NCBI RefSeq assembly: GCF_039536245.1
Contig: NZ_BAAAYN010000006.1
Location: 186,001 to 250,000 of the forward strand
Length of the DNA: 64,000 bases
Direction: 5' to 3'
Source of the DNA: Cryptosporangium minutisporangium
Lineage (GTDB): Bacteria; Actinomycetota; Actinomycetes; Mycobacteriales; Cryptosporangiaceae
In this document: positions 1 to 64,000 of the stretch, one piece after another
Position numbering within the stretch: the first letter of the stretch is position 1
How the letters are laid out: each line of letters opens with the position of its first letter
Notes under the pieces: generated by a model
Told to the model about the DNA's origin: nothing
The model's input: only the letters and a program-made list of their open reading frames with translations
The model's database searches: none
Translations under genes and position numbers: made by a program

Positions 1-66
1 GCCGCTCTCGCCTGCGCGGTGCTGGGAGGACTCGCCGCACGGTGGATCCCCGCGCAGCGCCCGTGA
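1..66 (+). CDS. C-terminal end of an unknown, probably membrane, protein (partial)
   Basis: An open frame enters from the left edge and stops at the TGA at 64-66. Only 21 residues are visible: a small hydrophobic run rich in Ala, Leu and Gly, then a short basic tail ending in QRP. This looks like the last transmembrane helix of an integral membrane protein such as a transporter. The family cannot be named from this fragment. Confidence 0.45.
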   Translation, partial: AALACAVLGGLAARWIPAQRP

Positions 67-173
67 TCCAGCGTCGGCGCTTCGGAGCGGCGACATCCGG
101 CCTGCGCCGGGGCTGCCGCGCGTAGCGTGGCGGGGAGTGGCCGGCGCAATGCCGAGAGTGGGGAGGCCGCGTC

Positions 174-1382
174 ATGACCGCCGAGTTCGGTCAGAACGGC
201 GAAGCCATGTTCGACGCGTTGCTGCACGCGTCCCACCAGTGCCATCCGGAGGACCTGCCGACGCTGGTGGCGAGGCACGCCGCTCCGGTGGGCCTGTACG
301 AGCCGGTCATCTACCTGGTCGACCTGCAGCAGGACGCGCTGGTGTGGCTCCGGCCCCGTGGTGTGGCCGGCGAGCCGCCCGCGGTGCAGCTCCCGGTCGA
401 CAGCGGTCCGGGCGGATCGGCCTTCACCGAGCTGGAGGTCCGCGCCGAGGAGCAGGACGGCTCGCGGCTGTGGGTGACGTTGCTGGACGGCACCGAGCGT
501 CTCGGGGTGATGCGGCTGACCGTGGCGTCCGCCGACGACGTGACCGTACGCCGGGCCCGGCGGCTGGCGTCGCTGGTCGCGCTGATGCTGGTCTCGAAGC
601 GCGCGCACAGCGACGCCTACCACCGTGTCGCGCGACTACGGGAGATGTCCGTGTCGGCGGAGGTGCAGTGGAGCCTGCTACCGCCGAACACGTTCGCCAC
701 CGACGCCGTGGTGGTCGCCGGCATGCTCGAACCGGCCTACGAAGTCGGCGGTGACCTGTTCGACTGGGCCTTCGACGGGCCGATCCTGCACACGGCCCTC
801 TTCGACGCGGTCGGGCACGACGTGTCTTCCGCGGTGCTGTCCGCCCTGACCTCCGGCGCCTACCGCAACGCGCGCCGACGGGGCCTGGACCTCCCGGCGA
901 CCGTGGCCGCGGTCGACGAGGTCCTCCACGAACAGTTCGCCGCGCGACGCCTGACCACCGGCGTGCTCGCCAGGCTGAACACCGACACCGGCTGGCTGGA
1001 GTGGGTGCTGGCCGGGCATCCGCCGCCGGTCCTCATCCGCGGCCACGCGCTGCAGCAGCTGCTCGAGTGCCACCCGTGCCTGCCAATGGGCGTCGGCGTG
1101 AGCCGCGCGGTCACGGTCGGTCTGGCGCAGCTGGAGCCCGGGGACCGGATCCTCTTCTACACCGACGGGATCACCGAGGCCCGCGACCCGCAGGGCCGGT
1201 TCTTCGGACTCGAGCGCCTCGTCGACTTCCTCGTCACCCACGACAAGAACGGCCACGCCGCCCCGGAGACGCTGCGACGCCTCGTCCACGCGCTGCTGGA
1301 CCACCACAACGATCGTCTCGCCGACGACGCCGGACTCCTGCTCGTCGAGTGGCGTCACGACCCCCGCCTGGCGCAGCCCTGA
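174..1382 (+). CDS. PP2C-type SpoIIE serine phosphatase with N-terminal GAF-like sensor
   Basis: 402 residues. The N-terminal ~150 residues look like a GAF-type sensor fold; the C-terminal ~230 residues are a SpoIIE/RsbU-like PP2C phosphatase. Metal-binding Asp motifs are visible: GGDLFD, FDAVGHD, YTDGITEARD and DDAGLL near the end. Such enzymes dephosphorylate STAS anti-anti-sigma proteins in partner-switching cascades that control alternative sigma factors. No kinase or STAS gene is adjacent; the nearest STAS gene is at 19308. The ATG at 174 follows a GGGAGG-like ribosome site. It is cytoplasmic, with no signal peptide or membrane segment. The partner is unknown. Confidence 0.85.
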   Translation: MTAEFGQNGEAMFDALLHASHQCHPEDLPTLVARHAAPVGLYEPVIYLVDLQQDALVWLRPRGVAGEPPAVQLPVDSGPGGSAFTELEVRAEEQDGSRLWVTLLDGTERLGVMRLTVASADDVTVRRARRLASLVALMLVSKRAHSDAYHRVARLREMSVSAEVQWSLLPPNTFATDAVVVAGMLEPAYEVGGDLFDWAFDGPILHTALFDAVGHDVSSAVLSALTSGAYRNARRRGLDLPATVAAVDEVLHEQFAARRLTTGVLARLNTDTGWLEWVLAGHPPPVLIRGHALQQLLECHPCLPMGVGVSRAVTVGLAQLEPGDRILFYTDGITEARDPQGRFFGLERLVDFLVTHDKNGHAAPETLRRLVHALLDHHNDRLADDAGLLLVEWRHDPRLAQP

Positions 1383-1488
1383 CGAAGCAGGTCGGACCGT
1401 CGATCCACGAGTCTCCACATCGGTCGATCAGGATGGCGACCGTCAGTACGATGAGCGGGCCATGGCCGGCCGACTCGAGGAGTGGTAG

Positions 1489-2283
1489 GTGCCCGACAAG
1501 ATCGACACGACGACCGCGCACCCGGCCCGCCGCTACGACTACTGGTTGGGCGGGAAGGACCACTTCGCCGTCGACCGAGCCTCCGGCGACGCGATCGCGG
1601 AGGCGTTCCCGGCGATCCGTACCTGGGCGATCGAGAACCGGGGCTTCATGCGTCGCGCCGCGGCCTACCTCGCGCGCGAGGCGGGGATCCGGCAGTTCCT
1701 CGACATCGGCACCGGCATCCCCACGTCGCCGAACCTGCACGAGGTCGTGCAGGAGATCGCCCCGGAGTCCCGGGTCGCGTACATCGACAACGACCCGCTC
1801 GTGCTGGTGCACGCCCGTGCGCTGATGAGCAGCGCCACGCCGCGGGGCGCGGTCGCGTACCTCGAAGCCGACCTGCACGACCCCGACGCGATCCTCGGCT
1901 CCGACGAGGTCAAGGACGTCCTCGACCTGAGCCGACCGGTGGCCCTGAGCCTCGTCGCGGTCCTGCACTTCTTCCACGACAACGAGGTCGACGATCCGTA
2001 CCGGATCGTGCGGACGCTGGTCGACGCGCTGCCCTCCGGTTCGTACCTGGCGATCAGCCACGCCAGCTGGGACTACCTGCCGCCGGCCGTGGCCGAGCGG
2101 CTCCAGCACGCGCAGCGCGGCGAGGTCCAGCCGCGGAGCAAGGCCGAGTTCGAGCAGTTCTTCACCGGCCTGGAGCTCGTGGAGCCGGGGATCAGCCTGG
2201 TGTCGGAGTGGAGGGACGACCGCAGCGAGCAGCCGGACCCCTCCGACGTGTCGTGCTACGGCGCGGTGGCTCGGATCCCGTAG
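1489..2283 (+). CDS. SAM-dependent methyltransferase (actinomycete S-adenosyl methyltransferase family)
   Basis: 264 residues from a GTG start preceded by GAGGAG. The N-terminus carries the family hallmark RRYDYWLGGKDHFAVDR, followed by the SAM-binding glycine motif FLDIGTGIPTSPN and an acidic strand end (YIDNDP). It matches the actinobacterial S-adenosyl methyltransferase family formerly called DUF574, which is abundant in filamentous actinomycetes. Substrates are generally unknown and this copy sits beside no recognisable biosynthetic gene. It ends 12 bases before the convergent MFS gene. Family confidence is high; substrate is unknown. Confidence 0.88.
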   Translation: MPDKIDTTTAHPARRYDYWLGGKDHFAVDRASGDAIAEAFPAIRTWAIENRGFMRRAAAYLAREAGIRQFLDIGTGIPTSPNLHEVVQEIAPESRVAYIDNDPLVLVHARALMSSATPRGAVAYLEADLHDPDAILGSDEVKDVLDLSRPVALSLVAVLHFFHDNEVDDPYRIVRTLVDALPSGSYLAISHASWDYLPPAVAERLQHAQRGEVQPRSKAEFEQFFTGLELVEPGISLVSEWRDDRSEQPDPSDVSCYGAVARIP

Positions 2284-2295
2284 GAGCAGCCGGGC

Positions 2296-3600
2296 TCAGG
2301 CGAGGGAGAAGGCCTCCCGCGGCGGCACTCCTTCCTCCAGCGCCTTCTCGACGTCCTGCCCGGGCGGCATGCGTCGGATCCAGAACCACCCGAGGGCGGT
2401 GGTGAACGCTACGCACACGGTGAGGAACGCGAACAGATACGACGGGCCGACCTCGATGAGCAGCGGCGTGCCCAGCGCGACGAGAGCGGCCAGGACCCGG
2501 GTGAAGAACGTGGTCACGCCTTGGGCGCTGGCGCGCAGCAGCGTGGGGAACAGCTCTTGGGACCAGATCTTCCACATCGGCTCGCCCGCGAACGCCCCAC
2601 CGACCCCGCTCAGCGCCTGCCACGCCACCAACGTCACCAGCGACGGACCGAACACGAGCGGCAGCAGCTGCGCGACGACGTAGAGGACCCCGCCCACGAG
2701 GAAGAACGTCATCCGGTTCGGTGACTCGATGATGCGCATGAACCCCAGCGCGGACAGGAACGAGATCCCGAGCACGATCAGCCCGAGAGTCCCCGCCGTG
2801 CTCACCGACACCCCGGCGACGTCGGTGTAGAGCAGCGTCGCGAATTGCCCGCCGGTGTTCGCGGAGAGGTTCACGATTCCGTAGAACAGGGCGAGCGCGA
2901 CCAGCGGGAGGACGAACGGTCGGCGCACCAGCTCGTTGCCGGCGTCCAGCTGGTGACCCTCGGCGTCCTGCGGTGGCGCGGAGCGGGCCCGTTCCCGCTC
3001 GGCGGCCCACTCCTTCGACTCCGGCATCCGGGACCGCAGGACGAGGACAACGAGGGCGAGTACCAGCAGGTGCAGCCACATGATCCGGGCACCGATCGTG
3101 CCGAGGTTCCCGACCAGGGCCTGCAGGGCGAGCACCGTGCCGATCGCCGTCATCCACAGCACGTGGGAGAACGCGATCAACCGCCCCTTCGCCCCGGGCG
3201 GGGCCTCTTCGGCGATCATCGCCAGCGACACCGGAAGATCAGCGCCGATGCTGAACCCGACGAGCACGGTGCCGACGTAGAGCATTAGCACGTTCTGCGC
3301 AGCGCCCATCGTGGCGACGCCCACCGCGAGGCCGACCATCGTGACCGTGAAGACGCGTCGGCGGCCGAACCGGTCACCCAGGCGGCCACCGACCAGCGCG
3401 CCGACCGCGAACAGGAGAGTGAGCAGCGCGGACAGCACGCCGAGCGTGCCCGCGCCGAACCCGAAGTCGTCCCGGTAGATCACGAACGTCGCGCCGCTGG
3501 TGACGATGACGCCCGCGTCGAGGTAGGACGCCATCCCGGCGAGCACCGCGACTTTCCAGGCCTGCCGGGGGATCTGGACCTTGGTTCCCGAGGCGCTCAT
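2296..3600 (-). CDS. MFS transporter, sugar/organic-acid symporter type
   Basis: 434 residues with twelve predicted hydrophobic segments. The loop-2 signature GGRLGDRFGRRRVF after the second helix is typical of the major facilitator superfamily, and a long hydrophilic loop around residues 195-225 separates the two six-helix halves. The sequence pattern (SIGADLPVSLAMIAEE) fits the sugar/metabolite:H+ symporter branch. The start is preceded by a GGAG-like site. It lies just downstream of the AraC regulator on the same strand and may be controlled by it. The substrate cannot be deduced. Confidence 0.88.
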   Translation of the reverse strand: MSASGTKVQIPRQAWKVAVLAGMASYLDAGVIVTSGATFVIYRDDFGFGAGTLGVLSALLTLLFAVGALVGGRLGDRFGRRRVFTVTMVGLAVGVATMGAAQNVLMLYVGTVLVGFSIGADLPVSLAMIAEEAPPGAKGRLIAFSHVLWMTAIGTVLALQALVGNLGTIGARIMWLHLLVLALVVLVLRSRMPESKEWAAERERARSAPPQDAEGHQLDAGNELVRRPFVLPLVALALFYGIVNLSANTGGQFATLLYTDVAGVSVSTAGTLGLIVLGISFLSALGFMRIIESPNRMTFFLVGGVLYVVAQLLPLVFGPSLVTLVAWQALSGVGGAFAGEPMWKIWSQELFPTLLRASAQGVTTFFTRVLAALVALGTPLLIEVGPSYLFAFLTVCVAFTTALGWFWIRRMPPGQDVEKALEEGVPPREAFSLA

Positions 3601-3702
3601 GGCGGCTCCTTCGACGCTGAGCAGCAGACATCGCTCGGAACATCGTCCGGTGAGCGCTGTGCTGCGGCCTAGCCCGGAGTCAACCCGCGACTAGCACAGG
3701 AT

Positions 3703-4614
3703 TCACGGCGGCACTGCTCTGAGCTGTCGGGCGGTGTGGGCGAAGCGGGCGCGGTAGGTCGTGGCGCTCAGGCCGAAGTGGGTGCGGAACCGTCGGGCGA
3801 AGTAGTTCGGGTCGGGCCAGCCGACGGCGTCACCGATCTCGCCGACGGTCTCGTCGCTGTGCAGCAGCATCTCGGCCGCGGTCTCGACGCGGCGCCGTGC
3901 GAGGTAGGCCATCGGAGGCAGTCCGGTGGACGCCTTGAAGCGCCGCAGCAGGTAGCTGGAGGAGACGTGCAGCTCGGCCGCTAGCTCGGTGAGGGTCCAC
4001 GGGTGCTGGAGCCGGGACTCCAGGGTCTGGATCGCCTGCGCGACGACCGGATGCGTGGGTCCGCTCGGCTCCGCCGCGTGATCCCGGTCGGCGGCCACGG
4101 CGCGGGCGACGTGGCCCAGGACGAGGGTCAGCTCGGCGATGACGTCTCCGCGGTGCAGTCCGAGCGGTTTGAACCGCAGCCGGTCGAGCGCCTCCAAGTG
4201 GGCTTCGCAGTCGCGTAACTGCTCCGCGCCCAGGTGGGTCGTGAGCAGCCCGCGTCGTCCCTTCGACAGTGGCGCCGTCCAGAGCAGGTAGCCGAGCAAG
4301 GGATCCTCGTGGCTCCACGCCAGCTCTCGGTAGAGCAGTTCGGGGCTGAACCCGCAGTTGTACAGCTCGAGATGCGCGCAGTCGTAGCCGTGCCAGACGC
4401 CGGGTCGCAGGAAGAACACGTCTCCGACCTGGATGTCGTGGCGACCGCCGAGGGACAGGTGCGTGCCGCCGCCACCGGTGACGACGGCGATCTCGACGAA
4501 GCCGTGGGTGTGCACCTCCATCCGCGCCACGTGCACATGCCGACCCGCGGCGGCGAGCACACCCTCGGTGAAGTGAGCGTGCCCTTCGCGCAGCGTGATG
4601 GACAGCTCCGGCAT
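3703..4614 (-). CDS. AraC-family regulator with cupin sensor domain
   Basis: 303 residues from the ATG at 4614; a longer frame reaches 4668, but the cupin starts right after MPELSITLREG. The N-terminal ~110 residues form an AraC-type cupin (GDVFFLRPGVWHGYD). The C-terminal ~100 residues hold two helix-turn-helix motifs (LTELAAELHVSSSYLLRRF and VGEIGDAVGWPDPNYFARRF). It diverges from the solute-binding lipoprotein at 4769 and lies upstream of the MFS gene, so regulation of either transporter is plausible. The intergenic stretch contains an unusually AT-rich patch with a small palindrome. The ligand is unknown. Confidence 0.87.
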   Translation of the reverse strand: MPELSITLREGHAHFTEGVLAAAGRHVHVARMEVHTHGFVEIAVVTGGGGTHLSLGGRHDIQVGDVFFLRPGVWHGYDCAHLELYNCGFSPELLYRELAWSHEDPLLGYLLWTAPLSKGRRGLLTTHLGAEQLRDCEAHLEALDRLRFKPLGLHRGDVIAELTLVLGHVARAVAADRDHAAEPSGPTHPVVAQAIQTLESRLQHPWTLTELAAELHVSSSYLLRRFKASTGLPPMAYLARRRVETAAEMLLHSDETVGEIGDAVGWPDPNYFARRFRTHFGLSATTYRARFAHTARQLRAVPP

Positions 4615-4692
4615 GTGGCGCAGGTTACCGCTCGTGGCCGGCCGCGCGGCCGACCACCGCGCGCTCACGCAGGGGCACCGTTTTACTTTCTA

Positions 4693-4704
4693 AGATTTCA
4701 ATCT
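4693..4704. promoter_or_regulatory. Candidate operator in AT-rich divergent promoter region
   Basis: The palindrome AGATT-TC-AATCT sits in an AT-rich patch (about 4680-4715) between the divergent AraC regulator and solute-binding protein genes. A second small inverted repeat, ACCGA-GGAT-TCGGT, lies at 4715-4728. The AT content is striking in this GC-rich DNA and suggests the promoter. The assignment to the AraC protein is inference. Confidence 0.4.
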
Positions 4705-4768
4705 ATGTAAGGATACCGAGGATTCGGTGCCGGAGGGCTCCACCACAGTCAGAGAGGACGCGTGGACC

Positions 4769-5977
4769 ATGGGGAGACGGGCAGTAGTCGCGCTGGGGAC
4801 GGCGTGCGTCCTGGCGCTCGCGGTAGCGGCGTGCGGCGAGGACAGTGCGGGGGGAGCGGACGAGATCAAACTCGGCGTGCTGGCTCCGTTGAGCGGACCG
4901 TCGAGTTCTGCTTTTGCGGCCTACCCCGACGGGGTGGAGGCGCGGCTGGCTGCGTACAAGGAGGACGGCGGTAAGTGCGCCGACAAGACGTTCACGCTCG
5001 TCGAGGGTGACGACCAGTCGACCCCGCAGGGCGCGGTGACCGCCGCGCAGAAGCTCGTCCAGCGGGACCGGGTCTACGCGGTCCTCGAGGGCAGCCCGGC
5101 CTTCTACGGCGCGGCGCCGTTCATGACCACGACCGGCAAGAAGATACCGGTCTTCGGCGCCGGCTTCGACGGAGCGAAGCAGTGGAAGGACACCACGAAC
5201 AACCTGCTCCCGGCCAGCATCGTCCCGGAGTACGAGAAGACGTTCACCACCCACGGCGAGTACTTCAAGAGCCAGGGCGGTACCAAGATCGCCGGTGTCT
5301 CGTACGACAACCCGGCCGGGCGCGGCGGCATGGAGTACAGCCTTCGGTCGGCGGTAGCGGCCGGGCTCCAACGTGGCTACGTCAACACGACGGTTCCGGT
5401 GGGCAGCACCGACGTCGGCGCGATCGTGCTCGGCATCATCGAGTCGCGCTCCGACGTCGTCACGCTGACGCTCAACCCGGACACCTCCTTCGCCGTGGTC
5501 GCGGGCCTCCGGCAGGCCGGTTACCAGCCGAAGGCGATCCTGACGGCGACCGGCTACGGCGCGGACCTCCTCGAGTCGGCGCCGGCGGTCCAGGCCGGTC
5601 AGGGCGTCTCGTTCTCCACCGGCTGGGCACCGGTGGAGCTGAAGACCCCGGGCGCGTTACGTCTGTCGAAGGCGCTCAAGGACCACGCCGGTTCCGAGTC
5701 GGGCATCCCGAGCTTCGCCCAGTCCCTCGGGTGGCTCACCGCGGACCTTCTGCTGCACGGCTTGGACCTCGCCGGGTGCGACGCCACGCAGGAGAAGCTG
5801 CTCTCCACCGTGCGGAACGACAAGACGTGGACGGCGGGCGGGTTGTTCGCGCTGCCGCGAGACTTCACGACGACCTCGGCGGACAAGCTCTGCCTGTACT
5901 TCCTGAAGCTCACCGGGAAAGCCTTCGTCCCGGACCAGAAGGCCTCACCGCTGTGCGGGTCGGTCGTCCGCAGCTGA
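4769..5977 (+). CDS. ABC transporter solute-binding lipoprotein, branched-chain amino acid type
   Basis: 402 residues. The ATG at 4769 was chosen because it gives a clean lipoprotein signal (MGRR, hydrophobic core, lipobox AVAAC with Cys22) and has a GAGAGG ribosome site; a GTG at 4727 is in frame but would bury the signal. The mature part begins DEIKLGVLAPLSGPSS, the start of a periplasmic-binding-protein type I (LivK-like) fold. No permease or ATPase genes flank it, so it is an orphan receptor or works with a distant transporter. It is divergent from the AraC gene. The ligand is unknown. Confidence 0.85.
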   Translation: MGRRAVVALGTACVLALAVAACGEDSAGGADEIKLGVLAPLSGPSSSAFAAYPDGVEARLAAYKEDGGKCADKTFTLVEGDDQSTPQGAVTAAQKLVQRDRVYAVLEGSPAFYGAAPFMTTTGKKIPVFGAGFDGAKQWKDTTNNLLPASIVPEYEKTFTTHGEYFKSQGGTKIAGVSYDNPAGRGGMEYSLRSAVAAGLQRGYVNTTVPVGSTDVGAIVLGIIESRSDVVTLTLNPDTSFAVVAGLRQAGYQPKAILTATGYGADLLESAPAVQAGQGVSFSTGWAPVELKTPGALRLSKALKDHAGSESGIPSFAQSLGWLTADLLLHGLDLAGCDATQEKLLSTVRNDKTWTAGGLFALPRDFTTTSADKLCLYFLKLTGKAFVPDQKASPLCGSVVRS

Positions 5978-5992
5978 TCGGTACGACGCCGA

Positions 5993-6023
5993 CCGTCGAC
6001 GCGTCCCGAGGACGCATCGACGG
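5993..6023. terminator. Bidirectional terminator hairpin
   Basis: Two 14-base arms (5993-6006 and 6010-6023) with one mismatch enclose a 3-base loop. The hairpin lies exactly between the 3' ends of two convergent genes (stops at 5977 and 6035), as expected of a shared intrinsic terminator. No long T run follows, as is common in actinobacteria. Confidence 0.6.
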
Positions 6024-6034
6024 CCGGCGGTCGA

Positions 6035-6487
6035 TCAGCGGATCCACGGCGTGACGAAGCCGCCGCACCGGAGTCGGAATGCGGCCCCCGACGGGCTGTA
6101 CGCGTCGATCGCGAAGTACCCCGCCTCGTCCACCTCGGCCCGGACCGGCTCGGCACCGACCGTCTCCACCACGACGTGGGTCGGCCGACCGGCCTCGACC
6201 ACCACGTACCCACGGAGCGCGTCCGGATCGGACTCCACGTCCACCTCCACCGTCAAACCGGGCGCTTCGAACGCGAGGCTGCGCCGCGCGCCCCGCCCGG
6301 ACCGGATCAGCGGCACCGAGCCGGCCGCCGCCGAGTCGGAGGTGAGCGTGGCGAGACCCGCGGCGAAATCCCGCCAGGCGAACAGGCTCCGACCTGCCGC
6401 CGCCACCGACGGCGGGACGCTCGCCTCCTCAGCCAGCGCTCGGCCGAGTTCGGTCAGCAACTCGTCGTCGGTCCACTCGGTCGACAT
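6035..6487 (-). CDS. Conserved actinobacterial accessory protein of sigma/CHAT/subtilase loci
   Basis: 150 residues. It begins with an acidic helix (TDDELLTELGRAL) and has a central beta-rich segment (SLAFEAPGLTVEVDV). The C-terminal half resembles a small carboxypeptidase-regulatory-like beta domain ending in FVTPWIR. From memory, proteins of this architecture recur beside ECF-like sigma factors and CHAT peptidases in actinomycetes; they have no assigned biochemical activity. It follows the sigma gene by 9 bases, the third gene of the minus-strand operon that starts at the subtilase. An anti-sigma or substrate-adaptor role is inference. Confidence 0.65.
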   Translation of the reverse strand: MSTEWTDDELLTELGRALAEEASVPPSVAAAGRSLFAWRDFAAGLATLTSDSAAAGSVPLIRSGRGARRSLAFEAPGLTVEVDVESDPDALRGYVVVEAGRPTHVVVETVGAEPVRAEVDEAGYFAIDAYSPSGAAFRLRCGGFVTPWIR

Positions 6488-6496
6488 CCCGGCTCC

Positions 6497-7075
6497 TCAC
6501 GCCCCGCCGGTGGGCGCAGCCAGCAGCGCCGCCAGCTCCGGCGCCCGGCGCAGGTCGTCCAGACAGCGGGCCCGGATCGGCCCGATGCTGCCGATCGCGA
6601 GACCTAGCTCCGCACTGATCTGGACGTACGACGGCCGAGGCTCGGTGAGCAACAGTCCGAGCAGCCGCCGGCAGCGCTCGCCCAGCTGTCGGAACGCCGC
6701 CCGCATCGCCGCCCGTCGCTCGGCGCGCAGTAGTTCGTCATCCAGGTCGTCGAGGTCAGCGCCTGGCTCCACGAGGAGGGGCGCTTCGCGCCGGGCCCGG
6801 CCCGACGACACCCGCGCGTGCTGCAGGCACTCGCGGCGTGTCGTCGTGATCAGCCAGCCGGGCAGAGCGGCCGGGGCGGCGAGGCCCGGGAGATGCTCCA
6901 GCAGCCGCAACCAGACCACCTGGACGACGTCGTCGGTGTCGGTGGTGGACAGGCCAAAGCCCCGGCAGACCGCCCAGAGCAACGATGCGTACCGGTCGAC
7001 GATCGCGTTCCACGCGCGCTCATCGCCCGCGAGCGCCGCCTCGACCAACGCCTGCACCGGATGCTCGGTCGGCAT
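6497..7075 (-). CDS. ECF-like RNA polymerase sigma factor
   Basis: 192 residues from the ATG at 7075, whose A overlaps the last base of the subtilase stop (TGATG), implying translational coupling. Region 2 is visible early (DERAWNAIVDRYASLLWAV, then DDVVQVVWLRLLEHL). Region 4 is visible at the end (PSYVQISAELGLAIGSIGPI). There is no C-terminal SnoaL extension. Sigma factors of this group sit next to subtilases and CHAT peptidases in actinomycetes. It is probably produced with, and perhaps released or controlled by, the protease encoded upstream. The target promoter is unknown. Confidence 0.85.
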   Translation of the reverse strand: MPTEHPVQALVEAALAGDERAWNAIVDRYASLLWAVCRGFGLSTTDTDDVVQVVWLRLLEHLPGLAAPAALPGWLITTTRRECLQHARVSSGRARREAPLLVEPGADLDDLDDELLRAERRAAMRAAFRQLGERCRRLLGLLLTEPRPSYVQISAELGLAIGSIGPIRARCLDDLRRAPELAALLAAPTGGA

Positions 7076-8235
7076 CAGACCTCCAGCACGAACGGACGGA
7101 TGTCCGGCCCTGCTTCCTCGAGCAGCCGGTCCCGCGCGGCGAACGCGTCGATCCGCTCGGTCACGATCAGCCGGGCGATCGCCCCGGTGACGTTCGCGGC
7201 GGCGAACGAGCTCCCGGACCACCGCGCGTAGCCGGAGCGGAACGCCGTCGGTGCGGTGTCGGCGGAGAGTGCGACCGCCGGAGGGAACGGGCCGACGACG
7301 TCGACGCCGGGGGCGAGCAGGTCCAGCCAGGGCGCCCGCGGAGTGGTCGGCGCGATCTCACCGTCGGTCCCGGCGGCACCGACTGCGGTCACGTCGCCGA
7401 ACGCAGCCGGGTACACGGCGGCGGGCATCGTGCTCTCGCCGTGGTTGCCGGCCGCCGCGACCAGGACCACCGAACCACTCAGCCGATCCAGCGCTCGACG
7501 CAGAGCCAGCGGCGGCGACCCGTCGGTCAGACAACCGAACGACATGTTGAGCACCGAGACGTCGTCGCGGAGGAACGCCAACAGTCGGTTCGCGACCTCC
7601 CACGAGGTATTGGCGCCGTCGGGGTGGGGGACGAGGACGGTGCGGCAGACCAGCCGGGCGCTCGGTTCGCGGCGCAGGATCGTGCCGGCGACGATCGTTG
7701 CGTGCCCGGGTGCCTTCGTCAGGAACGGCCCCGGACCGATCAGCGGCTGACCGAGATACCGGCCGGCGAGGTCGGGATGGTCGTAGACCCGCGCGTCCGC
7801 GACGCCGATCCGCGGTCCGTCCGGGTAACCGGCGCCGACCAGCCGGACGACGGCGGGGGCCGCCTCCTCGGCGGGATCGCCGACCGCGATCTTGACGTGC
7901 GGGTTGAGCTCTACGGCACCGATGTCATGGTCCCGGTCGATCACCGGGTTCCACCCGCCGTACGCCGATCGAGCGAGCCCGCGGAGCACGGCGATCAGCA
8001 CGTCCACGTCCTCCTCCGGCGGCTCCCTGGGAACCAGGGGAGCGGTCGCCGGATCGGTGCGCAGCGACGCGACCGCCTTCTCGACCCCGGTCAGCGACCA
8101 TCGGACGAGCCCGAGGCCCGACCCGGTGTCGTCCGTCCCGACGACGAGATGGTCGGCAAGAGGAGGGGTGTCCGCGATGAGACGCGCGACGGTGCGCGCG
8201 TCACGAAGGTCCACCAGCAACTCGGCCTGATTCAT
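7075..8235 (-). CDS. Cytoplasmic S8 subtilisin-like protease
   Basis: 386 residues. After an N-terminal region of about 135 residues, the subtilase triad is readable: Asp147 in IGVADARVYDHPDL, His178 in GHATIVAG, oxyanion Asn264 in AAGNHG, and Ser343 in SGSSFAAANVTG. The usual GTSMAxP proline is replaced. There is no signal peptide or membrane anchor, so it should act inside the cell. It heads the operon with the sigma factor and accessory protein and diverges from the TPR-CHAT gene 109 bases away. The natural reading is a two-protease regulatory module, but the substrate is unknown. Confidence 0.86.
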   Translation of the reverse strand: MNQAELLVDLRDARTVARLIADTPPLADHLVVGTDDTGSGLGLVRWSLTGVEKAVASLRTDPATAPLVPREPPEEDVDVLIAVLRGLARSAYGGWNPVIDRDHDIGAVELNPHVKIAVGDPAEEAAPAVVRLVGAGYPDGPRIGVADARVYDHPDLAGRYLGQPLIGPGPFLTKAPGHATIVAGTILRREPSARLVCRTVLVPHPDGANTSWEVANRLLAFLRDDVSVLNMSFGCLTDGSPPLALRRALDRLSGSVVLVAAAGNHGESTMPAAVYPAAFGDVTAVGAAGTDGEIAPTTPRAPWLDLLAPGVDVVGPFPPAVALSADTAPTAFRSGYARWSGSSFAAANVTGAIARLIVTERIDAFAARDRLLEEAGPDIRPFVLEV

Positions 8236-8262
8236 GCTGCCCCCAGGGTTACGCTCGGACGG

Positions 8263-8277
8263 CTGTATGGCCTACAG
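8263..8277. promoter_or_regulatory. Inverted repeat in the subtilase/CHAT divergent promoter
   Basis: CTGTA-TGGCC-TACAG is a perfect 5-5-5 inverted repeat between the divergent subtilase and CHAT genes. A related element, TGATACAG, follows at 8296-8303, and its reverse complement CTGTATCA occurs at 11014-11021 upstream of the SARP gene. A shared regulator is possible but unproven. Confidence 0.35.
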
Positions 8278-8344
8278 AGGAACGTCGTGGCAGCGTGATA
8301 CAGCGCGTCCCGAGCCGCCCCACCGTTCACCTTGGACCTCGCCG

Positions 8345-10999
8345 ATGCGCTCCACATCATTCGACCAGGCAGTCGACGCCCTGCGTCTGGCCGAAGCGGA
8401 TCCTGGTCGTTCGGTCGTCGCCGCGACGGCCGTGGCCCGGCGGGCCCGCCGCCAGGGCGAGCACGCCGCCGCGTCGGGGGCCGAGCGCGAGTACGGCATC
8501 GCCGCGCTGCACCTGCGGAACACCGACGTCGCGACGCGCCACCTGCGTGCGGCCGTGGTCCTGGGACGCCGGGCCGGAGAGGTCTCGCTGGTGACGGAGG
8601 CTCGGCTCCGGCTGGCGGCCGTCCTCAACCTGCGCGGGCGCGTCCGCACGGCGCTCCGGGAGATCGAAGCCGCCGCGGCCGAGGCGACCGGGACCGACCG
8701 CGCCCGGGCGCTGGCCCAGCACGGTGCGATCCTGCTCGAGCTCGGCCGGCTCGACGACGCGCGGGGGAGCCTCGATGTCGCGGTGCCCGCGCTGCGTGCC
8801 GCCGGTGACCGCATGTGGCTCAAGCGTGCGCTCGCCAACCGCGGCCTGATCAACGGACGCCGCTTCCGGTTCGACGCGGCGGAGGCCGACCTCACCGAGT
8901 CGCTGCGGATCAACCGCGCGCTGGGCGTCGACCTGTCGGTCGCCTTCCTCCTGCAGAACCTCGGCTGGGTCGACACCCTCCGCGGGGACGTCCCGCGCGC
9001 GCTGCACCGGCTCGACGACGCCGAAGCCCAGCTGCGCAAGCTCGGCGCGCAAGTCGGCCTGCTGCTGGAGGATCGTGCGCTGCTCCTGCTCTCCGCGGGG
9101 ATGACCGGGGAGGCCAGAGCAACGTCGCAAGCATCGGTCGCTGCGCTGGAGCGTGAGCGCCAGCACGTGGCGCTCCCGCGCGTCCGCGTCCTGCTCGCGC
9201 AGGCCGCACTCGCCGAGAGCAGCCCGGACGAAGCCCTGGCCCAGGCCCGGAGGGCGCTCGCGGAATCGGTACGTCAGCGCCGCCCGGAGTGGGCGTCGTT
9301 CGCCCGCTACGTCGTCGCCGCCGCACGAGCGGCCGACGCCGGCGAACGCACCCGAATCTCGGTCGCTGCGCTGCAGCGCACGGCCGTCGCCCTGGACGCC
9401 GCCGGGTGGCCGGACGTCGCGGTGCACGCGTGGCTCCTCACCGCGGAGTTGGCGTTCGAACGCGGACGCACCGACCGAGGCGTCGCAGCGCTGCGCACCG
9501 CGAGCCGGGCCAGGCAGCGGCGTCCGGCCGCCACCCGGACGCTGGGCTGGTACGCCGAGGCCCAGTTGCGGCTACGTCAGGGGCGCCGGCCGGCCGCGCT
9601 GCGGGCAGCCCGCGCCGGCCTGCGCGTGCTCGACGAGCACCGGGCCCGCCTCGGGGCAGCGGACCTCCGCGCCCACAGCGCCGCTCAGCGCGGGGCCCTC
9701 GCCGGGCTCGGTCTGCGGCTGGCCATCGGCGGTGGCCGTGCGTCCGACGTGTTCGCGTGGGCCGAGCGGGGACGCGCCAGCCATCTCCTCCTGCCCCCGC
9801 TCCGTCCGCTCGACGAGGGCGACGACGCAGTCGACCTTGCCGCGCTCCGTGCGGCCGTGGCCGACGTCGATCGGCTCCGGAACGAGGGCGTCGACCCGGC
9901 TCCGGCGCTGCGCCGCCAAGAAGCGCTCGAACGCCGGATCCGGGATCGGGCCCGCCGCCGGCCGGGCAGCACGTCCGCCGAGCCGCTGCCGCCGGTGCGC
10001 GACGCCACGCTGCGCGCTGCGCTCGCCGGATCGACGCTGGTCGAGTACATCGTGTCGGACGGTGCCCTGGGCGCGGTGGTCGTCGCGCCCGCTCGGACGA
10101 CGTGGCACGCGCTGGGCCCGGTCGCACCGATCCGCGGGCTCGTCGATCGGCTGCCGTTCGCGGTGCATCGGTTGGCCTCCGGCCGGGCCACGGTGCTGCC
10201 GTTGCTGCGGGACGCGGCATCCAGGCTGGACCGGCTGCTGCTGGTACCGCTCGCCGCTCACCTCGGGGACGGCCCGGTCGTGGTCGTACCGACCGGACCG
10301 CTGCACTCGTTGCCCTGGTCGTTGCTGCCTTCCTGCGCCGGCCGACCGGTCACGGTGGCGCCCTCCGCGACGCTGTGGCACGCGGCCTCGGCTCCTGTCC
10401 GTTCGTCCGCCGCGCCCTCCGACGCCGTCGTCGTCGCCGGGCCCGGCCTGCCCGGGGCGGAGGACGAAGTGGACGCGGTGGCGGCGATCCACCGCACCAC
10501 GCCCCTGTCCGGTCCCGACGCCCAGGTCGAGACGACGCTCCGGCGGCTGGCCGGCGCCGACGTCGCCCACCTCGCGGCTCACGGCACCATCCACCGGGAG
10601 CACCCCCTGTTCTCCTCGGTTCTGCTCGCCGACGGCCCGCTCACCTGCTACGACCTCGAACGGGTGCGCCCGCTGCCCCGTCTGGTCGTGCTCGCCGGCT
10701 GTGAGACCGGCCGCCACGGCGTCCCAGCCGGTGACGAGCTGATCGGACTGGCGGCGACGCTGCTGGCACGCGGCACCGTCCAGGTCGTCGCCTCCGTCCT
10801 GCCGATCCCCGACGCGGCAACGGCGCCGCTGATGACGTTGTTCCACGAGCGGCTGGCGGCCGGTGCGTCGTCGGCCGTTGCGTTGGCCGAAGCCCAGACC
10901 GCAGTCGCGGGCGAGGGCGGACCCGCTCTGGCAGCTGCTGCCGGTTTCGTCTGCATCGGTGGCGAGTTCCGACTGCGGTCGGCGACCGCAGTCCACTGA
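8345..10999 (+). CDS. TPR-CHAT domain caspase-like peptidase
   Basis: 884 residues from the ATG at 8345; upstream in-frame ATGs at 8234 and 8267 lie in the promoter region and add low-complexity sequence. Roughly the first 500 residues are alpha-helical TPR-type repeats (for example GRLDDARGSLDVAVPALRAAG). The C-terminal ~270 residues are a CHAT domain, a caspase-HetF-type cysteine protease fold. The catalytic dyad is intact: His746 in HLAAHGT and Cys786 in LAGCETG. CHAT proteins act as regulated proteases, for instance in gasdermin and Craspase systems. The TPRs probably sense or bind a partner. It is cytoplasmic and divergent from the subtilase-sigma operon. Confidence 0.9.
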   Translation: MRSTSFDQAVDALRLAEADPGRSVVAATAVARRARRQGEHAAASGAEREYGIAALHLRNTDVATRHLRAAVVLGRRAGEVSLVTEARLRLAAVLNLRGRVRTALREIEAAAAEATGTDRARALAQHGAILLELGRLDDARGSLDVAVPALRAAGDRMWLKRALANRGLINGRRFRFDAAEADLTESLRINRALGVDLSVAFLLQNLGWVDTLRGDVPRALHRLDDAEAQLRKLGAQVGLLLEDRALLLLSAGMTGEARATSQASVAALERERQHVALPRVRVLLAQAALAESSPDEALAQARRALAESVRQRRPEWASFARYVVAAARAADAGERTRISVAALQRTAVALDAAGWPDVAVHAWLLTAELAFERGRTDRGVAALRTASRARQRRPAATRTLGWYAEAQLRLRQGRRPAALRAARAGLRVLDEHRARLGAADLRAHSAAQRGALAGLGLRLAIGGGRASDVFAWAERGRASHLLLPPLRPLDEGDDAVDLAALRAAVADVDRLRNEGVDPAPALRRQEALERRIRDRARRRPGSTSAEPLPPVRDATLRAALAGSTLVEYIVSDGALGAVVVAPARTTWHALGPVAPIRGLVDRLPFAVHRLASGRATVLPLLRDAASRLDRLLLVPLAAHLGDGPVVVVPTGPLHSLPWSLLPSCAGRPVTVAPSATLWHAASAPVRSSAAPSDAVVVAGPGLPGAEDEVDAVAAIHRTTPLSGPDAQVETTLRRLAGADVAHLAAHGTIHREHPLFSSVLLADGPLTCYDLERVRPLPRLVVLAGCETGRHGVPAGDELIGLAATLLARGTVQVVASVLPIPDAATAPLMTLFHERLAAGASSAVALAEAQTAVAGEGGPALAAAAGFVCIGGEFRLRSATAVH
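10971..10993 (+). terminator. Hairpin at the end of the CHAT gene
   Basis: A perfect 10-base stem (10971-10980 with 10984-10993) and a GGC loop ends four bases before the CHAT stop codon. Its position suggests a terminator or processing signal separating CHAT from the SARP gene. The stem also encodes the last residues of the protein. Confidence 0.5.
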
Positions 11000-11052
11000 A
11001 AACCGGCATCTGTCTGTATCAGGGGTCCGTCGGCTTCCTCTGGGTCGCGTAA

Positions 11053-11075
11053 CCGGTGAGCGCAGCGCGCACCGG
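11053..11075. promoter_or_regulatory. Imperfect palindrome upstream of the SARP gene
   Basis: A 23-base near-palindrome with CCGGTG and CACCGG ends lies about 20 bases before the SARP start codon. It could be an operator or a 5' untranslated hairpin. No binding protein can be assigned. Confidence 0.3.
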
Positions 11076-11093
11076 AGCGCAGAGGGGGTGGCC

Positions 11094-11876
11094 ATGCACG
11101 TACGCCTGCTGGGGCCGGTCGGGATCGAGACCGCGCAGGCCAGGTTGGTCGTCGGTGGACCGAGAGCCCAGGCGGTGGTCGCCGTCCTGGCGGTGCGGGC
11201 CGGCGAGGTGGTGACCGCGGACTGGCTGATCGACCAGATCTGGGGCGCACAGCCACCGCGGTCGGCCCGCGGTTCGCTCCAGGCTTACGTGTCGCGACTC
11301 CGAGCGGCCGGCGGCTCATCCACCAAGGTGCTGTTGCCTCCGCATCCGCGCGGCTACCGTCTCGACCCGGCGACGGCCAGGATCGACGCCGGTGACTTCG
11401 AACGGCACGCGGCGGCGGCGCTCGTCGCCGCCCGCGCCGGCCGGTGGTGGGAAGCGCTCCGGGCCGCGCAGGACGCCCAGCGCCTGTGGCGGGGGGAGCC
11501 GTTCACCGGGATCGACGCCCCGCTCCTGGCGGTCGAGCGGCACCGGCTGGACGAGATCCGCCGGAACAACCGGCTGACCGAGCTGCGTGCCGACCTGGAA
11601 CTGGCCGGTGCGGCCCAGGTGATCGGGGCGCTGCGGAGCCTCACCACCGACGATCCGTGGGACGAGCGGCCCTGGCAGCTGCTCGTGCTCGCGCTCTACC
11701 GCGGTTCCCGCCAGACCGAGGCTCTCCAGACGGCACGACGGGCCCGCCGGATGCTCGCCGAGGAGCACGGCCTCGATCCGACGCCCGCGCTCGTCCGCCT
11801 CGAGCAACGCATCCTCGCGCACGATCCGGCGCTGTGGGGCGCCGCAGGAGCGCCCGGACGCGAGCTGGCCGGATGA
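11094..11876 (+). CDS. SARP-family (AfsR/BTAD) transcriptional activator
   Basis: 260 residues from the ATG at 11094, which follows AGAGGGGG. The N-terminal ~90 residues form an OmpR-type winged helix (VVTADWLIDQIWG, then GSLQAYVSRLR). Residues ~97-245 form the bacterial transcriptional activator domain (DPWDERPWQLLVLALYRGSRQTEAL). It is a small SARP without NB-ARC or TPR extensions. SARPs activate secondary-metabolite genes by binding heptameric direct repeats. A pair of CTGCAA(C/G) heptamers with a 4-base spacer lies 28 bases downstream, just before the PatG-like protease gene, which makes that gene the likely target. Confidence 0.9.
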   Translation: MHVRLLGPVGIETAQARLVVGGPRAQAVVAVLAVRAGEVVTADWLIDQIWGAQPPRSARGSLQAYVSRLRAAGGSSTKVLLPPHPRGYRLDPATARIDAGDFERHAAAALVAARAGRWWEALRAAQDAQRLWRGEPFTGIDAPLLAVERHRLDEIRRNNRLTELRADLELAGAAQVIGALRSLTTDDPWDERPWQLLVLALYRGSRQTEALQTARRARRMLAEEHGLDPTPALVRLEQRILAHDPALWGAAGAPGRELAG

Positions 11877-11903
11877 CGCCGGCGGCATCGGACCCGCCGA
11901 CCG

Positions 11904-11921
11904 CTGCAACCGCACTGCAAG
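11904..11921 (+). promoter_or_regulatory. Candidate SARP binding site (heptamer direct repeat)
   Basis: CTGCAAC-CGCA-CTGCAAG: two 7-base direct repeats with a 4-base spacer, an 11-base period. This is the spacing known for SARP activator sites. It lies 48 bases before the GTG start of the PatG-like protease and just after the SARP gene. A clear -10 hexamer is not obvious. Confidence 0.5.
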
Positions 11922-11968
11922 TCAGGTCGGCGACCGTCGGACCAACGAAAGCGACGAGGGGAACGAAC

Positions 11969-13972
11969 GTGGACCTAGGACGAGCAGACGACGTGATCGG
12001 CCGGGCGGCAGCCGGGCCGCTCGGCGACGTGTGCGTCGCGGTTCTCGACGGGCCGGTCGACGTTGCTCATCCCGCGCTGGCCGGCGCCGATCTGCGAGTG
12101 ATCGAGAGCCTGGTGCCCAACCGGCCGGGTCCAGGGCCGATGTCGGCGCACGGAACGCACGTGGCCAGCCTGATCTTCGGACGCCCGGGCTCACCCGTCC
12201 GCGGCATCGCACCGCACAGCCGCGGCCTGATCATCCCGGTGTTCGCCGACGACGGCAGCCCGCTGACGCAATGGGACCTGGCACGCGCGATCGAGATCGC
12301 GGTCCGGGAAGGCGCGGACGTGATCAACGTCAGCGGTGGTGAGCGCAGCGCGACCGGCGCGCCGGACGACCTGCTCGCCCGTGCACTGCGGCTCTGCGAG
12401 GACAGCGGCGTGCTGGTCGTCGCGGCGACCGGGAACGACGGCCTCGACGCGGTACAAGTTCCGGCGGCGGTTCCGTCGGTGCTCGCGGTCGGCGCCTGTG
12501 CCGCCGACGGGAAGCCGCTCCCGACCAACAATTGGGGGGAGCCGTACCGGACCAACGGCGTACTGGCCCCGGGGCACGGGTTGGTCGGCGCCGTGCCCGG
12601 GGGCGGCACCGCAGCGCGGTCCGGCAGCAGCTTCGCGGCGCCGGTCGTCACCGGCGCCGCCGCGCTCCTGCTCGCGGCCGCCCGAGGCGCCGGGGCCGAC
12701 CCGACCCCGGCCGCGATCCGCGACGTCGTCCTGCGCACCGCCGCCGACGCTCCGGCGGACGCCGCCGACCACGCGCGCTATCTAGAGGGCCTCCTCGACC
12801 TCGGGGCGGCCTACGAGGCGATCGCCGGGACGCCCGGCCGCCCCGCCGTGAGATCTGTCGAAGGAGATGAGGAATACATGTCGATCACCGATGCCGTCCC
12901 GACCGGAGCACCCGCGCCCGAGGCGGCCGCGCCGGCGACGGGAGTCGTCGCGGCCTGCGCCGACGCCGGGGCGCAGGCGACCTGCGGCTGCACGACCGCG
13001 GCACCCGGCTACGTCTACGCGATCGGCTCGATCGGCTGGGACTTCGGCACGGAGGCCAGGCGGGACGGCTTCATCCAGCAGATGGACGGGCAGGTCGCCC
13101 CGGACGGACGGGAGCTCCCGGGCAACCCGTACGACCCGGCGCAGCTCGCCGCCTACCTCCGGGAGAACCCGTGGGTGTCGGACAAGGTCATCTGGACGGT
13201 CACGCTGGAGGGCCGGACGCCGATCTACGCGCTGGAGGCGGAGGTCCCGTTCGGGATGGACTGGGGCGGCCCGCGCCCGCCCGCGGAGAACGGCGAACCG
13301 TACGACGTGCCGTTCTACCCGCCGGTCTCGGTCGTCCACAAGACGTTCCGCGACGCGATCCTCGGGCAGACCCTCCGCCCGGACAACGCGGACTACGTGG
13401 CCCGGGTGTCGATCCCCGGCACGCTGACCAACCGCACCGTGCGGCTCTTCACCGGACAGCGCGTTCCGGTCGTACAGGTGCACGCCCGCGGCCTCTACAC
13501 GTGGAACGAGGCCGTCCTCGTCAACAGCCTGGTCGAGCAGATCAACTCCGACCGCGCGACGCGGGACGCCACGCCGGTCGACGAGGCCCGGGTGCGGATG
13601 CTGATCCAGGCGTTCCTCGACAAGGTCTACTACCAGTTCCGAAACTTGGGCCAGAGCGGGCCGGACCGGGCGCTGAACTACGCCGCGACCAACGCGTTCG
13701 AGCTGACCCAGGCGCTGGCCAACGGCTTCCTGTCCGGTCGTCTCGTCCCGCACAGCCGGAACGAACCCGAACCGCTCTACGCGCTCGACGACATCACGGT
13801 GGCCAAGAGCCGCTACGAGCGTCCCGACTCGGAGTCCTACGACGTGACGCTCACGTTCATGGACCCGGAGAACGACCGGCAGGCCCGCGTCGCCTACCTG
13901 ATCACCGTCGACGTGAGCGACGTCCTGCCGGTCAGCCTCGACTCCCCCCGTCAGTTCATCATCGGCCGTTAG
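11969..13972 (+). CDS. S8 subtilase fused to a PatG-type cyanobactin maturation C-terminal domain
   Basis: 667 residues from GTG 11969, chosen for its GAGGGG site and because it starts about 25 residues before the catalytic Asp, as in PatA/PatG. An ATG at 11873 overlapping the SARP stop is the alternative. Subtilase domain (1-310): Asp27 in VLDGPVDVAHP, His61 in SAHGTHVASLIFG, oxyanion Asn156, Ser221 in SGSSFAAPVVTG; the LDGPVD form is characteristic of PatA/PatG proteases. A Cys-rich linker (CADAGAQATCGC) leads into the second domain (~345-667), which opens with VYAIGSIGWDFGTEARRD, matching the domain of unknown function at the C-terminus of PatG. PatG cleaves and macrocyclises precursor peptides, so the small genes directly downstream are the natural candidate substrates. 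Any cyclase activity is inference. Confidence 0.88.
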   Translation: MDLGRADDVIGRAAAGPLGDVCVAVLDGPVDVAHPALAGADLRVIESLVPNRPGPGPMSAHGTHVASLIFGRPGSPVRGIAPHSRGLIIPVFADDGSPLTQWDLARAIEIAVREGADVINVSGGERSATGAPDDLLARALRLCEDSGVLVVAATGNDGLDAVQVPAAVPSVLAVGACAADGKPLPTNNWGEPYRTNGVLAPGHGLVGAVPGGGTAARSGSSFAAPVVTGAAALLLAAARGAGADPTPAAIRDVVLRTAADAPADAADHARYLEGLLDLGAAYEAIAGTPGRPAVRSVEGDEEYMSITDAVPTGAPAPEAAAPATGVVAACADAGAQATCGCTTAAPGYVYAIGSIGWDFGTEARRDGFIQQMDGQVAPDGRELPGNPYDPAQLAAYLRENPWVSDKVIWTVTLEGRTPIYALEAEVPFGMDWGGPRPPAENGEPYDVPFYPPVSVVHKTFRDAILGQTLRPDNADYVARVSIPGTLTNRTVRLFTGQRVPVVQVHARGLYTWNEAVLVNSLVEQINSDRATRDATPVDEARVRMLIQAFLDKVYYQFRNLGQSGPDRALNYAATNAFELTQALANGFLSGRLVPHSRNEPEPLYALDDITVAKSRYERPDSESYDVTLTFMDPENDRQARVAYLITVDVSDVLPVSLDSPRQFIIGR

Positions 13973-13981
13973 GAGAACACG

Positions 13982-14170
13982 ATGACCAGCCCATCGATCC
14001 CGAGGCTGCGACCCCCGTCGCCGGTCCGCGGCGTGACGCGTGAGGGAAGCGCGGCACGCCCCGGGGACGGTCCCGGCGTCCGCGCCGCCGCCGTCGACTG
14101 CAGCAAGCTGCGGGGCCTCGCCCGGTCCCTCTGCTACAAGGCGCACTCCGCTCCGACGCTCCCGTTCTGA
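13982..14170 (+). CDS. Small peptide 1, candidate precursor of the PatG-like protease
   Basis: 62 residues; starts 9 bases after the protease stop with an AGGAG site. Residues 9-20 read LRPPSPVRGVTR, which aligns with similar segments in the next two small proteins. A Gly/Pro/Ala-rich middle follows, then a C-terminal segment with two cysteines ten residues apart (DCSKLRGLARSLCYKA) and a tail ending LPF. No family is recognised. The position directly behind the protease, strong ribosome site and leader-like motif make it a plausible precursor peptide. The alternative is a small effector or immunity peptide. Confidence 0.62.
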   Translation: MTSPSIPRLRPPSPVRGVTREGSAARPGDGPGVRAAAVDCSKLRGLARSLCYKAHSAPTLPF

Positions 14171-14215
14171 GCCTCGTTCCCCGTTTCCGTACCGATCCCG
14201 AAAGGACACCCCACC

Positions 14216-14425
14216 ATGAGTGCAACCAACAGCTCCCTTCGCCTGCCGCGCCAGACCCGCGGTATCCACCGTGGCCCCGGCAGCACCGCGGCCGCCGCCG
14301 GCGGCGTCCAGGCCGCAGGTCTCGTAGCCGACCTGGGCCAAACCTTCGACGACTGGACCGGAACGTTCATCCCGCCCGGCGTCCTCGACACGATCGGCGG
14401 CTGGCTCGGCTCGATCTTCAAGTGA
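14216..14425 (+). CDS. Small peptide 2, candidate precursor or amphipathic peptide
   Basis: 69 residues with an AAAGGA ribosome site. Residues 8-19 are LRLPRQTRGIHR, the second copy of the shared N-terminal motif. An Ala/Gly-rich stretch (STAAAAGG) follows. The C-terminal half is hydrophobic and aromatic, ending DTIGGWLGSIFK, which could fold as an amphipathic membrane-active helix. Such layouts occur in bacteriocin-like and ribosomally made peptides. It has no cysteine, unlike peptide 1, so the two could act as a pair. A strong hairpin follows its stop codon. Function is inferred. Confidence 0.62.
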   Translation: MSATNSSLRLPRQTRGIHRGPGSTAAAAGGVQAAGLVADLGQTFDDWTGTFIPPGVLDTIGGWLGSIFK

Positions 14426-14443
14426 CCCGCTCGGCCCGTTGAT

Positions 14444-14492
14444 CCCGGTCCGCTGGCCCCGCTCGCTCGAGGAGTGGGGTCGGCGGACCGGG
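14444..14492 (+). terminator. Hairpin after the peptide genes, possible attenuator
   Basis: Two 17-base arms (14444-14460 and 14476-14492) with two mismatches enclose a 15-base loop between the second and third small genes. A partial terminator here would keep peptides 1 and 2 more abundant than the downstream genes, a common arrangement after precursor peptide genes. Confidence 0.5.
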
Positions 14493-14514
14493 TGCACCCG
14501 GAGAGGTACGCATC

Positions 14515-14703
14515 ATGCCACTGAAACTGCCCGTCCAGCGGTCGGTGGACCGCTCGGCCCGGATCGAACCCTTCACGATTCCCGATTTCGACGTGGCGGG
14601 CGGCGTCGTCGTGGTCACCGGGCTACGGCTGCTCTACGGACCGTACCCCGGCGACCCCGCCCACCTGCTGCGCCCGCTCTGCCTCGGACGGCCACGATGC
14701 TGA
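14515..14703 (+). CDS. Small peptide 3, translationally coupled to the PGB protein
   Basis: 62 residues with a GAGAGG site. It opens with MPLKLPVQRSVDR, a third version of the shared L[RK]LP...R.[IV].R motif. A hydrophobic Gly/Val segment (VAGGVVVVTGL) follows, then a Pro-rich end with two cysteines (PLCLGRPRC). Its last codons overlap the next start codon (ATGCTGA, 14697-14703), so the two genes are probably translated together and the frame is genuinely used. No homologue is recognised. It may be a third substrate, or a chaperone or immunity peptide for the protein encoded next. Confidence 0.6.
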   Translation: MPLKLPVQRSVDRSARIEPFTIPDFDVAGGVVVVTGLRLLYGPYPGDPAHLLRPLCLGRPRC

Positions 14704-15818
14704 CGTCCACGCTCTTCGCCGGGGTCGCCGATCTGGCCGCCGTCGCCGCCGGCCAGCGGACGATCCGCGCGGGGGAGTCCTCGGCGTCGGTCGCGCTGAT
14801 CCAGCAGGCGTTGGTCACTCTCGGATTCGCGCTGCCGAGCGGGGGCGCGGACGGCATCTTCGGCGGTGAGACCGGCACCGTCGTGTCCGCGTTCAAGGTC
14901 GACCGTGGACTGTCCCCGGCCGATCCGGTCGTCGGCAAGGGCACGATGGCCCGGCTGGACCGGGAACTCTCGTTCCTCGACGGCGTAGTGGATCCGACCT
15001 ACGCGACGGACCGGAAGCTGCTCCGCAGCGAACCGTTCACCGCCGGGGTGCTCGATGCCGTCCTGCCCGACCTCGACATCGGGCAGGCGCTCCTGGACAC
15101 GTTGGAGCTCGGCGACAAGCTCTGCTTCTCGATGTCGATGGCGATCCTGGACGCTCCTCAGGTGGCGAGCTTCGTCGGCCGGTTCGTCGAGCCCAAGATC
15201 GAGCAGGATTACTGCAAACAGACCGGGCCCTGCACCGCCGACGACTTCTTCGACACGGTGAACAGCCCGACGCCGTACACGGACTTCCTCCGTGCGCACA
15301 ACCCGACGATCAGCCCGGCGGTCGTCACTGCGGTCGGCTCCCGGTCGCGGCCGGACATCATCAGCCACCGGCCGGGTGCCACCCCGATGTGGTACGAGAT
15401 CAAACCGCTCTCGCCCGGCGGGGTCCGGGACGGGCTGGCCAAGGGCATCGCGCTGAAGCAGATCTACAAGGACAACGGGTTCCCCTACAAGCCGGGCACG
15501 ACCTACCGGCCGAGCAGCGAGATCGAGCTGGGTCACTTCCTCACCCCGCAGGGCGAGGACATCGAGGTGTTCCTCGAGGTGCGACGGCTGTTGCCGGGGT
15601 TGCTCTTCTACCGGCTGTGCCTGCGCGGCGACTACGTCCAGTTCCTCAACCGCGTGCGGGTCGTCGCCGGACTGCTCGCGATCCTGGCCGCGCTCGCGCC
15701 CGAACTGCTGGCGGCCGGTGCTGCGGCCGAGGAGGTGACCGCGTTCCTCGCGCTGCTCCGCGCGGCGGCCACGGCGCTGGGCCTCGGCAGCCTGCCGTCA
15801 CTCGTTCCCGTTCCCTGA
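14697..15818 (+). CDS. Peptidoglycan-binding-like protein with PD-(D/E)xK-like centre and hydrophobic tail
   Basis: 373 residues. Residues ~22-92 form a peptidoglycan-binding type 1 repeat (SVALIQQALVTLGF, then DGIFGGETGTVVSAF). The middle contains RPD220IISH, then WYE234IK236, spaced like the D...ExK core of restriction-endonuclease-fold nucleases seen in polymorphic toxins. The last ~55 residues are strongly hydrophobic (LLAILAALAPELLAAG). No signal peptide is evident. It could be a self-targeting or secreted effector whose activity is restrained by its neighbours, but this is inference; nuclease activity is not shown. Its 3' end overlaps the convergent SDR gene by 21 bases. Confidence 0.68.
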   Translation: MLTSTLFAGVADLAAVAAGQRTIRAGESSASVALIQQALVTLGFALPSGGADGIFGGETGTVVSAFKVDRGLSPADPVVGKGTMARLDRELSFLDGVVDPTYATDRKLLRSEPFTAGVLDAVLPDLDIGQALLDTLELGDKLCFSMSMAILDAPQVASFVGRFVEPKIEQDYCKQTGPCTADDFFDTVNSPTPYTDFLRAHNPTISPAVVTAVGSRSRPDIISHRPGATPMWYEIKPLSPGGVRDGLAKGIALKQIYKDNGFPYKPGTTYRPSSEIELGHFLTPQGEDIEVFLEVRRLLPGLLFYRLCLRGDYVQFLNRVRVVAGLLAILAALAPELLAAGAAAEEVTAFLALLRAAATALGLGSLPSLVPVP

Positions 15819-16709
15819 CCCCGACGCGGACGTCACCGGAGCGGCCTCGGTGGCCGGGTCGAGGTTGACGTCGCGCGAGAGCGACTCCCAGCGGGCGAGG
15901 TCGTCGAGGATCCCGGTGGCGTGGGTCCGAACGCCGTCGACGGCGTCGTCGCCGAGCGGCAGCCGCAGCGGGGCAGTGGGATCGGAGACTGCGGTGAGGA
16001 TGGCTGCGGCGGCCTTGGCCGGGTCGCCGGGCTGGGTACCGTCGATGCCCTTGATCATGTTGCGGGTCGCGCCGGCCGTCGCGGCGTAGGCGGGAGAGAT
16101 CGCCGACTCGTGCAGGGCGCCGCCGGAGAACCCGGTCCGGAAGGCACCGGGCTCGACGATCAACACCCGGACGCCGTGCGGCGCGACCTCACCGGCGAGA
16201 GCCTCGGACAGACCCTCCAGGGCGAACTTGGTGGCGCAGTACGCGCCAAAACCGGGGTAGGCGACCTGGCCGCCGAAGCTGGACATCTGCACGATGACGC
16301 CGGAACGCTGGCGCCGCATGTGCGGCAGCACGGCCCGGGTCAGCGCCGCCGGTCCGAACACGTGGACGTCGAACAGATCGCGCAGCTCCGCCTCGGTGGT
16401 GTCCTCGACCGCGCCGACTTGCCCGCGGCCGGCGTTGTTGACCAGTACGTCGATCCGGCCGTGCCAGGTGAGCACATCGGACACGACGTCGGTGGCGGCC
16501 GCGGTGTCGGTGACGTCGAACGCCATCGGAGTGATGCGGTCGGGGTACTGCTCGGCCAGCTCGGTCAGCGTCTCGGTGCGCCGGGCGGTGGCGACGACGA
16601 CGTCGCCGGCTTCGGCCGCCGCCACAGCGAGCGCGCGGCCGAAGCCGGACGAAGCGCCGGTGATCAACCACACGCGCTGCGTCGACGCCGGGCCGTGGGT
16701 GGTGCTCAT
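15798..16709 (-). CDS. Short-chain dehydrogenase/reductase (SDR)
   Basis: 303 residues; the ATG at 16709 has a perfect AGGAGG site. Cofactor motif TGASSGFGRALA near the start, NNAG in the middle, and catalytic Tyr and Lys in YCATKFALEGL with Ser in QMSSFGG: a classical SDR. It most resembles oxidoreductases of the NAD(P)-dependent, substrate-unknown type. Divergent from the LysR gene 110 bases away and probably its target. The last 21 bases overlap the convergent PGB protein gene. Confidence 0.9.
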   Translation of the reverse strand: MSTTHGPASTQRVWLITGASSGFGRALAVAAAEAGDVVVATARRTETLTELAEQYPDRITPMAFDVTDTAAATDVVSDVLTWHGRIDVLVNNAGRGQVGAVEDTTEAELRDLFDVHVFGPAALTRAVLPHMRRQRSGVIVQMSSFGGQVAYPGFGAYCATKFALEGLSEALAGEVAPHGVRVLIVEPGAFRTGFSGGALHESAISPAYAATAGATRNMIKGIDGTQPGDPAKAAAAILTAVSDPTAPLRLPLGDDAVDGVRTHATGILDDLARWESLSRDVNLDPATEAAPVTSASGSGNGNE

Positions 16710-16779
16710 GGAATCCTCCTGCGGTTCGCGTTTCCGGTCACCACCACACCGCGGGGAGCGCCCGATCGTCCAAGAACGC

Positions 16780-16800
16780 GGTCGATAACCTTTCGCTATC
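16780..16800. promoter_or_regulatory. Candidate LysR box between SDR and LysR
   Basis: CGATA-ACCTTTCGC-TATCG lies in the 109-base divergent region, within about 20 bases of the LysR start codon. Its dyad form with a T-N11-A core suits a LysR regulator. A related dyad occurs at the 3' end of the LysR gene. Confidence 0.5.
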
Positions 16801-16818
16801 GGCGGGAGGGAGCTTCGG

Positions 16819-17742
16819 GTGGCCACGACGGTCGACGTGGACGTGTCGACGCTGGTCTGTTTCGTGGCGGTCGCCGAGGAGCAGAACTTCACCCGGGCCG
16901 CGGCGCGGGTCGGTATCTCCCAGCCCGGCCTCAGCAAGAAGATCAGGCTGCTGGAGGACGCGCTCGGAGTGCGGCTGTTCGACCGGGGAACCCGATCGGC
17001 CTCGTTGACCGGCGCCGGTGAGGTGCTTCTGCCCGCCGCGCTGACGATGATCGAGACGTGGCGCACCACGGTGGCGGAGCTGCGGCGCGACGAGGCCGCC
17101 GAGCGGGGCGTCCTGCGGGTCGGCTTCGAGGCCTCCGGAGCGGGCGCCCTGACCGCACGGGCCCGTGCGGAGTTCGCTCGCCGTCATCCGCAGGTCGTCG
17201 TCCAGCCGGCCCGGTTCGACTGGGGCGGCGAGGTGCCCGCCTTGCGGGAAGGGCTGGTCGACGTGGCCTTCGTGTGGCTGCCCGCCGACCTCGGTGACGG
17301 AATCGACCACGAGGTAGTTCTGGTCGAGCCGCGCGTGGTCGGGATGGCCGCCGCCCACCGGCTCGCCGGCCGGGAGACGTTGTCGCTGGCCGACATCGGT
17401 GACGAACCGCTGATGTGGACGCGTCGCGCGCCGCGTGCGTGGATCGACTGGTGGGCGGTGAACCCCCGCCCGGACGGCCGGTCGCCGGTGTGGGGACCGG
17501 AGAACGACAACGTCGAGGAGATGCTGGAGACGGTGGCGGCCGGCGCCGCGATCTGTATCGCCCCGACGTCGATGGCCGACTTCTACAGCCGCCCGGACCT
17601 CGCCTGGCGTCCGCTGCTCGACGCCGAACCGCTACGCGTGGCGATCGCCTGGCCCGCGAACTCCACCAGCCGGCTCGTCGGCGAGTTCCTGTTGATCGTC
17701 CAGGACCTGTCGGCGCTGGACGATGCGGCGCCGAGGCCATAG
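16819..17742 (+). CDS. LysR-family transcriptional regulator
   Basis: 307 residues from GTG 16819 with a GGAGGGAG site. The N-terminal winged helix is clear (FTRAAARVGISQPGLSKKI, then LFDRG, and SLTGAGE). The C-terminal ~200 residues are a periplasmic-binding-like effector domain. Divergent orientation to the SDR suggests classical LysR control of that gene and autoregulation. The inducer is unknown. Confidence 0.9.
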   Translation: MATTVDVDVSTLVCFVAVAEEQNFTRAAARVGISQPGLSKKIRLLEDALGVRLFDRGTRSASLTGAGEVLLPAALTMIETWRTTVAELRRDEAAERGVLRVGFEASGAGALTARARAEFARRHPQVVVQPARFDWGGEVPALREGLVDVAFVWLPADLGDGIDHEVVLVEPRVVGMAAAHRLAGRETLSLADIGDEPLMWTRRAPRAWIDWWAVNPRPDGRSPVWGPENDNVEEMLETVAAGAAICIAPTSMADFYSRPDLAWRPLLDAEPLRVAIAWPANSTSRLVGEFLLIVQDLSALDDAAPRP

Positions 17743-17753
17743 CGGTTCGCTAT
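17739..17753. promoter_or_regulatory. Perfect palindrome overlapping the LysR stop codon
   Basis: ATAGCG-GTT-CGCTAT, 6-3-6, overlaps the LysR stop at 17740-17742. Its right half CGCTATCG matches the right half of the dyad upstream of LysR. It may be a second LysR site serving the short downstream frame at 17832, or a terminator stem. Confidence 0.4.
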
Positions 17754-17831
17754 CGCCGCTGTTCTTGGACGCGGCGGGCCCCACGTTCCGGTAATCGGGA
17801 TGTCCAGCCCCGAGAGCAGAACGGACCTCTC

Positions 17832-17879
17832 ATGAAGACCGCCACCGCGATCACCATCGCGGACCTGCAGTACGCCTGA
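17832..17879 (+). other. 15-codon open frame, possible leader peptide or gene remnant
   Basis: ATG to TGA encodes MKTATAITIADLQYA, preceded by only a weak GGA site. It looks like the beginning of a longer protein cut short. The 100 bases after it hold no continuation in any frame that I can recognise. It may be a remnant of a LysR-regulated gene, a leader peptide, or chance. Confidence 0.25.
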
Positions 17880-17979
17880 ACGACGCGACGCGCGGCGTCG
17901 ATCGTCCAAGTCGCGGGCGCGGGCCTGGAATGATCTACTCTGCGGGCCAGGCCGACCTGGCGGCGAAGGCGGTCACGGC

Positions 17980-19311
17980 ATGACAAGCAGGCCCGAGGAG
18001 GCTGTCTCGCAATCCGACGAGCGTGCGCGATTCTCCGCTCTGCTCGAGGACAGCGCGGAGGATCTCTACGACAACGCGCCCTGCGGCTACCTGTCGACGC
18101 TGCTGGACGGACGGATCGCCAAGGTCAACGCCACGCTGCTGCGCTGGCTCGGCTACACCCGCGACGAGCTGGTCGGGCGCCGCGCATTCGCCGACCTGCT
18201 GACGATCGGCGGCCGGATGTTCAACGAGACGCACGTCGCGCCGCTGCTGCAGATGCAGGGCCAGGTCAACAGCATCGCGCTGGAGCTGCAGACCGCCGAC
18301 GGCGCCCGTCTGCCGGTGCTGGTGACCTCCGTCGTCAAGACCGGTAGTGACGGGCAGCCGCTGCTGATCCGGACCACCGTCATCGACGCCCGCGACCGCC
18401 GCGCGTACGAGGTCGAGCTGCTGCGCGCCAGCCGGACCGCGCAGGCCGCCCAGGAGCGGGCCGAAGCGGCGCAGGCGGCGGCCGAAGCGGCCCAGGCACG
18501 AGCGGAGGCGGCGCAGGCGGCCGTCGAGGCCGAGCGGGCCCGGCTGGCCGAGCTCGCCGCCACCCTACAGAAGACCCTGCTGCCGCCGACGCTGATCCCG
18601 GTTCCCGGCCTGGACGTCGCCGCGGCCTACCACGCGGCGTCGGTGGAGGAGGTCGGCGGCGACTTCTACGACCTGTTCCCCCTGGCCGAGGGCGAATGGG
18701 GGCTCTTCCTGGGTGACGTCTGCGGCAAGGGTGCCCAAGCCGCCGCGATCACGTCCCTGGCCCGGTACACGCTGCGGGCCGCCGCGGTCTACGACAACGA
18801 CCCGGCGGCGGTCCTGCGGAACCTCAACACCGTGCTCCTCTACGACCACCAGGGGCGGGTGCCCCGGTTCTGCACGGTGCTGTTCGGCATCCTCACCCCG
18901 GCCGGAGCCGACGGCGCGTTCTCGCTCACGCTGGCGGCCGGAGGCCACCCGCCGGCGCTGCTGATGCGCGCCGATGGCACCGCCGAGGCTCTGCACACCC
19001 CCGGTGGTCAGCTGATCGGCGTCCTGGCCGACCCGCAGATCGTCACCACCACCGTGCGGCTGGCACCGGGGGACACGCTCCTGCTGTACACCGACGGCCT
19101 CACCGAAGCGCAGACCGCGCTGACCGGCGCCCACCGCTACGGCGAGGCGGCGCTCCTGGACTTCGCCGTCTCCCTGGCACCGACCACCGCGACGGACGCC
19201 GTGAACGCGGTGACCACCCTGCTCGACGCGTTCGGTGACGGCGTCGACGACGACACCGCCCTCCTCGCGTTGAGCGTGCCTGCCCGGGGAGCCGACGTGG
19301 GGCGCCCATGA
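17980..19311 (+). CDS. PAS-coiled-coil-SpoIIE (RsbU-like) serine phosphatase
   Basis: 443 residues. Residues ~20-145 are a PAS sensor (NAPCGYLSTLLDGRIAKVN, then WLGYTRDELVGR). Residues ~150-190 are a low-complexity AEAAQA-type coiled coil. Residues ~190-440 are the SpoIIE PP2C phosphatase with GGDFYDLF, LGDVCGKG, YTDGLTEAQ and DDDTALLAL metal motifs. Its stop overlaps the start of the STAS gene (ATGA), so the two form a partner-switch pair: the phosphatase probably activates that STAS protein. The signal sensed by PAS is unknown. Confidence 0.9.
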   Translation: MTSRPEEAVSQSDERARFSALLEDSAEDLYDNAPCGYLSTLLDGRIAKVNATLLRWLGYTRDELVGRRAFADLLTIGGRMFNETHVAPLLQMQGQVNSIALELQTADGARLPVLVTSVVKTGSDGQPLLIRTTVIDARDRRAYEVELLRASRTAQAAQERAEAAQAAAEAAQARAEAAQAAVEAERARLAELAATLQKTLLPPTLIPVPGLDVAAAYHAASVEEVGGDFYDLFPLAEGEWGLFLGDVCGKGAQAAAITSLARYTLRAAAVYDNDPAAVLRNLNTVLLYDHQGRVPRFCTVLFGILTPAGADGAFSLTLAAGGHPPALLMRADGTAEALHTPGGQLIGVLADPQIVTTTVRLAPGDTLLLYTDGLTEAQTALTGAHRYGEAALLDFAVSLAPTTATDAVNAVTTLLDAFGDGVDDDTALLALSVPARGADVGRP

Positions 19312-19679
19312 AGGCCCACCTCACGACCGACGCGCGCACCACCACGGCTGGACCCGTGCTGAGCCTCGCCGGGGAGCTCGATCACGCGACCGCTCCGCAG
19401 GTCCACGCCGCGCTCCTCGAGTTGCGGCTCACCGATGGTCAGCAGCTGACCCTCGACATGAGCGGGGTGACCTTCTGCGACTCCTCCGGCATCGGCTCAC
19501 TCCTTGCGGCGCACGCCTACGCCGAGCAGGCCCGTGGAGTCTTCGTGCTGTCCGCGGTGCCCGCACGCACCCGCTACCTGCTCGGCGTCGTCGGCCTCGA
19601 CCTGGTCCTCCCGATGTTCCCCACCGCCGACGAGGCGGTCGACGCGTGGACCGACACCGGCGACCCCACACCGCGGTAG
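19308..19679 (+). CDS. STAS-domain anti-sigma factor antagonist
   Basis: 123 residues. Typical single STAS domain with LSLAGELDHATAPQV at the start and the phospho-acceptor region VTFCDSSGIGSLL. Unphosphorylated STAS proteins bind anti-sigma kinases and release the sigma factor. The 4-base overlap with the PAS-SpoIIE gene supports its being that enzyme's substrate. No anti-sigma kinase lies nearby, so the switch must act on a distant sigma factor. Confidence 0.9.
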   Translation: MKAHLTTDARTTTAGPVLSLAGELDHATAPQVHAALLELRLTDGQQLTLDMSGVTFCDSSGIGSLLAAHAYAEQARGVFVLSAVPARTRYLLGVVGLDLVLPMFPTADEAVDAWTDTGDPTPR

Positions 19680-19699
19680 CTGGGGCCGACCGGTCGGTC

Positions 19700-20068
19700 C
19701 TACTCGTCGATCTCCGCTCGGCAGGTCACGGGTTCGTCCGCCTGGCCCGCCACCCGGGCCACCTCGCGACCTTCCACGAGGATCCGGCAGCTGCGCGGAC
19801 CCGTGCCCGGCTCAGCGGTGAGCGTCGTCTTCCCGCGATCGACGACCAGCTTCTTCGTGTAGGGCACCGCGACGTCGGACTCCTCGACGCTGCGGGTGAC
19901 CGTCCGGTCGTCGGATTCGCTGCGCTCGGGGTACGTGCGGGTGAGCGTCACCGTGTCGCCGCCGCCGGTGATCTCGTAGGTCACCTCCAGCGGCCCGGTG
20001 TCCGCGCACCCGGTCGCTCCCATCCCCAGCGCAACCACGACCATGATGCCCGGCACCCACTTGCCCAT
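19700..20068 (-). CDS. MmpS-like small lipoprotein
   Basis: 122 residues from the ATG at 20068; an upstream frame to 20170 is unsuitable because the signal peptide begins at MGKWVPGIMVVVALGMG, ending in the lipobox GATGC. The mature part is all-beta (LEVTYEITGGGDTVTLTRTY) and ends with CRAEI, paired with a Cys in RSCRI. This matches MmpS-type transport-accessory domains of actinobacteria, but no MmpL transporter is adjacent. Anchored on the outer face of the membrane. Confidence 0.7.
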   Translation of the reverse strand: MGKWVPGIMVVVALGMGATGCADTGPLEVTYEITGGGDTVTLTRTYPERSESDDRTVTRSVEESDVAVPYTKKLVVDRGKTTLTAEPGTGPRSCRILVEGREVARVAGQADEPVTCRAEIDE

Positions 20069-20180
20069 GTCAGCTCCGTTCGACTCTCGCGGCCGGGGCC
20101 TGCTCGGCCCGGGTCCGCTCCAGCACAGTGCCGGTCGAGGCGCTGCGTCGGCGTCTGCCCGGCGATGCATATTCCTGCCG

Positions 20181-20206
20181 GGCTGATCAGTCCCGCGGCT
20201 GATCAG
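20181..20206. repeat. Tandem palindromic repeat
   Basis: GGCTGATCAG occurs twice (20181-20190 and 20197-20206), each containing the perfect palindrome CTGATCAG. It lies upstream of the MmpS-like gene and downstream of the beta-helix gene, so it could be an operator for the former or part of a terminator for the latter. Confidence 0.4.
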
Positions 20207-20248
20207 AGGTACATCGCGAGCCGTGGGGAGAGGCGTCCGGCGCCCCCG

Positions 20249-21973
20249 TCAGCGGGGGTGCAACAGCCCGGCGCGTTGCCGGATCGCCGCGGTGGCGGCG
20301 TGCAGCTCCTCTTCGTCGGCCAGAGTGGTGTTGCCTTCGTACGTGACTCCGGCCGGTGGATCAGCCGCGCCGACCGGGTCGGCGTCCCAGAAGTTGCCCC
20401 GGTAGATCACGTTCTCCAAGGGCGGCCAGACCGTCAGAACGGACGAGTTGTCCGCCCGGACGACGACGTTCTCCTCGACGGTCACCCAGGCAGCGCCGTA
20501 GTCGGTGTAGAGCCCGAAGTTGTACGGCGTCCGGGTGTCCTCGACGACGTTGCCCCGGACCACCGCACCGTTGGCCGCGGAGGTGCCCTGTGGCCCGGAT
20601 AGGTAGATGCCGCCGCCGTCGGCGAGTACCCCGAGCGTGCGAGCGGTGAGATTGTGCAGGACCCGGGTGCCCTCGCCCGGACCCGCGACGATTCCGCAGT
20701 GCGGGACGTCGGTGACCTCGTTGTGCGCGATCGTGCAGCCGTCGGTGGCCGTCACGGCGATGCCGGGGGAGCCGGAGTACTCGGCTCCGGTGTGGTGGAC
20801 CTTGTTGTCCTCGATCGAGACCGCCCGTGAACCGGTGGCCGTCAGGGCGGCGGCGGAGAGCGTGTCGAAATCACAGCTGCGCACCGCGAGCTCCGTGCCG
20901 CCGGAGAGTTCGAGGGCGGTCGCTCCCATCCGGGTGAACCGGCAGTGCTCGATCACCACCCGAGTGCAGTCATGGAACCGGACGCAGGCGGGGATGGAGG
21001 ACGACGCGGTCGGCACCGTGACCCACGCGTCTTCGCCGAACGTCACCCGATCGATCGTGCCGCCCTGGTAGAAGCCGATCCCGTGGTAGTGCAGAAACCC
21101 CTTCTCGCGGGCGGGCCACAGCCACGTGGCGTCGGCGAAGGTCAGGCCGCGGAAGGTGACGTCGCTGGTGTTCCGGGCACGGAGGAGCGTCTCCGCGATC
21201 GGGGCGACCACCCTGGTGCGCTCCGGGGCTTCGCCCTCCTGGGGCAGGTAGCGCAGGAGATGGTGGCCGGGGCGTGAGCGGTCCAGCACGAAGGTGCCCG
21301 GCTCGGTGAGGAAAGAGGCGTCGTTCTCCACCCGGGTGGGCAGGCCGGGGCCACTCGTCGTTGCCCCCTCGTAGGCGGAGTTGTAGAGATCGAGAGCCCA
21401 GCCGAACGCCGGTTGGGACATCGTGACGGTGACCGGGCCCTCACCGCTGACGGCCGCGACGGTGCAGCGTGCCTCGGTCCACGGGTAGACGCCCCGGTGG
21501 ACGAACTCGACGTCGGCGGGGCTCTGCCAGCTCAGCGGGGCGTCGGAGTCGATGGTGTAGCCGGTCGGGGTCTGGACGGCCCCATCCGGTAAGCCGGGGA
21601 TGCCGGCCCGCTCGACCCGACGATCGTCGACGTAGAGCTGGCGAGTGTCCAGGTCACCGACGTCGGCCAGCCAGACGCCGCCCTCGACTCGCCAGTCGGT
21701 GATCTGCCGGCCACCGCTGAGGACCGGGGCTTCCTGCTTCGGCGTTCCGTACCCGTACGCCTGGTAGACGATCCGACCGCCGTCGGACCCGGAGTCGACT
21801 TCGGTCAGTTCCCACGGTGCGGTCAGCCCGTAGGTGCCCGTCCGAAGATTGATGACGACGTCGCCCGCCGCGCCGCTGGCCGCATCGCGGGCACGGGTTA
21901 CCGTCGCGAACGGTTGCTCGAACGAACCGGGCCAGGAGTCGTCGCCTGTGGGTGCTACGTGGAATTCCATCAT
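20249..21973 (-). CDS. Right-handed parallel beta-helix protein (glycoside hydrolase/lyase-like)
   Basis: 574 residues from the first ATG of an ATGATG pair at 21973, with a GGAGGTGG site. It opens with MMEFHVAPTGDDSWPGSFEQP, the usual start of DUF1565-type beta-helix enzymes. Many short beta-strand coils follow (VIEHCRFTRMG, VSIEDNKVHHTG, CTIAHNEVTDVPHCG). Size and start resemble glycoside hydrolase family 141 and pectate-lyase-like proteins. No signal peptide is visible, so it may act in the cytoplasm on oligosaccharides. It diverges from a TetR regulator across a perfect palindrome. Specificity unknown. Confidence 0.78.
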   Translation of the reverse strand: MMEFHVAPTGDDSWPGSFEQPFATVTRARDAASGAAGDVVINLRTGTYGLTAPWELTEVDSGSDGGRIVYQAYGYGTPKQEAPVLSGGRQITDWRVEGGVWLADVGDLDTRQLYVDDRRVERAGIPGLPDGAVQTPTGYTIDSDAPLSWQSPADVEFVHRGVYPWTEARCTVAAVSGEGPVTVTMSQPAFGWALDLYNSAYEGATTSGPGLPTRVENDASFLTEPGTFVLDRSRPGHHLLRYLPQEGEAPERTRVVAPIAETLLRARNTSDVTFRGLTFADATWLWPAREKGFLHYHGIGFYQGGTIDRVTFGEDAWVTVPTASSSIPACVRFHDCTRVVIEHCRFTRMGATALELSGGTELAVRSCDFDTLSAAALTATGSRAVSIEDNKVHHTGAEYSGSPGIAVTATDGCTIAHNEVTDVPHCGIVAGPGEGTRVLHNLTARTLGVLADGGGIYLSGPQGTSAANGAVVRGNVVEDTRTPYNFGLYTDYGAAWVTVEENVVVRADNSSVLTVWPPLENVIYRGNFWDADPVGAADPPAGVTYEGNTTLADEEELHAATAAIRQRAGLLHPR

Positions 21974-21990
21974 GGATCCACCTCCGCGCT

Positions 21991-22005
21991 GTTTATAGCA
22001 TAAAC
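21991..22005. promoter_or_regulatory. Perfect palindromic operator between beta-helix and TetR genes
   Basis: GTTTAT-AGC-ATAAAC is a perfect 6-3-6 inverted repeat, AT-rich, centred between the divergent starts at 21973 and 22035. It is the likely site of the TetR protein encoded next to it. Confidence 0.6.
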
Positions 22006-22034
22006 TTACCTCGCAGGAGAGAACGGAGGCGGCG

Positions 22035-22895
22035 ATGGTGAAGGACGCAGCGGGGGATCCCGACCGCGTGGTCGAACTGCTGTGGCAGGAGGGCGACGCT
22101 GCGCCGCGGACCGGGCTGAGCCTGACCCGGATCGTCCTGGCGGCGATCGAGGTGGCCGACGCCGAAGGGCTCGACGGGTTGTCGATGCGCAAGGTCGCCG
22201 ACCGGCTCGGGTTCACCAGCATGTCGCTGTACCGGCACGTGCCTGGCCGGCAGCACCTGGTGGACCTCATGTGCGACGCCGTCCTCGGTCCTCCCGGCAC
22301 GGCACCGTTCCCTGAGCCCGCCGATGCGTCCGACGGCGAGTGGCGGGACCGGCTGGAGGCGTGGGTGCGTGCCGGATGGCAGCTGCGTGAGCGTCATCCC
22401 TGGTTGGCCGAGGTGCGGGGCACCCGGCAGGTGCCTGGGCCCAACGGCGTCGCGCACTACGAGTACCTGCTGAGCACGGTCGCCCGTACCGGCCTGCCGC
22501 CGGCGCAGGTGATCGCCGTCGTCGGCCTGATCGGGCGATTCCTCGACGCGGAGGCGCTGCGGCTGGTGGAGACCGCGCGGACGGAGCGGCTCAGCGGCGT
22601 CACCGAAGCGGAGTGGTGGGGCTCCCGCGACACGCTCTACGCCCGGCTCGACCGCTATCCCACGCTCACCTCCCTCTGGGAGGCCGGCGGCTTCGACGAC
22701 CCGGAGGACCCGTTCGAGTTCGGGCTCCGGGCCGTGCTCGACGGTGTGGAAGCGCTGGTCGCTCGTTACGGAACCCGTGACGAAACCTGTCCCGTCTGTG
22801 GGAATCCGATGGAGCGAGCAGCCTCCGGGCGCCCCCGGGAGTACTGCTCGCGGGCCTGTCGGCAGCGCGCCTACCGTCGGCGCCACTCCGGCTGA
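22035..22895 (+). CDS. TetR-family repressor with a C-terminal zinc-ribbon-like tail
   Basis: 286 residues. An N-terminal helix-turn-helix (LSMRKVADRLGFTSMSLYRHV) is followed by a TetR_C-type ligand domain to about residue 245. The last ~40 residues add a Cys cluster, CPVCGNP then YCSRACRQRAYRRR, spaced like the small zinc-ribbon tail found in some actinobacterial proteins. This tail is unusual in TetR proteins and could bind metal or DNA. It diverges from the beta-helix gene across a perfect palindrome, indicating mutual regulation. Confidence 0.87.
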   Translation: MVKDAAGDPDRVVELLWQEGDAAPRTGLSLTRIVLAAIEVADAEGLDGLSMRKVADRLGFTSMSLYRHVPGRQHLVDLMCDAVLGPPGTAPFPEPADASDGEWRDRLEAWVRAGWQLRERHPWLAEVRGTRQVPGPNGVAHYEYLLSTVARTGLPPAQVIAVVGLIGRFLDAEALRLVETARTERLSGVTEAEWWGSRDTLYARLDRYPTLTSLWEAGGFDDPEDPFEFGLRAVLDGVEALVARYGTRDETCPVCGNPMERAASGRPREYCSRACRQRAYRRRHSG

Positions 22896-22932
22896 CCGGC
22901 GCGGACCTCGCCGATGCGAACGGGCGAGCGTG

Positions 22933-23799
22933 TTACCGGCCGGCCGCGGCGGCGAGCAGTCGCTGGAGCCGTACGCCGTGATGCACGTCCAGAGCGGAGG
23001 AGACGCCTGCGGCGACGGCCTCGGCGAAGCCGGCGGCGATCCGCTCGCGGACGGTGACGGGGTCCTCGGCGGCCGGGTCGGTGAGGACGATCCGTCCGGT
23101 GTCGGTGACCGCCTCACACCGCATCGGCCCGTGCGCACCCGGCGTGGTGATCGAGAGCGCGGTGTGGCTCACGGCCCCGTTCTCGTGTTCGAGCGTCACC
23201 GCGGTGACGGCGCCCGCGCGGTGGGCGTGGACGACGGTGGCCGGTCCGGCAGCCGCCGTCACCAGGTCGAACACCTGCTTGCCGACGTCGTGCAGCGCCA
23301 TGTCCTGACGGCGCCACGGGGTGGCGAACGGAGAGCCGGCGAGGGCGCCGCTGCCGATGAACTCCGCGGTCAGCACCCGTGGCCCGGCCGCCTGGACGTC
23401 GGCGAGGAAGGTCTGCACGGCATCGGTCCACCGGTTGGTGAGCATCAGCTGCGTGACGACGCCCGCCGCCTCCGCCGCCGCGGCGATGCGCTCGGCCGCG
23501 TCGACGGTGAACGCGAGCGGCTTCTCCAGCAGCAGATGGCGCCCGGCAGCAACGGCGAGCGGCGCGAGCTCGGCCTGCACGTCCGGTGGGACGGCGAACG
23601 CCACGGCGTCGCAGGATTCGAGCAGCGCGTCGAAGGAGGCGGCGACCGGCGTTCGGAGCCGATCGCCCAGCTCGGCCGCTGCCTCGGGCCGCCGGGCCCA
23701 GACCGCGGCCAGCGTCGTGTCCGGGCCGGCGGCGAGCATCGGGCCGGTGAACATCGTCGCCCACGGGCCGGCGCCGACCAGCCCCATCCGCACCGTCAT
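22933..23799 (-). CDS. Gfo/Idh/MocA-family NAD(P)-dependent oxidoreductase
   Basis: 288 residues from the ATG at 23799; a longer frame to 23916 lacks fold features. Rossmann start VRMGLVGAGPWATMF, then the family motif LLEKPLAFTVDAAE with the conserved EKP, and a C-terminal alpha/beta domain. Members reduce or oxidise sugars, inositols or related cyclic substrates. It is a single-gene unit, divergent from the RibD-like pair. The substrate is unknown. Confidence 0.87.
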   Translation of the reverse strand: MTVRMGLVGAGPWATMFTGPMLAAGPDTTLAAVWARRPEAAAELGDRLRTPVAASFDALLESCDAVAFAVPPDVQAELAPLAVAAGRHLLLEKPLAFTVDAAERIAAAAEAAGVVTQLMLTNRWTDAVQTFLADVQAAGPRVLTAEFIGSGALAGSPFATPWRRQDMALHDVGKQVFDLVTAAAGPATVVHAHRAGAVTAVTLEHENGAVSHTALSITTPGAHGPMRCEAVTDTGRIVLTDPAAEDPVTVRERIAAGFAEAVAAGVSSALDVHHGVRLQRLLAAAAGR

Positions 23800-23990
23800 C
23801 GTGTGTGGTCTCCGTCCGCGGGCCGATAGCGGTACCGACCCTACGCCCGGCCCCGGGAGGCGCCGCTTCCCGCCGCCACGCGGGTCGTCCTGCCGCCCAG
23901 ATGTGACGCCGTCCACTTCCGAGCGATAGTCGTCCGTATCGGCGCGGATTGGGGCACGGTATCCCCATCGGGCTGCGACGAGGGAGTGCC

Positions 23991-24737
23991 GTGCACGTAC
24001 TCACGACTGGCGAGGCTGTCTCCGACCTGCTGGCGCCGTACGCGGCGGTGGAGCGACGTCCGGGGCGGCTCGGTTGCTGGGTGATGGGCCACATGGTGGG
24101 CGGGCTGGACGGCTCGGCGGCGATCGACGGACGGGTCGGACGCCTGTCGACCGCGCCCGACGTCGAGCTGTTCCGGCTGATGCGGGCCCTCGCCGACGTG
24201 GTGCTGGTCGGCGCGCAGACCGTGCGCGCGGAGGGGTACGGTCCGGCGCGGTTACCGGCGGAGCGGATCAAGGCGCGGCGGGCCGCCGGTAAGCCGGACA
24301 CGCCTCCGATCGCGATCGTGAGCCGCTCGCTCGACCTGGACTGGACGGCGAAGATCTTCACCGACGCTCCAGCCGATCGCCGGACGACGGTCATCACCTG
24401 TGAAAACGCCGACCCCGACCGGCTCGCCGCCGCTCGCGGCGCCGCGGAGGTGGTGCTCGCCGGAACCGAGCGCGTGGAGCCGGCCGCGGCGATCGCGGGC
24501 CTCGCCGGGCTCGGCCACCGCACCGTGCTCTGCGAGGGAGGCCCCACCTGGCTGGGTGAGCTGGTCGCCGCGGACCTCCTCGACGAGCTGTGCCTCACGA
24601 TCTCTCCGCTGATGGGCGGTGACCCGCTCCCGATCTCGGTCACTCCGCCCGCCGCGCCGGTCGCGCCGTTCGCCCTGCGACACGTGCTCGCCGACGGGGA
24701 CACGCTCTTCCTCCGCTACGAGCGGGGGACCCGATGA
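23991..24737 (+). CDS. RibD C-terminal/dihydrofolate reductase-like pyrimidine reductase
   Basis: 248 residues from GTG 23991 with a GAGGGAG site. The RibD_C fold is indicated by MVGGLDGSAAIDGR, ADVVLVGAQTVRAEGYG and LCEGGPTWLGEL. No deaminase domain is present. Stand-alone proteins of this family reduce flavin or F420-type precursors or unknown pyrimidine-like substrates. The stop overlaps the next start (ATGA), linking it to a flavin reductase. Confidence 0.85.
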   Translation: MHVLTTGEAVSDLLAPYAAVERRPGRLGCWVMGHMVGGLDGSAAIDGRVGRLSTAPDVELFRLMRALADVVLVGAQTVRAEGYGPARLPAERIKARRAAGKPDTPPIAIVSRSLDLDWTAKIFTDAPADRRTTVITCENADPDRLAAARGAAEVVLAGTERVEPAAAIAGLAGLGHRTVLCEGGPTWLGELVAADLLDELCLTISPLMGGDPLPISVTPPAAPVAPFALRHVLADGDTLFLRYERGTR

Positions 24738-25261
24738 CCGACGACGCGTTCGGTGGGCTGGTGGCCGCGCTCGACCCACCGCTGATCGTGGTGACCACCG
24801 CGGTCGGCGACGAGCAGGCCGGATGTCTGGTGGGCTTCCACGCCCAGTCGAGCATCACGCCGGAGCGCTACTGCGTCTGGCTCTCCAAGGCCAACCACAC
24901 CTACCGGGTCGCGCTGCGCGCCGATCACCTCGCGCTGCACTTCCTCGCCGAGGAGGATCTGCCGATCGCGGCGCACTTCGGCACGTTGAGCGGCGACACC
25001 GTCGACAAGTTCGCCGACCTGCCGACCGAGCGCGGCGTCGGCGGGGTACCGCTGCTGGCCGGCTGGCCGAACTGGCTGGTGGTTCGCCGCAGCGCCCTGC
25101 TCGACGAGGGTGGCGACCACGTCTGCCTGCCCGCCGAGGCGGTGGCGGCGCGGCACGACAAACCGTTCACGCCGCTGCGTCTCTCGCAGGCCGGTCACCT
25201 TCAACCGGGCCACGGCAACGAGGAACGGCACGACCCGCCCACCGAACGCGCTGCCCGCTGA
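24734..25261 (+). CDS. Flavin reductase-like FMN-binding protein
   Basis: 175 residues. The split-barrel flavin reductase/DIM6 fold is supported by the pattern CLVGFHAQSSITPERYCVWLSKANHTY and by LALHFLAEED. It is translated from a 4-base overlap with the RibD-like gene, so both enzymes probably act in one reaction sequence or share a flavin. It ends close to the convergent PucR gene. Confidence 0.85.
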   Translation: MTDDAFGGLVAALDPPLIVVTTAVGDEQAGCLVGFHAQSSITPERYCVWLSKANHTYRVALRADHLALHFLAEEDLPIAAHFGTLSGDTVDKFADLPTERGVGGVPLLAGWPNWLVVRRSALLDEGGDHVCLPAEAVAARHDKPFTPLRLSQAGHLQPGHGNEERHDPPTERAAR

Positions 25262-25294
25262 GCGCTCTCCCGGACGTCGAGCCGCGTTCCGGGA

Positions 25295-26431
25295 TCACTC
25301 CGCTCGCCAGCTGCACAGCGCCCACCACAACTGAATGGTGTGCGTCAAGGTCCCGGTGCGGAGAGCGGGCGACGTCGTATTTCCCGCGCGCTCGGACAAC
25401 TCGTGGAACCGTCGGAGCCGAGATTTGACGGTATTCGGGTGCACGTGCAGCAACTCCGCCGTCGGCGCCAATCGGCTGCCCACCGCCAAATAGGTGAGGA
25501 GCGTGTCGACTATGTCCCGATGCCGTTCGTCCGAGCGGTCCAAGCCGGCGAGCAATTGCCGGGACAACAGCGTCCCGAGTGATCGGGATTTTCCCAGTGC
25601 GATCTCGACCGCGCTGTCGAGCAACGCGTGCGGTCCCTGGTCGCCGTTCTGGCGATGTTTCGTCAATGCCTCCCGGCACAGGAGGTAGACCGGAGGCAGT
25701 TCGGAGAGCGGAACCGGCGGGCTGTGGACCATGAGAACCGGCGACCGGTAGCCGGTGGGCAGATCTGCGCGGATCGCGCAGAGCACGCCGTGGATCAGCA
25801 CGGAGATGCCGTCCGGGGACTCCAGCGGCGCTTCCAGCCGGCGGGCCTCGCTCGGCACGGTGACGTCGACGACCAGGCAGCGGTACTCGCGGGACGGGTC
25901 GAGGCCCGCCTCGGCCGCCCAGGCTCCCTCGCCGGTCTCCAGCAGGTGACGCAGAGCATCCGCCTGCCGGGCGCGAGTCGTGCGGCCGAGCTGCGTCTCG
26001 GCCGTGCGGTACGCGAGCACCATGCTGTTCTGCAGCCGGCCGACGATCTCGTCGAAGCGGGGCAACAGCGGCAGCAACTCGTCGGGCGGCAGCGACTCCG
26101 CACCTTGGGTGATCAGCGCCTGCAGCACGACCTTCCGTGCCGCTAGCACGCCGTTGAGCAGGACCGGGAGGCTGATGCCCTGCTCGACACGGTCGACGGC
26201 GAGGTGCTGCGCGGCCGCGGTCGACCGCTCGGCACGGGCCACGTCACCGGCGAGCGACGCCCCGACGGCGTCGAGCATCACCGCGATGTGGCGCTCGACC
26301 TCGGCCTCCGGGAGCTTCCGCGCGGGGCTGCCCGGGCCGAGCGCGGCCTCGGCGGCGGCGGTGAGCAAGCCCTGGTCGGCGGCGAGCCGGTCGATCAGCG
26401 GAATCAGTGAACTCTTTTCGACCTCGGTCAT
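25295..26431 (-). CDS. PucR/CdaR-type helix-turn-helix regulator
   Basis: 378 residues. The N-terminal two thirds are a helical and GGDEF-like sensor module without recognisable catalytic motifs. The C-terminal ~60 residues carry the PucR HTH: LLTYLAVGSRLAPTAELLHVHPNTVKSRLRR. It diverges from the secreted beta-propeller gene, separated by 270 bases, and could regulate it. The ligand is unknown. Confidence 0.86.
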   Translation of the reverse strand: MTEVEKSSLIPLIDRLAADQGLLTAAAEAALGPGSPARKLPEAEVERHIAVMLDAVGASLAGDVARAERSTAAAQHLAVDRVEQGISLPVLLNGVLAARKVVLQALITQGAESLPPDELLPLLPRFDEIVGRLQNSMVLAYRTAETQLGRTTRARQADALRHLLETGEGAWAAEAGLDPSREYRCLVVDVTVPSEARRLEAPLESPDGISVLIHGVLCAIRADLPTGYRSPVLMVHSPPVPLSELPPVYLLCREALTKHRQNGDQGPHALLDSAVEIALGKSRSLGTLLSRQLLAGLDRSDERHRDIVDTLLTYLAVGSRLAPTAELLHVHPNTVKSRLRRFHELSERAGNTTSPALRTGTLTHTIQLWWALCSWRAE

Positions 26432-26701
26432 TCCACTGTCCTCCGGCCGACTGCGCCGTTGCGTCGAAGGCCATCAGCGTGGGTGCATTCCGGTCGGCGG
26501 TCAATGGCGATTGGCAGCGCCTGCTGGGGTGCTTGCGCAGGTGCTGATATGCCGACTCGTTCACGGCGGCGCTCGGAATCGATACCCGTACTTCGCCGTA
26601 CATCGCCGTCGTCCGACCGTGTCCCGTCCGGACATTGTCCTCGACCGGGGCGCTTGATTGGCTCGGCCGGCAACGATTCCCTCTCCCGACTGGGGTCTTC
26701 A

Positions 26702-27976
26702 ATGAAGAGGATTCAGCTGAGTGCCGGTCGGCCGGCAATGTGTTCCGCGGCGGCAATTCTGACCGCGCTGGCTGTCACGGCGGTGACACCCGTCGCGACC
26801 GCGAACGCCGCGCGTCCGGCGGCCGAAAACGCGTTGCAGGAGGTGATGTTCGTCGGCAACAACTGGGACGGCACGGCGGACGTCATTCGCTCCCGCGGGA
26901 ACTACGCGAAGCTGGGCCGGATCAACGTGGTGCCCGACAAGGCGGCGCGGATGGCCGAGATCTTCGCCGATCCGATCCGGCTCGTGTTCTTCCTCGGGAT
27001 CCGGAACGGGGTGGGGGAAGGGCACGACCAGCTCGTCGACGACCTGTACAGCACACCGGACGGCAGGTCGCTGGTGGCCTCGCGGCCCAGCTTCGCCGAC
27101 GTCGTCTCGATCGACGTCACCACCGGCAAGCTCAACTGGCGTTTCCCGGTCTCCGGCCACCGGTCCGACCACATGGCGGTCTCGCCGGACGGCACGAGGG
27201 TCGCGGTATCGGCGTCGCTCTCGAAGACGGTGCACGTCTTGGACATCAACACCGGGAAGCAGCTCGGTTCGTTCCCGACCGGTGAGAAGCCGCACGAGAA
27301 CGTCTTCACGAGCGACGGCAAGCAGCTGTGGAACATGTCGATCGGCAACGTCGACAGCAACCTGGACTCGCCCGCTTTCGACTTCACCAAGGGTGATCGA
27401 CGCATCACGATCGCCGATACGTCGACGTTCAAGGTGGTGCGGACGATCGACATGCGGCCGCGCCTGGACGCCGCCGGCCGCAGGGACCTGTCGGACGCCG
27501 TCCGCCCGGCGGTGTTCACCCCGGACTTCTCGACGCTCTACTTCCAGGTGTCGTTCTTCCACGGCGTCGTGGAGTACGACGTCGCCCGGGATCGGATCAC
27601 CCGGGTGGCGACGCTGCCGACCAATCCGAACACCAACCCGGACCGCACCACGTGGGTGAACGACTCCCGGCACCATGGGCTGTCGATGAGCCCGGACGGC
27701 CGCAAGCTGTGCGTCGCCGGAACGGTGGACGACTACGTGACCGTGGTGGACCGGGCGTCGCTGGCCCCGGGTGCGCTGGTGACCGCCGCGAAGCCCTACT
27801 GGGCCACGGTGAGCGGCGACGGCAAGCAGTGCGTGATCTCCGAGAGCGACGCCGACCGGGTGACCGCGATCGACTTCGCGACCGGTCAGAAGGTCGTCTC
27901 GGTCCCGGTCGGCGACCACCCGCAGCGGGTCCGGCTGGCCCACGTACCGGCCGGGTGGTCGTCGCCGACGGGCTGA
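26702..27976 (+). CDS. Secreted YncE-like beta-propeller protein
   Basis: 424 residues. A signal peptide (MKRIQLSAGRPAMCSAAA, hydrophobic core, cleavage near ATANA) leads into repeats of the YncE/lactonase propeller type: VSIDVTTGKLNWRF, VHVLDINTGKQLG, SPDGRKLCVAGT, AIDFATGQKVVSV. Such propellers bind ligands or partners rather than catalyse. Upstream in-frame sequence to 26459 is not used because the signal peptide starts at 26702. Function unknown; extracellular. Confidence 0.82.
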   Translation: MKRIQLSAGRPAMCSAAAILTALAVTAVTPVATANAARPAAENALQEVMFVGNNWDGTADVIRSRGNYAKLGRINVVPDKAARMAEIFADPIRLVFFLGIRNGVGEGHDQLVDDLYSTPDGRSLVASRPSFADVVSIDVTTGKLNWRFPVSGHRSDHMAVSPDGTRVAVSASLSKTVHVLDINTGKQLGSFPTGEKPHENVFTSDGKQLWNMSIGNVDSNLDSPAFDFTKGDRRITIADTSTFKVVRTIDMRPRLDAAGRRDLSDAVRPAVFTPDFSTLYFQVSFFHGVVEYDVARDRITRVATLPTNPNTNPDRTTWVNDSRHHGLSMSPDGRKLCVAGTVDDYVTVVDRASLAPGALVTAAKPYWATVSGDGKQCVISESDADRVTAIDFATGQKVVSVPVGDHPQRVRLAHVPAGWSSPTG

Positions 27977-27987
27977 CCGCCCGGAGT

Positions 27988-28731
27988 TCAGTCCATGAAC
28001 TCCGCGGCGAAGCCCCGGACCTGATCGACGTCGAGAGGGTCCTCGAAACCGACGATGAGCTCCTGGACGCCGGCGGCTTCGTACGCCGCGATCCGCCGGC
28101 GGACGGTCTCGACGGTGCCGACCAGCCCGTAGGAGCCGGGGTCACCCGGGTAGGCGAAGTCGGCACCGGGCGGGACGCACGCCCGGGCCTCCTCGTCGGT
28201 GTCGCGGATGATGCAGGGCTGGTTCACCGCTCCTCCGACCCGGTAGTACGTGCCCTCGAAGGTGGTCTCCTTCTCCGTCCACAGGGATCGGATGATCTGC
28301 ACGGCCTCGCCGAGCTTGCGGAGTCGCTCGCCCGCGGTCCCGAACTCGTAGCCGTAACCGACGTAATCCGGCTCGTACCACCCGGCGCCGATGCCGAAGC
28401 TCAACCGGCCGTGCGCCATCACGTCCACGGTGGACGCCATCTTCGCCTGAAGCGCCGGGTTGCGGTAGCCGTTGCCGGTCACGAGCTGGCCGATCCGCAC
28501 CCGATGGGTGTCCCGGGCAAGGCCCGCGATCACGGACCAGGCCTCGAAGACGATCTCCTGCGACGGCGGGATCGTCGTGAGATGGTCCGGTGCCCAGAGC
28601 GTCTCGTAGTCCAGGTCGTCCGCGCCCCGGGCGAGGCGCGTGAGTGCTTCGTAAGCCTCGACCGGATCGGGGATGCCGGCGAACTCCTGACCGAATCCGG
28701 TGGGAAGGAAGATGCTGTACCTCATCGTCAC
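27988..28731 (-). CDS. LLM-class F420-dependent oxidoreductase with internal deletion
   Basis: 247 residues, where relatives have about 300. GTG 28731 overlaps the stop of the DHFR-like gene (GTGA); an ATG lies two codons in. The N-terminal part is typical (YETLWAPDHLTT, VRIGQLVTGN, GRLSFGIGAGWYEPDY, LGEAVQIIRSLW). At residues ~170-176 (28205-28222) the sequence goes straight from GGAVNQP to CIIRDTDEEA, skipping the segment that normally carries the GGGGEK cofactor-phosphate motif. The C-terminal part resumes normally. It may be inactive or altered. Confidence 0.8.
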   Translation of the reverse strand: MTMRYSIFLPTGFGQEFAGIPDPVEAYEALTRLARGADDLDYETLWAPDHLTTIPPSQEIVFEAWSVIAGLARDTHRVRIGQLVTGNGYRNPALQAKMASTVDVMAHGRLSFGIGAGWYEPDYVGYGYEFGTAGERLRKLGEAVQIIRSLWTEKETTFEGTYYRVGGAVNQPCIIRDTDEEARACVPPGADFAYPGDPGSYGLVGTVETVRRRIAAYEAAGVQELIVGFEDPLDVDQVRGFAAEFMD

Positions 28732-29306
28732 GTCCGCGGCGCCTCTCGCTCGGTGGTTCGTGTCCCGCTGCCGGGTTTGCGGTAGTCGAGAGAGACGACC
28801 CCGGACTCACTGCGCTCCACGGAGACCAGCGACAGCCGGGTGGGGACGCCGCCGAGTCGCGGCATCGTCTCGCCGCCGCCCTGCAGAACCGGGTAGATCG
28901 TCAGCCGCACTTCGTCCACCAGGTCGCGGGCGAGGAGCGCGTGGGACAGTCGGCCGAACCCGTAGATGACGAGGTCGCCGTCCCCCTCGCGCTTGAGCCG
29001 GCGGACCGCCGAGACCGGGTCCTCGTCGATCAGGACCGCGTTGTTCCACTCGGCGCGCTGCAGAGTCGACGAGAAGACGTACTTGCGGATCGCGTTGACG
29101 CGGTCGGGGTAGGGCCCGGACTCGTACGGCCACGCCGAGGCGAAGTACTCGTACGTGTTCCGACCCATGAGCATGGCGTCGCTGCGGTTCAGCTGCTCCA
29201 GGGATTCCTGCGCGGCGGCGGCGTCGAAGAAGGGGCCGGCCCAGTTCCGCGGCGCCTCGTGCACGCCGTCCAGCGTCAGCAGGCATCCGACGATGAGATT
29301 GCGCAT
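28728..29306 (-). CDS. RibD_C/dihydrofolate reductase-family protein
   Basis: 192 residues from ATG 29306 with a GAGTGAG site. Motifs LTLDGVHEAP, AMLMGRNTYEYFASAWP and VIYGFGRLSHALL mark the YyaP/YwjB-like DHFR superfamily of actinobacteria. First gene of a two-gene unit with the luciferase-like oxidoreductase (GTGA overlap). Divergent from the sigma factor gene across a 45-base near-perfect inverted repeat. Substrate unknown. Confidence 0.86.
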   Translation of the reverse strand: MRNLIVGCLLTLDGVHEAPRNWAGPFFDAAAAQESLEQLNRSDAMLMGRNTYEYFASAWPYESGPYPDRVNAIRKYVFSSTLQRAEWNNAVLIDEDPVSAVRRLKREGDGDLVIYGFGRLSHALLARDLVDEVRLTIYPVLQGGGETMPRLGGVPTRLSLVSVERSESGVVSLDYRKPGSGTRTTEREAPRT

Positions 29307-29360
29307 TCTCACTCCGTACGTGGTCGTCCGACTCTCGGTCCCGGTGCAGACCGCCGCGGG

Positions 29361-29405
29361 CGCGGAAAGGAATCGGTGGGCGGGACCCGCCGATTCCTTT
29401 CCGCG
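29361..29405. repeat. 45-base inverted repeat in divergent promoter
   Basis: Arms of 20 bases (29361-29380 and 29386-29405) with one mismatch enclose a 5-base loop CGGGA. It sits between the divergent DHFR-like gene (start 29306) and sigma factor (start 29463), upstream of both, so it is not a terminator of either. It may be a two-sided operator or a cruciform/RNA hairpin. Confidence 0.7.
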
Positions 29406-29462
29406 GTCGAGGCGGTCCATAGGGTCGGAGGGAGTGGTGTCGAGGTGCAGACGAGGACCACC

Positions 29463-30461
29463 GTGGCGGGGATGAGCCAGTTCGAGACCGAGACCGAGCC
29501 GTTCCGGCGCGAGTTGCTGGCGCACTGCTATCGCATGCTCGGCTCCGTCGCCGAGGCGGAGGACACGGTCCAGGAGACCTACCTGCGGGCGTGGCGGGCG
29601 TTCGACCATTTCGAGGGCCGCTCGTCGGTGCGCACGTGGCTGTACCGGATCGCCACCAACGCGTGCCTCACCGCCCTGGAACACCGGCGGCGGCGAGCGC
29701 TCCCGTCCCACCTGGGCGGGCCGAGCGCGGACCCGTCCGCGGCCGCCCGGGCCGACGACTCGGTGTCCTGGCTCGAGCCGATGCCGGACGCCCTGGTCAA
29801 ACCGCTCTCCGGCGACCCGGCCGAGGTCGTGGTGGCGCGGCAGAGCCTGCGGCTGGCGCTGGTGGCGAGCCTGCAGCATCTGCCCGCCCGGCAACGGGCG
29901 GTGCTCCTGCTGCGCGACGTACTGGCGTTCCCCGCCGCGGAGGTCGCCGAGATCCTCACGACCACGGTCCCGGCGGTGAAGAGCTACCTCCAGCGCGCCC
30001 GCGCGAAGCTCGATGACGTCGCGCCCGCCGAGGAGGACTTCCAGGAGCCGGCGGACCCCCGTCAGCGCGTCCTCCTCGATCGGTACGTGCGGGCGATCGA
30101 GACCGTGGACGTGCAGGCGCTGCGGGAGCTGCTCCACGAAGACCTGGTCCTGGAGGCGACGCCCGGCCGTACCTGGCACGCCGGGGTCTCGGTGTGCCTG
30201 CCCTTCCTCCAGCGGCAGGTGCTCGACGCCGGCCGGTGGCGGATGCTCGCCACCGCGGCCAACGGACAGCCGGCCGCGATCAGCTATCTGCGGGACGACA
30301 CCGGCTCGTACCGCGCGTTCGGAGTCATCGTCCTCACCACGACAGCCACCGCGATCAGCCGGATCAACGCGTTCGGTGACGCCGACCTGGTCGCGGCGTT
30401 CGGGTTCCCCCAGGTCCTGCCGACCGAGGAGGAGGACGACGTCGCGGAACCCACCTGCTGA
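29463..30461 (+). CDS. SigJ/SigX5-type ECF sigma factor with SnoaL-like tail
   Basis: 332 residues from GTG 29463, six bases after GAGG; ATG 29472 is the alternative. Region 2 is clear (HCYRMLGSVAEAEDTVQETYLRAW) and region 4 as well (LPARQRAVLLLRDVLAFPAAEVAEILTTT). Residues ~205-320 are a SnoaL-type domain (QRVLLDRYVRAIETVDVQAL), typical of sigma factors that regulate themselves through their own C-terminal domain rather than an anti-sigma. Divergent from the DHFR-like/LLM pair, its likely target. Confidence 0.87.
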   Translation: MAGMSQFETETEPFRRELLAHCYRMLGSVAEAEDTVQETYLRAWRAFDHFEGRSSVRTWLYRIATNACLTALEHRRRRALPSHLGGPSADPSAAARADDSVSWLEPMPDALVKPLSGDPAEVVVARQSLRLALVASLQHLPARQRAVLLLRDVLAFPAAEVAEILTTTVPAVKSYLQRARAKLDDVAPAEEDFQEPADPRQRVLLDRYVRAIETVDVQALRELLHEDLVLEATPGRTWHAGVSVCLPFLQRQVLDAGRWRMLATAANGQPAAISYLRDDTGSYRAFGVIVLTTTATAISRINAFGDADLVAAFGFPQVLPTEEEDDVAEPTC

Positions 30462-30569
30462 CGCCCGTCGTCCGTTTAAGATCACGCATTACTCCGGGGT
30501 TTCCCGAAGGTTTCGCCGAGTGCATCCCCCTGCTCTGATTCGGTCCGTCTGACCCTCGCTGGAGACACC

Positions 30570-32234
30570 GTGATCAGCTTCAACCTGTCCCAGGTCTTCC
30601 AATCGGTCTCCGACGCCATTCCGGACACCGAAGCCGTGGTCTGGCGGGATCGCCGCCTCACCTACCGTGCGATCAACGAGCGGGCCGACGGGCTCGCGCA
30701 TTACCTGGCCGGCCGAGGGCTGGGAGCGCGGCGGGAACGCGCGGAACTCCGCGGCCACGAGTCGGGCCAGGACCACGTGGGCCTCTACCTCCGCAACTGT
30801 CCCGAGTACGTCGAAGCGATGGTCGGGGGCTTCCGCGCCCGCCTGGCGCCGTTCAACGTCAACTACCGGTACGTGGCCGAGGAGCTGCTGTACCTGCTCT
30901 CGGACGCCCACGCTCGCGCGCTCGTCTACCACGCCGAGTTCGCTCCGTGCCTCCAGACGATCCGGGATCAGTTACCCGAGCTCGAGGTCCTGATCCAGGT
31001 CGCCGACGAGAGCGGCAACGACCTCCTCGACGGCGCCGTCGCCTACGAGTCGATCATCGAGACCCCGCCGCCGCCCGCCGGGATGCCGACGCCCACCGGC
31101 GACGACCTGCTCGTCCTCTACACCGGCGGAACGACCGGGATGCCGAAGGGCGTGCTGTGGCGGCAGGACGACATCTACGTCGCCGCGATGGGTGGTACGC
31201 CGTTCGGCGCGCCGGAGCCGTTCGCCTCCTACGCGGAGATCGCCGCCGCGGCCACGGCCAACCCGGGAAGCCAGCGGTTGCTGATGATCCCGCCGTTCAT
31301 CCACGGCGCCGCGCAGTGGAGCGCGTTCTACACGTTCACGAACGGCGGCACGATCGTCCTGCTGGACGACGTCCACCACTTCGACGCCGCGCAGGCACTG
31401 CGTTTGATAGTCAGCGAGCGGGTCGTGGGAATTCCGGTTCTCGGTGACGCGGTGGTGCTCCCGATCGTCGAGGAGATCGAGCGCGCGATCGCCGCCGGCG
31501 AGCCGTACGACCTGTCCGGTTTCGCGGCGGTGTCGAACGGAGGCGCGCCGCTCTCGCCCGGAATGCGGGAGCGGCTGCTCCGCGCCCTGCCGCACGTGCT
31601 CTTGCTGGACGCCGCCGGGTCGTCGGAGACCGGGATCCAGATGAGCGCGCTGTCGGCGAGCGGGGCGATGACCGAGGCCGGTGTGTTCGACGCGCAGGAG
31701 CAGACGGCGGTCGTCGACGACACGCTCTCCCGCGTCCTCGCGCCGGGGGAGGGCCAAGGCTGGTTGGGTCGGCGGGGCCGCATCCCGCTCGGCTACCTGG
31801 GCGATCCGGACAAGACGGCCCGCACCTTCCCGGTCGTCGACGGCGTGCGCTGGGCACTGCCCGGCGACCGCGTCGAGCTCCTCGCCGACGGTCGCATCCG
31901 GCTGCTCGGCCGGGACAGCGCCACGATCAACACCGGCGGCGAGAAGGTGTTCGCCGAGGAGGTCGAGCGCGCGATGCTGGCCCACCCCGCGGTCCGCGAC
32001 GTGATCGTCACCGGCCGGCCGTCGGACCGGTGGGGGAGCGAGGTGGTCGCGATCGTCGAGCTGAACCCGGACGTCGACGCCACCGACGACGACTTGATCG
32101 CGGCGAGCGCGCGTCACATCGCCCGCTACAAACTGCCGAAGATCATCGTCCGCGTTCCGGAGATCGCCAGGTCGCCGTCGGGGAAAGCCGACTACCGGTG
32201 GGCGGCCGAGCAGGCCAGGAAGGCCACCTCCTGA
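30570..32234 (+). CDS. Acyl-CoA synthetase (AMP-binding, FadD-like)
   Basis: 554 residues. Adenylation motifs: P-loop LYTGGTTGMPKGV, then DAAGSSETG, and hinge and lysine regions RLLGRDSATINTGGEKVFAEEVE and RSPSGKADY near the end. Activates a carboxylic acid to its CoA thioester with ATP; layout fits FadD19/FadD17-like enzymes of lipid or steroid side-chain metabolism. Single-gene unit. The first 70 residues include an Arg-rich insertion (ARRERAELRGHESGQDH). Exact substrate unknown. Confidence 0.88.
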   Translation: MISFNLSQVFQSVSDAIPDTEAVVWRDRRLTYRAINERADGLAHYLAGRGLGARRERAELRGHESGQDHVGLYLRNCPEYVEAMVGGFRARLAPFNVNYRYVAEELLYLLSDAHARALVYHAEFAPCLQTIRDQLPELEVLIQVADESGNDLLDGAVAYESIIETPPPPAGMPTPTGDDLLVLYTGGTTGMPKGVLWRQDDIYVAAMGGTPFGAPEPFASYAEIAAAATANPGSQRLLMIPPFIHGAAQWSAFYTFTNGGTIVLLDDVHHFDAAQALRLIVSERVVGIPVLGDAVVLPIVEEIERAIAAGEPYDLSGFAAVSNGGAPLSPGMRERLLRALPHVLLLDAAGSSETGIQMSALSASGAMTEAGVFDAQEQTAVVDDTLSRVLAPGEGQGWLGRRGRIPLGYLGDPDKTARTFPVVDGVRWALPGDRVELLADGRIRLLGRDSATINTGGEKVFAEEVERAMLAHPAVRDVIVTGRPSDRWGSEVVAIVELNPDVDATDDDLIAASARHIARYKLPKIIVRVPEIARSPSGKADYRWAAEQARKATS

Positions 32235-32249
32235 TCGCCTATGCCGCTG

Positions 32250-33425
32250 TCAGTGCTCTGCGCGGTGCGCGTTGAGCCGGGCCGCCTGACGCGTCAGGTG
32301 GGCGCGCTCGGCGAGGTTGGCGGCTTTCCGGCCCGCCTCGGCGTACAACCGCGCCGCCGTCACCAAATCGCCGTCGCGTTCGTGGAGGTACGCCGCCACG
32401 GCCGCGTGGCGGGGCAGCGCGGGGTCCAGCGTCGCGAGCGCCGCCAGCCCGGCCCGCGGTCCGTCGGCCTCTCCGACCGCCACCGCCCGGTTGAGCCGGA
32501 CGACCGGGCTGTCGGTGAGGCGTGCGAGCTCGTCGTACCACTCGACGATCTGCACCCAGTCGGTCTCCTCGGTGGTGGGCGCGTCGGCGTGGAGGGCCGC
32601 GATGGCGGCTTGGGCCTGGAACTCGCCCAGCCGGTCGCGGGCGAGGGCCGCCTGCAGGATCTCGACACCCTCGGCGATCGACTCGGTGTCCCAGCGGCTG
32701 CGGTCCTGCTCGGCGAGCGGTACCAGGCTGCCGTCGGGCGTGAGCCGGGTGGCGCGTCGCGCGTGGTGGAGCAGCATGAGGGCGAGCAGCCCCGCCACCT
32801 CCGGGTGGTCGATCGCGGCCGCGAGCTGCCGGGTGAGCCGGATGGCCTCGGCGGCGAGGTCGACGTCGCCGGAGTAGCCCTCGTTGAAGATCAGGTAGAG
32901 GACCCGCAGCACGGTGGCGACGTCGCCGGGCTGGTCGAACCGCACGCCGGAGACGGTGCGCTTGGCTCGGCTGATGCGCTGCGCCATGGTCGCCTCGGGC
33001 ACCAGGTAGGCCTGGGCGATCTGCCGGGTGGTGAGCCCGCCGACGGCGCGGAGCGTCAGCGCGACGGCGGACGACGGCGTCAGCGACGGGTGGGCGCAGA
33101 GGAAGTAGAGCTGGAGCGTGTCGTCCACCGGAGGCGTGGGGCCCGGCATCGGCTCCTCGTCGACGAGTTCCTCGCGCCGGCGGCGGGCGGCGTCCGCCCG
33201 TGCCGCGTCGAGGAACCGGCGCCAGGCCCTGGTGACCAGCCAGCCCTTCGGGTCCCGTGGCGGGTCCGCCGGCCAGCTGCGGACCGCCTCGACCAGCGCG
33301 TCCTGCACGGCGTCCTCGGCCGCCGCGAAGTCAGCTCCGCGGCGGACGAGGATGCCGAGGACGCTCGGCGTGAGGCTCCGGAGCTGCGCCTCGTCGATGT
33401 GGGCCCCGTCGATCGGAGAGGTCAC
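32250..33425 (-). CDS. ECF42-group RNA polymerase sigma factor with TPR-like C-terminal domain
   Basis: 391 residues from GTG 33425, overlapping the DGPF gene stop (GTGA). Sigma region 2 appears near the start (LGILVRRGADFAAAEDAVQDALVEA) and region 4 at GLTTRQIAQAYLVPEATMAQRISRAK. The C-terminal ~200 residues are a helical TPR-like extension (LYLIFNEGYSGD, RLNRAVAVGEADGP) diagnostic of the ECF42/ECF-YCII group. These sigma factors are always paired with DGPF proteins and lack anti-sigma partners. Its target genes are likely to be its own operon. Confidence 0.9.
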   Translation of the reverse strand: MTSPIDGAHIDEAQLRSLTPSVLGILVRRGADFAAAEDAVQDALVEAVRSWPADPPRDPKGWLVTRAWRRFLDAARADAARRRREELVDEEPMPGPTPPVDDTLQLYFLCAHPSLTPSSAVALTLRAVGGLTTRQIAQAYLVPEATMAQRISRAKRTVSGVRFDQPGDVATVLRVLYLIFNEGYSGDVDLAAEAIRLTRQLAAAIDHPEVAGLLALMLLHHARRATRLTPDGSLVPLAEQDRSRWDTESIAEGVEILQAALARDRLGEFQAQAAIAALHADAPTTEETDWVQIVEWYDELARLTDSPVVRLNRAVAVGEADGPRAGLAALATLDPALPRHAAVAAYLHERDGDLVTAARLYAEAGRKAANLAERAHLTRQAARLNAHRAEH

Positions 33426-33829
33426 TCCGTAATCGTCGGCGGCACGGTCAAGAGCGGACGCAGCTCCAGCCACTCGTGGATCGGCTTCCCGCCCGCCCCG
33501 GGAGCGGCCGAGAGCTCCCCGGCCAGCTCGAGCGCGCGCTCGTAACTACTGACGTCGATGATGTACCAGCCGGCGATGAGGTCCTTGGTCTCGGCGAACG
33601 GACCGTCGGTGATCGGCGGGCGCCCCTCCCCGTCGGACCGGACGAACGTGCCCTCGGGGGCGAGCGCCTGGCCGTCGACGAACTCCCCTGTCGTCTCGAG
33701 CCGGCCCGCGAAGTCACTCATGTACTGCACGTGGGCGGAGATCTCCTCCGGCGTCCACTGGTCCATCGGCACGTCGTTGACCGGAGCCGGGCCGCCGCGG
33801 TAGTGCTTGAGCAGCAGGTACTTAGCCAT
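33422..33829 (-). CDS. YciI/DGPF-domain protein
   Basis: 135 residues. The signature DGPFAETKDLIAGWYIIDV gives the family its name; a ferredoxin-like dimer is expected. Members accompany ECF42 sigma factors and are usually their regulon; their reaction is not established. Translationally coupled to the sigma gene by a GTGA overlap. GAGGAGAA-like ribosome site. Confidence 0.9.
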   Translation of the reverse strand: MAKYLLLKHYRGGPAPVNDVPMDQWTPEEISAHVQYMSDFAGRLETTGEFVDGQALAPEGTFVRSDGEGRPPITDGPFAETKDLIAGWYIIDVSSYERALELAGELSAAPGAGGKPIHEWLELRPLLTVPPTITE

Positions 33830-34107
33830 CGTGGTTCTCCTCGGTGCTGGCGCGACCCATTCTCGTCACGTTCACCCCGGGGACGAAGCCGGGCGCGGGT
33901 TCTCGACATGGCGTCCGAGGATCTCCGAAACTATTTCCCGCGTCCGGCCTGCAGGATCTGTTCGGTGCCGCGCACGTTCACCGCCAGGACGTCCTCGAAC
34001 GGTCCCTCGTCGGAGATCCCGCCGAGGCAGGGGTGACACGTCCCTTGATGGCACTGTTTACCCTCATTGACACCGGACATCGTTCCGAATGAGGGCGGGC
34101 AACGCGG

Positions 34108-36723
34108 ATGGATCTCGATTCCTATTTCTCGATCGGCGCGACGAGTATCGACTCCGCGCAGAACACCTTCACCAACCGCACCGTCGAGCTCGACGCGTTC
34201 GCGCAGGCGCTGGACGCGATCGCCGTGTCGTACCCCCGCGCGGTGGAGGCGGTGGAGGACCTGACGAGCCCGCGGCGGAACGTGTTGACGTTCTACGGCG
34301 TCGGCGGGATCGGCAAGACCCGGCTCTCCCGCGAGCTGGAGACGCGTTACCTGGCAGCGCCCGCCGATGGCGATGCCGAGCGGCTGAGCCACCGGGTGGA
34401 TTTCGAGGCCGGCTCCGCCACCGACGTGGAGGGGCTGTTGCTGGGGCTGCGGGCCGCGCTCGGGTCCTACCGCCCGTGCTGGCCGGCGTTCGACCTCGGA
34501 TTCGCGGTCTACTGGGAGCGGGCCCACCCCGGCGAGGCGATGCGCACGGTGCTGAACGACTCGTCGTCGTTCCGCCGGATCCGCCGCGACGTCGACCTCG
34601 GGAGCCAGCTGCAGAAGGCCATCGAGGAGCTGCTGTCGTCGGCGGGCGGTGTGCTCGGCATCTTCACCGCCGGTGCGCGGTTGGCCGGGCGGAGCGTCCG
34701 GGACCGGATCCGAGAGCGTCGCGTCCTGCAGGAGTGCCCGTTCTTCGAGCGTGTCGTCGACGAGCCCGACCCGGCGAAGATGCGCATCTACCTCTCGGTC
34801 CTGCTCGCCTGGGACCTGGCGCAGCTGCAGCAGAAGGCGTCCCGCGCCGGTCGGTCGCTCGCGCTCACGGTCTTCTTCGACACCTGGGAGCGGGTGCAGG
34901 ACGGCGAGCCCCGGTTAGGCAGTGTGGAGGACCTGCTCAGCCGCTTGGTCTGGCTGATGCCCACGACGCTGTTCGTGGTGAGCGGCCGGAATCGGCTCCG
35001 CTGGGCCGACGACGAGAGCCGCGCGCGCATGCAGTGGGCCGGCCCGGACCGGTGGCCCTATCTCGACGAGGGAGCCGGCCGGGTGGAGCCGCGCCAGCAT
35101 CTCGTCGGCGGACTGTCGCCCGAGGACAGTGACCGGTTCCTCCGGCTGCGCCTGATGCGGGACGCCGAGCCGGTGCTGTCACCGGAGGTCCGGCAGCAGA
35201 TCATCCGCGCCGCCCACGGCCTGCCGCTCTACCTCGATCTGGCCGCCGTGCGCTACGCCCAGCTGCTGGTCAGCGGCCGCACGCCGAGCCCGGAGGAGTT
35301 CGGGCAGCCGTTCCCGGAGATCGTGCTGCGCCTGATGGCCGACATGAGCACCCCGCAGCGCGCGTTACTGCGCATGGCGTCGCTGGTCGGCCGGTTCGAC
35401 CTCGACCTCCTGCTCGCCGGTGCGCCGGACCTGCCCGACTCGGAGATGTCGCGCTTCCTCCGCCGCTCGATCGTCCGCCACGAGCCGGAGGAGTACCTGC
35501 CGTACAGCCTGCACGAGACGCTGCGCCACGCGGTCCGCGGCGCCGACCTCGCCGAGGACCAGTGGTCGGACCGGGAGTGGCGACGGGCGGCGCAGCAGCT
35601 CACCGACGAGATGCACCGCCGGGTCGACCGCCACACCGGCGGAGACGTCTCGATGCTCTCGACCTACTTCCTGCAAGCGTTCCGCCTCGCGCCCACGCTG
35701 GGCGGAGTGGAGCCGTGGTTGTGGCAGCTCGCGGCCCGGCTCCAGTCCCTGGGCGCGCTACCGACGCTCGCGCTGGCCGGCGCGTCGCTCGAACGCGGGG
35801 CGCCGGCGCAGGTCGCCGCCGATGTCTTCGCCGCGGTGGCCCGTCGGCGTGAGCGCGGGCCGGAGCCGACCGCCCGGCTCCTGCGTCGCAGTCTGAACGA
35901 CCCGGAGCTCGACGAGGTGGGCCGTCAGTTCGCGACGCACTGGCTCGCCTGGATGCTCGACGAGACCGGTGACTGGGACGACGCCGAGCAACTCCGTCTC
36001 GGCCTCATCGCCAGGAACGGGCTGTTCGCGCCGTTCGTCAAGCACGCGCTCGGTCGCAGCGACTGGATCTGTGGCCGCCTCGACCGTGCCCGCGGCTGGG
36101 AGTTCGCGCTCTCCGACCCGCGTCAGCGGTTCTGGCAGACGGGCATCCAGGGCCGCGTCGAGTGGGTGCTCGGCCGGTTCGCCGAGGCCGAGGACCTCTA
36201 CGCCCAGCGGCTCGCCGCCGCCGAGGAGTTCGGGTCACCCCAGATGGTGGCCGACGTGCTGCGCGGACGGGCACAGCTGCTGTGCTTCACCGATCCGGCG
36301 CAGACCGGGCCCGGCCTGGAGGCCGCGGAGATCTACCGTCGGCTACGGGTGCCGGTGAGCGAGGCCGAGACCCGTGCGGCGCTCGCGGTGTCCACCCACG
36401 TCCCCGGGGAGACCGCCTCGACGCTGGCCGAGCTGGCGACCTGCCGCGCGTCCGGTGCCGGGGTGTGGGCGGACGCCGGCGAGGTCCTCGTTCGCTGCCT
36501 CGAGGGGGACGTCGAGGGCGCCCACGAGGTCCGGAGCCGGATGGCGACCGAACAGCAGGGCGCCGCGTACGGGTTCTGGCTGGCGATCACCGGGTGGTGG
36601 CTCGACGAGGCGAGCGGACAGCTCGAGGAGACCGACGCGCCGGGCGTCACCTGGCTCCACGGCGCAGACGACGCGCGGAGCCGCTGGCAGGAGGTGCTGC
36701 GCCGCCGGATCCCGAGCAGGTGA
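34108..36723 (+). CDS. STAND-type NTPase with helical repeat C-terminus
   Basis: 871 residues. The N-terminal NTPase domain has Walker A GVGGIGKT at 64-71, a Walker B-like hydrophobic strand ending LTVFFDTWE near 255 and a sensor strand TTLFVVSGRNRLRW. A winged-helix-like region follows (LMADMSTPQRALLRMASLVGRF), then TPR-type helices to the end (GRFAEAEDLYAQRLAAAEEFG). This is the AP-ATPase/STAND plan of signal-sensing switches, including regulators and anti-phage proteins. There is no DNA-binding or effector domain that I recognise, and no neighbour to suggest its role. Single-gene unit; 278 bases upstream hold no gene. Confidence 0.82.
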   Translation: MDLDSYFSIGATSIDSAQNTFTNRTVELDAFAQALDAIAVSYPRAVEAVEDLTSPRRNVLTFYGVGGIGKTRLSRELETRYLAAPADGDAERLSHRVDFEAGSATDVEGLLLGLRAALGSYRPCWPAFDLGFAVYWERAHPGEAMRTVLNDSSSFRRIRRDVDLGSQLQKAIEELLSSAGGVLGIFTAGARLAGRSVRDRIRERRVLQECPFFERVVDEPDPAKMRIYLSVLLAWDLAQLQQKASRAGRSLALTVFFDTWERVQDGEPRLGSVEDLLSRLVWLMPTTLFVVSGRNRLRWADDESRARMQWAGPDRWPYLDEGAGRVEPRQHLVGGLSPEDSDRFLRLRLMRDAEPVLSPEVRQQIIRAAHGLPLYLDLAAVRYAQLLVSGRTPSPEEFGQPFPEIVLRLMADMSTPQRALLRMASLVGRFDLDLLLAGAPDLPDSEMSRFLRRSIVRHEPEEYLPYSLHETLRHAVRGADLAEDQWSDREWRRAAQQLTDEMHRRVDRHTGGDVSMLSTYFLQAFRLAPTLGGVEPWLWQLAARLQSLGALPTLALAGASLERGAPAQVAADVFAAVARRRERGPEPTARLLRRSLNDPELDEVGRQFATHWLAWMLDETGDWDDAEQLRLGLIARNGLFAPFVKHALGRSDWICGRLDRARGWEFALSDPRQRFWQTGIQGRVEWVLGRFAEAEDLYAQRLAAAEEFGSPQMVADVLRGRAQLLCFTDPAQTGPGLEAAEIYRRLRVPVSEAETRAALAVSTHVPGETASTLAELATCRASGAGVWADAGEVLVRCLEGDVEGAHEVRSRMATEQQGAAYGFWLAITGWWLDEASGQLEETDAPGVTWLHGADDARSRWQEVLRRRIPSR

Positions 36724-36750
36724 GCGCTCCGCCGACCGCCAGCCCGGCGC

Positions 36751-37635
36751 TCAGCGGTCGACCGGGGACCCGGCGAGGAAGCCGGCGAGCGCCGCGGCCA
36801 GAGCGGCGGGCTGCTGCTCCTGGACGTTGTGGCCGGCGTCGATCTCGACGATCTCGGCGCGGGGGACCCGGGACCGGAACTCCTCGACCGCGCCCGGGCC
36901 CAGGAAGCCCTGCGTACCGCGGACCAGGAGGACCGGGACCGTCGCCTCCTCCACCGCCGGCCAGAGGTCGCGGAAGTCGACGTCGAACCTCGCGCCGGGT
37001 GGCGGGCTGGCGAGGTGGTGCTTGAACACGACCACGCCGTCGTCGCGCACGCGGGTGTTGAGGACGACGCCCCGGGCGAGCGCACGCCGCGAGGAGCCGA
37101 GGCCGGCGGCGAGGGCCAGCTCGACGATCTCCTCGCGGGATCCGAACTCCAACGGTCCGGAGAGGAAGGTCGTCACCGGCGCGGCGTCCTCGGGGCGCAG
37201 GCCGGGGCTGACGTCGACGAGGACCAGACGCTCGACCAGGTCCGGGCGGGCCTGCGCGAGCGCGAGCGCGGTGACGCCGCCGAGCGACTGGCCGACGAGG
37301 GTCTGCCGGGCGCCCGGCGCGTGCGCGTCGAGCACGGCCGCCACGGCGGCGGCGTTCGCGCGGGGCCCGTAGTCGAAGTCGTCCCGCCAGGCGGAGTCGC
37401 CGTGCCCGGGGAGGTCCACGGCGAGCGCGGACCGGCCGAGCGCGAGGATCGTCGCGTCCCAGGTGTGGGCGTTCAAGCCACCGCCGTGCAGCAGCGTGAT
37501 CCCGGGGGACTCGCCCCAGAGCAGCGCGCTGACCGTGCCGGCCGGCGTCGCGGCGTCGACGCGGCGCACGGTGGGGAGCGCGGCCGGCGCACCCACCTCC
37601 GCAGCCTCTTCGGCGAGGAATTCGAACTCGCTCAC
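36751..37635 (-). CDS. Alpha/beta hydrolase
   Basis: 294 residues. Oxyanion motif HGGGLNAHTW, nucleophile elbow GQSLGG with Ser near residue 116, and a late His in DAGHNVQEQQP that completes the triad. Cytoplasmic esterase, lactonase or C-C hydrolase type; substrate unknown. It lies downstream of a hairpin that appears to terminate the preceding citrate-synthase-like operon and is probably expressed on its own. Confidence 0.88.
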   Translation of the reverse strand: MSEFEFLAEEAAEVGAPAALPTVRRVDAATPAGTVSALLWGESPGITLLHGGGLNAHTWDATILALGRSALAVDLPGHGDSAWRDDFDYGPRANAAAVAAVLDAHAPGARQTLVGQSLGGVTALALAQARPDLVERLVLVDVSPGLRPEDAAPVTTFLSGPLEFGSREEIVELALAAGLGSSRRALARGVVLNTRVRDDGVVVFKHHLASPPPGARFDVDFRDLWPAVEEATVPVLLVRGTQGFLGPGAVEEFRSRVPRAEIVEIDAGHNVQEQQPAALAAALAGFLAGSPVDR

Positions 37636-37787
37636 GTGCTCTCCCTTCGGACCGGCGGACGCGGCCTAGGTGACCGCCGACGAGGCCTCACCCGCCTCCA
37701 TCGACCGCTGACGCCCGCTGGCGGCGCCCGTGGCGGTCACATTTTTCGGGAAGACCATCGCACGAGCCGACCCGCAGCATGGACTTT

Positions 37788-37831
37788 CGGGAAGAGCACC
37801 CCACGCGGCGCCGCGAGAGGTGCTCTTCCCG
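37788..37831 (-). terminator. Hairpin terminator of the CoA-transferase/lyase operon
   Basis: Perfect 13-base arms (37788-37800 and 37819-37831) flank an 18-base loop that contains the palindrome GCGGCGCCGC. It follows the citrate-synthase-like stop at 37871 on the minus strand. A partial copy of the left arm (TTTCGGGAAGA) lies at 37745-37755. Otherwise I see nothing in 37636-37870. Confidence 0.55.
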
Positions 37832-37870
37832 GCAATCGGCGGGCGGCGGCCCCGCGGGGACGCCGGGGCC

Positions 37871-38665
37871 TCAGGGCGCCGGGTGGTAGCTGGGGAGGAT
37901 GGAGCGGGGGATCGGTCCCTTGTTGCGCTGCCCGCTCCGGCTCTCCTCCCAGGCGTGGGCGAGGATCCCGACGCTGCGGCTGAGCACGAACAACCCGCGG
38001 GCCAGCGGCGCGGGGAACCCGAGCTCGGCGTAGATCACGGCGGTGGCGCCGTCGATGTTCATCGGGACCGGCCGCGCACGGCCGCGATTCAGCTCGGTCT
38101 CCACGGCCCGCGCCGCCGCGGCGTGCCGACCCTCGACCACTCCCTCGTCCACCGCGGCGTCGACCAGCGCGAGCAGCGGATCCCGCCGGGGATCGACCGG
38201 GTGGAACCGGTGGCCGAAGCCCGGTAGGTAGCGCGACCGCGACCGCCAGGCGGCGACCGTGGCCGCGGCGGCTTCCTCGAGGGCGCCGTCGAACGCCACC
38301 ACGTCGGTCAGCAGCTCGACGCACTGCTCGCCGGCGCCGCCGTGGACGTCGCCGAGCAGGTTGACACCGGTGGCCATCGCGTTGTTCAAGCCGATACCGC
38401 AGGTGGCCGCCATCCGAGCGGCGGCGATCGACGGGGCCTGCGGCCCGTGGTCGACGGAGGCCACCAGCGCGGCCTCCAGCAGCGCCGCCTGGCCGGGTGT
38501 CGGCAGATCACCGCGCACCAGCAACCAGATCATGCCGGGGAAACTCAGCGAGCCGATCAGCTCCTGCACCGGGCGGCCGCGGAGTTCGACGACGCCGGGC
38601 TCGATCCGGGAGACGCCGGTCGCCCACCAGTCGGCGACCTCCTGCCGGACCGACTCCGCGGTCAC
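37871..38665 (-). CDS. Citrate synthase-like lyase (citryl-CoA lyase type)
   Basis: 264 residues from GTG 38665, coupled to the CoA-transferase by a GTGA overlap. Citrate synthase C-terminal-type segments are visible: GIGLNNAMATGVNLLGDVHGGAGEQC, with the active-site His in VHGG, and GFGHRFHPVDPRRDPLL. It is shorter than full citrate synthase (about 430 residues) and matches citryl-CoA lyase-like enzymes that cleave or form (hydroxy)acyl-CoA with acetyl-CoA. Together with the CaiB enzyme upstream this implies activation of a dicarboxylic or hydroxy acid to CoA and its cleavage. Substrate unknown. Confidence 0.8.
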   Translation of the reverse strand: MTAESVRQEVADWWATGVSRIEPGVVELRGRPVQELIGSLSFPGMIWLLVRGDLPTPGQAALLEAALVASVDHGPQAPSIAAARMAATCGIGLNNAMATGVNLLGDVHGGAGEQCVELLTDVVAFDGALEEAAAATVAAWRSRSRYLPGFGHRFHPVDPRRDPLLALVDAAVDEGVVEGRHAAAARAVETELNRGRARPVPMNIDGATAVIYAELGFPAPLARGLFVLSRSVGILAHAWEESRSGQRNKGPIPRSILPSYHPAP

Positions 38666-39861
38666 GACGTGGCCTCCGCGGTGCGGGCGCCCCACGCCGC
38701 CAGCAGTTCGGGAATCCGTGCGGTGTCGGCCCCGAGGAGCGGCGCGGGCCCGGTGGGCGTCAACGGCTCCCCGTCGACGAGCACGCCGTTGCCGGTCATC
38801 CGCACGGTGCGCTGCTCGTCGCCGGGGAACGGGACTTCGGTGAGAAATCCGCGGTGCGCGAGCTGCTCGACCTCGACCGCCTGCGGCACGGTGAGGATGC
38901 GTGCCGCGGGTACCCCGGCCGCCGGGAGGATCTTCTCCCACTCCCGGGCGGTGCGCGCCCGCAGCGCCGCGTTGAGTTCCGCGTTCAGCGACTCCCGGTG
39001 GGCCTTCCGCGCCTCCCGCTCGGCGAACCGCTGGTCGAGTAGCAGGTCTTCCCGACCGACGAGGCGGCACAGCGTCTCGAACTGCTCCTGGCGATTCGCG
39101 GCGATGTTGAGTGGTCCGTCGGCGGCGTCGAACGTCCCCGACGGGGCCGCGGTCGCGTTCTGGTCGCCCATCGGTTCCGGGGGGACGCCGCTGACGAGGT
39201 AGTTGGAGACCGCCCAGCCCATCGACGACAACGACGCCTCCAACATCGACACGTCGAGGAACGTGCCCTCCCCGGTCCGCGCCCTGGCCGCGAGCGCCGC
39301 GGTGATGCTCAGGGCCGCCATCAGGCCCCCGACGGTGTCGGCGATCGGGAAACCCACCCGCAGCGGCGCGGTCTCCGGTGTGCCGGTGATGCTCATCATC
39401 CCGGCGAGTCCTTGGACGATCTGGTCGTAGGCCGGTGCCTGGCTCATCGGTCCGGTCTGGCCGAAGCCGCTGATCGCGCAGTAGACGAGGGCGGGGTTGA
39501 GCGAGCGGAGGCGCGCCCAGGGGAACCCCATCCGGGCCAGGACCCCGGCGCGAAAGTTCTCCAGGAGGACGTCGGCGCCGGTGACCAGCTGCTCGAAGGT
39601 GTGCTGGTCCGCGTCGTCCTTGAGGTTCAGCTCGATCGACTTCTTGCCCGCGTTCTGCGCCAGGAACGACGCGCCGACGCCGGCCCGGTTGAGCGTGGCG
39701 TCCGGACCCAGATGGCGGGCCAGGTCCCCGCGGCCCGGCGTCTCGACCTTGACGACCTCCGCCCCCAGCAGCATCAGGTGGTAGCTGCAGTAGGGCCCGG
39801 CGAGCACGTTCGTGAGGTCGAGGACGCGAATGCCGTCCAGCGGTCGTCCCTGCATTGGCAT
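38662..39861 (-). CDS. CaiB/BaiF-family CoA-transferase (family III)
   Basis: 399 residues from ATG 39861 with a GGAG site. Family III marks: LDLTNVLAGPYCSYHLMLLGAEVVKVE at the N-terminus, the catalytic Asp in the segment ending FPIADTVGGLMAALSI, and AYDQIVQGLAGMM. Transfers CoA between carboxylic acids. Co-transcribed with the citrate synthase-like lyase; the IclR gene sits directly upstream on the same strand. Confidence 0.89.
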   Translation of the reverse strand: MPMQGRPLDGIRVLDLTNVLAGPYCSYHLMLLGAEVVKVETPGRGDLARHLGPDATLNRAGVGASFLAQNAGKKSIELNLKDDADQHTFEQLVTGADVLLENFRAGVLARMGFPWARLRSLNPALVYCAISGFGQTGPMSQAPAYDQIVQGLAGMMSITGTPETAPLRVGFPIADTVGGLMAALSITAALAARARTGEGTFLDVSMLEASLSSMGWAVSNYLVSGVPPEPMGDQNATAAPSGTFDAADGPLNIAANRQEQFETLCRLVGREDLLLDQRFAEREARKAHRESLNAELNAALRARTAREWEKILPAAGVPAARILTVPQAVEVEQLAHRGFLTEVPFPGDEQRTVRMTGNGVLVDGEPLTPTGPAPLLGADTARIPELLAAWGARTAEATS

Positions 39862-39911
39862 GGCTCCTTCCGCGGCCACATGGTCCGACCGCGTTCCGAG
39901 GGAATGGCGGC

Positions 39912-40775
39912 CTACGCGCCCAGCGGGTGGTCGAAGCCCCGCTCCGAGAGCTGCCGGGCGACGTCGACGAGATCGCGCGCGTAGACGTCGACCTGCTCGT
40001 CGCCGAACCGCACGGTCGGACCGCTGAGCGTCAGGGCGGCGACCACCCCACCCGATCGGCCCTCGATCGGCACCGCCACCGCGGAGAGACCGGCCTCGCG
40101 CTCGCCGTGGCTGACCGCGTACCCGCGTTCCGCGGCCTCCGCGATCCACGCGCGCAGGGTGGACAGGTGCGCCTCCCCGTCGGGGGAGGCCTGGACGATC
40201 CGCCGCAGACGCTTGTCGTCGGCGTCCCGGAGCAGCACCTTCGCCGAGGCGCCGCCCCAGAGCGGCAACTCGTCCCCGATCCGGACCACGTGGCGCAACG
40301 CCTGCGGGCTCTCCTGCTGGGCGAGGCAGATCCGGGTCAGGTCGCGGGCCCCGTAGAGGTTCACCGTCTCGCGGTGTCGGGCGGACAGGTCGTTCATCGC
40401 GCGGGTCAGCTCCGGAGGCATCTCCCAGCTGCTCCGGGCCAGGTGGGCCCAGCGCCACAGCGCGGGACCGGCGAGGTAGCCGCCGGCGGTGGCCCAGAGC
40501 AGCCCGGTCTGCTCCAGCGTCTGCACCAGCCGGATGACCGTGGTCTTCGCCAGGCCCGTTCCGTCGGTGATGTCGCGGATGGTCACCACCGGCCGGTCCT
40601 CGGTCAGCAGGGACAGGATCTCCATCGCCCGCTGGACGCTGCGCACGCCGGTGGCATCGGCGCTAGCCGGGCCGTCTGTGGTTGCCGCACTCACTGATGG
40701 CACCTTCCCCGAGCGACGTCGAAATGCTTCTGGCGGTTGATTCTCGCCAGGGGCGGCCACGTCATCCATCGGCAA
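39912..40775 (-). CDS. IclR-family transcriptional regulator
   Basis: 287 residues from ATG 40775; a GTG at 40694 with AAGG upstream is an alternative that would remove a disordered N-terminus. Winged HTH (IRDITDGTGLAKTTVIRLVQTL) then the IclR effector domain (YAVSHGEREAGLSAVAVPI). Lies between the catabolic minus-strand genes and the divergent dehydrogenase operon, the usual place for a local regulator of both. Two repeats of a palindrome lie in its upstream region. Confidence 0.88.
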   Translation of the reverse strand: MPMDDVAAPGENQPPEAFRRRSGKVPSVSAATTDGPASADATGVRSVQRAMEILSLLTEDRPVVTIRDITDGTGLAKTTVIRLVQTLEQTGLLWATAGGYLAGPALWRWAHLARSSWEMPPELTRAMNDLSARHRETVNLYGARDLTRICLAQQESPQALRHVVRIGDELPLWGGASAKVLLRDADDKRLRRIVQASPDGEAHLSTLRAWIAEAAERGYAVSHGEREAGLSAVAVPIEGRSGGVVAALTLSGPTVRFGDEQVDVYARDLVDVARQLSERGFDHPLGA

Positions 40776-40830
40776 CTTTCCGGGAACCGCCTATTGCCAG
40801 CCGTGAGCGGGCACCCGTACGTTACACGCA

Positions 40831-40865
40831 GTCCGCAGAGCGGTCCATAAGGTCCGCAGAGCGGT
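40831..40865. promoter_or_regulatory. Tandem operator upstream of IclR
   Basis: GTCCGCAGAGCGGT occurs twice (40831-40844 and 40852-40865), 21 bases apart, two helical turns. Each copy contains the palindrome CCGC-AGA-GCGG. They lie in the 216-base divergent region between the IclR and aldehyde dehydrogenase genes, and are likely sites for IclR dimers. Confidence 0.55.
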
Positions 40866-40935
40866 TCGCGGCATAGCTCCGGATTACACGAGCCGGGTAT
40901 CGATCAAGGTCTTCCTCGCGGCGAGTGCCGTCCCT

Positions 40936-40953
40936 AACGTGTACGTACTAGTT
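40936..40953. promoter_or_regulatory. Imperfect palindrome before the aldehyde dehydrogenase
   Basis: AACGTGTAC-GTACTAGTT is an 18-base imperfect dyad (7 of 9 positions) with core GTACGTAC, about 40 bases before the dehydrogenase start. It resembles the dyad upstream of the TetR gene at 48977, so that regulator may act on the whole operon. Confidence 0.35.
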
Positions 40954-40991
40954 CGAACATTGCGCCGTTCCGCGTGACGAGGAGTGTGCGA

Positions 40992-42509
40992 GTGAGTCCA
41001 AACAGGGCAGATCCGCTGGACGGCAGGCCGATCCTGGACGCACTTCTGATCCGTCAGGAGAATTCCGGTCCCGTGCTCGCGGCTGCGCTGCTGGCCGGAC
41101 GCTGGGAGACCGACGGTGCGACCGCGGACCGGGTCGGCCCGTACACCCGGACCGTCGTCTCGCGGGCCCGGACCGCGGGGCTCGACGACGTCGGGAGCGC
41201 GGCCGAGTACGCGAGCCGCGCGGCCAGGACGATCGCCGCCCTCGCCCCCGCGACCAGGGCCGACATCCTGGAGCGAGCGGCGAACTCGGCGGCGGTGCAC
41301 CGCGACGCGCTCGCCCGGCTGATCGCCTGGGAGCTCGGCAAGCCGGTCAAGGACGGCCGGGGCGAGCTGGACCGCGTGGTGGACACGTTCCGCGTCTGTG
41401 CCGCCGAGGCCAGGCAGATCGGCGGCGACGTCCTCCCGGTCGCGGGATTCGGTCGTGGCGTCGGGAACACCGCGCTGACCTACCGCGCACCGGCCGGTGT
41501 CGCGCTCGCGATCACTCCGTTCAACGCACCGGCCAACCTGCTCGCCCACAAGCTCGGCGCGTCGTTCGCGGCCGGCAACACCACGATCGTCAAGACGCCG
41601 CCGCAGGCTCCGGCCAGCTCCGCGGCGATCGTCGCGCTGCTCCTCGACGCCGGCGCACCGCCGGAGGCCGTGCAAGTGCTGCACGGTGACGGGGCCGTCG
41701 GCGCGGCGCTGTGTGCGTTACCCGAGGTCAGCGTCGTGAGCTTCACCGGCAGCGCGGCGACCGGCGCGGCCGTCGCCCGGGCCGCGGGCGCGAAGCGGCT
41801 GGTCCTCGAACTCGGCGGGAACGCGGCCACGATCGTGTGCGCGGACGCCGACGTCGCGCACGCCGCGGCCGTCTGCGCGAAGACCGGCTACACGAACTCC
41901 GGCCAGAGCTGCATCTCCGTGCAGCGGGTCTACGTGCACCGCTCCCGGTTCGGCGAGTTCCTGGACGCGTTCCGGGCGGGCGTCACGGCGTTACGCGTCG
42001 GCGACCCGCTCGATCCGGCGACCGACGTCGGCTCCATGGTGGACGACGACGCCGCCGAGCGAGTCGTGCGGTGGAGCCGCGAGGCCTCCGACGCGGGCGC
42101 CACGATCGTCACCGGCGGCACCCGCGACGGCGCCACCGTCGCCCCGACGATCGTCGCCGATCCGCCCCCGACGGCGAACGTCGTCACCGAAGAGGTCTTC
42201 GGTGCGCTCGTCGCGGTGGTGCCGTTCGACGACTTCGACCAGGTCGTGCAGGAGTGCAACCGCAGCCGGTACGGGCTGCAGGCCGGGCTGTTCACCCGGG
42301 ACCTCGGGACGATCGTCCACGCGTGGCGCGAGCTCGAGGTCGGCGGCTTGATCGTCAACGGCTCCTCGAACTTCCGGCTCGACCACGTCCCGTTCGGCGG
42401 CGTCAAGGACTCCGGCTTCGGCCGGGAGACCCCGCGCTCGATGATCGAGGACTACACGGTGGTCAAGACGCTCGTCCTGCGCGGGATCTCGATTTGGGGC
42501 GATCGCTGA
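40992..42509 (+). CDS. Aldehyde dehydrogenase family protein
   Basis: 505 residues from GTG 40992, seven bases after GAGGAG. Motifs: APAGVALAITPFNAPANL, nucleotide-binding SFTGSAATGAAVA, the general-base Glu in LELGGN and the catalytic Cys in NSGQSCISVQRV. An NAD(P)-dependent aldehyde oxidation is expected. First gene of the operon leading into the TPP enzyme and the ABC importer; divergent from IclR. Substrate unknown. Confidence 0.9.
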   Translation: MSPNRADPLDGRPILDALLIRQENSGPVLAAALLAGRWETDGATADRVGPYTRTVVSRARTAGLDDVGSAAEYASRAARTIAALAPATRADILERAANSAAVHRDALARLIAWELGKPVKDGRGELDRVVDTFRVCAAEARQIGGDVLPVAGFGRGVGNTALTYRAPAGVALAITPFNAPANLLAHKLGASFAAGNTTIVKTPPQAPASSAAIVALLLDAGAPPEAVQVLHGDGAVGAALCALPEVSVVSFTGSAATGAAVARAAGAKRLVLELGGNAATIVCADADVAHAAAVCAKTGYTNSGQSCISVQRVYVHRSRFGEFLDAFRAGVTALRVGDPLDPATDVGSMVDDDAAERVVRWSREASDAGATIVTGGTRDGATVAPTIVADPPPTANVVTEEVFGALVAVVPFDDFDQVVQECNRSRYGLQAGLFTRDLGTIVHAWRELEVGGLIVNGSSNFRLDHVPFGGVKDSGFGRETPRSMIEDYTVVKTLVLRGISIWGDR

Positions 42510-44236
42510 TGCGCACCCCGACGGCCGCCGCGGCGCTCACCGCCCAGCTCGAGTCCTACGGCGTCGAGTACGTCTTCGGCACCTGCGGCCACACGAACAT
42601 CGCGCTGCTGGACGCGCTCGGCCGCAGCAGCATCGAGTTCGTCATCGCCCGGCACGAGCAGGCCGCCGCCCACGCCGCCGACGGCTACGCCCGGGCCAGC
42701 GGCAAGCCCGGCGTCGTCCTGCTGCACGTCGGGCCGGGAATGATGAACGCGGTCACCGGGGTCGCGACCGCGGCGCTGGACTCGGTGCCGCTGGTCGCGA
42801 TCGCCGGCGACATCCCGTCCTACTACGCCGGTCGGCACCCGCACCAGGAGGTCAACCTCCACAACGACGCCGACCAGACCGCGATCTACCGCCCGTTCGT
42901 GAAGCGCGCCTGGCACGTGCACCGGGTCGAGGACCTGCCCCGGTTCACCGAGCGGGCGTTCACCACCGCGGTCAGCGGTCGCCCGGGCGCGGTCCTGCTC
43001 AACGTCCCCATGGATCTGTTCAATCGGCCGCAGGCCGAGAAGGCCTACCCGCTGCCGGGCGAGCTGACCAAGCCCGACCTGCCCACCGAGGTCGCCGCGC
43101 GGATCGCGGACGCCCTGGCGGGCGCGGAGCGTCCGCTGATCTACCTCGGCGGCGGTCTCTCCGCCGGGCCGGGCCGGGCCGATCTCACCCGGCTGATCGA
43201 GCACCTGGACATCCCGGTCGCGCACTCGCTGATGGCCAAGGGCAGCTTGCCCGACGACCATCCGCTGGTGATGGGCATGCCGGGCTTCTGGGGGCTGGAG
43301 CAGACGAACCGGTACGCCCGCGAGGCCGACGTGGTGCTGGCGATCGCGACCCGGTTCGCCGAGACCGACGCCAGCTCCTGGGACGACCGGTACACCTGGA
43401 GCTTCCCGCCGACCCGGCTGATCCAGATCGACATCGACCCGGCCGAGATCGGCCGGAACTATCCGGTGGAGATCGGCGCGGTCGCCGACGCGGCGCTCGC
43501 CGTCCGCCGGATCGCCGAGGCGGCGATGCCGCACCCCGAGACGCCGCGCCCCGCGCTGCGGGCGGAGATCGCGGCGGGCCGCGGCGAGCTGTTCGCCGCC
43601 AGCGCCGAGCGCGGACGCAGCGACGACTTCCCGCTGCGCCCCGAACGCATCCTGCTCGACGTCCGGGAGACGCTGCCCGCCGACACCGTGCTCGTCACCG
43701 ACGTCGGCTGGAACAAGAACGGGGTCGCCCAGGCGTATCCGCTGCCGGTCGAAGGCCGGTTCATCACCCCGGGCGGCGCCTCGACGATGGGCTTCGGGCC
43801 GGCCGCCGCGCTCGGTGTCCAGATCGCCTGGCCGGACCGGCCGGTCGTCGCGCTGATCGGCGACGGCGGGATGAGCGCTCAGCTGCCGGCGTTGCCGATG
43901 GCCGTGGAGCGGGGCCTGCCGGTGCTGTTCGTCGTGATGAACAACCGGGCCCACGGCACCATCGCGGACCTGCAGACCGCCAGCTTCGGCACCGGCTACG
44001 GCTGCGAGTTCACCGACCCCGACGGGAAGCCCTACAGCCCGGACTTCGCCGCCCTCGGCGAGGCCTGCGGCGCCGACGGCTACCGCATCACGCAGCCGGG
44101 CGATCTCCGGAACGCCCTGCGCAGTGCCCTCGCGCGTCGCCGCCCCGCGGTGATCGACGTGCCGATGGTGAACGAGCCGGTGCCCACTCCGGGCCACTGG
44201 AACATCAAGGACATCTACGCCGGAATCTTCGAGTGA
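42509..44236 (+). CDS. Thiamine pyrophosphate-dependent enzyme (acetolactate synthase-like)
   Basis: 575 residues; the ATG overlaps the dehydrogenase stop (TGATG). Three-domain TPP fold: catalytic Glu in FVIARHEQAAAHAADGYAR near residue 50, a middle Rossmann domain, and the ThDP-Mg motif GDGGMSAQ ... MNNRAHGTI. Similar enzymes decarboxylate 2-oxo acids or carboligate them. The aldehyde produced would be the natural substrate of the dehydrogenase upstream. True substrate unknown; annotation as acetolactate synthase would be too specific. Confidence 0.87.
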   Translation: MRTPTAAAALTAQLESYGVEYVFGTCGHTNIALLDALGRSSIEFVIARHEQAAAHAADGYARASGKPGVVLLHVGPGMMNAVTGVATAALDSVPLVAIAGDIPSYYAGRHPHQEVNLHNDADQTAIYRPFVKRAWHVHRVEDLPRFTERAFTTAVSGRPGAVLLNVPMDLFNRPQAEKAYPLPGELTKPDLPTEVAARIADALAGAERPLIYLGGGLSAGPGRADLTRLIEHLDIPVAHSLMAKGSLPDDHPLVMGMPGFWGLEQTNRYAREADVVLAIATRFAETDASSWDDRYTWSFPPTRLIQIDIDPAEIGRNYPVEIGAVADAALAVRRIAEAAMPHPETPRPALRAEIAAGRGELFAASAERGRSDDFPLRPERILLDVRETLPADTVLVTDVGWNKNGVAQAYPLPVEGRFITPGGASTMGFGPAAALGVQIAWPDRPVVALIGDGGMSAQLPALPMAVERGLPVLFVVMNNRAHGTIADLQTASFGTGYGCEFTDPDGKPYSPDFAALGEACGADGYRITQPGDLRNALRSALARRRPAVIDVPMVNEPVPTPGHWNIKDIYAGIFE

Positions 44237-44265
44237 TCCACCCCAACCCCCAGAGGTGATGATCC

Positions 44266-45423
44266 GTGTTCGGAATCCGTAGTACCCGCCGCGCCATGGC
44301 TGCCGCGGCGGCGGTCCTGGCGCTCACGCTCAGCACGGCGTGCAGCGCACCCGGCGACGACGACGAGGACGGTGGCAGCGGCTCCGGCCCGATCAAGATC
44401 GCCGTGGTCGACGCCCAGAGCGGGCAGCTGTCCTCGCTGGGCAAGTGGGAGTACAAGGGCGTGAAGCTCGCGGTCGACGAGTGGAACGCGAAGGGCGGAA
44501 TCGACGGCCGGAAGATCGAACTCGGGCTCTTCGACGACCAGGGTGACCCGACGATCGGCACGAACCTCGCGCGCAAGATCGACAGTGAGGGCTACATCGC
44601 GATGCTCGGCACCGCGGAGAGCGCCGTGACGATCGCGATGGCCCCGATTCTGCAGCAGGCCGAGATCCCGAACATCACCTCCGGCCAGTCGCCGGGCCTC
44701 ACCGCGGTGAAGAGCCCGTTCCTGTTCCTCAACGGACCGACGAGCACGACCTACGACGAGAGCCTCGCGAAGTACATCGTCGATCAGAAGAAGATCACGA
44801 AGATCGCGATGATCACCAACAACGGCGGCTACGGCAAGGGCGAACACGACGCGTTCACCAAGGCGCTGGCCGACCGCGGGATCAAGCCGGTCGACGACCA
44901 GGTGGTGACCACCGACCAGAAGGACTTCAGCGCGGCGCTCACCAGCATTCGGCAGAAGGCACCGCAGCTGATCTTCGTCGGCGCCGAGGAGGTCGAATCC
45001 GGCCTGATCGTCAAGCAGGCCCGCGACCTCGGCATCAAGGTGCCGTTCGCCGGCGCCGCACCGCAGGGCACGCCGGTCTTCCTGGACACCGCCGGCGCGG
45101 CCAACGCCGAGGGCACGATCGTCTCCTCGCCGTACCTGAGCAACGACGTCAGCGACGCGTCCAAGAAGTTCGCCGCCGACTACCAGAAGGCGTTCAACGA
45201 GGAGGCCGAGCTGCACGGCGCCAAGGCGTACGACGGTGCGCAGATCATGTTGACCGCGCTGAAGAACAGCAACGTCGCCACCGGTAAGGAGCTGGCCGAC
45301 GCGATCCGCGCGGTCAAGCACAAGGGGCTGCTCGGCGACTTCGCGTTCGACGACACGGGTGTCGGCATCTTCGCCACGTCGATCGGCACCATCACCGGCG
45401 GAAAGCTCGTCGCCGCGAGCTGA
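44266..45423 (+). CDS. livK: Branched-chain amino acid-type ABC solute-binding lipoprotein
   Basis: 385 residues from GTG 44266 with an AGAGGTG site. Signal with lipobox LSTAC (Cys26). The mature part begins KIAVVDAQSGQLSSLGKWEYKG, a type I periplasmic-binding fold. It belongs to the complete LivKHM(G)F importer that follows. Given the catabolic neighbours the ligand may be an aromatic or organic acid rather than an amino acid. The livK symbol indicates role, not substrate. Confidence 0.87.
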   Translation: MFGIRSTRRAMAAAAAVLALTLSTACSAPGDDDEDGGSGSGPIKIAVVDAQSGQLSSLGKWEYKGVKLAVDEWNAKGGIDGRKIELGLFDDQGDPTIGTNLARKIDSEGYIAMLGTAESAVTIAMAPILQQAEIPNITSGQSPGLTAVKSPFLFLNGPTSTTYDESLAKYIVDQKKITKIAMITNNGGYGKGEHDAFTKALADRGIKPVDDQVVTTDQKDFSAALTSIRQKAPQLIFVGAEEVESGLIVKQARDLGIKVPFAGAAPQGTPVFLDTAGAANAEGTIVSSPYLSNDVSDASKKFAADYQKAFNEEAELHGAKAYDGAQIMLTALKNSNVATGKELADAIRAVKHKGLLGDFAFDDTGVGIFATSIGTITGGKLVAAS

Positions 45424-45435
45424 TTTTTCTCGACC

Positions 45436-45469
45436 CGGTGCGGGGCCGCTCGGTGGCGGCCCCGCACCG
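45436..45469 (+). terminator. Strong hairpin between livK and livH
   Basis: Perfect 14-base arms (45436-45449 and 45456-45469) and a 6-base loop directly after the binding-protein stop. It probably attenuates read-through or protects the upstream mRNA, so more binding protein is made than permease, as is known at other ABC operons. Confidence 0.65.
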
Positions 45470-45503
45470 ACGCCCGCGCCTAGGCCCCTGCTCAGGGAGA
45501 GTC

Positions 45504-46373
45504 ATGCAAGTCTTCGTTCAGACGCTCGTCGGCGGCATCAGCCTCGGAGCGATCTACGCGCTGGTCGCCATGGGTTTCTCCCTGGTCTACCGCACGATGG
45601 GCCTGGTCAACTTCGCCCACGGCAACGTCGTCATGATCGGCGCCTACCTGGCCTCCACCTTCTACCTCTCGGTCCGCCTGCCGTTCGCGCTCGCGATGGT
45701 CGTGGCGATCGCCGTCACCGGCCTCATCGGCGTCATCATCGAACGGGTTCTCCGGCCACTGGAGAACAAGGACTTCGACCTGATGCTGATCGGCACGATC
45801 GGCTTCGGCATCGTGCTGGACGCGCTGGCGATCCTGATCTGGGGCGCCACCGGCCGTGCCGTCCCCTCACCGGTGCGGTCGGCGCCGCTCGACGTGTTCG
45901 GGATCCGCATCCGCACCTACGACCTGGTCGTGCTCGCGGTCGCCGCGGCGGCGATGGTGCTGCTCGTCCTGTTCCTCCAACGCACCAAGCGCGGCGCGGC
46001 GATGCAGGCGGTGGCGATGGACCACGAGGCCGCCACCGCGGTCGGCATCCACGTCGGACGCAGCAACGCGATCGCGTTCGTGATCGGCGCCGGGCTCGCC
46101 GCGCTCGCCGGTGGCCTGGTCGGGCCGCTGCTCTACGTCAGCCCGTCGATGGGGGGCGCGCTGGGTATCAAGGGGTTCGCCGGCGCGATCCTCGGTGGCT
46201 TCGGCAGTATCCCGGGCGCGATCGTCGGCGGTCTCGCGATCGGCGTCCTGGACTCGTTCGCAGCCGGCCACTTCCAGGGCTACTCGGAGCTCGTGACGTT
46301 CGTCGTCTTCGCGGTGCTGATCATGGTCCGGCCGACGGGCATCTTCGGGGAGAAGACGGTGAACCGCGCATGA
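45504..46373 (+). CDS. livH: Branched-chain amino acid-type ABC permease LivH
   Basis: 289 residues with about eight hydrophobic segments. LivH hallmarks include GISLGAIYALVAMGFSLVYRTMG, NFAHGNVVMIGAY and GIKGFAGAILGGFGSIPGA. Preceded by a GGGAGAG site; its stop overlaps the start of the LivM-LivG fusion (ATGA). Forms the channel with the LivM part. Confidence 0.92.
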   Translation: MQVFVQTLVGGISLGAIYALVAMGFSLVYRTMGLVNFAHGNVVMIGAYLASTFYLSVRLPFALAMVVAIAVTGLIGVIIERVLRPLENKDFDLMLIGTIGFGIVLDALAILIWGATGRAVPSPVRSAPLDVFGIRIRTYDLVVLAVAAAAMVLLVLFLQRTKRGAAMQAVAMDHEAATAVGIHVGRSNAIAFVIGAGLAALAGGLVGPLLYVSPSMGGALGIKGFAGAILGGFGSIPGAIVGGLAIGVLDSFAAGHFQGYSELVTFVVFAVLIMVRPTGIFGEKTVNRA

Positions 46374-48178
46374 AGTACTCCCGGGTGGCTGCCCTCACTC
46401 TGCTCGTCGCCGCGGCGGTGGTCCTGCCCTACACCGTCGGCCGCTACACGATCCACGTCATCGACGTCACGATCATCTTCGCCATCCTCGCCATCGGCAT
46501 GGGGCTGGCGATGGGCATCGGCGGCCAGATCAACCTCGCACAGATCGCGTTCTTCGGCCTCGGCAGCTACGTCACCGCGATCCTCACGGTGAAGGAGGGC
46601 TGGGGCTTCTGGACGGCGTCCGTGCTGGCGATCCTCGCCACGGTCGCGGTCGGCCTGCTGGTCGGGACGCCCGCGCTGCGGGTCCAGTCGCACTACCTGG
46701 GCATCGTCACCCTCGGCCTCGCGCTGGCGTTCACGAACTGGCTGACCAACACCGAGCTGACCGGGGGAGCGGAGGGCATCTCCGGGATCCCGGTCCCGGA
46801 GCTGCCCGGCATCGACCTGTCCAGCGAGTACCTCTACTACTACCTGGAGATCACCGCGTTCGCGGTCCTGCTCACGTTCGGCGAGTTCATCGTCCGTACG
46901 CCGCTGGGCCGACGGCTCCGCGCGATGCGCGACGACCCGCTCGCAGCCGGCGCGATGGGTGCCGAGGTCCCGATGCTGCGGATGACCGCGTTCGCGCTCT
47001 CCAGCGTCTACGGCGGGCTGGCCGGCGTGCTCTACGCCGGGCTGATCCGGTACGTCGCACCGGAGACGTTCAGCATCGCCAACATGTTCCTGCTGCTGGC
47101 GATGGTGATCATCGGCGGCAGGCAATCGCTGGTGGGCTGCGTCGTCGGCGCCGTCGGCCTGTCCCTGGTCCGGGAGTGGCTCGTCGACTACCCGACCTAC
47201 GCCCAGATCGCCTACGGCAGCGTCGTCGTCCTGACCGTGCTGTTCGCCCCGACCGGCCTGGCCGGTCTGCCGGAGCGGATCCGCGGTGCCTATCGCCGCC
47301 GCCGTCCTGCCGCGGCCGACCGCGCGGTGCTGCGCCCCTTCCAGCCCTATGCGGACGCCGGGGAGCGAACCGCCTCCGGTGCGCCGGCGCTGGAGATCCT
47401 CTCGGTCAGCAAGCACTTCCGCGGGCTCAAGGCGCTCGACGACATCTCGCTGTCGGTGGCGGCCGCGCAGATCCGGGGCATCGTCGGCCCGAACGGTTCG
47501 GGCAAGACGACGCTGTTCAACGTCATCAGCGGGTTCTACAAGCCGACCGGCGGCGAGGTCCGGATCGATGGCCGACCGATGACCAACGCCCGGTCCTACC
47601 GGCTGGCCCAGGCCGGAGTCGCGCGGACGTTCCAGAACCTCCGGCTCTTCCCGGCCATGACCGTGCGGGAGAACGTGCTGGTGGCGCTCGACCAGACCCG
47701 GACCCGCAGCATCTGGCGGTACGCGATCTGGCAACCCGGGGTCTGGCGCCACGACCGAGCGCTGCGCCGCCAGGCCGACACGATCCTCGAGCGGTACGGC
47801 CTGACGGACTTCGGGGACGCCTTGCCCGGCGCCCTGCCCTACGGGATCCAGCGCCGCGTCGAGATCGCCCGCGCGATGGCCCGCGAGCCGCGTCTGCTGC
47901 TGCTCGACGAGCCGGCCGCCGGCCTCAACGGCGACGAAGTCCGCCAGCTCGGTGAGATCGTCCGATCGATCCGGGACAGCGGGGTCACCGTCGTGCTGAT
48001 CGAACACAACATGGGCCTGGTCATGTCGCTCTGCGAGCACGTGACCGTGCTCGCCAGCGGCCGCATCATCGCCGACGGCACGCCCGACGAGGTCGCCACC
48101 GCTCCCCAGGTCATCGAGGCCTACCTCGGCGACTCGATGGACGACGTCCTGCCCGCCGAGAAGGAGGTCCGGCCATGA
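46370..48178 (+). CDS. livM-livG: LivM permease fused to LivG ATPase
   Basis: 602 residues in one frame. Residues ~1-310 are a LivM permease (GMGLAMGIGGQINLAQIAFFGLGSYV, ALSSVYGGLAGVLYAG) with about ten membrane segments. After a ~40-residue Arg/Pro/Ala linker, residues ~345-595 are a LivG ATPase: Walker A GPNGSGKT, Q-loop RTFQNLRLFPAMTV, signature replaced by YGIQRRVEIARAMA, Walker B LLLLDEP. Fusion of membrane and ATPase subunits in the Liv family is known but uncommon. The 4-base overlaps with both neighbours show they are translated as one unit. Confidence 0.9.
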   Translation: MKYSRVAALTLLVAAAVVLPYTVGRYTIHVIDVTIIFAILAIGMGLAMGIGGQINLAQIAFFGLGSYVTAILTVKEGWGFWTASVLAILATVAVGLLVGTPALRVQSHYLGIVTLGLALAFTNWLTNTELTGGAEGISGIPVPELPGIDLSSEYLYYYLEITAFAVLLTFGEFIVRTPLGRRLRAMRDDPLAAGAMGAEVPMLRMTAFALSSVYGGLAGVLYAGLIRYVAPETFSIANMFLLLAMVIIGGRQSLVGCVVGAVGLSLVREWLVDYPTYAQIAYGSVVVLTVLFAPTGLAGLPERIRGAYRRRRPAAADRAVLRPFQPYADAGERTASGAPALEILSVSKHFRGLKALDDISLSVAAAQIRGIVGPNGSGKTTLFNVISGFYKPTGGEVRIDGRPMTNARSYRLAQAGVARTFQNLRLFPAMTVRENVLVALDQTRTRSIWRYAIWQPGVWRHDRALRRQADTILERYGLTDFGDALPGALPYGIQRRVEIARAMAREPRLLLLDEPAAGLNGDEVRQLGEIVRSIRDSGVTVVLIEHNMGLVMSLCEHVTVLASGRIIADGTPDEVATAPQVIEAYLGDSMDDVLPAEKEVRP

Positions 48179-48906
48179 CGCAGACCGTCACGTCCACCGA
48201 CGCCCTGGTGGTCGAGGGATTGACCGTCAACTACGGCGGCGTGAGCGCGGTCCGGTCGGTCGCGCTCACCGTCCCGCCCGGCTCGGCGGTGGGGATCATC
48301 GGTGCAAACGGTGCCGGGAAGACCTCGACGCTGCGGGCGATCATGGGGCTCGTCCCGCGTAGCGCGAGCACGATGCGGTGGGGAGACGTCGACCTGACGA
48401 AGGTGCCGGCCCGGGACATGGTGCGGCACGGCGTCGGCTACGTCCCGGAGGGCCGGCACGTGTTCTCCGGCTTGACCGTGGAGAAGAACCTGCTGCTCGG
48501 CGCCTACTCGCGACCGTGGAAGGCGGACACCAAACAGGCCTTGGCGGAGGTATACGAACTGTTCCCGGTGCTCGGCGAGATGCACGGGCGGCTCGCCGGG
48601 GCCCTGTCCGGCGGTCAGCAGCAGATGCTCTCGATCGGCCGCGCGCTGATGTGCCGTCCGCGGCTGCTGCTGCTCGACGAGCCGTCGATGGGGCTGTCGC
48701 CGAAGTTGGTGGCGGACATCCTCGCGGTACTGCAGCGGCTCTCCTCCGAGGGGCTGAGCCTGCTGCTGGTCGAGCAGAACGCCAAGCTGACGTTCGAGGC
48801 GACGAGCAGCTGCCTGGTCGTCGAGAACGGCGAGGTGGCGATGGTCGGCAGCTCCGAGGAGCTCCGGCACGACCCGAACGTGCGCCGCATCTACCTGGGG
48901 TTGTGA
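48175..48906 (+). CDS. livF: Branched-chain amino acid-type ABC ATPase LivF
   Basis: 243 residues. Walker A GANGAGKT, signature LSGGQQQMLSIGRALM, Walker B LLLLDEPSMGLSP, H-loop replaced by VEQNAK, typical of LivF. Start overlaps the LivM-LivG stop (ATGA). Partner of the fused ATPase in the heterodimeric motor. Confidence 0.93.
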   Translation: MTQTVTSTDALVVEGLTVNYGGVSAVRSVALTVPPGSAVGIIGANGAGKTSTLRAIMGLVPRSASTMRWGDVDLTKVPARDMVRHGVGYVPEGRHVFSGLTVEKNLLLGAYSRPWKADTKQALAEVYELFPVLGEMHGRLAGALSGGQQQMLSIGRALMCRPRLLLLDEPSMGLSPKLVADILAVLQRLSSEGLSLLLVEQNAKLTFEATSSCLVVENGEVAMVGSSEELRHDPNVRRIYLGL

Positions 48907-48938
48907 CCATGCGGCCGCGCCGGTCGCCCGGGCGGTAG

Positions 48939-48954
48939 CGTACTAACCGGTACG
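48939..48954. promoter_or_regulatory. Operator-like dyad upstream of TetR
   Basis: CGTAC-TAACCG-GTACG, 5-6-5 inverted repeat, 22 bases before the TetR ATG. Probably autoregulatory. It resembles the dyad ahead of the aldehyde dehydrogenase. Confidence 0.45.
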
Positions 48955-48976
48955 TAACTTGTGGAAGAGGGGCGGC

Positions 48977-49645
48977 ATGCCGAGCGACTCGCAGGTGATA
49001 CCGACCGAGCGGACCCGCGACGCCGAGCGCACCCGGGCGGAGATCCTCGACGTCGCGACGCACGAGTTCGCCGAGCACGGGTACGCGAGCGCACGGGTCG
49101 ACGCGATCGCCGGCAAGACCAGTACGACCAAGCGGATGATCTACTACTACTTCCGCAGCAAACAGGGCCTCTACGTCGCCGCTCTCGAGCACGCGTACCG
49201 CCGCATCCGCTCGCTCGAACAGCGGCTCGACGTGGAGGATCTCGAGCCGGTCGACGCCCTGCGTCAGCTGGCCGAGCTGACCTTCGACCACCACGAGACC
49301 CACCAGGACTTCGTCCGGCTGGTGAGTATCGAGAACATCCACCACGCCGAGCACCTGCTGAGCTCCGGAGCGCGGGAAGGGCTGGCCGCTCCGGCGCTCG
49401 ACGTGCTCACCCGGATCATGGAGCGCGGCCGCGCCGCCGGCGTCTTCCGCAGCGACCTGGACGCGCTCGACGTGCACATGATCATCAGCTCCTACTGCAT
49501 CTTCCGCGGGGCGAACCGCTACACGTTCCGGGCGATCTTCCAGCGGGACCTGCTGGATCCGGCCCGGCGCGACCACCTGCGGCGACTGCTCGGCGATCTG
49601 GTGGTCGATCACGTGACCAGCGGTGGCAAGCACGCGAGCGCGTGA
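48977..49645 (+). CDS. TetR-family regulator
   Basis: 222 residues from ATG 48977 with an AGAGGGG site; an in-frame ATG-like start at 48959 adds only MWKRGG. HTH: ARVDAIAGKTSTTKRMIYYYF. The ligand domain resembles TetR_C regulators of catabolic operons. It follows the ABC importer and precedes the flavoprotein gene. Probably represses this catabolic block. Confidence 0.9.
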   Translation: MPSDSQVIPTERTRDAERTRAEILDVATHEFAEHGYASARVDAIAGKTSTTKRMIYYYFRSKQGLYVAALEHAYRRIRSLEQRLDVEDLEPVDALRQLAELTFDHHETHQDFVRLVSIENIHHAEHLLSSGAREGLAAPALDVLTRIMERGRAAGVFRSDLDALDVHMIISSYCIFRGANRYTFRAIFQRDLLDPARRDHLRRLLGDLVVDHVTSGGKHASA

Positions 49646-49657
49646 CGGGGCCGTCTC

Positions 49658-51343
49658 GTGGCCAACACCGACGTGGACGTCGATCTGCTCGTCGTCGGCT
49701 CCGGCGCAGGTGGGCTGTCCGCCGCGGTGTTCGGTGCGGCCGCAGGACTGTCCACACTGGTGCTGGAGAAGACCGAGTGGCTGGGTGGAACGACCGCCTA
49801 CTCGGCCGGCACCGCCTGGATCCCCGGCCACCGGCACCAGGCCGACTCCGCTGCCGATCGCGAGGCCGCACGCCGCTACCTCGACACGCTCGTCGGCGAT
49901 CGGGCGCCCGTCGAGCTGCGGGAGTCGCTGCTCACCCACGGGCCGGCGGCGATCGACCAACTGGATCGGCTCGGGGTCGGCTTCCGGCACACGGTCTCCG
50001 CGGTCGACTACCACCCCGAGATCGAGGGGTGCGGCGTCGGCCGGGCGCTGGAGCCCGAACCCTTCGACGGACGTCGGCTCGGCGCAGAGCGGTTCCGGCG
50101 AGTGCGGCCTCCGGTGCCCGAGTTCGCGCTGTTCGGTGGCTCACTGATGCTGCGCCGCGCCGAGGTCGACGAGCTACTGGCGATCTTCGGCGGGTCGCCG
50201 CGCGCTGTCGGGCTCGCGCTGCGTCGCGGCGCGCGCTGGGCGCTCGACCGGCTCCGGTATCCGCGGGGTACCCGGCTGACGATGGGCAACGCGCTGGTGG
50301 CCGGCCTCTACCACCAGCTCGTTCGCCGGTCGGGTGACGTGTGGTTCGGCGCGCGGGCCGTGTCGCTGATCGTCGACGACTCCGGACGTGTCGCCGGAGC
50401 GGTGGTCTCCCGGGAGGGCGGAACCGTCCGGGTCGGCGCTCGTCGCGGGGTCGTACTCGCCGGCGGTGGCTTCGCGGCGAACCCTGCCCTGCGGGCCCGG
50501 CACCTGCCGGAGCCGACGGCGGAGTTCACCTGCGCGGCCGAGGGAGCCACCGGCGACTTCCTCACCCTGGCGGGCTCGGCGGGTGGTGCCCTCTCCGCAC
50601 CGGTTGTCGGGGCCGCGCCTGGTGCCCGGTCCGCACGGCGGGACGACAACGCGTTCTGGTTCCCGAGCTCCGTCGGCCGGCGGCGGAACGGCTCGCTCGC
50701 GGTCTTCCCACACATCTGGGATCGCGCGAAGCCGGGCATCATCGCCGTCGACGCCGCAGGCCACCGGTTCGTCGACGAGTCGGTGTCCTACCACCGCTTC
50801 GTTCGTGCGATGTACGCGACGTCGACCGTCCCGGCCTGGCTCGTGCTGGACGCGCGCACCCTGTCGCGGTACGGGCTCGGGCTGATCCGCCCGCGTCTGC
50901 CCGCGCCGCTGTTGCGCCACTACCTGCGAACCGGCTATCTACGCCGCGGCGCCACCATCGGGGAGCTGGCCGCCGCGATCGGCGTCGACCCGGCGGGGCT
51001 CGAGCAGACGATCCGCGCGGTCAACGACGCCGCGCGCCTCGGCGTCCCCCAACTCCCGCACCCCAACCCCAACCTGGGGACCATCGAGGATTCGCCGTTC
51101 TCTGCGATCGCCGTGGTGCCGACGCCGCTCGCCACGTCGCTCGGACTGCGCATCAACCCGGCGGCGCAGGTGCTCGACGCGGCCGATCAGCCGGTGCCGG
51201 GCCTCTACGCGTGCGGCAACGACGCCCAGTCGATCACGGCGTCGGAGTATCCCGGCGCCGGCTGCCAGATCGGCGCGGCGCTGACCTTCGCCTACCTGGC
51301 CGCGCGCGACGCTTCCCGTGCCCACCGATCCGGGCGCGACTGA
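49658..51343 (+). CDS. FAD-dependent oxidoreductase, 3-ketosteroid-1-dehydrogenase-like
   Basis: 561 residues from GTG 49658. FAD-binding motif VVGSGAGGLSAAVFGAAAG, then LEKTEWLGGTTAYSAG with the family WxGGTTA pattern, a central substrate domain, and the C-terminal FAD contact YPGAGCQIGAALTFAYLAA. The family includes ketosteroid dehydrogenases and fumarate reductase-type flavoproteins. No other steroid genes lie nearby, so ketosteroid specificity is not established. Confidence 0.88.
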   Translation: MANTDVDVDLLVVGSGAGGLSAAVFGAAAGLSTLVLEKTEWLGGTTAYSAGTAWIPGHRHQADSAADREAARRYLDTLVGDRAPVELRESLLTHGPAAIDQLDRLGVGFRHTVSAVDYHPEIEGCGVGRALEPEPFDGRRLGAERFRRVRPPVPEFALFGGSLMLRRAEVDELLAIFGGSPRAVGLALRRGARWALDRLRYPRGTRLTMGNALVAGLYHQLVRRSGDVWFGARAVSLIVDDSGRVAGAVVSREGGTVRVGARRGVVLAGGGFAANPALRARHLPEPTAEFTCAAEGATGDFLTLAGSAGGALSAPVVGAAPGARSARRDDNAFWFPSSVGRRRNGSLAVFPHIWDRAKPGIIAVDAAGHRFVDESVSYHRFVRAMYATSTVPAWLVLDARTLSRYGLGLIRPRLPAPLLRHYLRTGYLRRGATIGELAAAIGVDPAGLEQTIRAVNDAARLGVPQLPHPNPNLGTIEDSPFSAIAVVPTPLATSLGLRINPAAQVLDAADQPVPGLYACGNDAQSITASEYPGAGCQIGAALTFAYLAARDASRAHRSGRD

Positions 51344-51371
51344 CGGTCGAGCCCCGAGTCGGACCAGCGGT

Positions 51372-52043
51372 TCAGAGGTTCCAGAAGTATCGGCTGGTCG
51401 GCACCAGGTCCAGTCCCTGGTCCGCGCCGAACGCGGCGACGCTCGCCATCAGCTCCGTCGTCCGGCGGCGCAGTTCCGCGTCGTCGCCGCGGCTGCCGTA
51501 GAACGCGTGCGGGTCGGTCAGCGCGGCCATCGGGAAGTGCTCCTCGACGATCGCGGCGATCGGCGGCGACGACGCCGTGAGGGCCTCGTCCACGATGTTC
51601 TGGATGTAGCAGACCGTGTTCTGGGTGCGGATCGCGATCGGGGTGTGGTGCACCGTCCAGTACTCCAGGTACTCCGCCTCGGTCATCGTCGCGGGCCGAC
51701 GGAGCAGCGCGACCTGGGCGAAGACGTCGGCGCGGGCGCCGTCGGGCACCGGCGCCGGGTCGAGCCGGACCCGTTCGGTCACGCGGTAGGCGTGCGGCGC
51801 CGGTTCACCGGCCGCCTCCGCGACGGCGGTGATCGCGGGCGAGGCGTCCCCGTCGGTCCAGATCGAGACCAGGGCGGTGATCGGCTCGCCCGGCCCGAAC
51901 CGCATCGCGGGCGCCACGTCCGCGTCGTCGAGGTTGACCTGCACGGCGGACGCTCCCGCGGCGGCGAGCGTTTTGCGGAGCGGGAGTGCCGAGAGGGGAG
52001 CACCGAGGCCAGCGCGGTGCAGGACGACGATCAGCTTCTGCAC
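51372..52043 (-). CDS. EthD-domain protein
   Basis: 223 residues. The EthD/dimeric alpha-beta barrel repeat is visible at about 110-150: VALLRRPATMTEAEYLEYWTVHHTPIA. The first half probably forms a second barrel with weak similarity. EthD proteins accompany oxidative degradation genes, matching the adjacent flavoprotein. Catalytic role unknown. Confidence 0.78.
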   Translation of the reverse strand: MQKLIVVLHRAGLGAPLSALPLRKTLAAAGASAVQVNLDDADVAPAMRFGPGEPITALVSIWTDGDASPAITAVAEAAGEPAPHAYRVTERVRLDPAPVPDGARADVFAQVALLRRPATMTEAEYLEYWTVHHTPIAIRTQNTVCYIQNIVDEALTASSPPIAAIVEEHFPMAALTDPHAFYGSRGDDAELRRRTTELMASVAAFGADQGLDLVPTSRYFWNL

Positions 52044-52090
52044 GCGACGAACCTAGCAGCGAATCCGCAAAACTAGAACCGGTTACAACA

Positions 52091-52121
52091 GGACCAGCCC
52101 GCCGGGCGGCGGGGCTGGTCC
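52091..52121 (-). terminator. Hairpin terminator of the lipoprotein hydrolase gene
   Basis: Arms 52091-52103 and about 52108-52121 pair perfectly over at least ten bases with one bulged G. It follows the hydrolase stop at 52153 on the minus strand. Confidence 0.5.
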
Positions 52122-52152
52122 CGGCGGTGGCGTCCGGCCACCGCGGTGTGCG

Positions 52153-53685
52153 TCAGGAAGGCAGGCGCGCGGGCTCGGCGTAGCCGATCAGCGCCGCCCG
52201 GTCCTCGGCGAGGACGAAGCCGTTCCGGATCGTCGCCTCGGCATCAGCGAGGTAGCGCTGCTGATAGTCCGCCCGGGACGGGTAGAGCTGGGCCAGCCGG
52301 GCCGGGGACAGCGGCTTGGTGGTGCCCAGCAGGAGGCAGATCGCCGACAGCTTCGGACCGGGGTCCCCGGAGAGCACGGTGACCGGGACGTCGACCGGTG
52401 GCGTGCGGACGCCGCCGAGGGCGATGCCGTCGGGGTTCCGCTTGACCGCCGAGATCAGGCCGGTCCGCACGTCGATGCGGGGCGCGGTCACCGGCGGCCG
52501 GCCGGTGTCCAGCCAGGTGGCCAGGGCGCGATACGCGGCCTTAGTGACCAGGTGCATCGGCCCGTTGTTGATCGGTGCGCCGCAGTCGATCGTGGCCGCG
52601 TTCCCGCCGAGCAGGTGGGCGTCCGCGTGCGCGGTTCCGGCGACCTCCCAGAGCCGGAACCGGTCGTTGTCGGGCTGGCGCGCCTTCACCGAGTTCAGGA
52701 TGCTGGTCAGGTCCGTCTCGGTCTGGACGTTCATCACCGGAGCGGCCTGATCGGTGCGGAAGATGGTCGTGGTGCCGCCGATCAGCGCGCCCGTCAAGTC
52801 GGCCGCCTTGCCGGGGCCCACCAGCGGGAGCCCGGCCGCGCCGCGGCTGTGCACGAAGAAGCCGTCGAAAGCGCGGGTCAGCGGCTGGACGCCGTTGTAG
52901 TAGGTGACCATCGCGAATGCCGACTGGGACTCACCGGCGGCGATGATCTTCTCGGGCTGCAGGCCGCCGGTTCCGGCGCCCGCGCGGACGGCACGGGCGA
53001 CCTGCGTGAGCATGTCGAACGCGAAGCCGTCGCCGGGATGGGTGAGCGAGCCGTAGCGGGCCGGGTCGATCGCCTTCAGGCCCTTGCCGGCCAGCTCCGA
53101 GCCGGGGCCGGGAGCCCCGACGAGAACCTGTCCGCCGATGACACCGATCTGCTGCGCCGACACGCCGACCCAGATGTCTCCACGGCGGATGATCTCCTCG
53201 TGGGTCGTGGCCCACTCGGGGTCGGCGTCGACGCCGCCGCTGACGTTCAACCACTCGACGATGACGGTGCCGCTGAATCGAGAGGCGTCCGCCGGCCGGC
53301 GAACCAGCACCCGGGTCCGGTACGGCGCGCTGCCATCGGTGCGGAACGTCCATCGGCCGTCGGAGGTCAGCCTGCCGCTGGCCTTGTACGAACTCGCCGT
53401 CCCGGTCGCGGCGTACTCGTCCTCGACGTAACCGGCCTGCTGGAGGTCGACGGGGATGGCGGTGCCGATGAACACGCCGTTTCCGCCGGTCAGCCGCTGA
53501 GTGAGGTCAGCGGCCGGGCCGGAGGTGGCGGTGGCGACGCCCACGTGCGCGGTCGTGGCACCGCTCCCACAGGCGGCCACCGCCAGCAGCACCGCGACGA
53601 GAAGACCGGCCAGCGCGGCCGTCGTCCGTCGGCCGGACGCCGGGGGGTCCGTTCCGGGGTCGAGATCGGAATGCGGGGATCGCAT
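52153..53685 (-). CDS. Secreted alpha/beta-hydrolase-domain lipoprotein
   Basis: 510 residues from ATG 53685; an upstream frame to 53769 is not needed. The N-terminus has a hydrophobic segment (AALAGLLVAVLLAVAACG) ending in a lipobox, giving a membrane-anchored lipoprotein. The nucleophile region is AAGESQSAFAMV. The protein belongs to the large actinobacterial alpha/beta-hydrolase-domain family (Abhydrolase_10-like) whose substrates are unknown. It is downstream of the TetR gene and may be its target. Confidence 0.75.
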   Translation of the reverse strand: MRSPHSDLDPGTDPPASGRRTTAALAGLLVAVLLAVAACGSGATTAHVGVATATSGPAADLTQRLTGGNGVFIGTAIPVDLQQAGYVEDEYAATGTASSYKASGRLTSDGRWTFRTDGSAPYRTRVLVRRPADASRFSGTVIVEWLNVSGGVDADPEWATTHEEIIRRGDIWVGVSAQQIGVIGGQVLVGAPGPGSELAGKGLKAIDPARYGSLTHPGDGFAFDMLTQVARAVRAGAGTGGLQPEKIIAAGESQSAFAMVTYYNGVQPLTRAFDGFFVHSRGAAGLPLVGPGKAADLTGALIGGTTTIFRTDQAAPVMNVQTETDLTSILNSVKARQPDNDRFRLWEVAGTAHADAHLLGGNAATIDCGAPINNGPMHLVTKAAYRALATWLDTGRPPVTAPRIDVRTGLISAVKRNPDGIALGGVRTPPVDVPVTVLSGDPGPKLSAICLLLGTTKPLSPARLAQLYPSRADYQQRYLADAEATIRNGFVLAEDRAALIGYAEPARLPS

Positions 53686-53769
53686 GCGTGATCGTCCTCT
53701 CGTGCGGGCCGGGTGAGCGGAATGGCGAAGCAAGCCGGCAGGGAGTTCCGCATTGGTTCCGGTGAGCAT

Positions 53770-53861
53770 TTCGGTACGTATTCGGAGCCGGTACTTACCT
53801 GCCGGTAACCTGCTGAGGGATAAGGTCTATCGCCCGGGTAGCACTAGTCAAGTCTGTACCG
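53770..53861. promoter_or_regulatory. CGGTA half-site cluster upstream of the lipoprotein hydrolase
   Basis: CGGTA occurs at 53772-53776, 53789-53793 and 53803-53807, and the reverse TACCG at 53857-53861. The same half-sites make up the palindrome before the TetR gene at 54580. This points to TetR control of the hydrolase. The rest of 53686-53982 shows no gene. Confidence 0.4.
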
Positions 53862-53982
53862 AGCAAGTCGGCTCACCAGGAGATTTCGGGATCAGCAAAC
53901 GAGAAATCCGGTCGCGGCGTCCCCCATTCCTCGAGTCGGAATCGTCAATTCGGCAACTCTATTGGCATTCCGGTGGGAGGAA

Positions 53983-54549
53983 TCAATCCGACCCGGGACG
54001 GCCGGAGAACAGGCCGTCGAGGAGAACGGTGATCGCGCGCAGAGCCGTCCGCGACCGGTCCTCGATCGCGGCGTGAGCGATTGCGCCTTCGAGCATCGTC
54101 ATGACCATCCGCAGGTCGCCGGGGCCGACTCCCTCCCGGAGCCCGCCGACGGCCTGGCAACGCAGCATCGGCCCGGTGAGCGCGGAGATCACCTGCTCCG
54201 TGCACCACTCCCGCTCCGCGTCGGTCAGCTGGTCGGTGAGCGTGACCAGCGGGCGCATCGACGCCTGCCCGATCAGGACCATCTCCAGCAGCCAGCGGAA
54301 GTTGTGCGGCTCGGTCTGCTCGACGAGGTCGCCGAGCACCGCCAGCTGCTCGCGGGTCACCGCGAGCGCTATCGCTCGGCGATCCGGGAAATGCCGGTAG
54401 GCGGTGGCCTGGCCGACACCGGCCCGGCGCGCGATCTCCGCGAGCGAGGGCACCGCATCGCCCTGGGTGAGCTCGGCGTTGGCGACGTGCAGGATCCGTG
54501 CCCGGTTCCGTTTCGCGTCGCTGCGCACGGGGGGAGGGGACGACGGCAT
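53983..54549 (-). CDS. TetR-family regulator
   Basis: 188 residues. HTH near the start: PSLAEIARRAGVGQATAYRHFPDRRAIALAV. Short C-terminal ligand domain of the SbtR-like kind. A perfect palindrome TACCGATCGGTA lies 31 bases upstream of its start. Controls itself and probably the hydrolase gene downstream. Confidence 0.9.
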   Translation of the reverse strand: MPSSPPPVRSDAKRNRARILHVANAELTQGDAVPSLAEIARRAGVGQATAYRHFPDRRAIALAVTREQLAVLGDLVEQTEPHNFRWLLEMVLIGQASMRPLVTLTDQLTDAEREWCTEQVISALTGPMLRCQAVGGLREGVGPGDLRMVMTMLEGAIAHAAIEDRSRTALRAITVLLDGLFSGRPGSD

Positions 54550-54579
54550 GCGATGCCTCCTTGCCGGACGGCCAGGTGT

Positions 54580-54591
54580 TACCGATCGGTA
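54580..54591. promoter_or_regulatory. Perfect palindrome, TetR operator
   Basis: TACCG-AT-CGGTA, a perfect 12-base dyad in the promoter of the TetR gene (start 54549) and 175 bases before the LytTR regulator. Confidence 0.6.
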
Positions 54592-54765
54592 GGAACCGTA
54601 CCAATCGCCGGGCGAGACGGGTCCAATCCGGACGGAGTGCGGGAAAGGTGGCGCAGTCCGACCCGGGTACTTAGAGTGGGGTTGCTGGCCTGTGACCTAG
54701 GTAACTCCGTCGGGCGTCGGGGCTGGACGCAGCCATATTGGATGGACCAAGGGCGGTTCTCCACC

Positions 54766-58382
<3,617 letters not shown>

Positions 58383-58717
58383 GCCGCCCAGCGGTGGCGT
58401 CCGAGGTCTGAACGGTAGCTGCGGGCGGACGAACGGCGGTGCCGGCCCCGAATAGGCGTTCGTCCTTGTCGGTGCCAATTCGTCAGCGTAAAGTCCAGCG
58501 CGATAGGCGATCGCGGTAGCACACGACGATCACAATGGACGATGTCGCGACCCGATGTCGGGGATCGCTTTTTCCACTGCTGTGCCGGGGATTTCCCATT
58601 GCTGGCCCGAAAAGCTCCGCGAATTGGTCGCGGTTGTTTTCGCGTGCCATCGGCCGTCGTGATCGCGAATTCAGACGGAAAACCGGGTGACGAATCAGCG
58701 CGAGGAGATGAGGGTCG
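58383..58717. promoter_or_regulatory. 335-base control region before the PQQ operon
   Basis: No gene. Two 9-mers matching the LytTR consensus on the minus strand, ACCGTTCAG (58408-58416) and GCCGTTCGT (58429-58437), have a 21-base period, the spacing of LytTR sites. A perfect 9-base inverted repeat (58427-58435 with 58457-58465) overlaps the second site and may instead be the katG terminator. The rest becomes AT-richer towards the start codon, with no clear promoter hexamers. Confidence 0.5.
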
Positions 58718-59179
58718 ATGGCGACCTCGCAGGATCGGGACTTGCTGCTGGACAAACTCGGCTTGGGTGCGCAGAACAAGGCGGCGCTCGGCCGGGTGCT
58801 CAACACCGGGAACATCGGGGAGGCGACGGAGCGGGCCGACGGCCGGATGGAGGCGACGATCCGGATCCGGCCCGACGAGATCTGCTGGGACCCGTCGATC
58901 CTGGTCATGCCGCACGGGGGTGACCTGGAACTCGAGCTGATCAACGACGATCTGAACACCCACTGCGCGCTCCTGCCGAGCAACGGCGACCGGAAGTTCA
59001 TCTGGCTGGTGAACCACTCACGCGGACGCGCGACCCTCAACCTCGACGGCCCTGGCTACTACTGGTACAGCTCGCCCACGGGCAACGACGAGGGCCGCGG
59101 ACTGACCGGCGCGATCGTCGTGCTGGGCGATGTTCCGCCGGAGGCCCGCCTCGACCGCCCCGACCAACCTCGGCCGTGA
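58718..59179 (+). CDS. Cupredoxin-like PQQ-dehydrogenase-associated protein
   Basis: 153 residues, all-beta (LELELINDDLNTHCALLP, YYWYSSPTG). It resembles the small proteins next to PQQ dehydrogenases in mycobacteria (MSMEG_3727 type). The normal copper set is incomplete: one His-Cys pair is present but there is no late Cys-x-His-x-Met, so copper binding is doubtful. No signal peptide. First gene of the operon; ATG 58718 with a GAGGAG-like site. Likely structural or electron-transfer partner of the dehydrogenase; unproven. Confidence 0.75.
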   Translation: MATSQDRDLLLDKLGLGAQNKAALGRVLNTGNIGEATERADGRMEATIRIRPDEICWDPSILVMPHGGDLELELINDDLNTHCALLPSNGDRKFIWLVNHSRGRATLNLDGPGYYWYSSPTGNDEGRGLTGAIVVLGDVPPEARLDRPDQPRP

Positions 59180-59207
59180 CCACCGTCCTGAGAAAGGGGA
59201 GCCGGCA

Positions 59208-60908
59208 ATGACCAACGTCGAGTACGTAGATGCGGGCGAGGCCGTCGATCAAGCGCGGCTGAGCGGCAAGGTCGCGGGCGGAGAAACTGCGCCGCCGGTG
59301 GTGGAGAACGTCACCTACGAGCGCATTCTCCAGGCGCGGTCGGAGCCCGAGAATTGGCTCACTTACTACGGCGCGTACAACGGGCAGCGGTACAGCCTGC
59401 TCGACCAGATCAATACCGAAAACGTCAAGCGCATCGGGCCCGCGTGGGTCTTCCAGGCCGGTTCCAGCGGCATCATCGCGGGCGCGTCGACCTACTCGTT
59501 CGAGGCGACGCCGATCGTCGTCGACGGGATCATGTTCCTCTCCGGCTGGGACGGCTGGGTCTGGGCGCTGGACGCGAAGACCGGGACCGAGATCTGGCGG
59601 TACAAGCACGCGATCCCGTTCGACGTGTCGCTGTGCTGCGGGAACGTGAACCGGGGCGTCGCCGTGGCGAAGGGCAAGGTCTTCTTCGTCACCGCGAACG
59701 CCCACGTCCTCGCGCTCGACGCGACGACCGGCAAGAGGGTCTGGGACCGGACCTACGGCGACGTGCGGGCCGGGGAGAGCGCCACGGTCGCGCCGCTCGT
59801 CGTCAAGAACATGGTGATCGTCGGGAGCTCCGGCGGCGAGTTCGGGGTCCGGGGCCACCTGGACGCGTTCGACGTCGACACCGGTGAGCACCAGTGGCGT
59901 TGTTACACGGTGCCGAAGCCCGGCGAGCCGGGCTCGGAGACCTGGCCCGCCGAGGGAGAGGCCTGGGCGCGCGGCGGCGCGAACTGCTGGCTCACCGGCA
60001 CGTTCGACGCGGAGACGAACCTGCTCTACGTGGGCACCGGCAACCCCGCGCCGGACTTCGACGGCGGCGTTCGCGAGGGCGACAACCTCTACACCGACAG
60101 CATCATCGCGGTGGACGTCGACGCCGGCCAGATCCGCTGGCACTACCAGTGCACCCCGCACGACGTGTGGGACTACGACAGCATCGGCGAGTGCATCCTG
60201 TTCGAAAAGGACGGGCGCAAGCTGCTCGGGCACTTCGACAAGAACGGGTACTTCTTCGTCCTCGACCGCACCAACGGCGAGCGGGTCTCGATCACCCCGT
60301 TCGTGGACCGGATCACCTGGGGTGCGATCACCCGCGACGGCCAGGTGGTGGCGAAGGTCTACCCCGACGAAGAGGGCGTCCCGGTGCACTTCTACCCGGG
60401 CCCGGCCGGTGCCAAGGAGTGGACCCACGCGGCCTACAGCCCGAAGACCGAACTCTTCTACGTCCCGGTCCAGGACGTCGGGGCCACGGCCACCCGTCGG
60501 CGCCGGGAGTTCAAGGAGAGCATCCCGTACTGGGGTGCGGGCGTGCAGGTCGACATCGACGAAGCGGTTGGCTACCTCAGCGCGTTCGACGCCAACGGCG
60601 AGGAGAAGTGGCGTTGGCGCAACGAGCTCCCGATGTGCGCGTCGGTGCTGGCCACCGCTGGTGACCTGGTATTCGCCGGCGAGCCCTCGGGGGAGTTCAA
60701 CGCGTTCGACGCGCGCACCGGGGAGCTGCTGTGGCAGTTCCAGTGCGGCAGCGGCCATCACAGCAGCCCGTCGACGTACATGGTCGACGGCCGGCAGTAC
60801 ATCGCCGTGCCGGTCGGCTGGGGCGGGTGGGCCGAGGGATTCCTCCCGGGCATGCTCGGCGCCGGCCACGGAAGCGCGTTGATCGTCTTCGCTCTCCCGG
60901 AGTCGTAA
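59208..60908 (+). CDS. PQQ-dependent alcohol dehydrogenase with lanthanide-type metal site
   Basis: 566 residues, ATG 59208 with an AAAGGGGAG site. Eight-bladed quinoprotein propeller with repeated WxxG/DxxTG motifs (ALDAKTGTEIW, ALDATTGKRVW). Vicinal disulphide Cys143-Cys144 (LCCGN). Metal/PQQ ligands: Glu211 (GGEFGVRGH), Asn279 (GTGNPAP), catalytic Asp322 in HDVWDYD and Asp324 two residues on. The second Asp is the mark of lanthanide-dependent XoxF/PedH-type enzymes; calcium types have Ala there. There is no signal peptide and no cytochrome domain, unusual for this family. Confidence 0.9.
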   Translation: MTNVEYVDAGEAVDQARLSGKVAGGETAPPVVENVTYERILQARSEPENWLTYYGAYNGQRYSLLDQINTENVKRIGPAWVFQAGSSGIIAGASTYSFEATPIVVDGIMFLSGWDGWVWALDAKTGTEIWRYKHAIPFDVSLCCGNVNRGVAVAKGKVFFVTANAHVLALDATTGKRVWDRTYGDVRAGESATVAPLVVKNMVIVGSSGGEFGVRGHLDAFDVDTGEHQWRCYTVPKPGEPGSETWPAEGEAWARGGANCWLTGTFDAETNLLYVGTGNPAPDFDGGVREGDNLYTDSIIAVDVDAGQIRWHYQCTPHDVWDYDSIGECILFEKDGRKLLGHFDKNGYFFVLDRTNGERVSITPFVDRITWGAITRDGQVVAKVYPDEEGVPVHFYPGPAGAKEWTHAAYSPKTELFYVPVQDVGATATRRRREFKESIPYWGAGVQVDIDEAVGYLSAFDANGEEKWRWRNELPMCASVLATAGDLVFAGEPSGEFNAFDARTGELLWQFQCGSGHHSSPSTYMVDGRQYIAVPVGWGGWAEGFLPGMLGAGHGSALIVFALPES

Positions 60909-60921
60909 AGGAGGTGGATCT

Positions 60922-61017
60922 GTGGAATCCCAGCTGGCTGCGTGGGAGACGCCCGAGTTCGAGGAGGTCTCCGTCGCACCCGAAGTGACCATGTACATGG
61001 GTCAGCTCGACGACTAG
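60922..61017 (+). CDS. pqqA: PQQ precursor peptide PqqA
   Basis: 31 residues from GTG 60922 with the strong site AAAGGAGGTG. The invariant Glu and Tyr that become PQQ are present, three residues apart, in PEVTMYMG (Glu21, Tyr25). The short tail is QLDD. It is too short for most gene finders. The position between the dehydrogenase and pqqB, and the strong ribosome site, identify it. Confidence 0.93.
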   Translation: MESQLAAWETPEFEEVSVAPEVTMYMGQLDD

Positions 61018-61023
61018 GAGGAC

Positions 61024-61049
61024 GGCGCCGGACTTCCGAGTCCGGCGCC
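61024..61049 (+). terminator. Hairpin between pqqA and pqqB
   Basis: Perfect 11-base arms (61024-61034 and 61039-61049) and a TCCG loop, 7 bases after the pqqA stop. Would raise pqqA transcript above the enzyme genes by partial termination or RNA protection, as the substrate peptide is needed in excess. Confidence 0.7.
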
Positions 61050-61076
61050 TCGCCTCGGCTGTGGAGGGCGGGCCGG

Positions 61077-61946
61077 ATGTGGATGCGGGTGCTGGGTTCG
61101 GCGGCAGGAGGCGGCTCTCCGCAGTGGAACTGCGGCTGCCCGGTCTGCACCGCGGTCCGCGCCGGTGCCGCCCCTCCGCGCACCCAGTCGTCGATCGCGG
61201 TGAGCGTCGACCGACGGCGGTGGTTCCTGTTCAACGCCTCGCCCGACGTCCGGACGCAGCTCGAAGCGTTCTCCGGCCTCCATCCGCGCGGCGACCGGGT
61301 GACACCGCTCTCCGCGGTGCTGCTCACCGACGCGGAGCTGGACCACACGCTCGGCTTGTTGCTGTTGCGCGAGGCCCGGGACCTGCGTCTCTACGCCACG
61401 CCCGCGGTGCACACGACGCTGAGCGACGGCTCCGGGCTGCTGCCGCTGCTGGAGCGCTACTGCCGGGTCGAGTGGCGACCGGTCACCCCAGGCGGCGACG
61501 TGCCGCTCGCGGACGGGCTGTCCTGCCGGGCGTTCGACGTCCCCACCACGAAGCCGGACCGGTTCGCGACCGGCGAGAACCACGGCCGCGTCGTCGGTTA
61601 CCGGCTGACCGACGAGCACACCGGCGGCACGCTCGGCTACCTGCCGTGCGTCCAAGCGCTCACCCCGGCGGTGCGCGCCGAGATCGAGGGCTGTGACTGC
61701 CTGCTGATCGACGGGACGTGCTGGCGCGACGACGAGCTGGGCCCCACCGCCCGGACCTCGCGCGAGATGGGCCACCTGCCCGTCGCCAGCAGCCTGCTGG
61801 AGATCCAGGCCCTGCGGGTGCGGCGGACGATCTTCGTCCACATCAACAACACCAACCCGATCCTCCTCGACGACACGCCCGAGCGGCGCCTCGTCGAGGA
61901 CCGCGGCATGGAGGTGGCGATGGACGGCCTCGAGGTGAAGCTATGA
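61077..61946 (+). CDS. pqqB: PQQ biosynthesis protein PqqB (metallo-beta-lactamase-fold hydroxylase)
   Basis: 289 residues, ATG 61077 (MWM...) with GGAGGG. Early Cys-rich metal site WNCGCPVCTA, FNASPDV, then DAELDHTLGL in place of HxHxDH and late IFVHINNTNP. PqqB oxidises the tyrosine ring of the PqqA-derived dipeptide. Its start overlaps no gene; it follows the hairpin. Confidence 0.95.
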   Translation: MWMRVLGSAAGGGSPQWNCGCPVCTAVRAGAAPPRTQSSIAVSVDRRRWFLFNASPDVRTQLEAFSGLHPRGDRVTPLSAVLLTDAELDHTLGLLLLREARDLRLYATPAVHTTLSDGSGLLPLLERYCRVEWRPVTPGGDVPLADGLSCRAFDVPTTKPDRFATGENHGRVVGYRLTDEHTGGTLGYLPCVQALTPAVRAEIEGCDCLLIDGTCWRDDELGPTARTSREMGHLPVASSLLEIQALRVRRTIFVHINNTNPILLDDTPERRLVEDRGMEVAMDGLEVKL

Positions 61947-62025
61947 CCGTGTGCCCCGGCGCCCTCCTCCGCTCCGCTCCTCGGTCGCTAGGGCTCCCTA
62001 CGATGCTCACTTCGGAGGACGCCTC

Positions 62026-62712
62026 ATGACCGCGACGCTCCAGAACGACTTCGTCGCGACGTTGCGGGCGCACTCGCAGCGCTACCACGACCAGCACCCG
62101 TTCCACGTCCGGATGAACGCGGGGGAGTGCAGCCGTCGGCAGCTCCAGGGCTGGATCGCCAACCGCTTCTACTACCAGGAGAACATTCCCCGTAAGGACG
62201 CGGCGATCCTCGCCAACTGCCCGGACGTCGAGGTCCGCCGCCGCTGGATCCGCCGCATCCTCGACCACGACGGCCGGACGGACGGCGAGGGCGGCATCGA
62301 GGCGTGGTTGCGCCTCGGCGAAGCCGCCGGTCTGACCCGCGAGGAGATCGTCGACCACCGGCACCTGGTCCCCGGGGTGCGGTTCGCGGTCGACGCCTAC
62401 GTGAACTTCGCCAGGACCCGTCCCTGGGTGGAGGCCGTCGCGTCGTCGCTCACCGAGCTGTTCGCCCCGGACCTGATGGCGGAGCGGCTGGTCGCGTTCG
62501 AGCGGTGGTACGCCTGGATCGAGCCGGGGGGCCTCGCCTACTTCCGGGCCCGCCTCGAACAAGCGCCGCGCGACTGCGAGCACGCCCTCGAGGTCGTCAC
62601 CGAGTACTGCCGATCCGCGGAGGACCGGTCCCGCGCGGTGGACGCGCTGTCGTTCAAGTGCGACGTCCTCTGGAGCCTGATGGACGCCATCGACAACGCG
62701 TATCCGGAGTGA
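62026..62712 (+). CDS. pqqC: PqqC, pyrroloquinoline-quinone synthase
   Basis: 228 residues, ATG 62026 with GGAGGA. Helical haem-oxygenase-like fold; conserved WIANRFYYQENIPRKDAAI and RHLVPGVRFAVDAYVNF. Catalyses the last ring closure and oxidation. Follows pqqB by 79 bases and precedes pqqD. Confidence 0.96.
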   Translation: MTATLQNDFVATLRAHSQRYHDQHPFHVRMNAGECSRRQLQGWIANRFYYQENIPRKDAAILANCPDVEVRRRWIRRILDHDGRTDGEGGIEAWLRLGEAAGLTREEIVDHRHLVPGVRFAVDAYVNFARTRPWVEAVASSLTELFAPDLMAERLVAFERWYAWIEPGGLAYFRARLEQAPRDCEHALEVVTEYCRSAEDRSRAVDALSFKCDVLWSLMDAIDNAYPE

Positions 62713-62716
62713 TCCG

Positions 62717-62986
62717 ATGGAGCCCGAGACCCGGCCCCGGTTGGCGCGCCATGCCCGGTTGACGTTCGACCGGACCCGGCAGCGGCCCGTCCTGCTGCTC
62801 CCGGAGACGGTGGTGGTGCTCAACGGCAGCGGCGCGGCCATCCTCGAGCGCTGCGACGGGACGCACACGGTGGCCGAGATCGTCGCCGATCTGGGCGGGC
62901 GGTACCACGCCGTCCCCGACGCCGACGTGCAGCGATTCCTGAGTGGGCTGGTCGCCCGCCGCTGCGTGGAGCTGGACCGTGACTAG
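62717..62986 (+). CDS. pqqD: PqqD, PqqA peptide chaperone
   Basis: 89 residues. RiPP recognition element fold: RPVLLLPETVVVLNGSGAAILERCDG then VAEIVADL. Binds PqqA and delivers it to PqqE. Its end overlaps the pqqE start by eight bases (GTG 62979 before the stop at 62984). Confidence 0.94.
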   Translation: MEPETRPRLARHARLTFDRTRQRPVLLLPETVVVLNGSGAAILERCDGTHTVAEIVADLGGRYHAVPDADVQRFLSGLVARRCVELDRD

Positions 62987-64000
62987 CGCGTTCGGGTTAC
63001 TCGCCGAGCTCACCTATCGCTGCCCGCTGTCCTGCGCGTACTGCTCCAACCCGCTGAACTTGGCGGACTACACCGACGAGCTCAACACCGACGAGTGGCG
63101 GCGGGTGTTCACCGAGGCTCGTGACCTGGGGGTGCTGCAGTGCCACCTGTCCGGAGGGGAGCCGCTGCTGCGGCGTGACCTGGTCGAGATCGTGGCGGCC
63201 GCCTCCGAACTCGGCCTCTACACCAACCTCGTGACCAGTGCGGTCGGGCTCTCCCGACCCAAGGCCGAGCAGCTGCGGGCCGCGGGCCTGGACCACGTGC
63301 AGGTCAGTGTCCAGTCCGACGAGCCGCTGCTGGCCGACCGGATCGCCGGGATCCCCTCGTTCCGGCGCAAAGTCGAGGCGATGGGCGTGGTCAAGGAACT
63401 GGGCTGGCCACTCACCGTGAACGTCGTGCTGCACCGGCAGAACATCGACCGCGTCGCCGAGGTGCTGGAGCTGGCCGAGCAGGTGGGCGCCGACCGGCTG
63501 GAGCTGGCCAACACCCAGTACTACGGCTGGGCCTGGCGGAACCGGAGCGCGCTGCTGCCGAGCCGGGCCCAGCTCGCGGCCGCCGAGGTCGTCGTCCGCG
63601 CCGCCCGCGAACGGCTGGCCGACCGCATGGACGTCATCTACGTCGTCCCCGACTACTACAGCCGGTATCCGAAGCCCTGCATGGGCGGCTGGGCCGCCCG
63701 GCAGCTGACCGTGACACCCAACGGCGACGTCCTGCCGTGCCCGGCCGCCCAGTCCCTGCCGCTGCCGCGGGCCAGCGTCCGCACCGACTCACTGGACTGG
63801 ATCTGGGCGGACGCTCCGGTGATGACCGCGTTCCGGGGCACGGACTGGATGCCGGATCCCTGCCGCAGCTGCGAGCGGCGGGAGCAGGACTTCGGCGGGT
63901 GCCGCTGCCAAGCCTTCCAGCTCACCGGTGACGCCGGGCGCACCGACCCGGTCTGCCACCTCTCGCCGGACCACGCCCTGGTGACCGACGTCGTGGCGGC
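62979..64000 (+). CDS. pqqE: PqqE, radical SAM peptide cyclase (partial)
   Basis: Starts at GTG 62979, overlapping pqqD. The radical SAM cluster motif is CPLSCAYC early on (CxxxCxxC), then the SAM-binding HLSGGEPLLR segment. The C-terminal SPASM region carries CPAAQ, CRSCERR and CRCQAF cysteines. Links the Glu and Tyr of PqqA by a C-C bond. The gene continues past the right edge; about 340 residues are visible, nearly the whole protein. Confidence 0.95.
   Translation, partial: MTSAFGLLAELTYRCPLSCAYCSNPLNLADYTDELNTDEWRRVFTEARDLGVLQCHLSGGEPLLRRDLVEIVAAASELGLYTNLVTSAVGLSRPKAEQLRAAGLDHVQVSVQSDEPLLADRIAGIPSFRRKVEAMGVVKELGWPLTVNVVLHRQNIDRVAEVLELAEQVGADRLELANTQYYGWAWRNRSALLPSRAQLAAAEVVVRAARERLADRMDVIYVVPDYYSRYPKPCMGGWAARQLTVTPNGDVLPCPAAQSLPLPRASVRTDSLDWIWADAPVMTAFRGTDWMPDPCRSCERREQDFGGCRCQAFQLTGDAGRTDPVCHLSPDHALVTDVVA

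Follow-up and report, generated by a model that had tools for sequence, protein, structure and literature searches.

Cyanobactin enzymes are viewed as a toolkit whose products are heterocyclic or cyclic peptides. The patellamide leader protease PatA combines a subtilase (S8) domain with PatG_D/PatG_C, and the precursors of heterocyclase-free cyanobactin pathways carry an LPxQxxPVxR tag. The peptide NILPQQGQPVIR is taken here to be the start of the PatE leader. It is a cyanobactin peptide of the LPxQxxPVxR form and, according to the accessible part of the paper (PMC5108345), was tried with the oxidase ThcOx on evidence of possible binding there. PatA-like enzymes act at a G(L/V)E(A/P)S site, as given in the accessible part of a review (PMC10885120), and PatA is described in the available text of PMC4282754 as cutting C-terminal to a GLEAS motif, very slowly in vitro. 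The C-terminal domain of unknown function (DUF) of PatA is stated in PMC4259220, the accessible sections of which leave the function of the PatG DUF open. Already known, as far as the accessible parts of these papers go, are the protease family itself, cyanobactin pathways without heterocyclase or oxidase genes (PMC6162287), and the Streptomyces scabies SCAB_66631 locus, where a PatG-DUF protein is encoded beside four short peptides (PMC7369419). In the literature searched, mostly outside subscription journals, we found no description of a PatA-only locus type, of mixed tagged precursors, of their co-occurrence with the protease or of the linker site presented below, and no report of PatA self-cleavage.

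We analysed 64,000 nucleotides (hereafter, the window) from the actinobacterium Cryptosporangium minutisporangium (contig NZ_BAAAYN010000006.1, positions 186,001 to 250,000, forward strand), where a protease gene is followed by three small ORFs. The protease shares the S8 + PatG_D/PatG_C architecture of patellamide PatA; unlike PatA, it and similar proteins (window-like proteases) have a substrate-like linker site before a Cys cluster, a different precursor set and no partner PatG. With the heterocyclase-free sphaerocyclamide and anacyclamide-like pathways the locus shares a PatA-type protease with the same C-terminal domain, an RSII-like site before a variable core, and the absence of YcaO. 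It differs from them in lacking a PatG macrocyclase and a C-terminal recognition sequence, in its cores, which are mostly longer, hydrophobic or Cys-containing, and in its mixture of precursor classes; a PatF-type prenyltransferase had no match in the genome either, a weak test since the same search was also blank in the controls. The S. scabies locus likewise represents an actinomycete PatG-DUF protein encoded beside short peptides, but homology is limited to the DUF, as judged from the accessible part of its description. It may correspond to our group C, in which the PatG_C protein is separate and the peptides contain an IPGF or LPGF segment.

Domain architecture and type of the protease

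The protease gene (11969..13972, + strand) has a GTG start and encodes 667 aa. A Pfam query extended 5' to 11870 matched Peptidase_S8 (E 3.1e-32), PatG_D (E 2.4e-7, 31.6 bits against a cut-off of 27) and PatG_C (E 2.4e-30), with no further Pfam domain, e.g. an oxidase. The protein scored 534.7 bits with NCBIfam TIGR03895, "PatA/PatG family cyanobactin maturation protease", above the curated cut-off of 421.05, and its catalytic Asp, His and Ser motifs (LDGPVD, HGTHV and GSSFAAP) align with PatA without gaps at those points. It is a TIGR03895 family member with a predicted catalytic triad. An earlier note, made from the letters of the window, had proposed such a PatA/PatG-family domain pair in an actinobacterium, and the domain matches bear it out. 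The note had also read the C-terminal region as the PatG DUF, and at the sequence level this holds: the C-terminal half, which includes the PatG_D + PatG_C region (12986..13969, + strand), gave E 1.7e-45 in a sequence comparison with the PatG DUF of known structure (4uvq). Because an AlphaFold model of the domain, built with six input sequences, reached a mean pLDDT of 38.8, too low for a fold search, the DUF assignment rests on homology to 4uvq.

Two further points of the note found no support, namely that the protein is PatG-type in the cyclising sense and that a separate PatA is missing. In phmmer comparisons the subtilase half scored 264.6–269.2 bits with PatA/PagA chains (264.6–267.9 with PatA chains alone) and 127–134.6 bits with PatG macrocyclase chains; residues 20 to 287 align with PatA with only two single-residue gaps. 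Since the bit score to PatA/PagA is about twice that to the PatG macrocyclase, the protease was assigned to the PatA type: its protease half is PatA-like, with leader removal as the predicted activity, and it is less close to the PatG macrocyclase. The protease is thus itself the PatA counterpart, and it is the PatG macrocyclase that is absent: no second (G) protease was found, and PatG_C matched once in the whole genome. The precursors of the locus also bear no C-terminal signature of macrocyclisation, as their cores run to the C-terminus without AYDG or AGDDAE, i.e. without an RSIII-type recognition sequence.

A tree of 37 subtilase domains grouped the window protease with 13 other actinobacterial proteases (support 95/97). 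A cluster of 24 rows (95/89) enclosed this clade together with PagA, PatA-type proteins of cyanobacteria, proteases of Streptomyces two-protease loci and that of locus L073, the internal order being poorly supported. The window's second subtilase fell on a long branch of the same tree, and its placement is unsure.

YcaO is absent from the window, as the note had stated, since all four YcaO matches of the genome lie on contigs 4 and 23 and none on contig 6. One TOMM YcaO query found no YcaO in the other loci either, and for PatB and PatC, with one tblastn query each, neither the window nor the other group-A loci gave a match under E 0.1. Neither an exporter nor a modifying enzyme was identified.

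Small genes beside the protease

Three small peptide genes, also reported in the earlier note, lie beside the protease on the + strand (13982-14170, 14216-14425 and 14515-14703). All three are preceded by ribosome-binding-site-like motifs, and their third-position GC is 0.89, 0.86 and 0.84 in gene order, compared with 0.91 for the protease gene. The note's expectation of a different substrate type is supported. Two points had been overlooked there: the PatA type of the subtilase half, and the membership of the small ORFs in conserved families.

Of the 19 actinobacterial loci that encode a window-like protease, the window among them, 18 have tandem small genes 3' of the protease gene; the nineteenth (L071, in genome G435) has protease fragments only and none of the three small-gene classes. 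We used 68 peptides (18 type 1, 40 type 2 and 10 type 3), all re-read from their loci. They were picked by eye for a tag and/or a site or a two-Cys motif, and overlapping out-of-frame ORFs and other chance ORFs were dropped. Loci present under several names (L006 = L051; L010 = L067 = L076) were counted once, an identical duplicate L076 peptide was left out, and for L073 the longer version of the type-2 peptide was used. The common tag LPxQxxPVxR, like that of cyanobactin precursors, occurs in types 1, 2 and 3, and a PatA-site-like motif (GVEAN, GVEAS, GVEPS, GLEAA and others) in two of the three. NCBIfam gave no match for six actinobacterial peptides at E<=1 or for the window's three at 0.1.

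Type 1 is represented by one gene per locus in 18 loci and combines the tag, a GVEAA-like motif and a two-Cys segment with the consensus CxxLxGPARQMCY, in which both Cys and an intervening Arg were invariant in a 14-row alignment. The window's type-1 precursor candidate (13982..14170, + strand; 62 aa) has a degenerate tag, LRPPSPVRGVTR, followed by GVRAA and then CSKLRGLARSLCY; its conserved two-Cys segment is CSKLRGLARSLC (14099..14134, + strand). It was recognised by locus comparison and with profile A1, built from 14 of the 18 type-1 peptides, which gave E 5.5e-18 in the window's own genome while containing the window row. Type 2 is represented by one to four genes per locus. Their leaders are conserved (LQMPQQAPPIDR...SGVEAN or close to it), whereas the cores, of 9–37 residues, are variable and for the most part hydrophobic. 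The candidate in the window (14216..14425, + strand; 69 aa) has the tag LRLPRQTRGIHR, a GGVQAA site and a 35-aa core.

Type 3, recognised in 10 of 18 loci, carries the tag and no cleavage motif, and its better conserved members end in RGWxCxPxxGCxWxGL. In the window it is a 62-aa protein (14515..14703, + strand) with the tag LKLPVQRSVDR and GDPA near the C-terminus. Type 3 is similar to the PatB/AcyB/McaB family (TIGR04220) in its tag-like start, a DPA-like segment and, in part, the C-terminal Cys/Trp; PatB of the Gloeothece cluster starts with the tag-like MRLPKLAPPVKR. However, four type-3 proteins had no NCBIfam match at E<=5. Comparing type 3 with PatB by hhalign gave a non-significant result (probability 0.7%, E 0.077), while the best of the 10 type-3 proteins in hmmsearch (L045) reached 5.5e-5 in a 10-sequence set.

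Among same-locus type-2 pairs, mean identity was 0.74 upstream of the site and 0.40 downstream, and the upstream identity was higher in 29/31 pairs, the pattern used to split the peptides having been widened to GAAAS, GVAAS, GGAGAS, DGAAAS and GAQAN once the data were seen. The small type-2 genes show the RiPP pattern of a conserved putative leader and a variable putative core. Their 40 motifs comprised GAAAS (11), GVEAN (9), GVEAD (4), GVEPS (2), GVEAA (2) and twelve single forms. The exact G(L/V)E(A/P)S consensus (RSII) was present in only 3/40 (GVEPS in two, GVEAS in one); near variants such as GVEAN, GVEAD and GAAAS made up most of the other sites, GGAAAS took the place of GVEAS in one clade, and the window's two sites are GVRAA and GVQAA.

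Cores were more hydrophobic than leaders (mean hydrophobicity 0.50 and -0.13, respectively). The helical hydrophobic moment of each of 39 distinct cores was compared with that of shuffled versions of it (mean z 1.5); 15 ranked in the top 5%, where about two would be expected if the cores, some of which are related, were independent. The window's 35-aa core was not amphipathic over its full length (z -1.5). Among close homologues pN/pS was ~0.7, both as the mean of 15 type-1 pairs and as the median of 78 type-2 pairs, which is weak purifying selection on the small genes.

The distribution of PatG_C is patchy. It was found once in the window's own genome, in one of four genomes of the genus and in 4/396 of the phylum, and one of these four (G026) represents another type. 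Relatives were also present in six Streptomyces plasmid records. The type-1 profile, searched against 396 actinobacteria, gave E<=1e-17 in G000, G328 and G131 only, which are all three genomes with a window-like protease; the next genome scored 5.9e-4, with two internal stops. For type 2 the profile was A2, built from 17 of the 40 peptides, and for type 3 it was A4, built from 9 of 10 with the window's protein omitted. In 392 Streptomyces genomes the type-2 profile gave E<=1e-8 in nine (G131, G402, G494, G533, G549, G581, G598, G612 and G695), with the hits within 2 kb of a PatG_C match, and these nine are the ones with a window-like protease among 32 PatG_C genomes. The G612 protease gene is spread over several reading frames, and the contig of G494 covers only the C-terminal half of the protease; a tenth genome, G435, has the L071 protease fragments without precursors. 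At E<=0.01 the number of genomes rose to 42, and the best of the other 33 was 1.4e-4. Since the profile rows came partly from the searched genomes, recall is circular and the absence elsewhere is not. Strong precursor-profile matches are restricted to genomes with the window-like protease type. A search of 50,697 phage records (E 1e-20) yielded no relative, and neither did a pattern search of viral contigs, which is sensitive to close relatives only.

The interdomain linker and cyanobacterial relatives

The Cys-rich linker that the earlier note had pointed out between the two domains is present, with GVVAACADAGAQATCGC from 12941. It carries a site, GVVAA then C (12941..12958, + strand), that is like the cleavage motif of the adjacent precursors. 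The pattern G[VIL]x[PA][SAN]C was found at most 120 residues from PatG_D in 15 of 17 window-like proteases, where shuffling gave an expectation of 0.09 of 17; as the pattern was written after the linkers were read and the proteins are related, the shuffling figure is a guide only. There was no occurrence outside the linker in the same 17 proteins, and a wider first pattern also matched elsewhere in some linkers. The count leaves out L045, which is without an in-frame domain start, and L071. Of the two proteins without the site, L055 is truncated by the contig end; the other is L075. The linkers between protease and PatG_D are of variable length and often Pro/Ala-rich, and the site is usually close to additional cysteines.

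Similar arrangements were seen in cyanobacterial linkers, with AVTPS then ECATCGG in L079 and AISPS then ACSCGEG in L082, and in the Streptomyces two-protease locus L039, where one linker has VELS then AGGCSCGG and the precursors have GAELS. Neither the second L039 protease nor the PatA-type protein encoded in the cyanobactin cluster of Gloeothece (L080) has the site, which argues against its generality. Where it occurs, its likeness to the precursor motif suggests a self-processing site or a pseudosubstrate, which would be a simple account of the long Cys-rich linker joining protease and domain.

The cyanobacterial comparison covers plasmid records. Three plasmid PatA-type genes without a nearby second protease were found, in Gloeocapsa PCC 7428 (L079), Nostoc cf. 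commune (L081) and Acaryochloris marina (L082), and in the Nostoc gene the stretch with the catalytic Ser is missing. Each has the layout of the actinobacterial loci, with a small ORF 3' of the protease: MKLPVQAAPVQR...GIKPS and a Cys-rich core in L079, MNLPIQSKPIFR...GITPS and a Cys-rich core in L081, and MRIPNQSIGQIR...GGVQPS with a looser tag and a four-Cys core in L082. The last of these lies outside the pattern-search result and was recognised by reading the ORFs. Against cyanobactin precursor models the L079 and L081 peptides gave sub-cut-off matches (E 0.044 and 0.059) and the L082 peptide gave none. With the Gloeothece YcaO as query, no YcaO was found in the three loci.

Proposed pathway and alternatives

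The protease is probably a leader protease for the adjacent peptides, with linear products, which would make the locus a PatA-only relative of cyanobactin pathways; the small number of sites with the exact published consensus takes a little off our confidence. The small ORFs would be precursors, each with its docking tag (LPxQxxPVxR) on the N-terminal side, its core on the C-terminal side, and between them a spacer and a PatA-type motif of the general form G-V/L/I/A-x-A/P-A/S/N/D. Cleavage by the PatA-type subtilase would fall C-terminal to the motif and free the cores. One released core would be the conserved two-Cys peptide, which could form a disulfide loop; in addition each locus would release between one and four short peptides, hydrophobic in most cases and frequently amphipathic. 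With neither a macrocyclase nor a heterocyclase or oxidase from the locus taking part, the cores would stay linear. The type-3 protein, with a tag and no motif, is probably an accessory, somewhat PatB-like. The protease itself probably cuts at its linker site beside the Cys cluster, or else the linker serves as a pseudosubstrate. The domains, gene order, common tag, site, leader/core contrast, co-occurrence and linker site are all read from the DNA, while precursor cleavage, self-processing, a docking role of the C-terminal domain, export, membrane activity and modification are inferred. That the products are membrane-active and exported is a first guess with about even chances.

The common factor of the tag-bearing loci is a PatG_D/PatG_C protein, and for this reason PatG_D/PatG_C is a candidate receptor of the tag. 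Docking by the C-terminal domain is disfavoured by an NMR experiment in the accessible part of PMC4259220, in which the spectrum of PatE' showed no shift, and hence no binding, with the PatG DUF in isolation. In the locus described here leader protease and DUF go with tag and site, without a ring-forming enzyme. The tag is thereby separated from heterocyclisation and macrocyclisation, giving a direct test of the conserved domain's role. The locus suggests a poorly known peptide family, common to actinobacteria and cyanobacteria, whose members are short and probably linear and go unnamed by the Pfam and NCBIfam models tried. A wider proposal, to which we would give somewhat less than an even chance, is that Actinomycetota and Cyanobacteria share a distinct system, in which one self-processing PatA-type protease would serve mixed tagged precursors (amphipathic linear, disulfide-type and PatB-like accessories), PatG_D/PatG_C would be the LPxQxxPVxR receptor, and canonical cyanobactin pathways would be an elaboration of tag-and-cut.

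Short, hydrophobic and often amphipathic cores could also belong to a suicide or defence device, in which stress or infection activates the protease and the peptides permeabilise the producer's own membrane. Such a device would fit the self-processing-like linker site, the incomplete gene tables of four plasmid loci, in which no neighbour is annotated as a transporter, and the CHAT-TPR protein and second subtilase that lie 5' in the window. However, the latter two have no counterpart in related loci at E 1e-6, and the conserved type-1 cores and Cys-rich cyanobacterial cores resemble secreted products more; we regard the device as unlikely. A signalling role, in which the producer would sense its own cores and the BTAD regulator would be part of the circuit, fits the conserved type-1 core and the 14 loci that have such a regulator close to the protease, but the strong variation of type-2 cores within a single locus makes this still less probable. 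It is very improbable that the small ORFs are uncleaved, tag-bearing cofactors with their hydrophobic ends as membrane anchors: a class with tag and without site does exist (type 3), and the start of PatB is also tag-like, but the site resembles the PatA consensus given in the accessible part of PMC10885120 and separates conserved from variable sequence in 29/31 pairs. Least credible is a PatG-type macrocyclase yielding head-to-tail cyclic peptides, for although the protein belongs to the TIGR03895 PatA/PatG family and the available text of PMC6162287 describes cyanobactin pathways without heterocyclase or oxidase genes, its score to PatA/PagA is about twice that to PatG macrocyclase chains, the genome has a single PatG_C gene, and the core ends bear no AYDG or AGDDAE, whereas the precursors of the two Streptomyces loci with two such proteases end in FAGDDAE.

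Neighbourhood clustering was dominated by close Streptomyces loci and by overlapping or antisense frames; it was set aside, and targeted tblastn (E 1e-6) was used. Three window genes considered as parts of the system were rejected, having no counterpart in related loci in this search: the second subtilase (7075-8235, - strand), the CHAT-TPR protein (~8300-10999, + strand) and a peptidoglycan-binding protein (14697-15818, + strand). Directly 5' of the protease is a SARP/BTAD-type regulator (11094..11876, + strand; Pfam BTAD + Trans_reg_C, start set by eye). It had no match among the BTAD regulators of the 14 distinct loci, which belong to another BTAD family, related to that of the plasmid locus L076. 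In eight loci a segment absent from the window lies 1.3–1.9 kb 3' of the protease; it is related to the C-terminal part of the M35 protein of L075, in which Pfam recognises hemopexin repeats.

Streptomyces loci with tandem proteases or precursors

Two Streptomyces loci, L039 (genome G482) and L040 (genome G496), contain two PatA/PatG-type proteases arranged in tandem. PatB-like genes are also present, and the L039 protein scored 84.6 bits against TIGR04220 (the PatB/AcyB/McaB family), exceeding the cut-off of 55. PatC-like genes were detected by tblastn, with E-values of 1.8e-5 and 9.2e-6. The precursors carry a MIPNLAPPVTR-like tag and a GAELS motif, and they terminate in FAGDDAE; one L039 peptide matched TIGR04446 with an E-value of 4.9e-4, which falls short of that model's cut-off. 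Judged by sequence, L039 and L040 look like a true cyanobactin cluster within Streptomyces.

On a Streptomyces plasmid (L076, 12731-13717), four type-2 precursor genes lie in tandem, two of which encode an identical protein. Since their leaders are nearly the same (93-100% identity) while their cores differ, a recent duplication is indicated.

Loci with a separate PatG_C protein

In the 21 group C loci examined, drawn from L041-L070, PatG_C (the C-terminal part of the cyanobactin domain) and the protease are encoded by separate genes; in most, a distant subtilase lies nearby. Two other families of small proteins were found: Cys peptides starting with IPGF (6 loci; LPGF in one peptide) and LPGF-containing small proteins (9 loci). 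These loci are possibly further peptide systems built on a PatG_C-type domain.

Other genes in the window and genome

By family matches, 6035-10999 of the window holds a sigma-70-family (ECF-like) factor and a subtilase, both on the minus strand, facing a TPR-CHAT protein; this set may form a stress or conflict module of its own. In the 14697-15818 (+) protein, a peptidoglycan-binding domain (domain match) precedes a stretch that bears a putative D...ExK-like pattern (PDIISHRPGATPMWYEIK) and then a hydrophobic tail; the protein may be a nuclease-type effector. Outside the window, YcaO was matched at four places in the same genome (contig 4, 251551-264276; contig 23, 449396-450397), strongly at three, and these may mark another peptide cluster that depends on YcaO.
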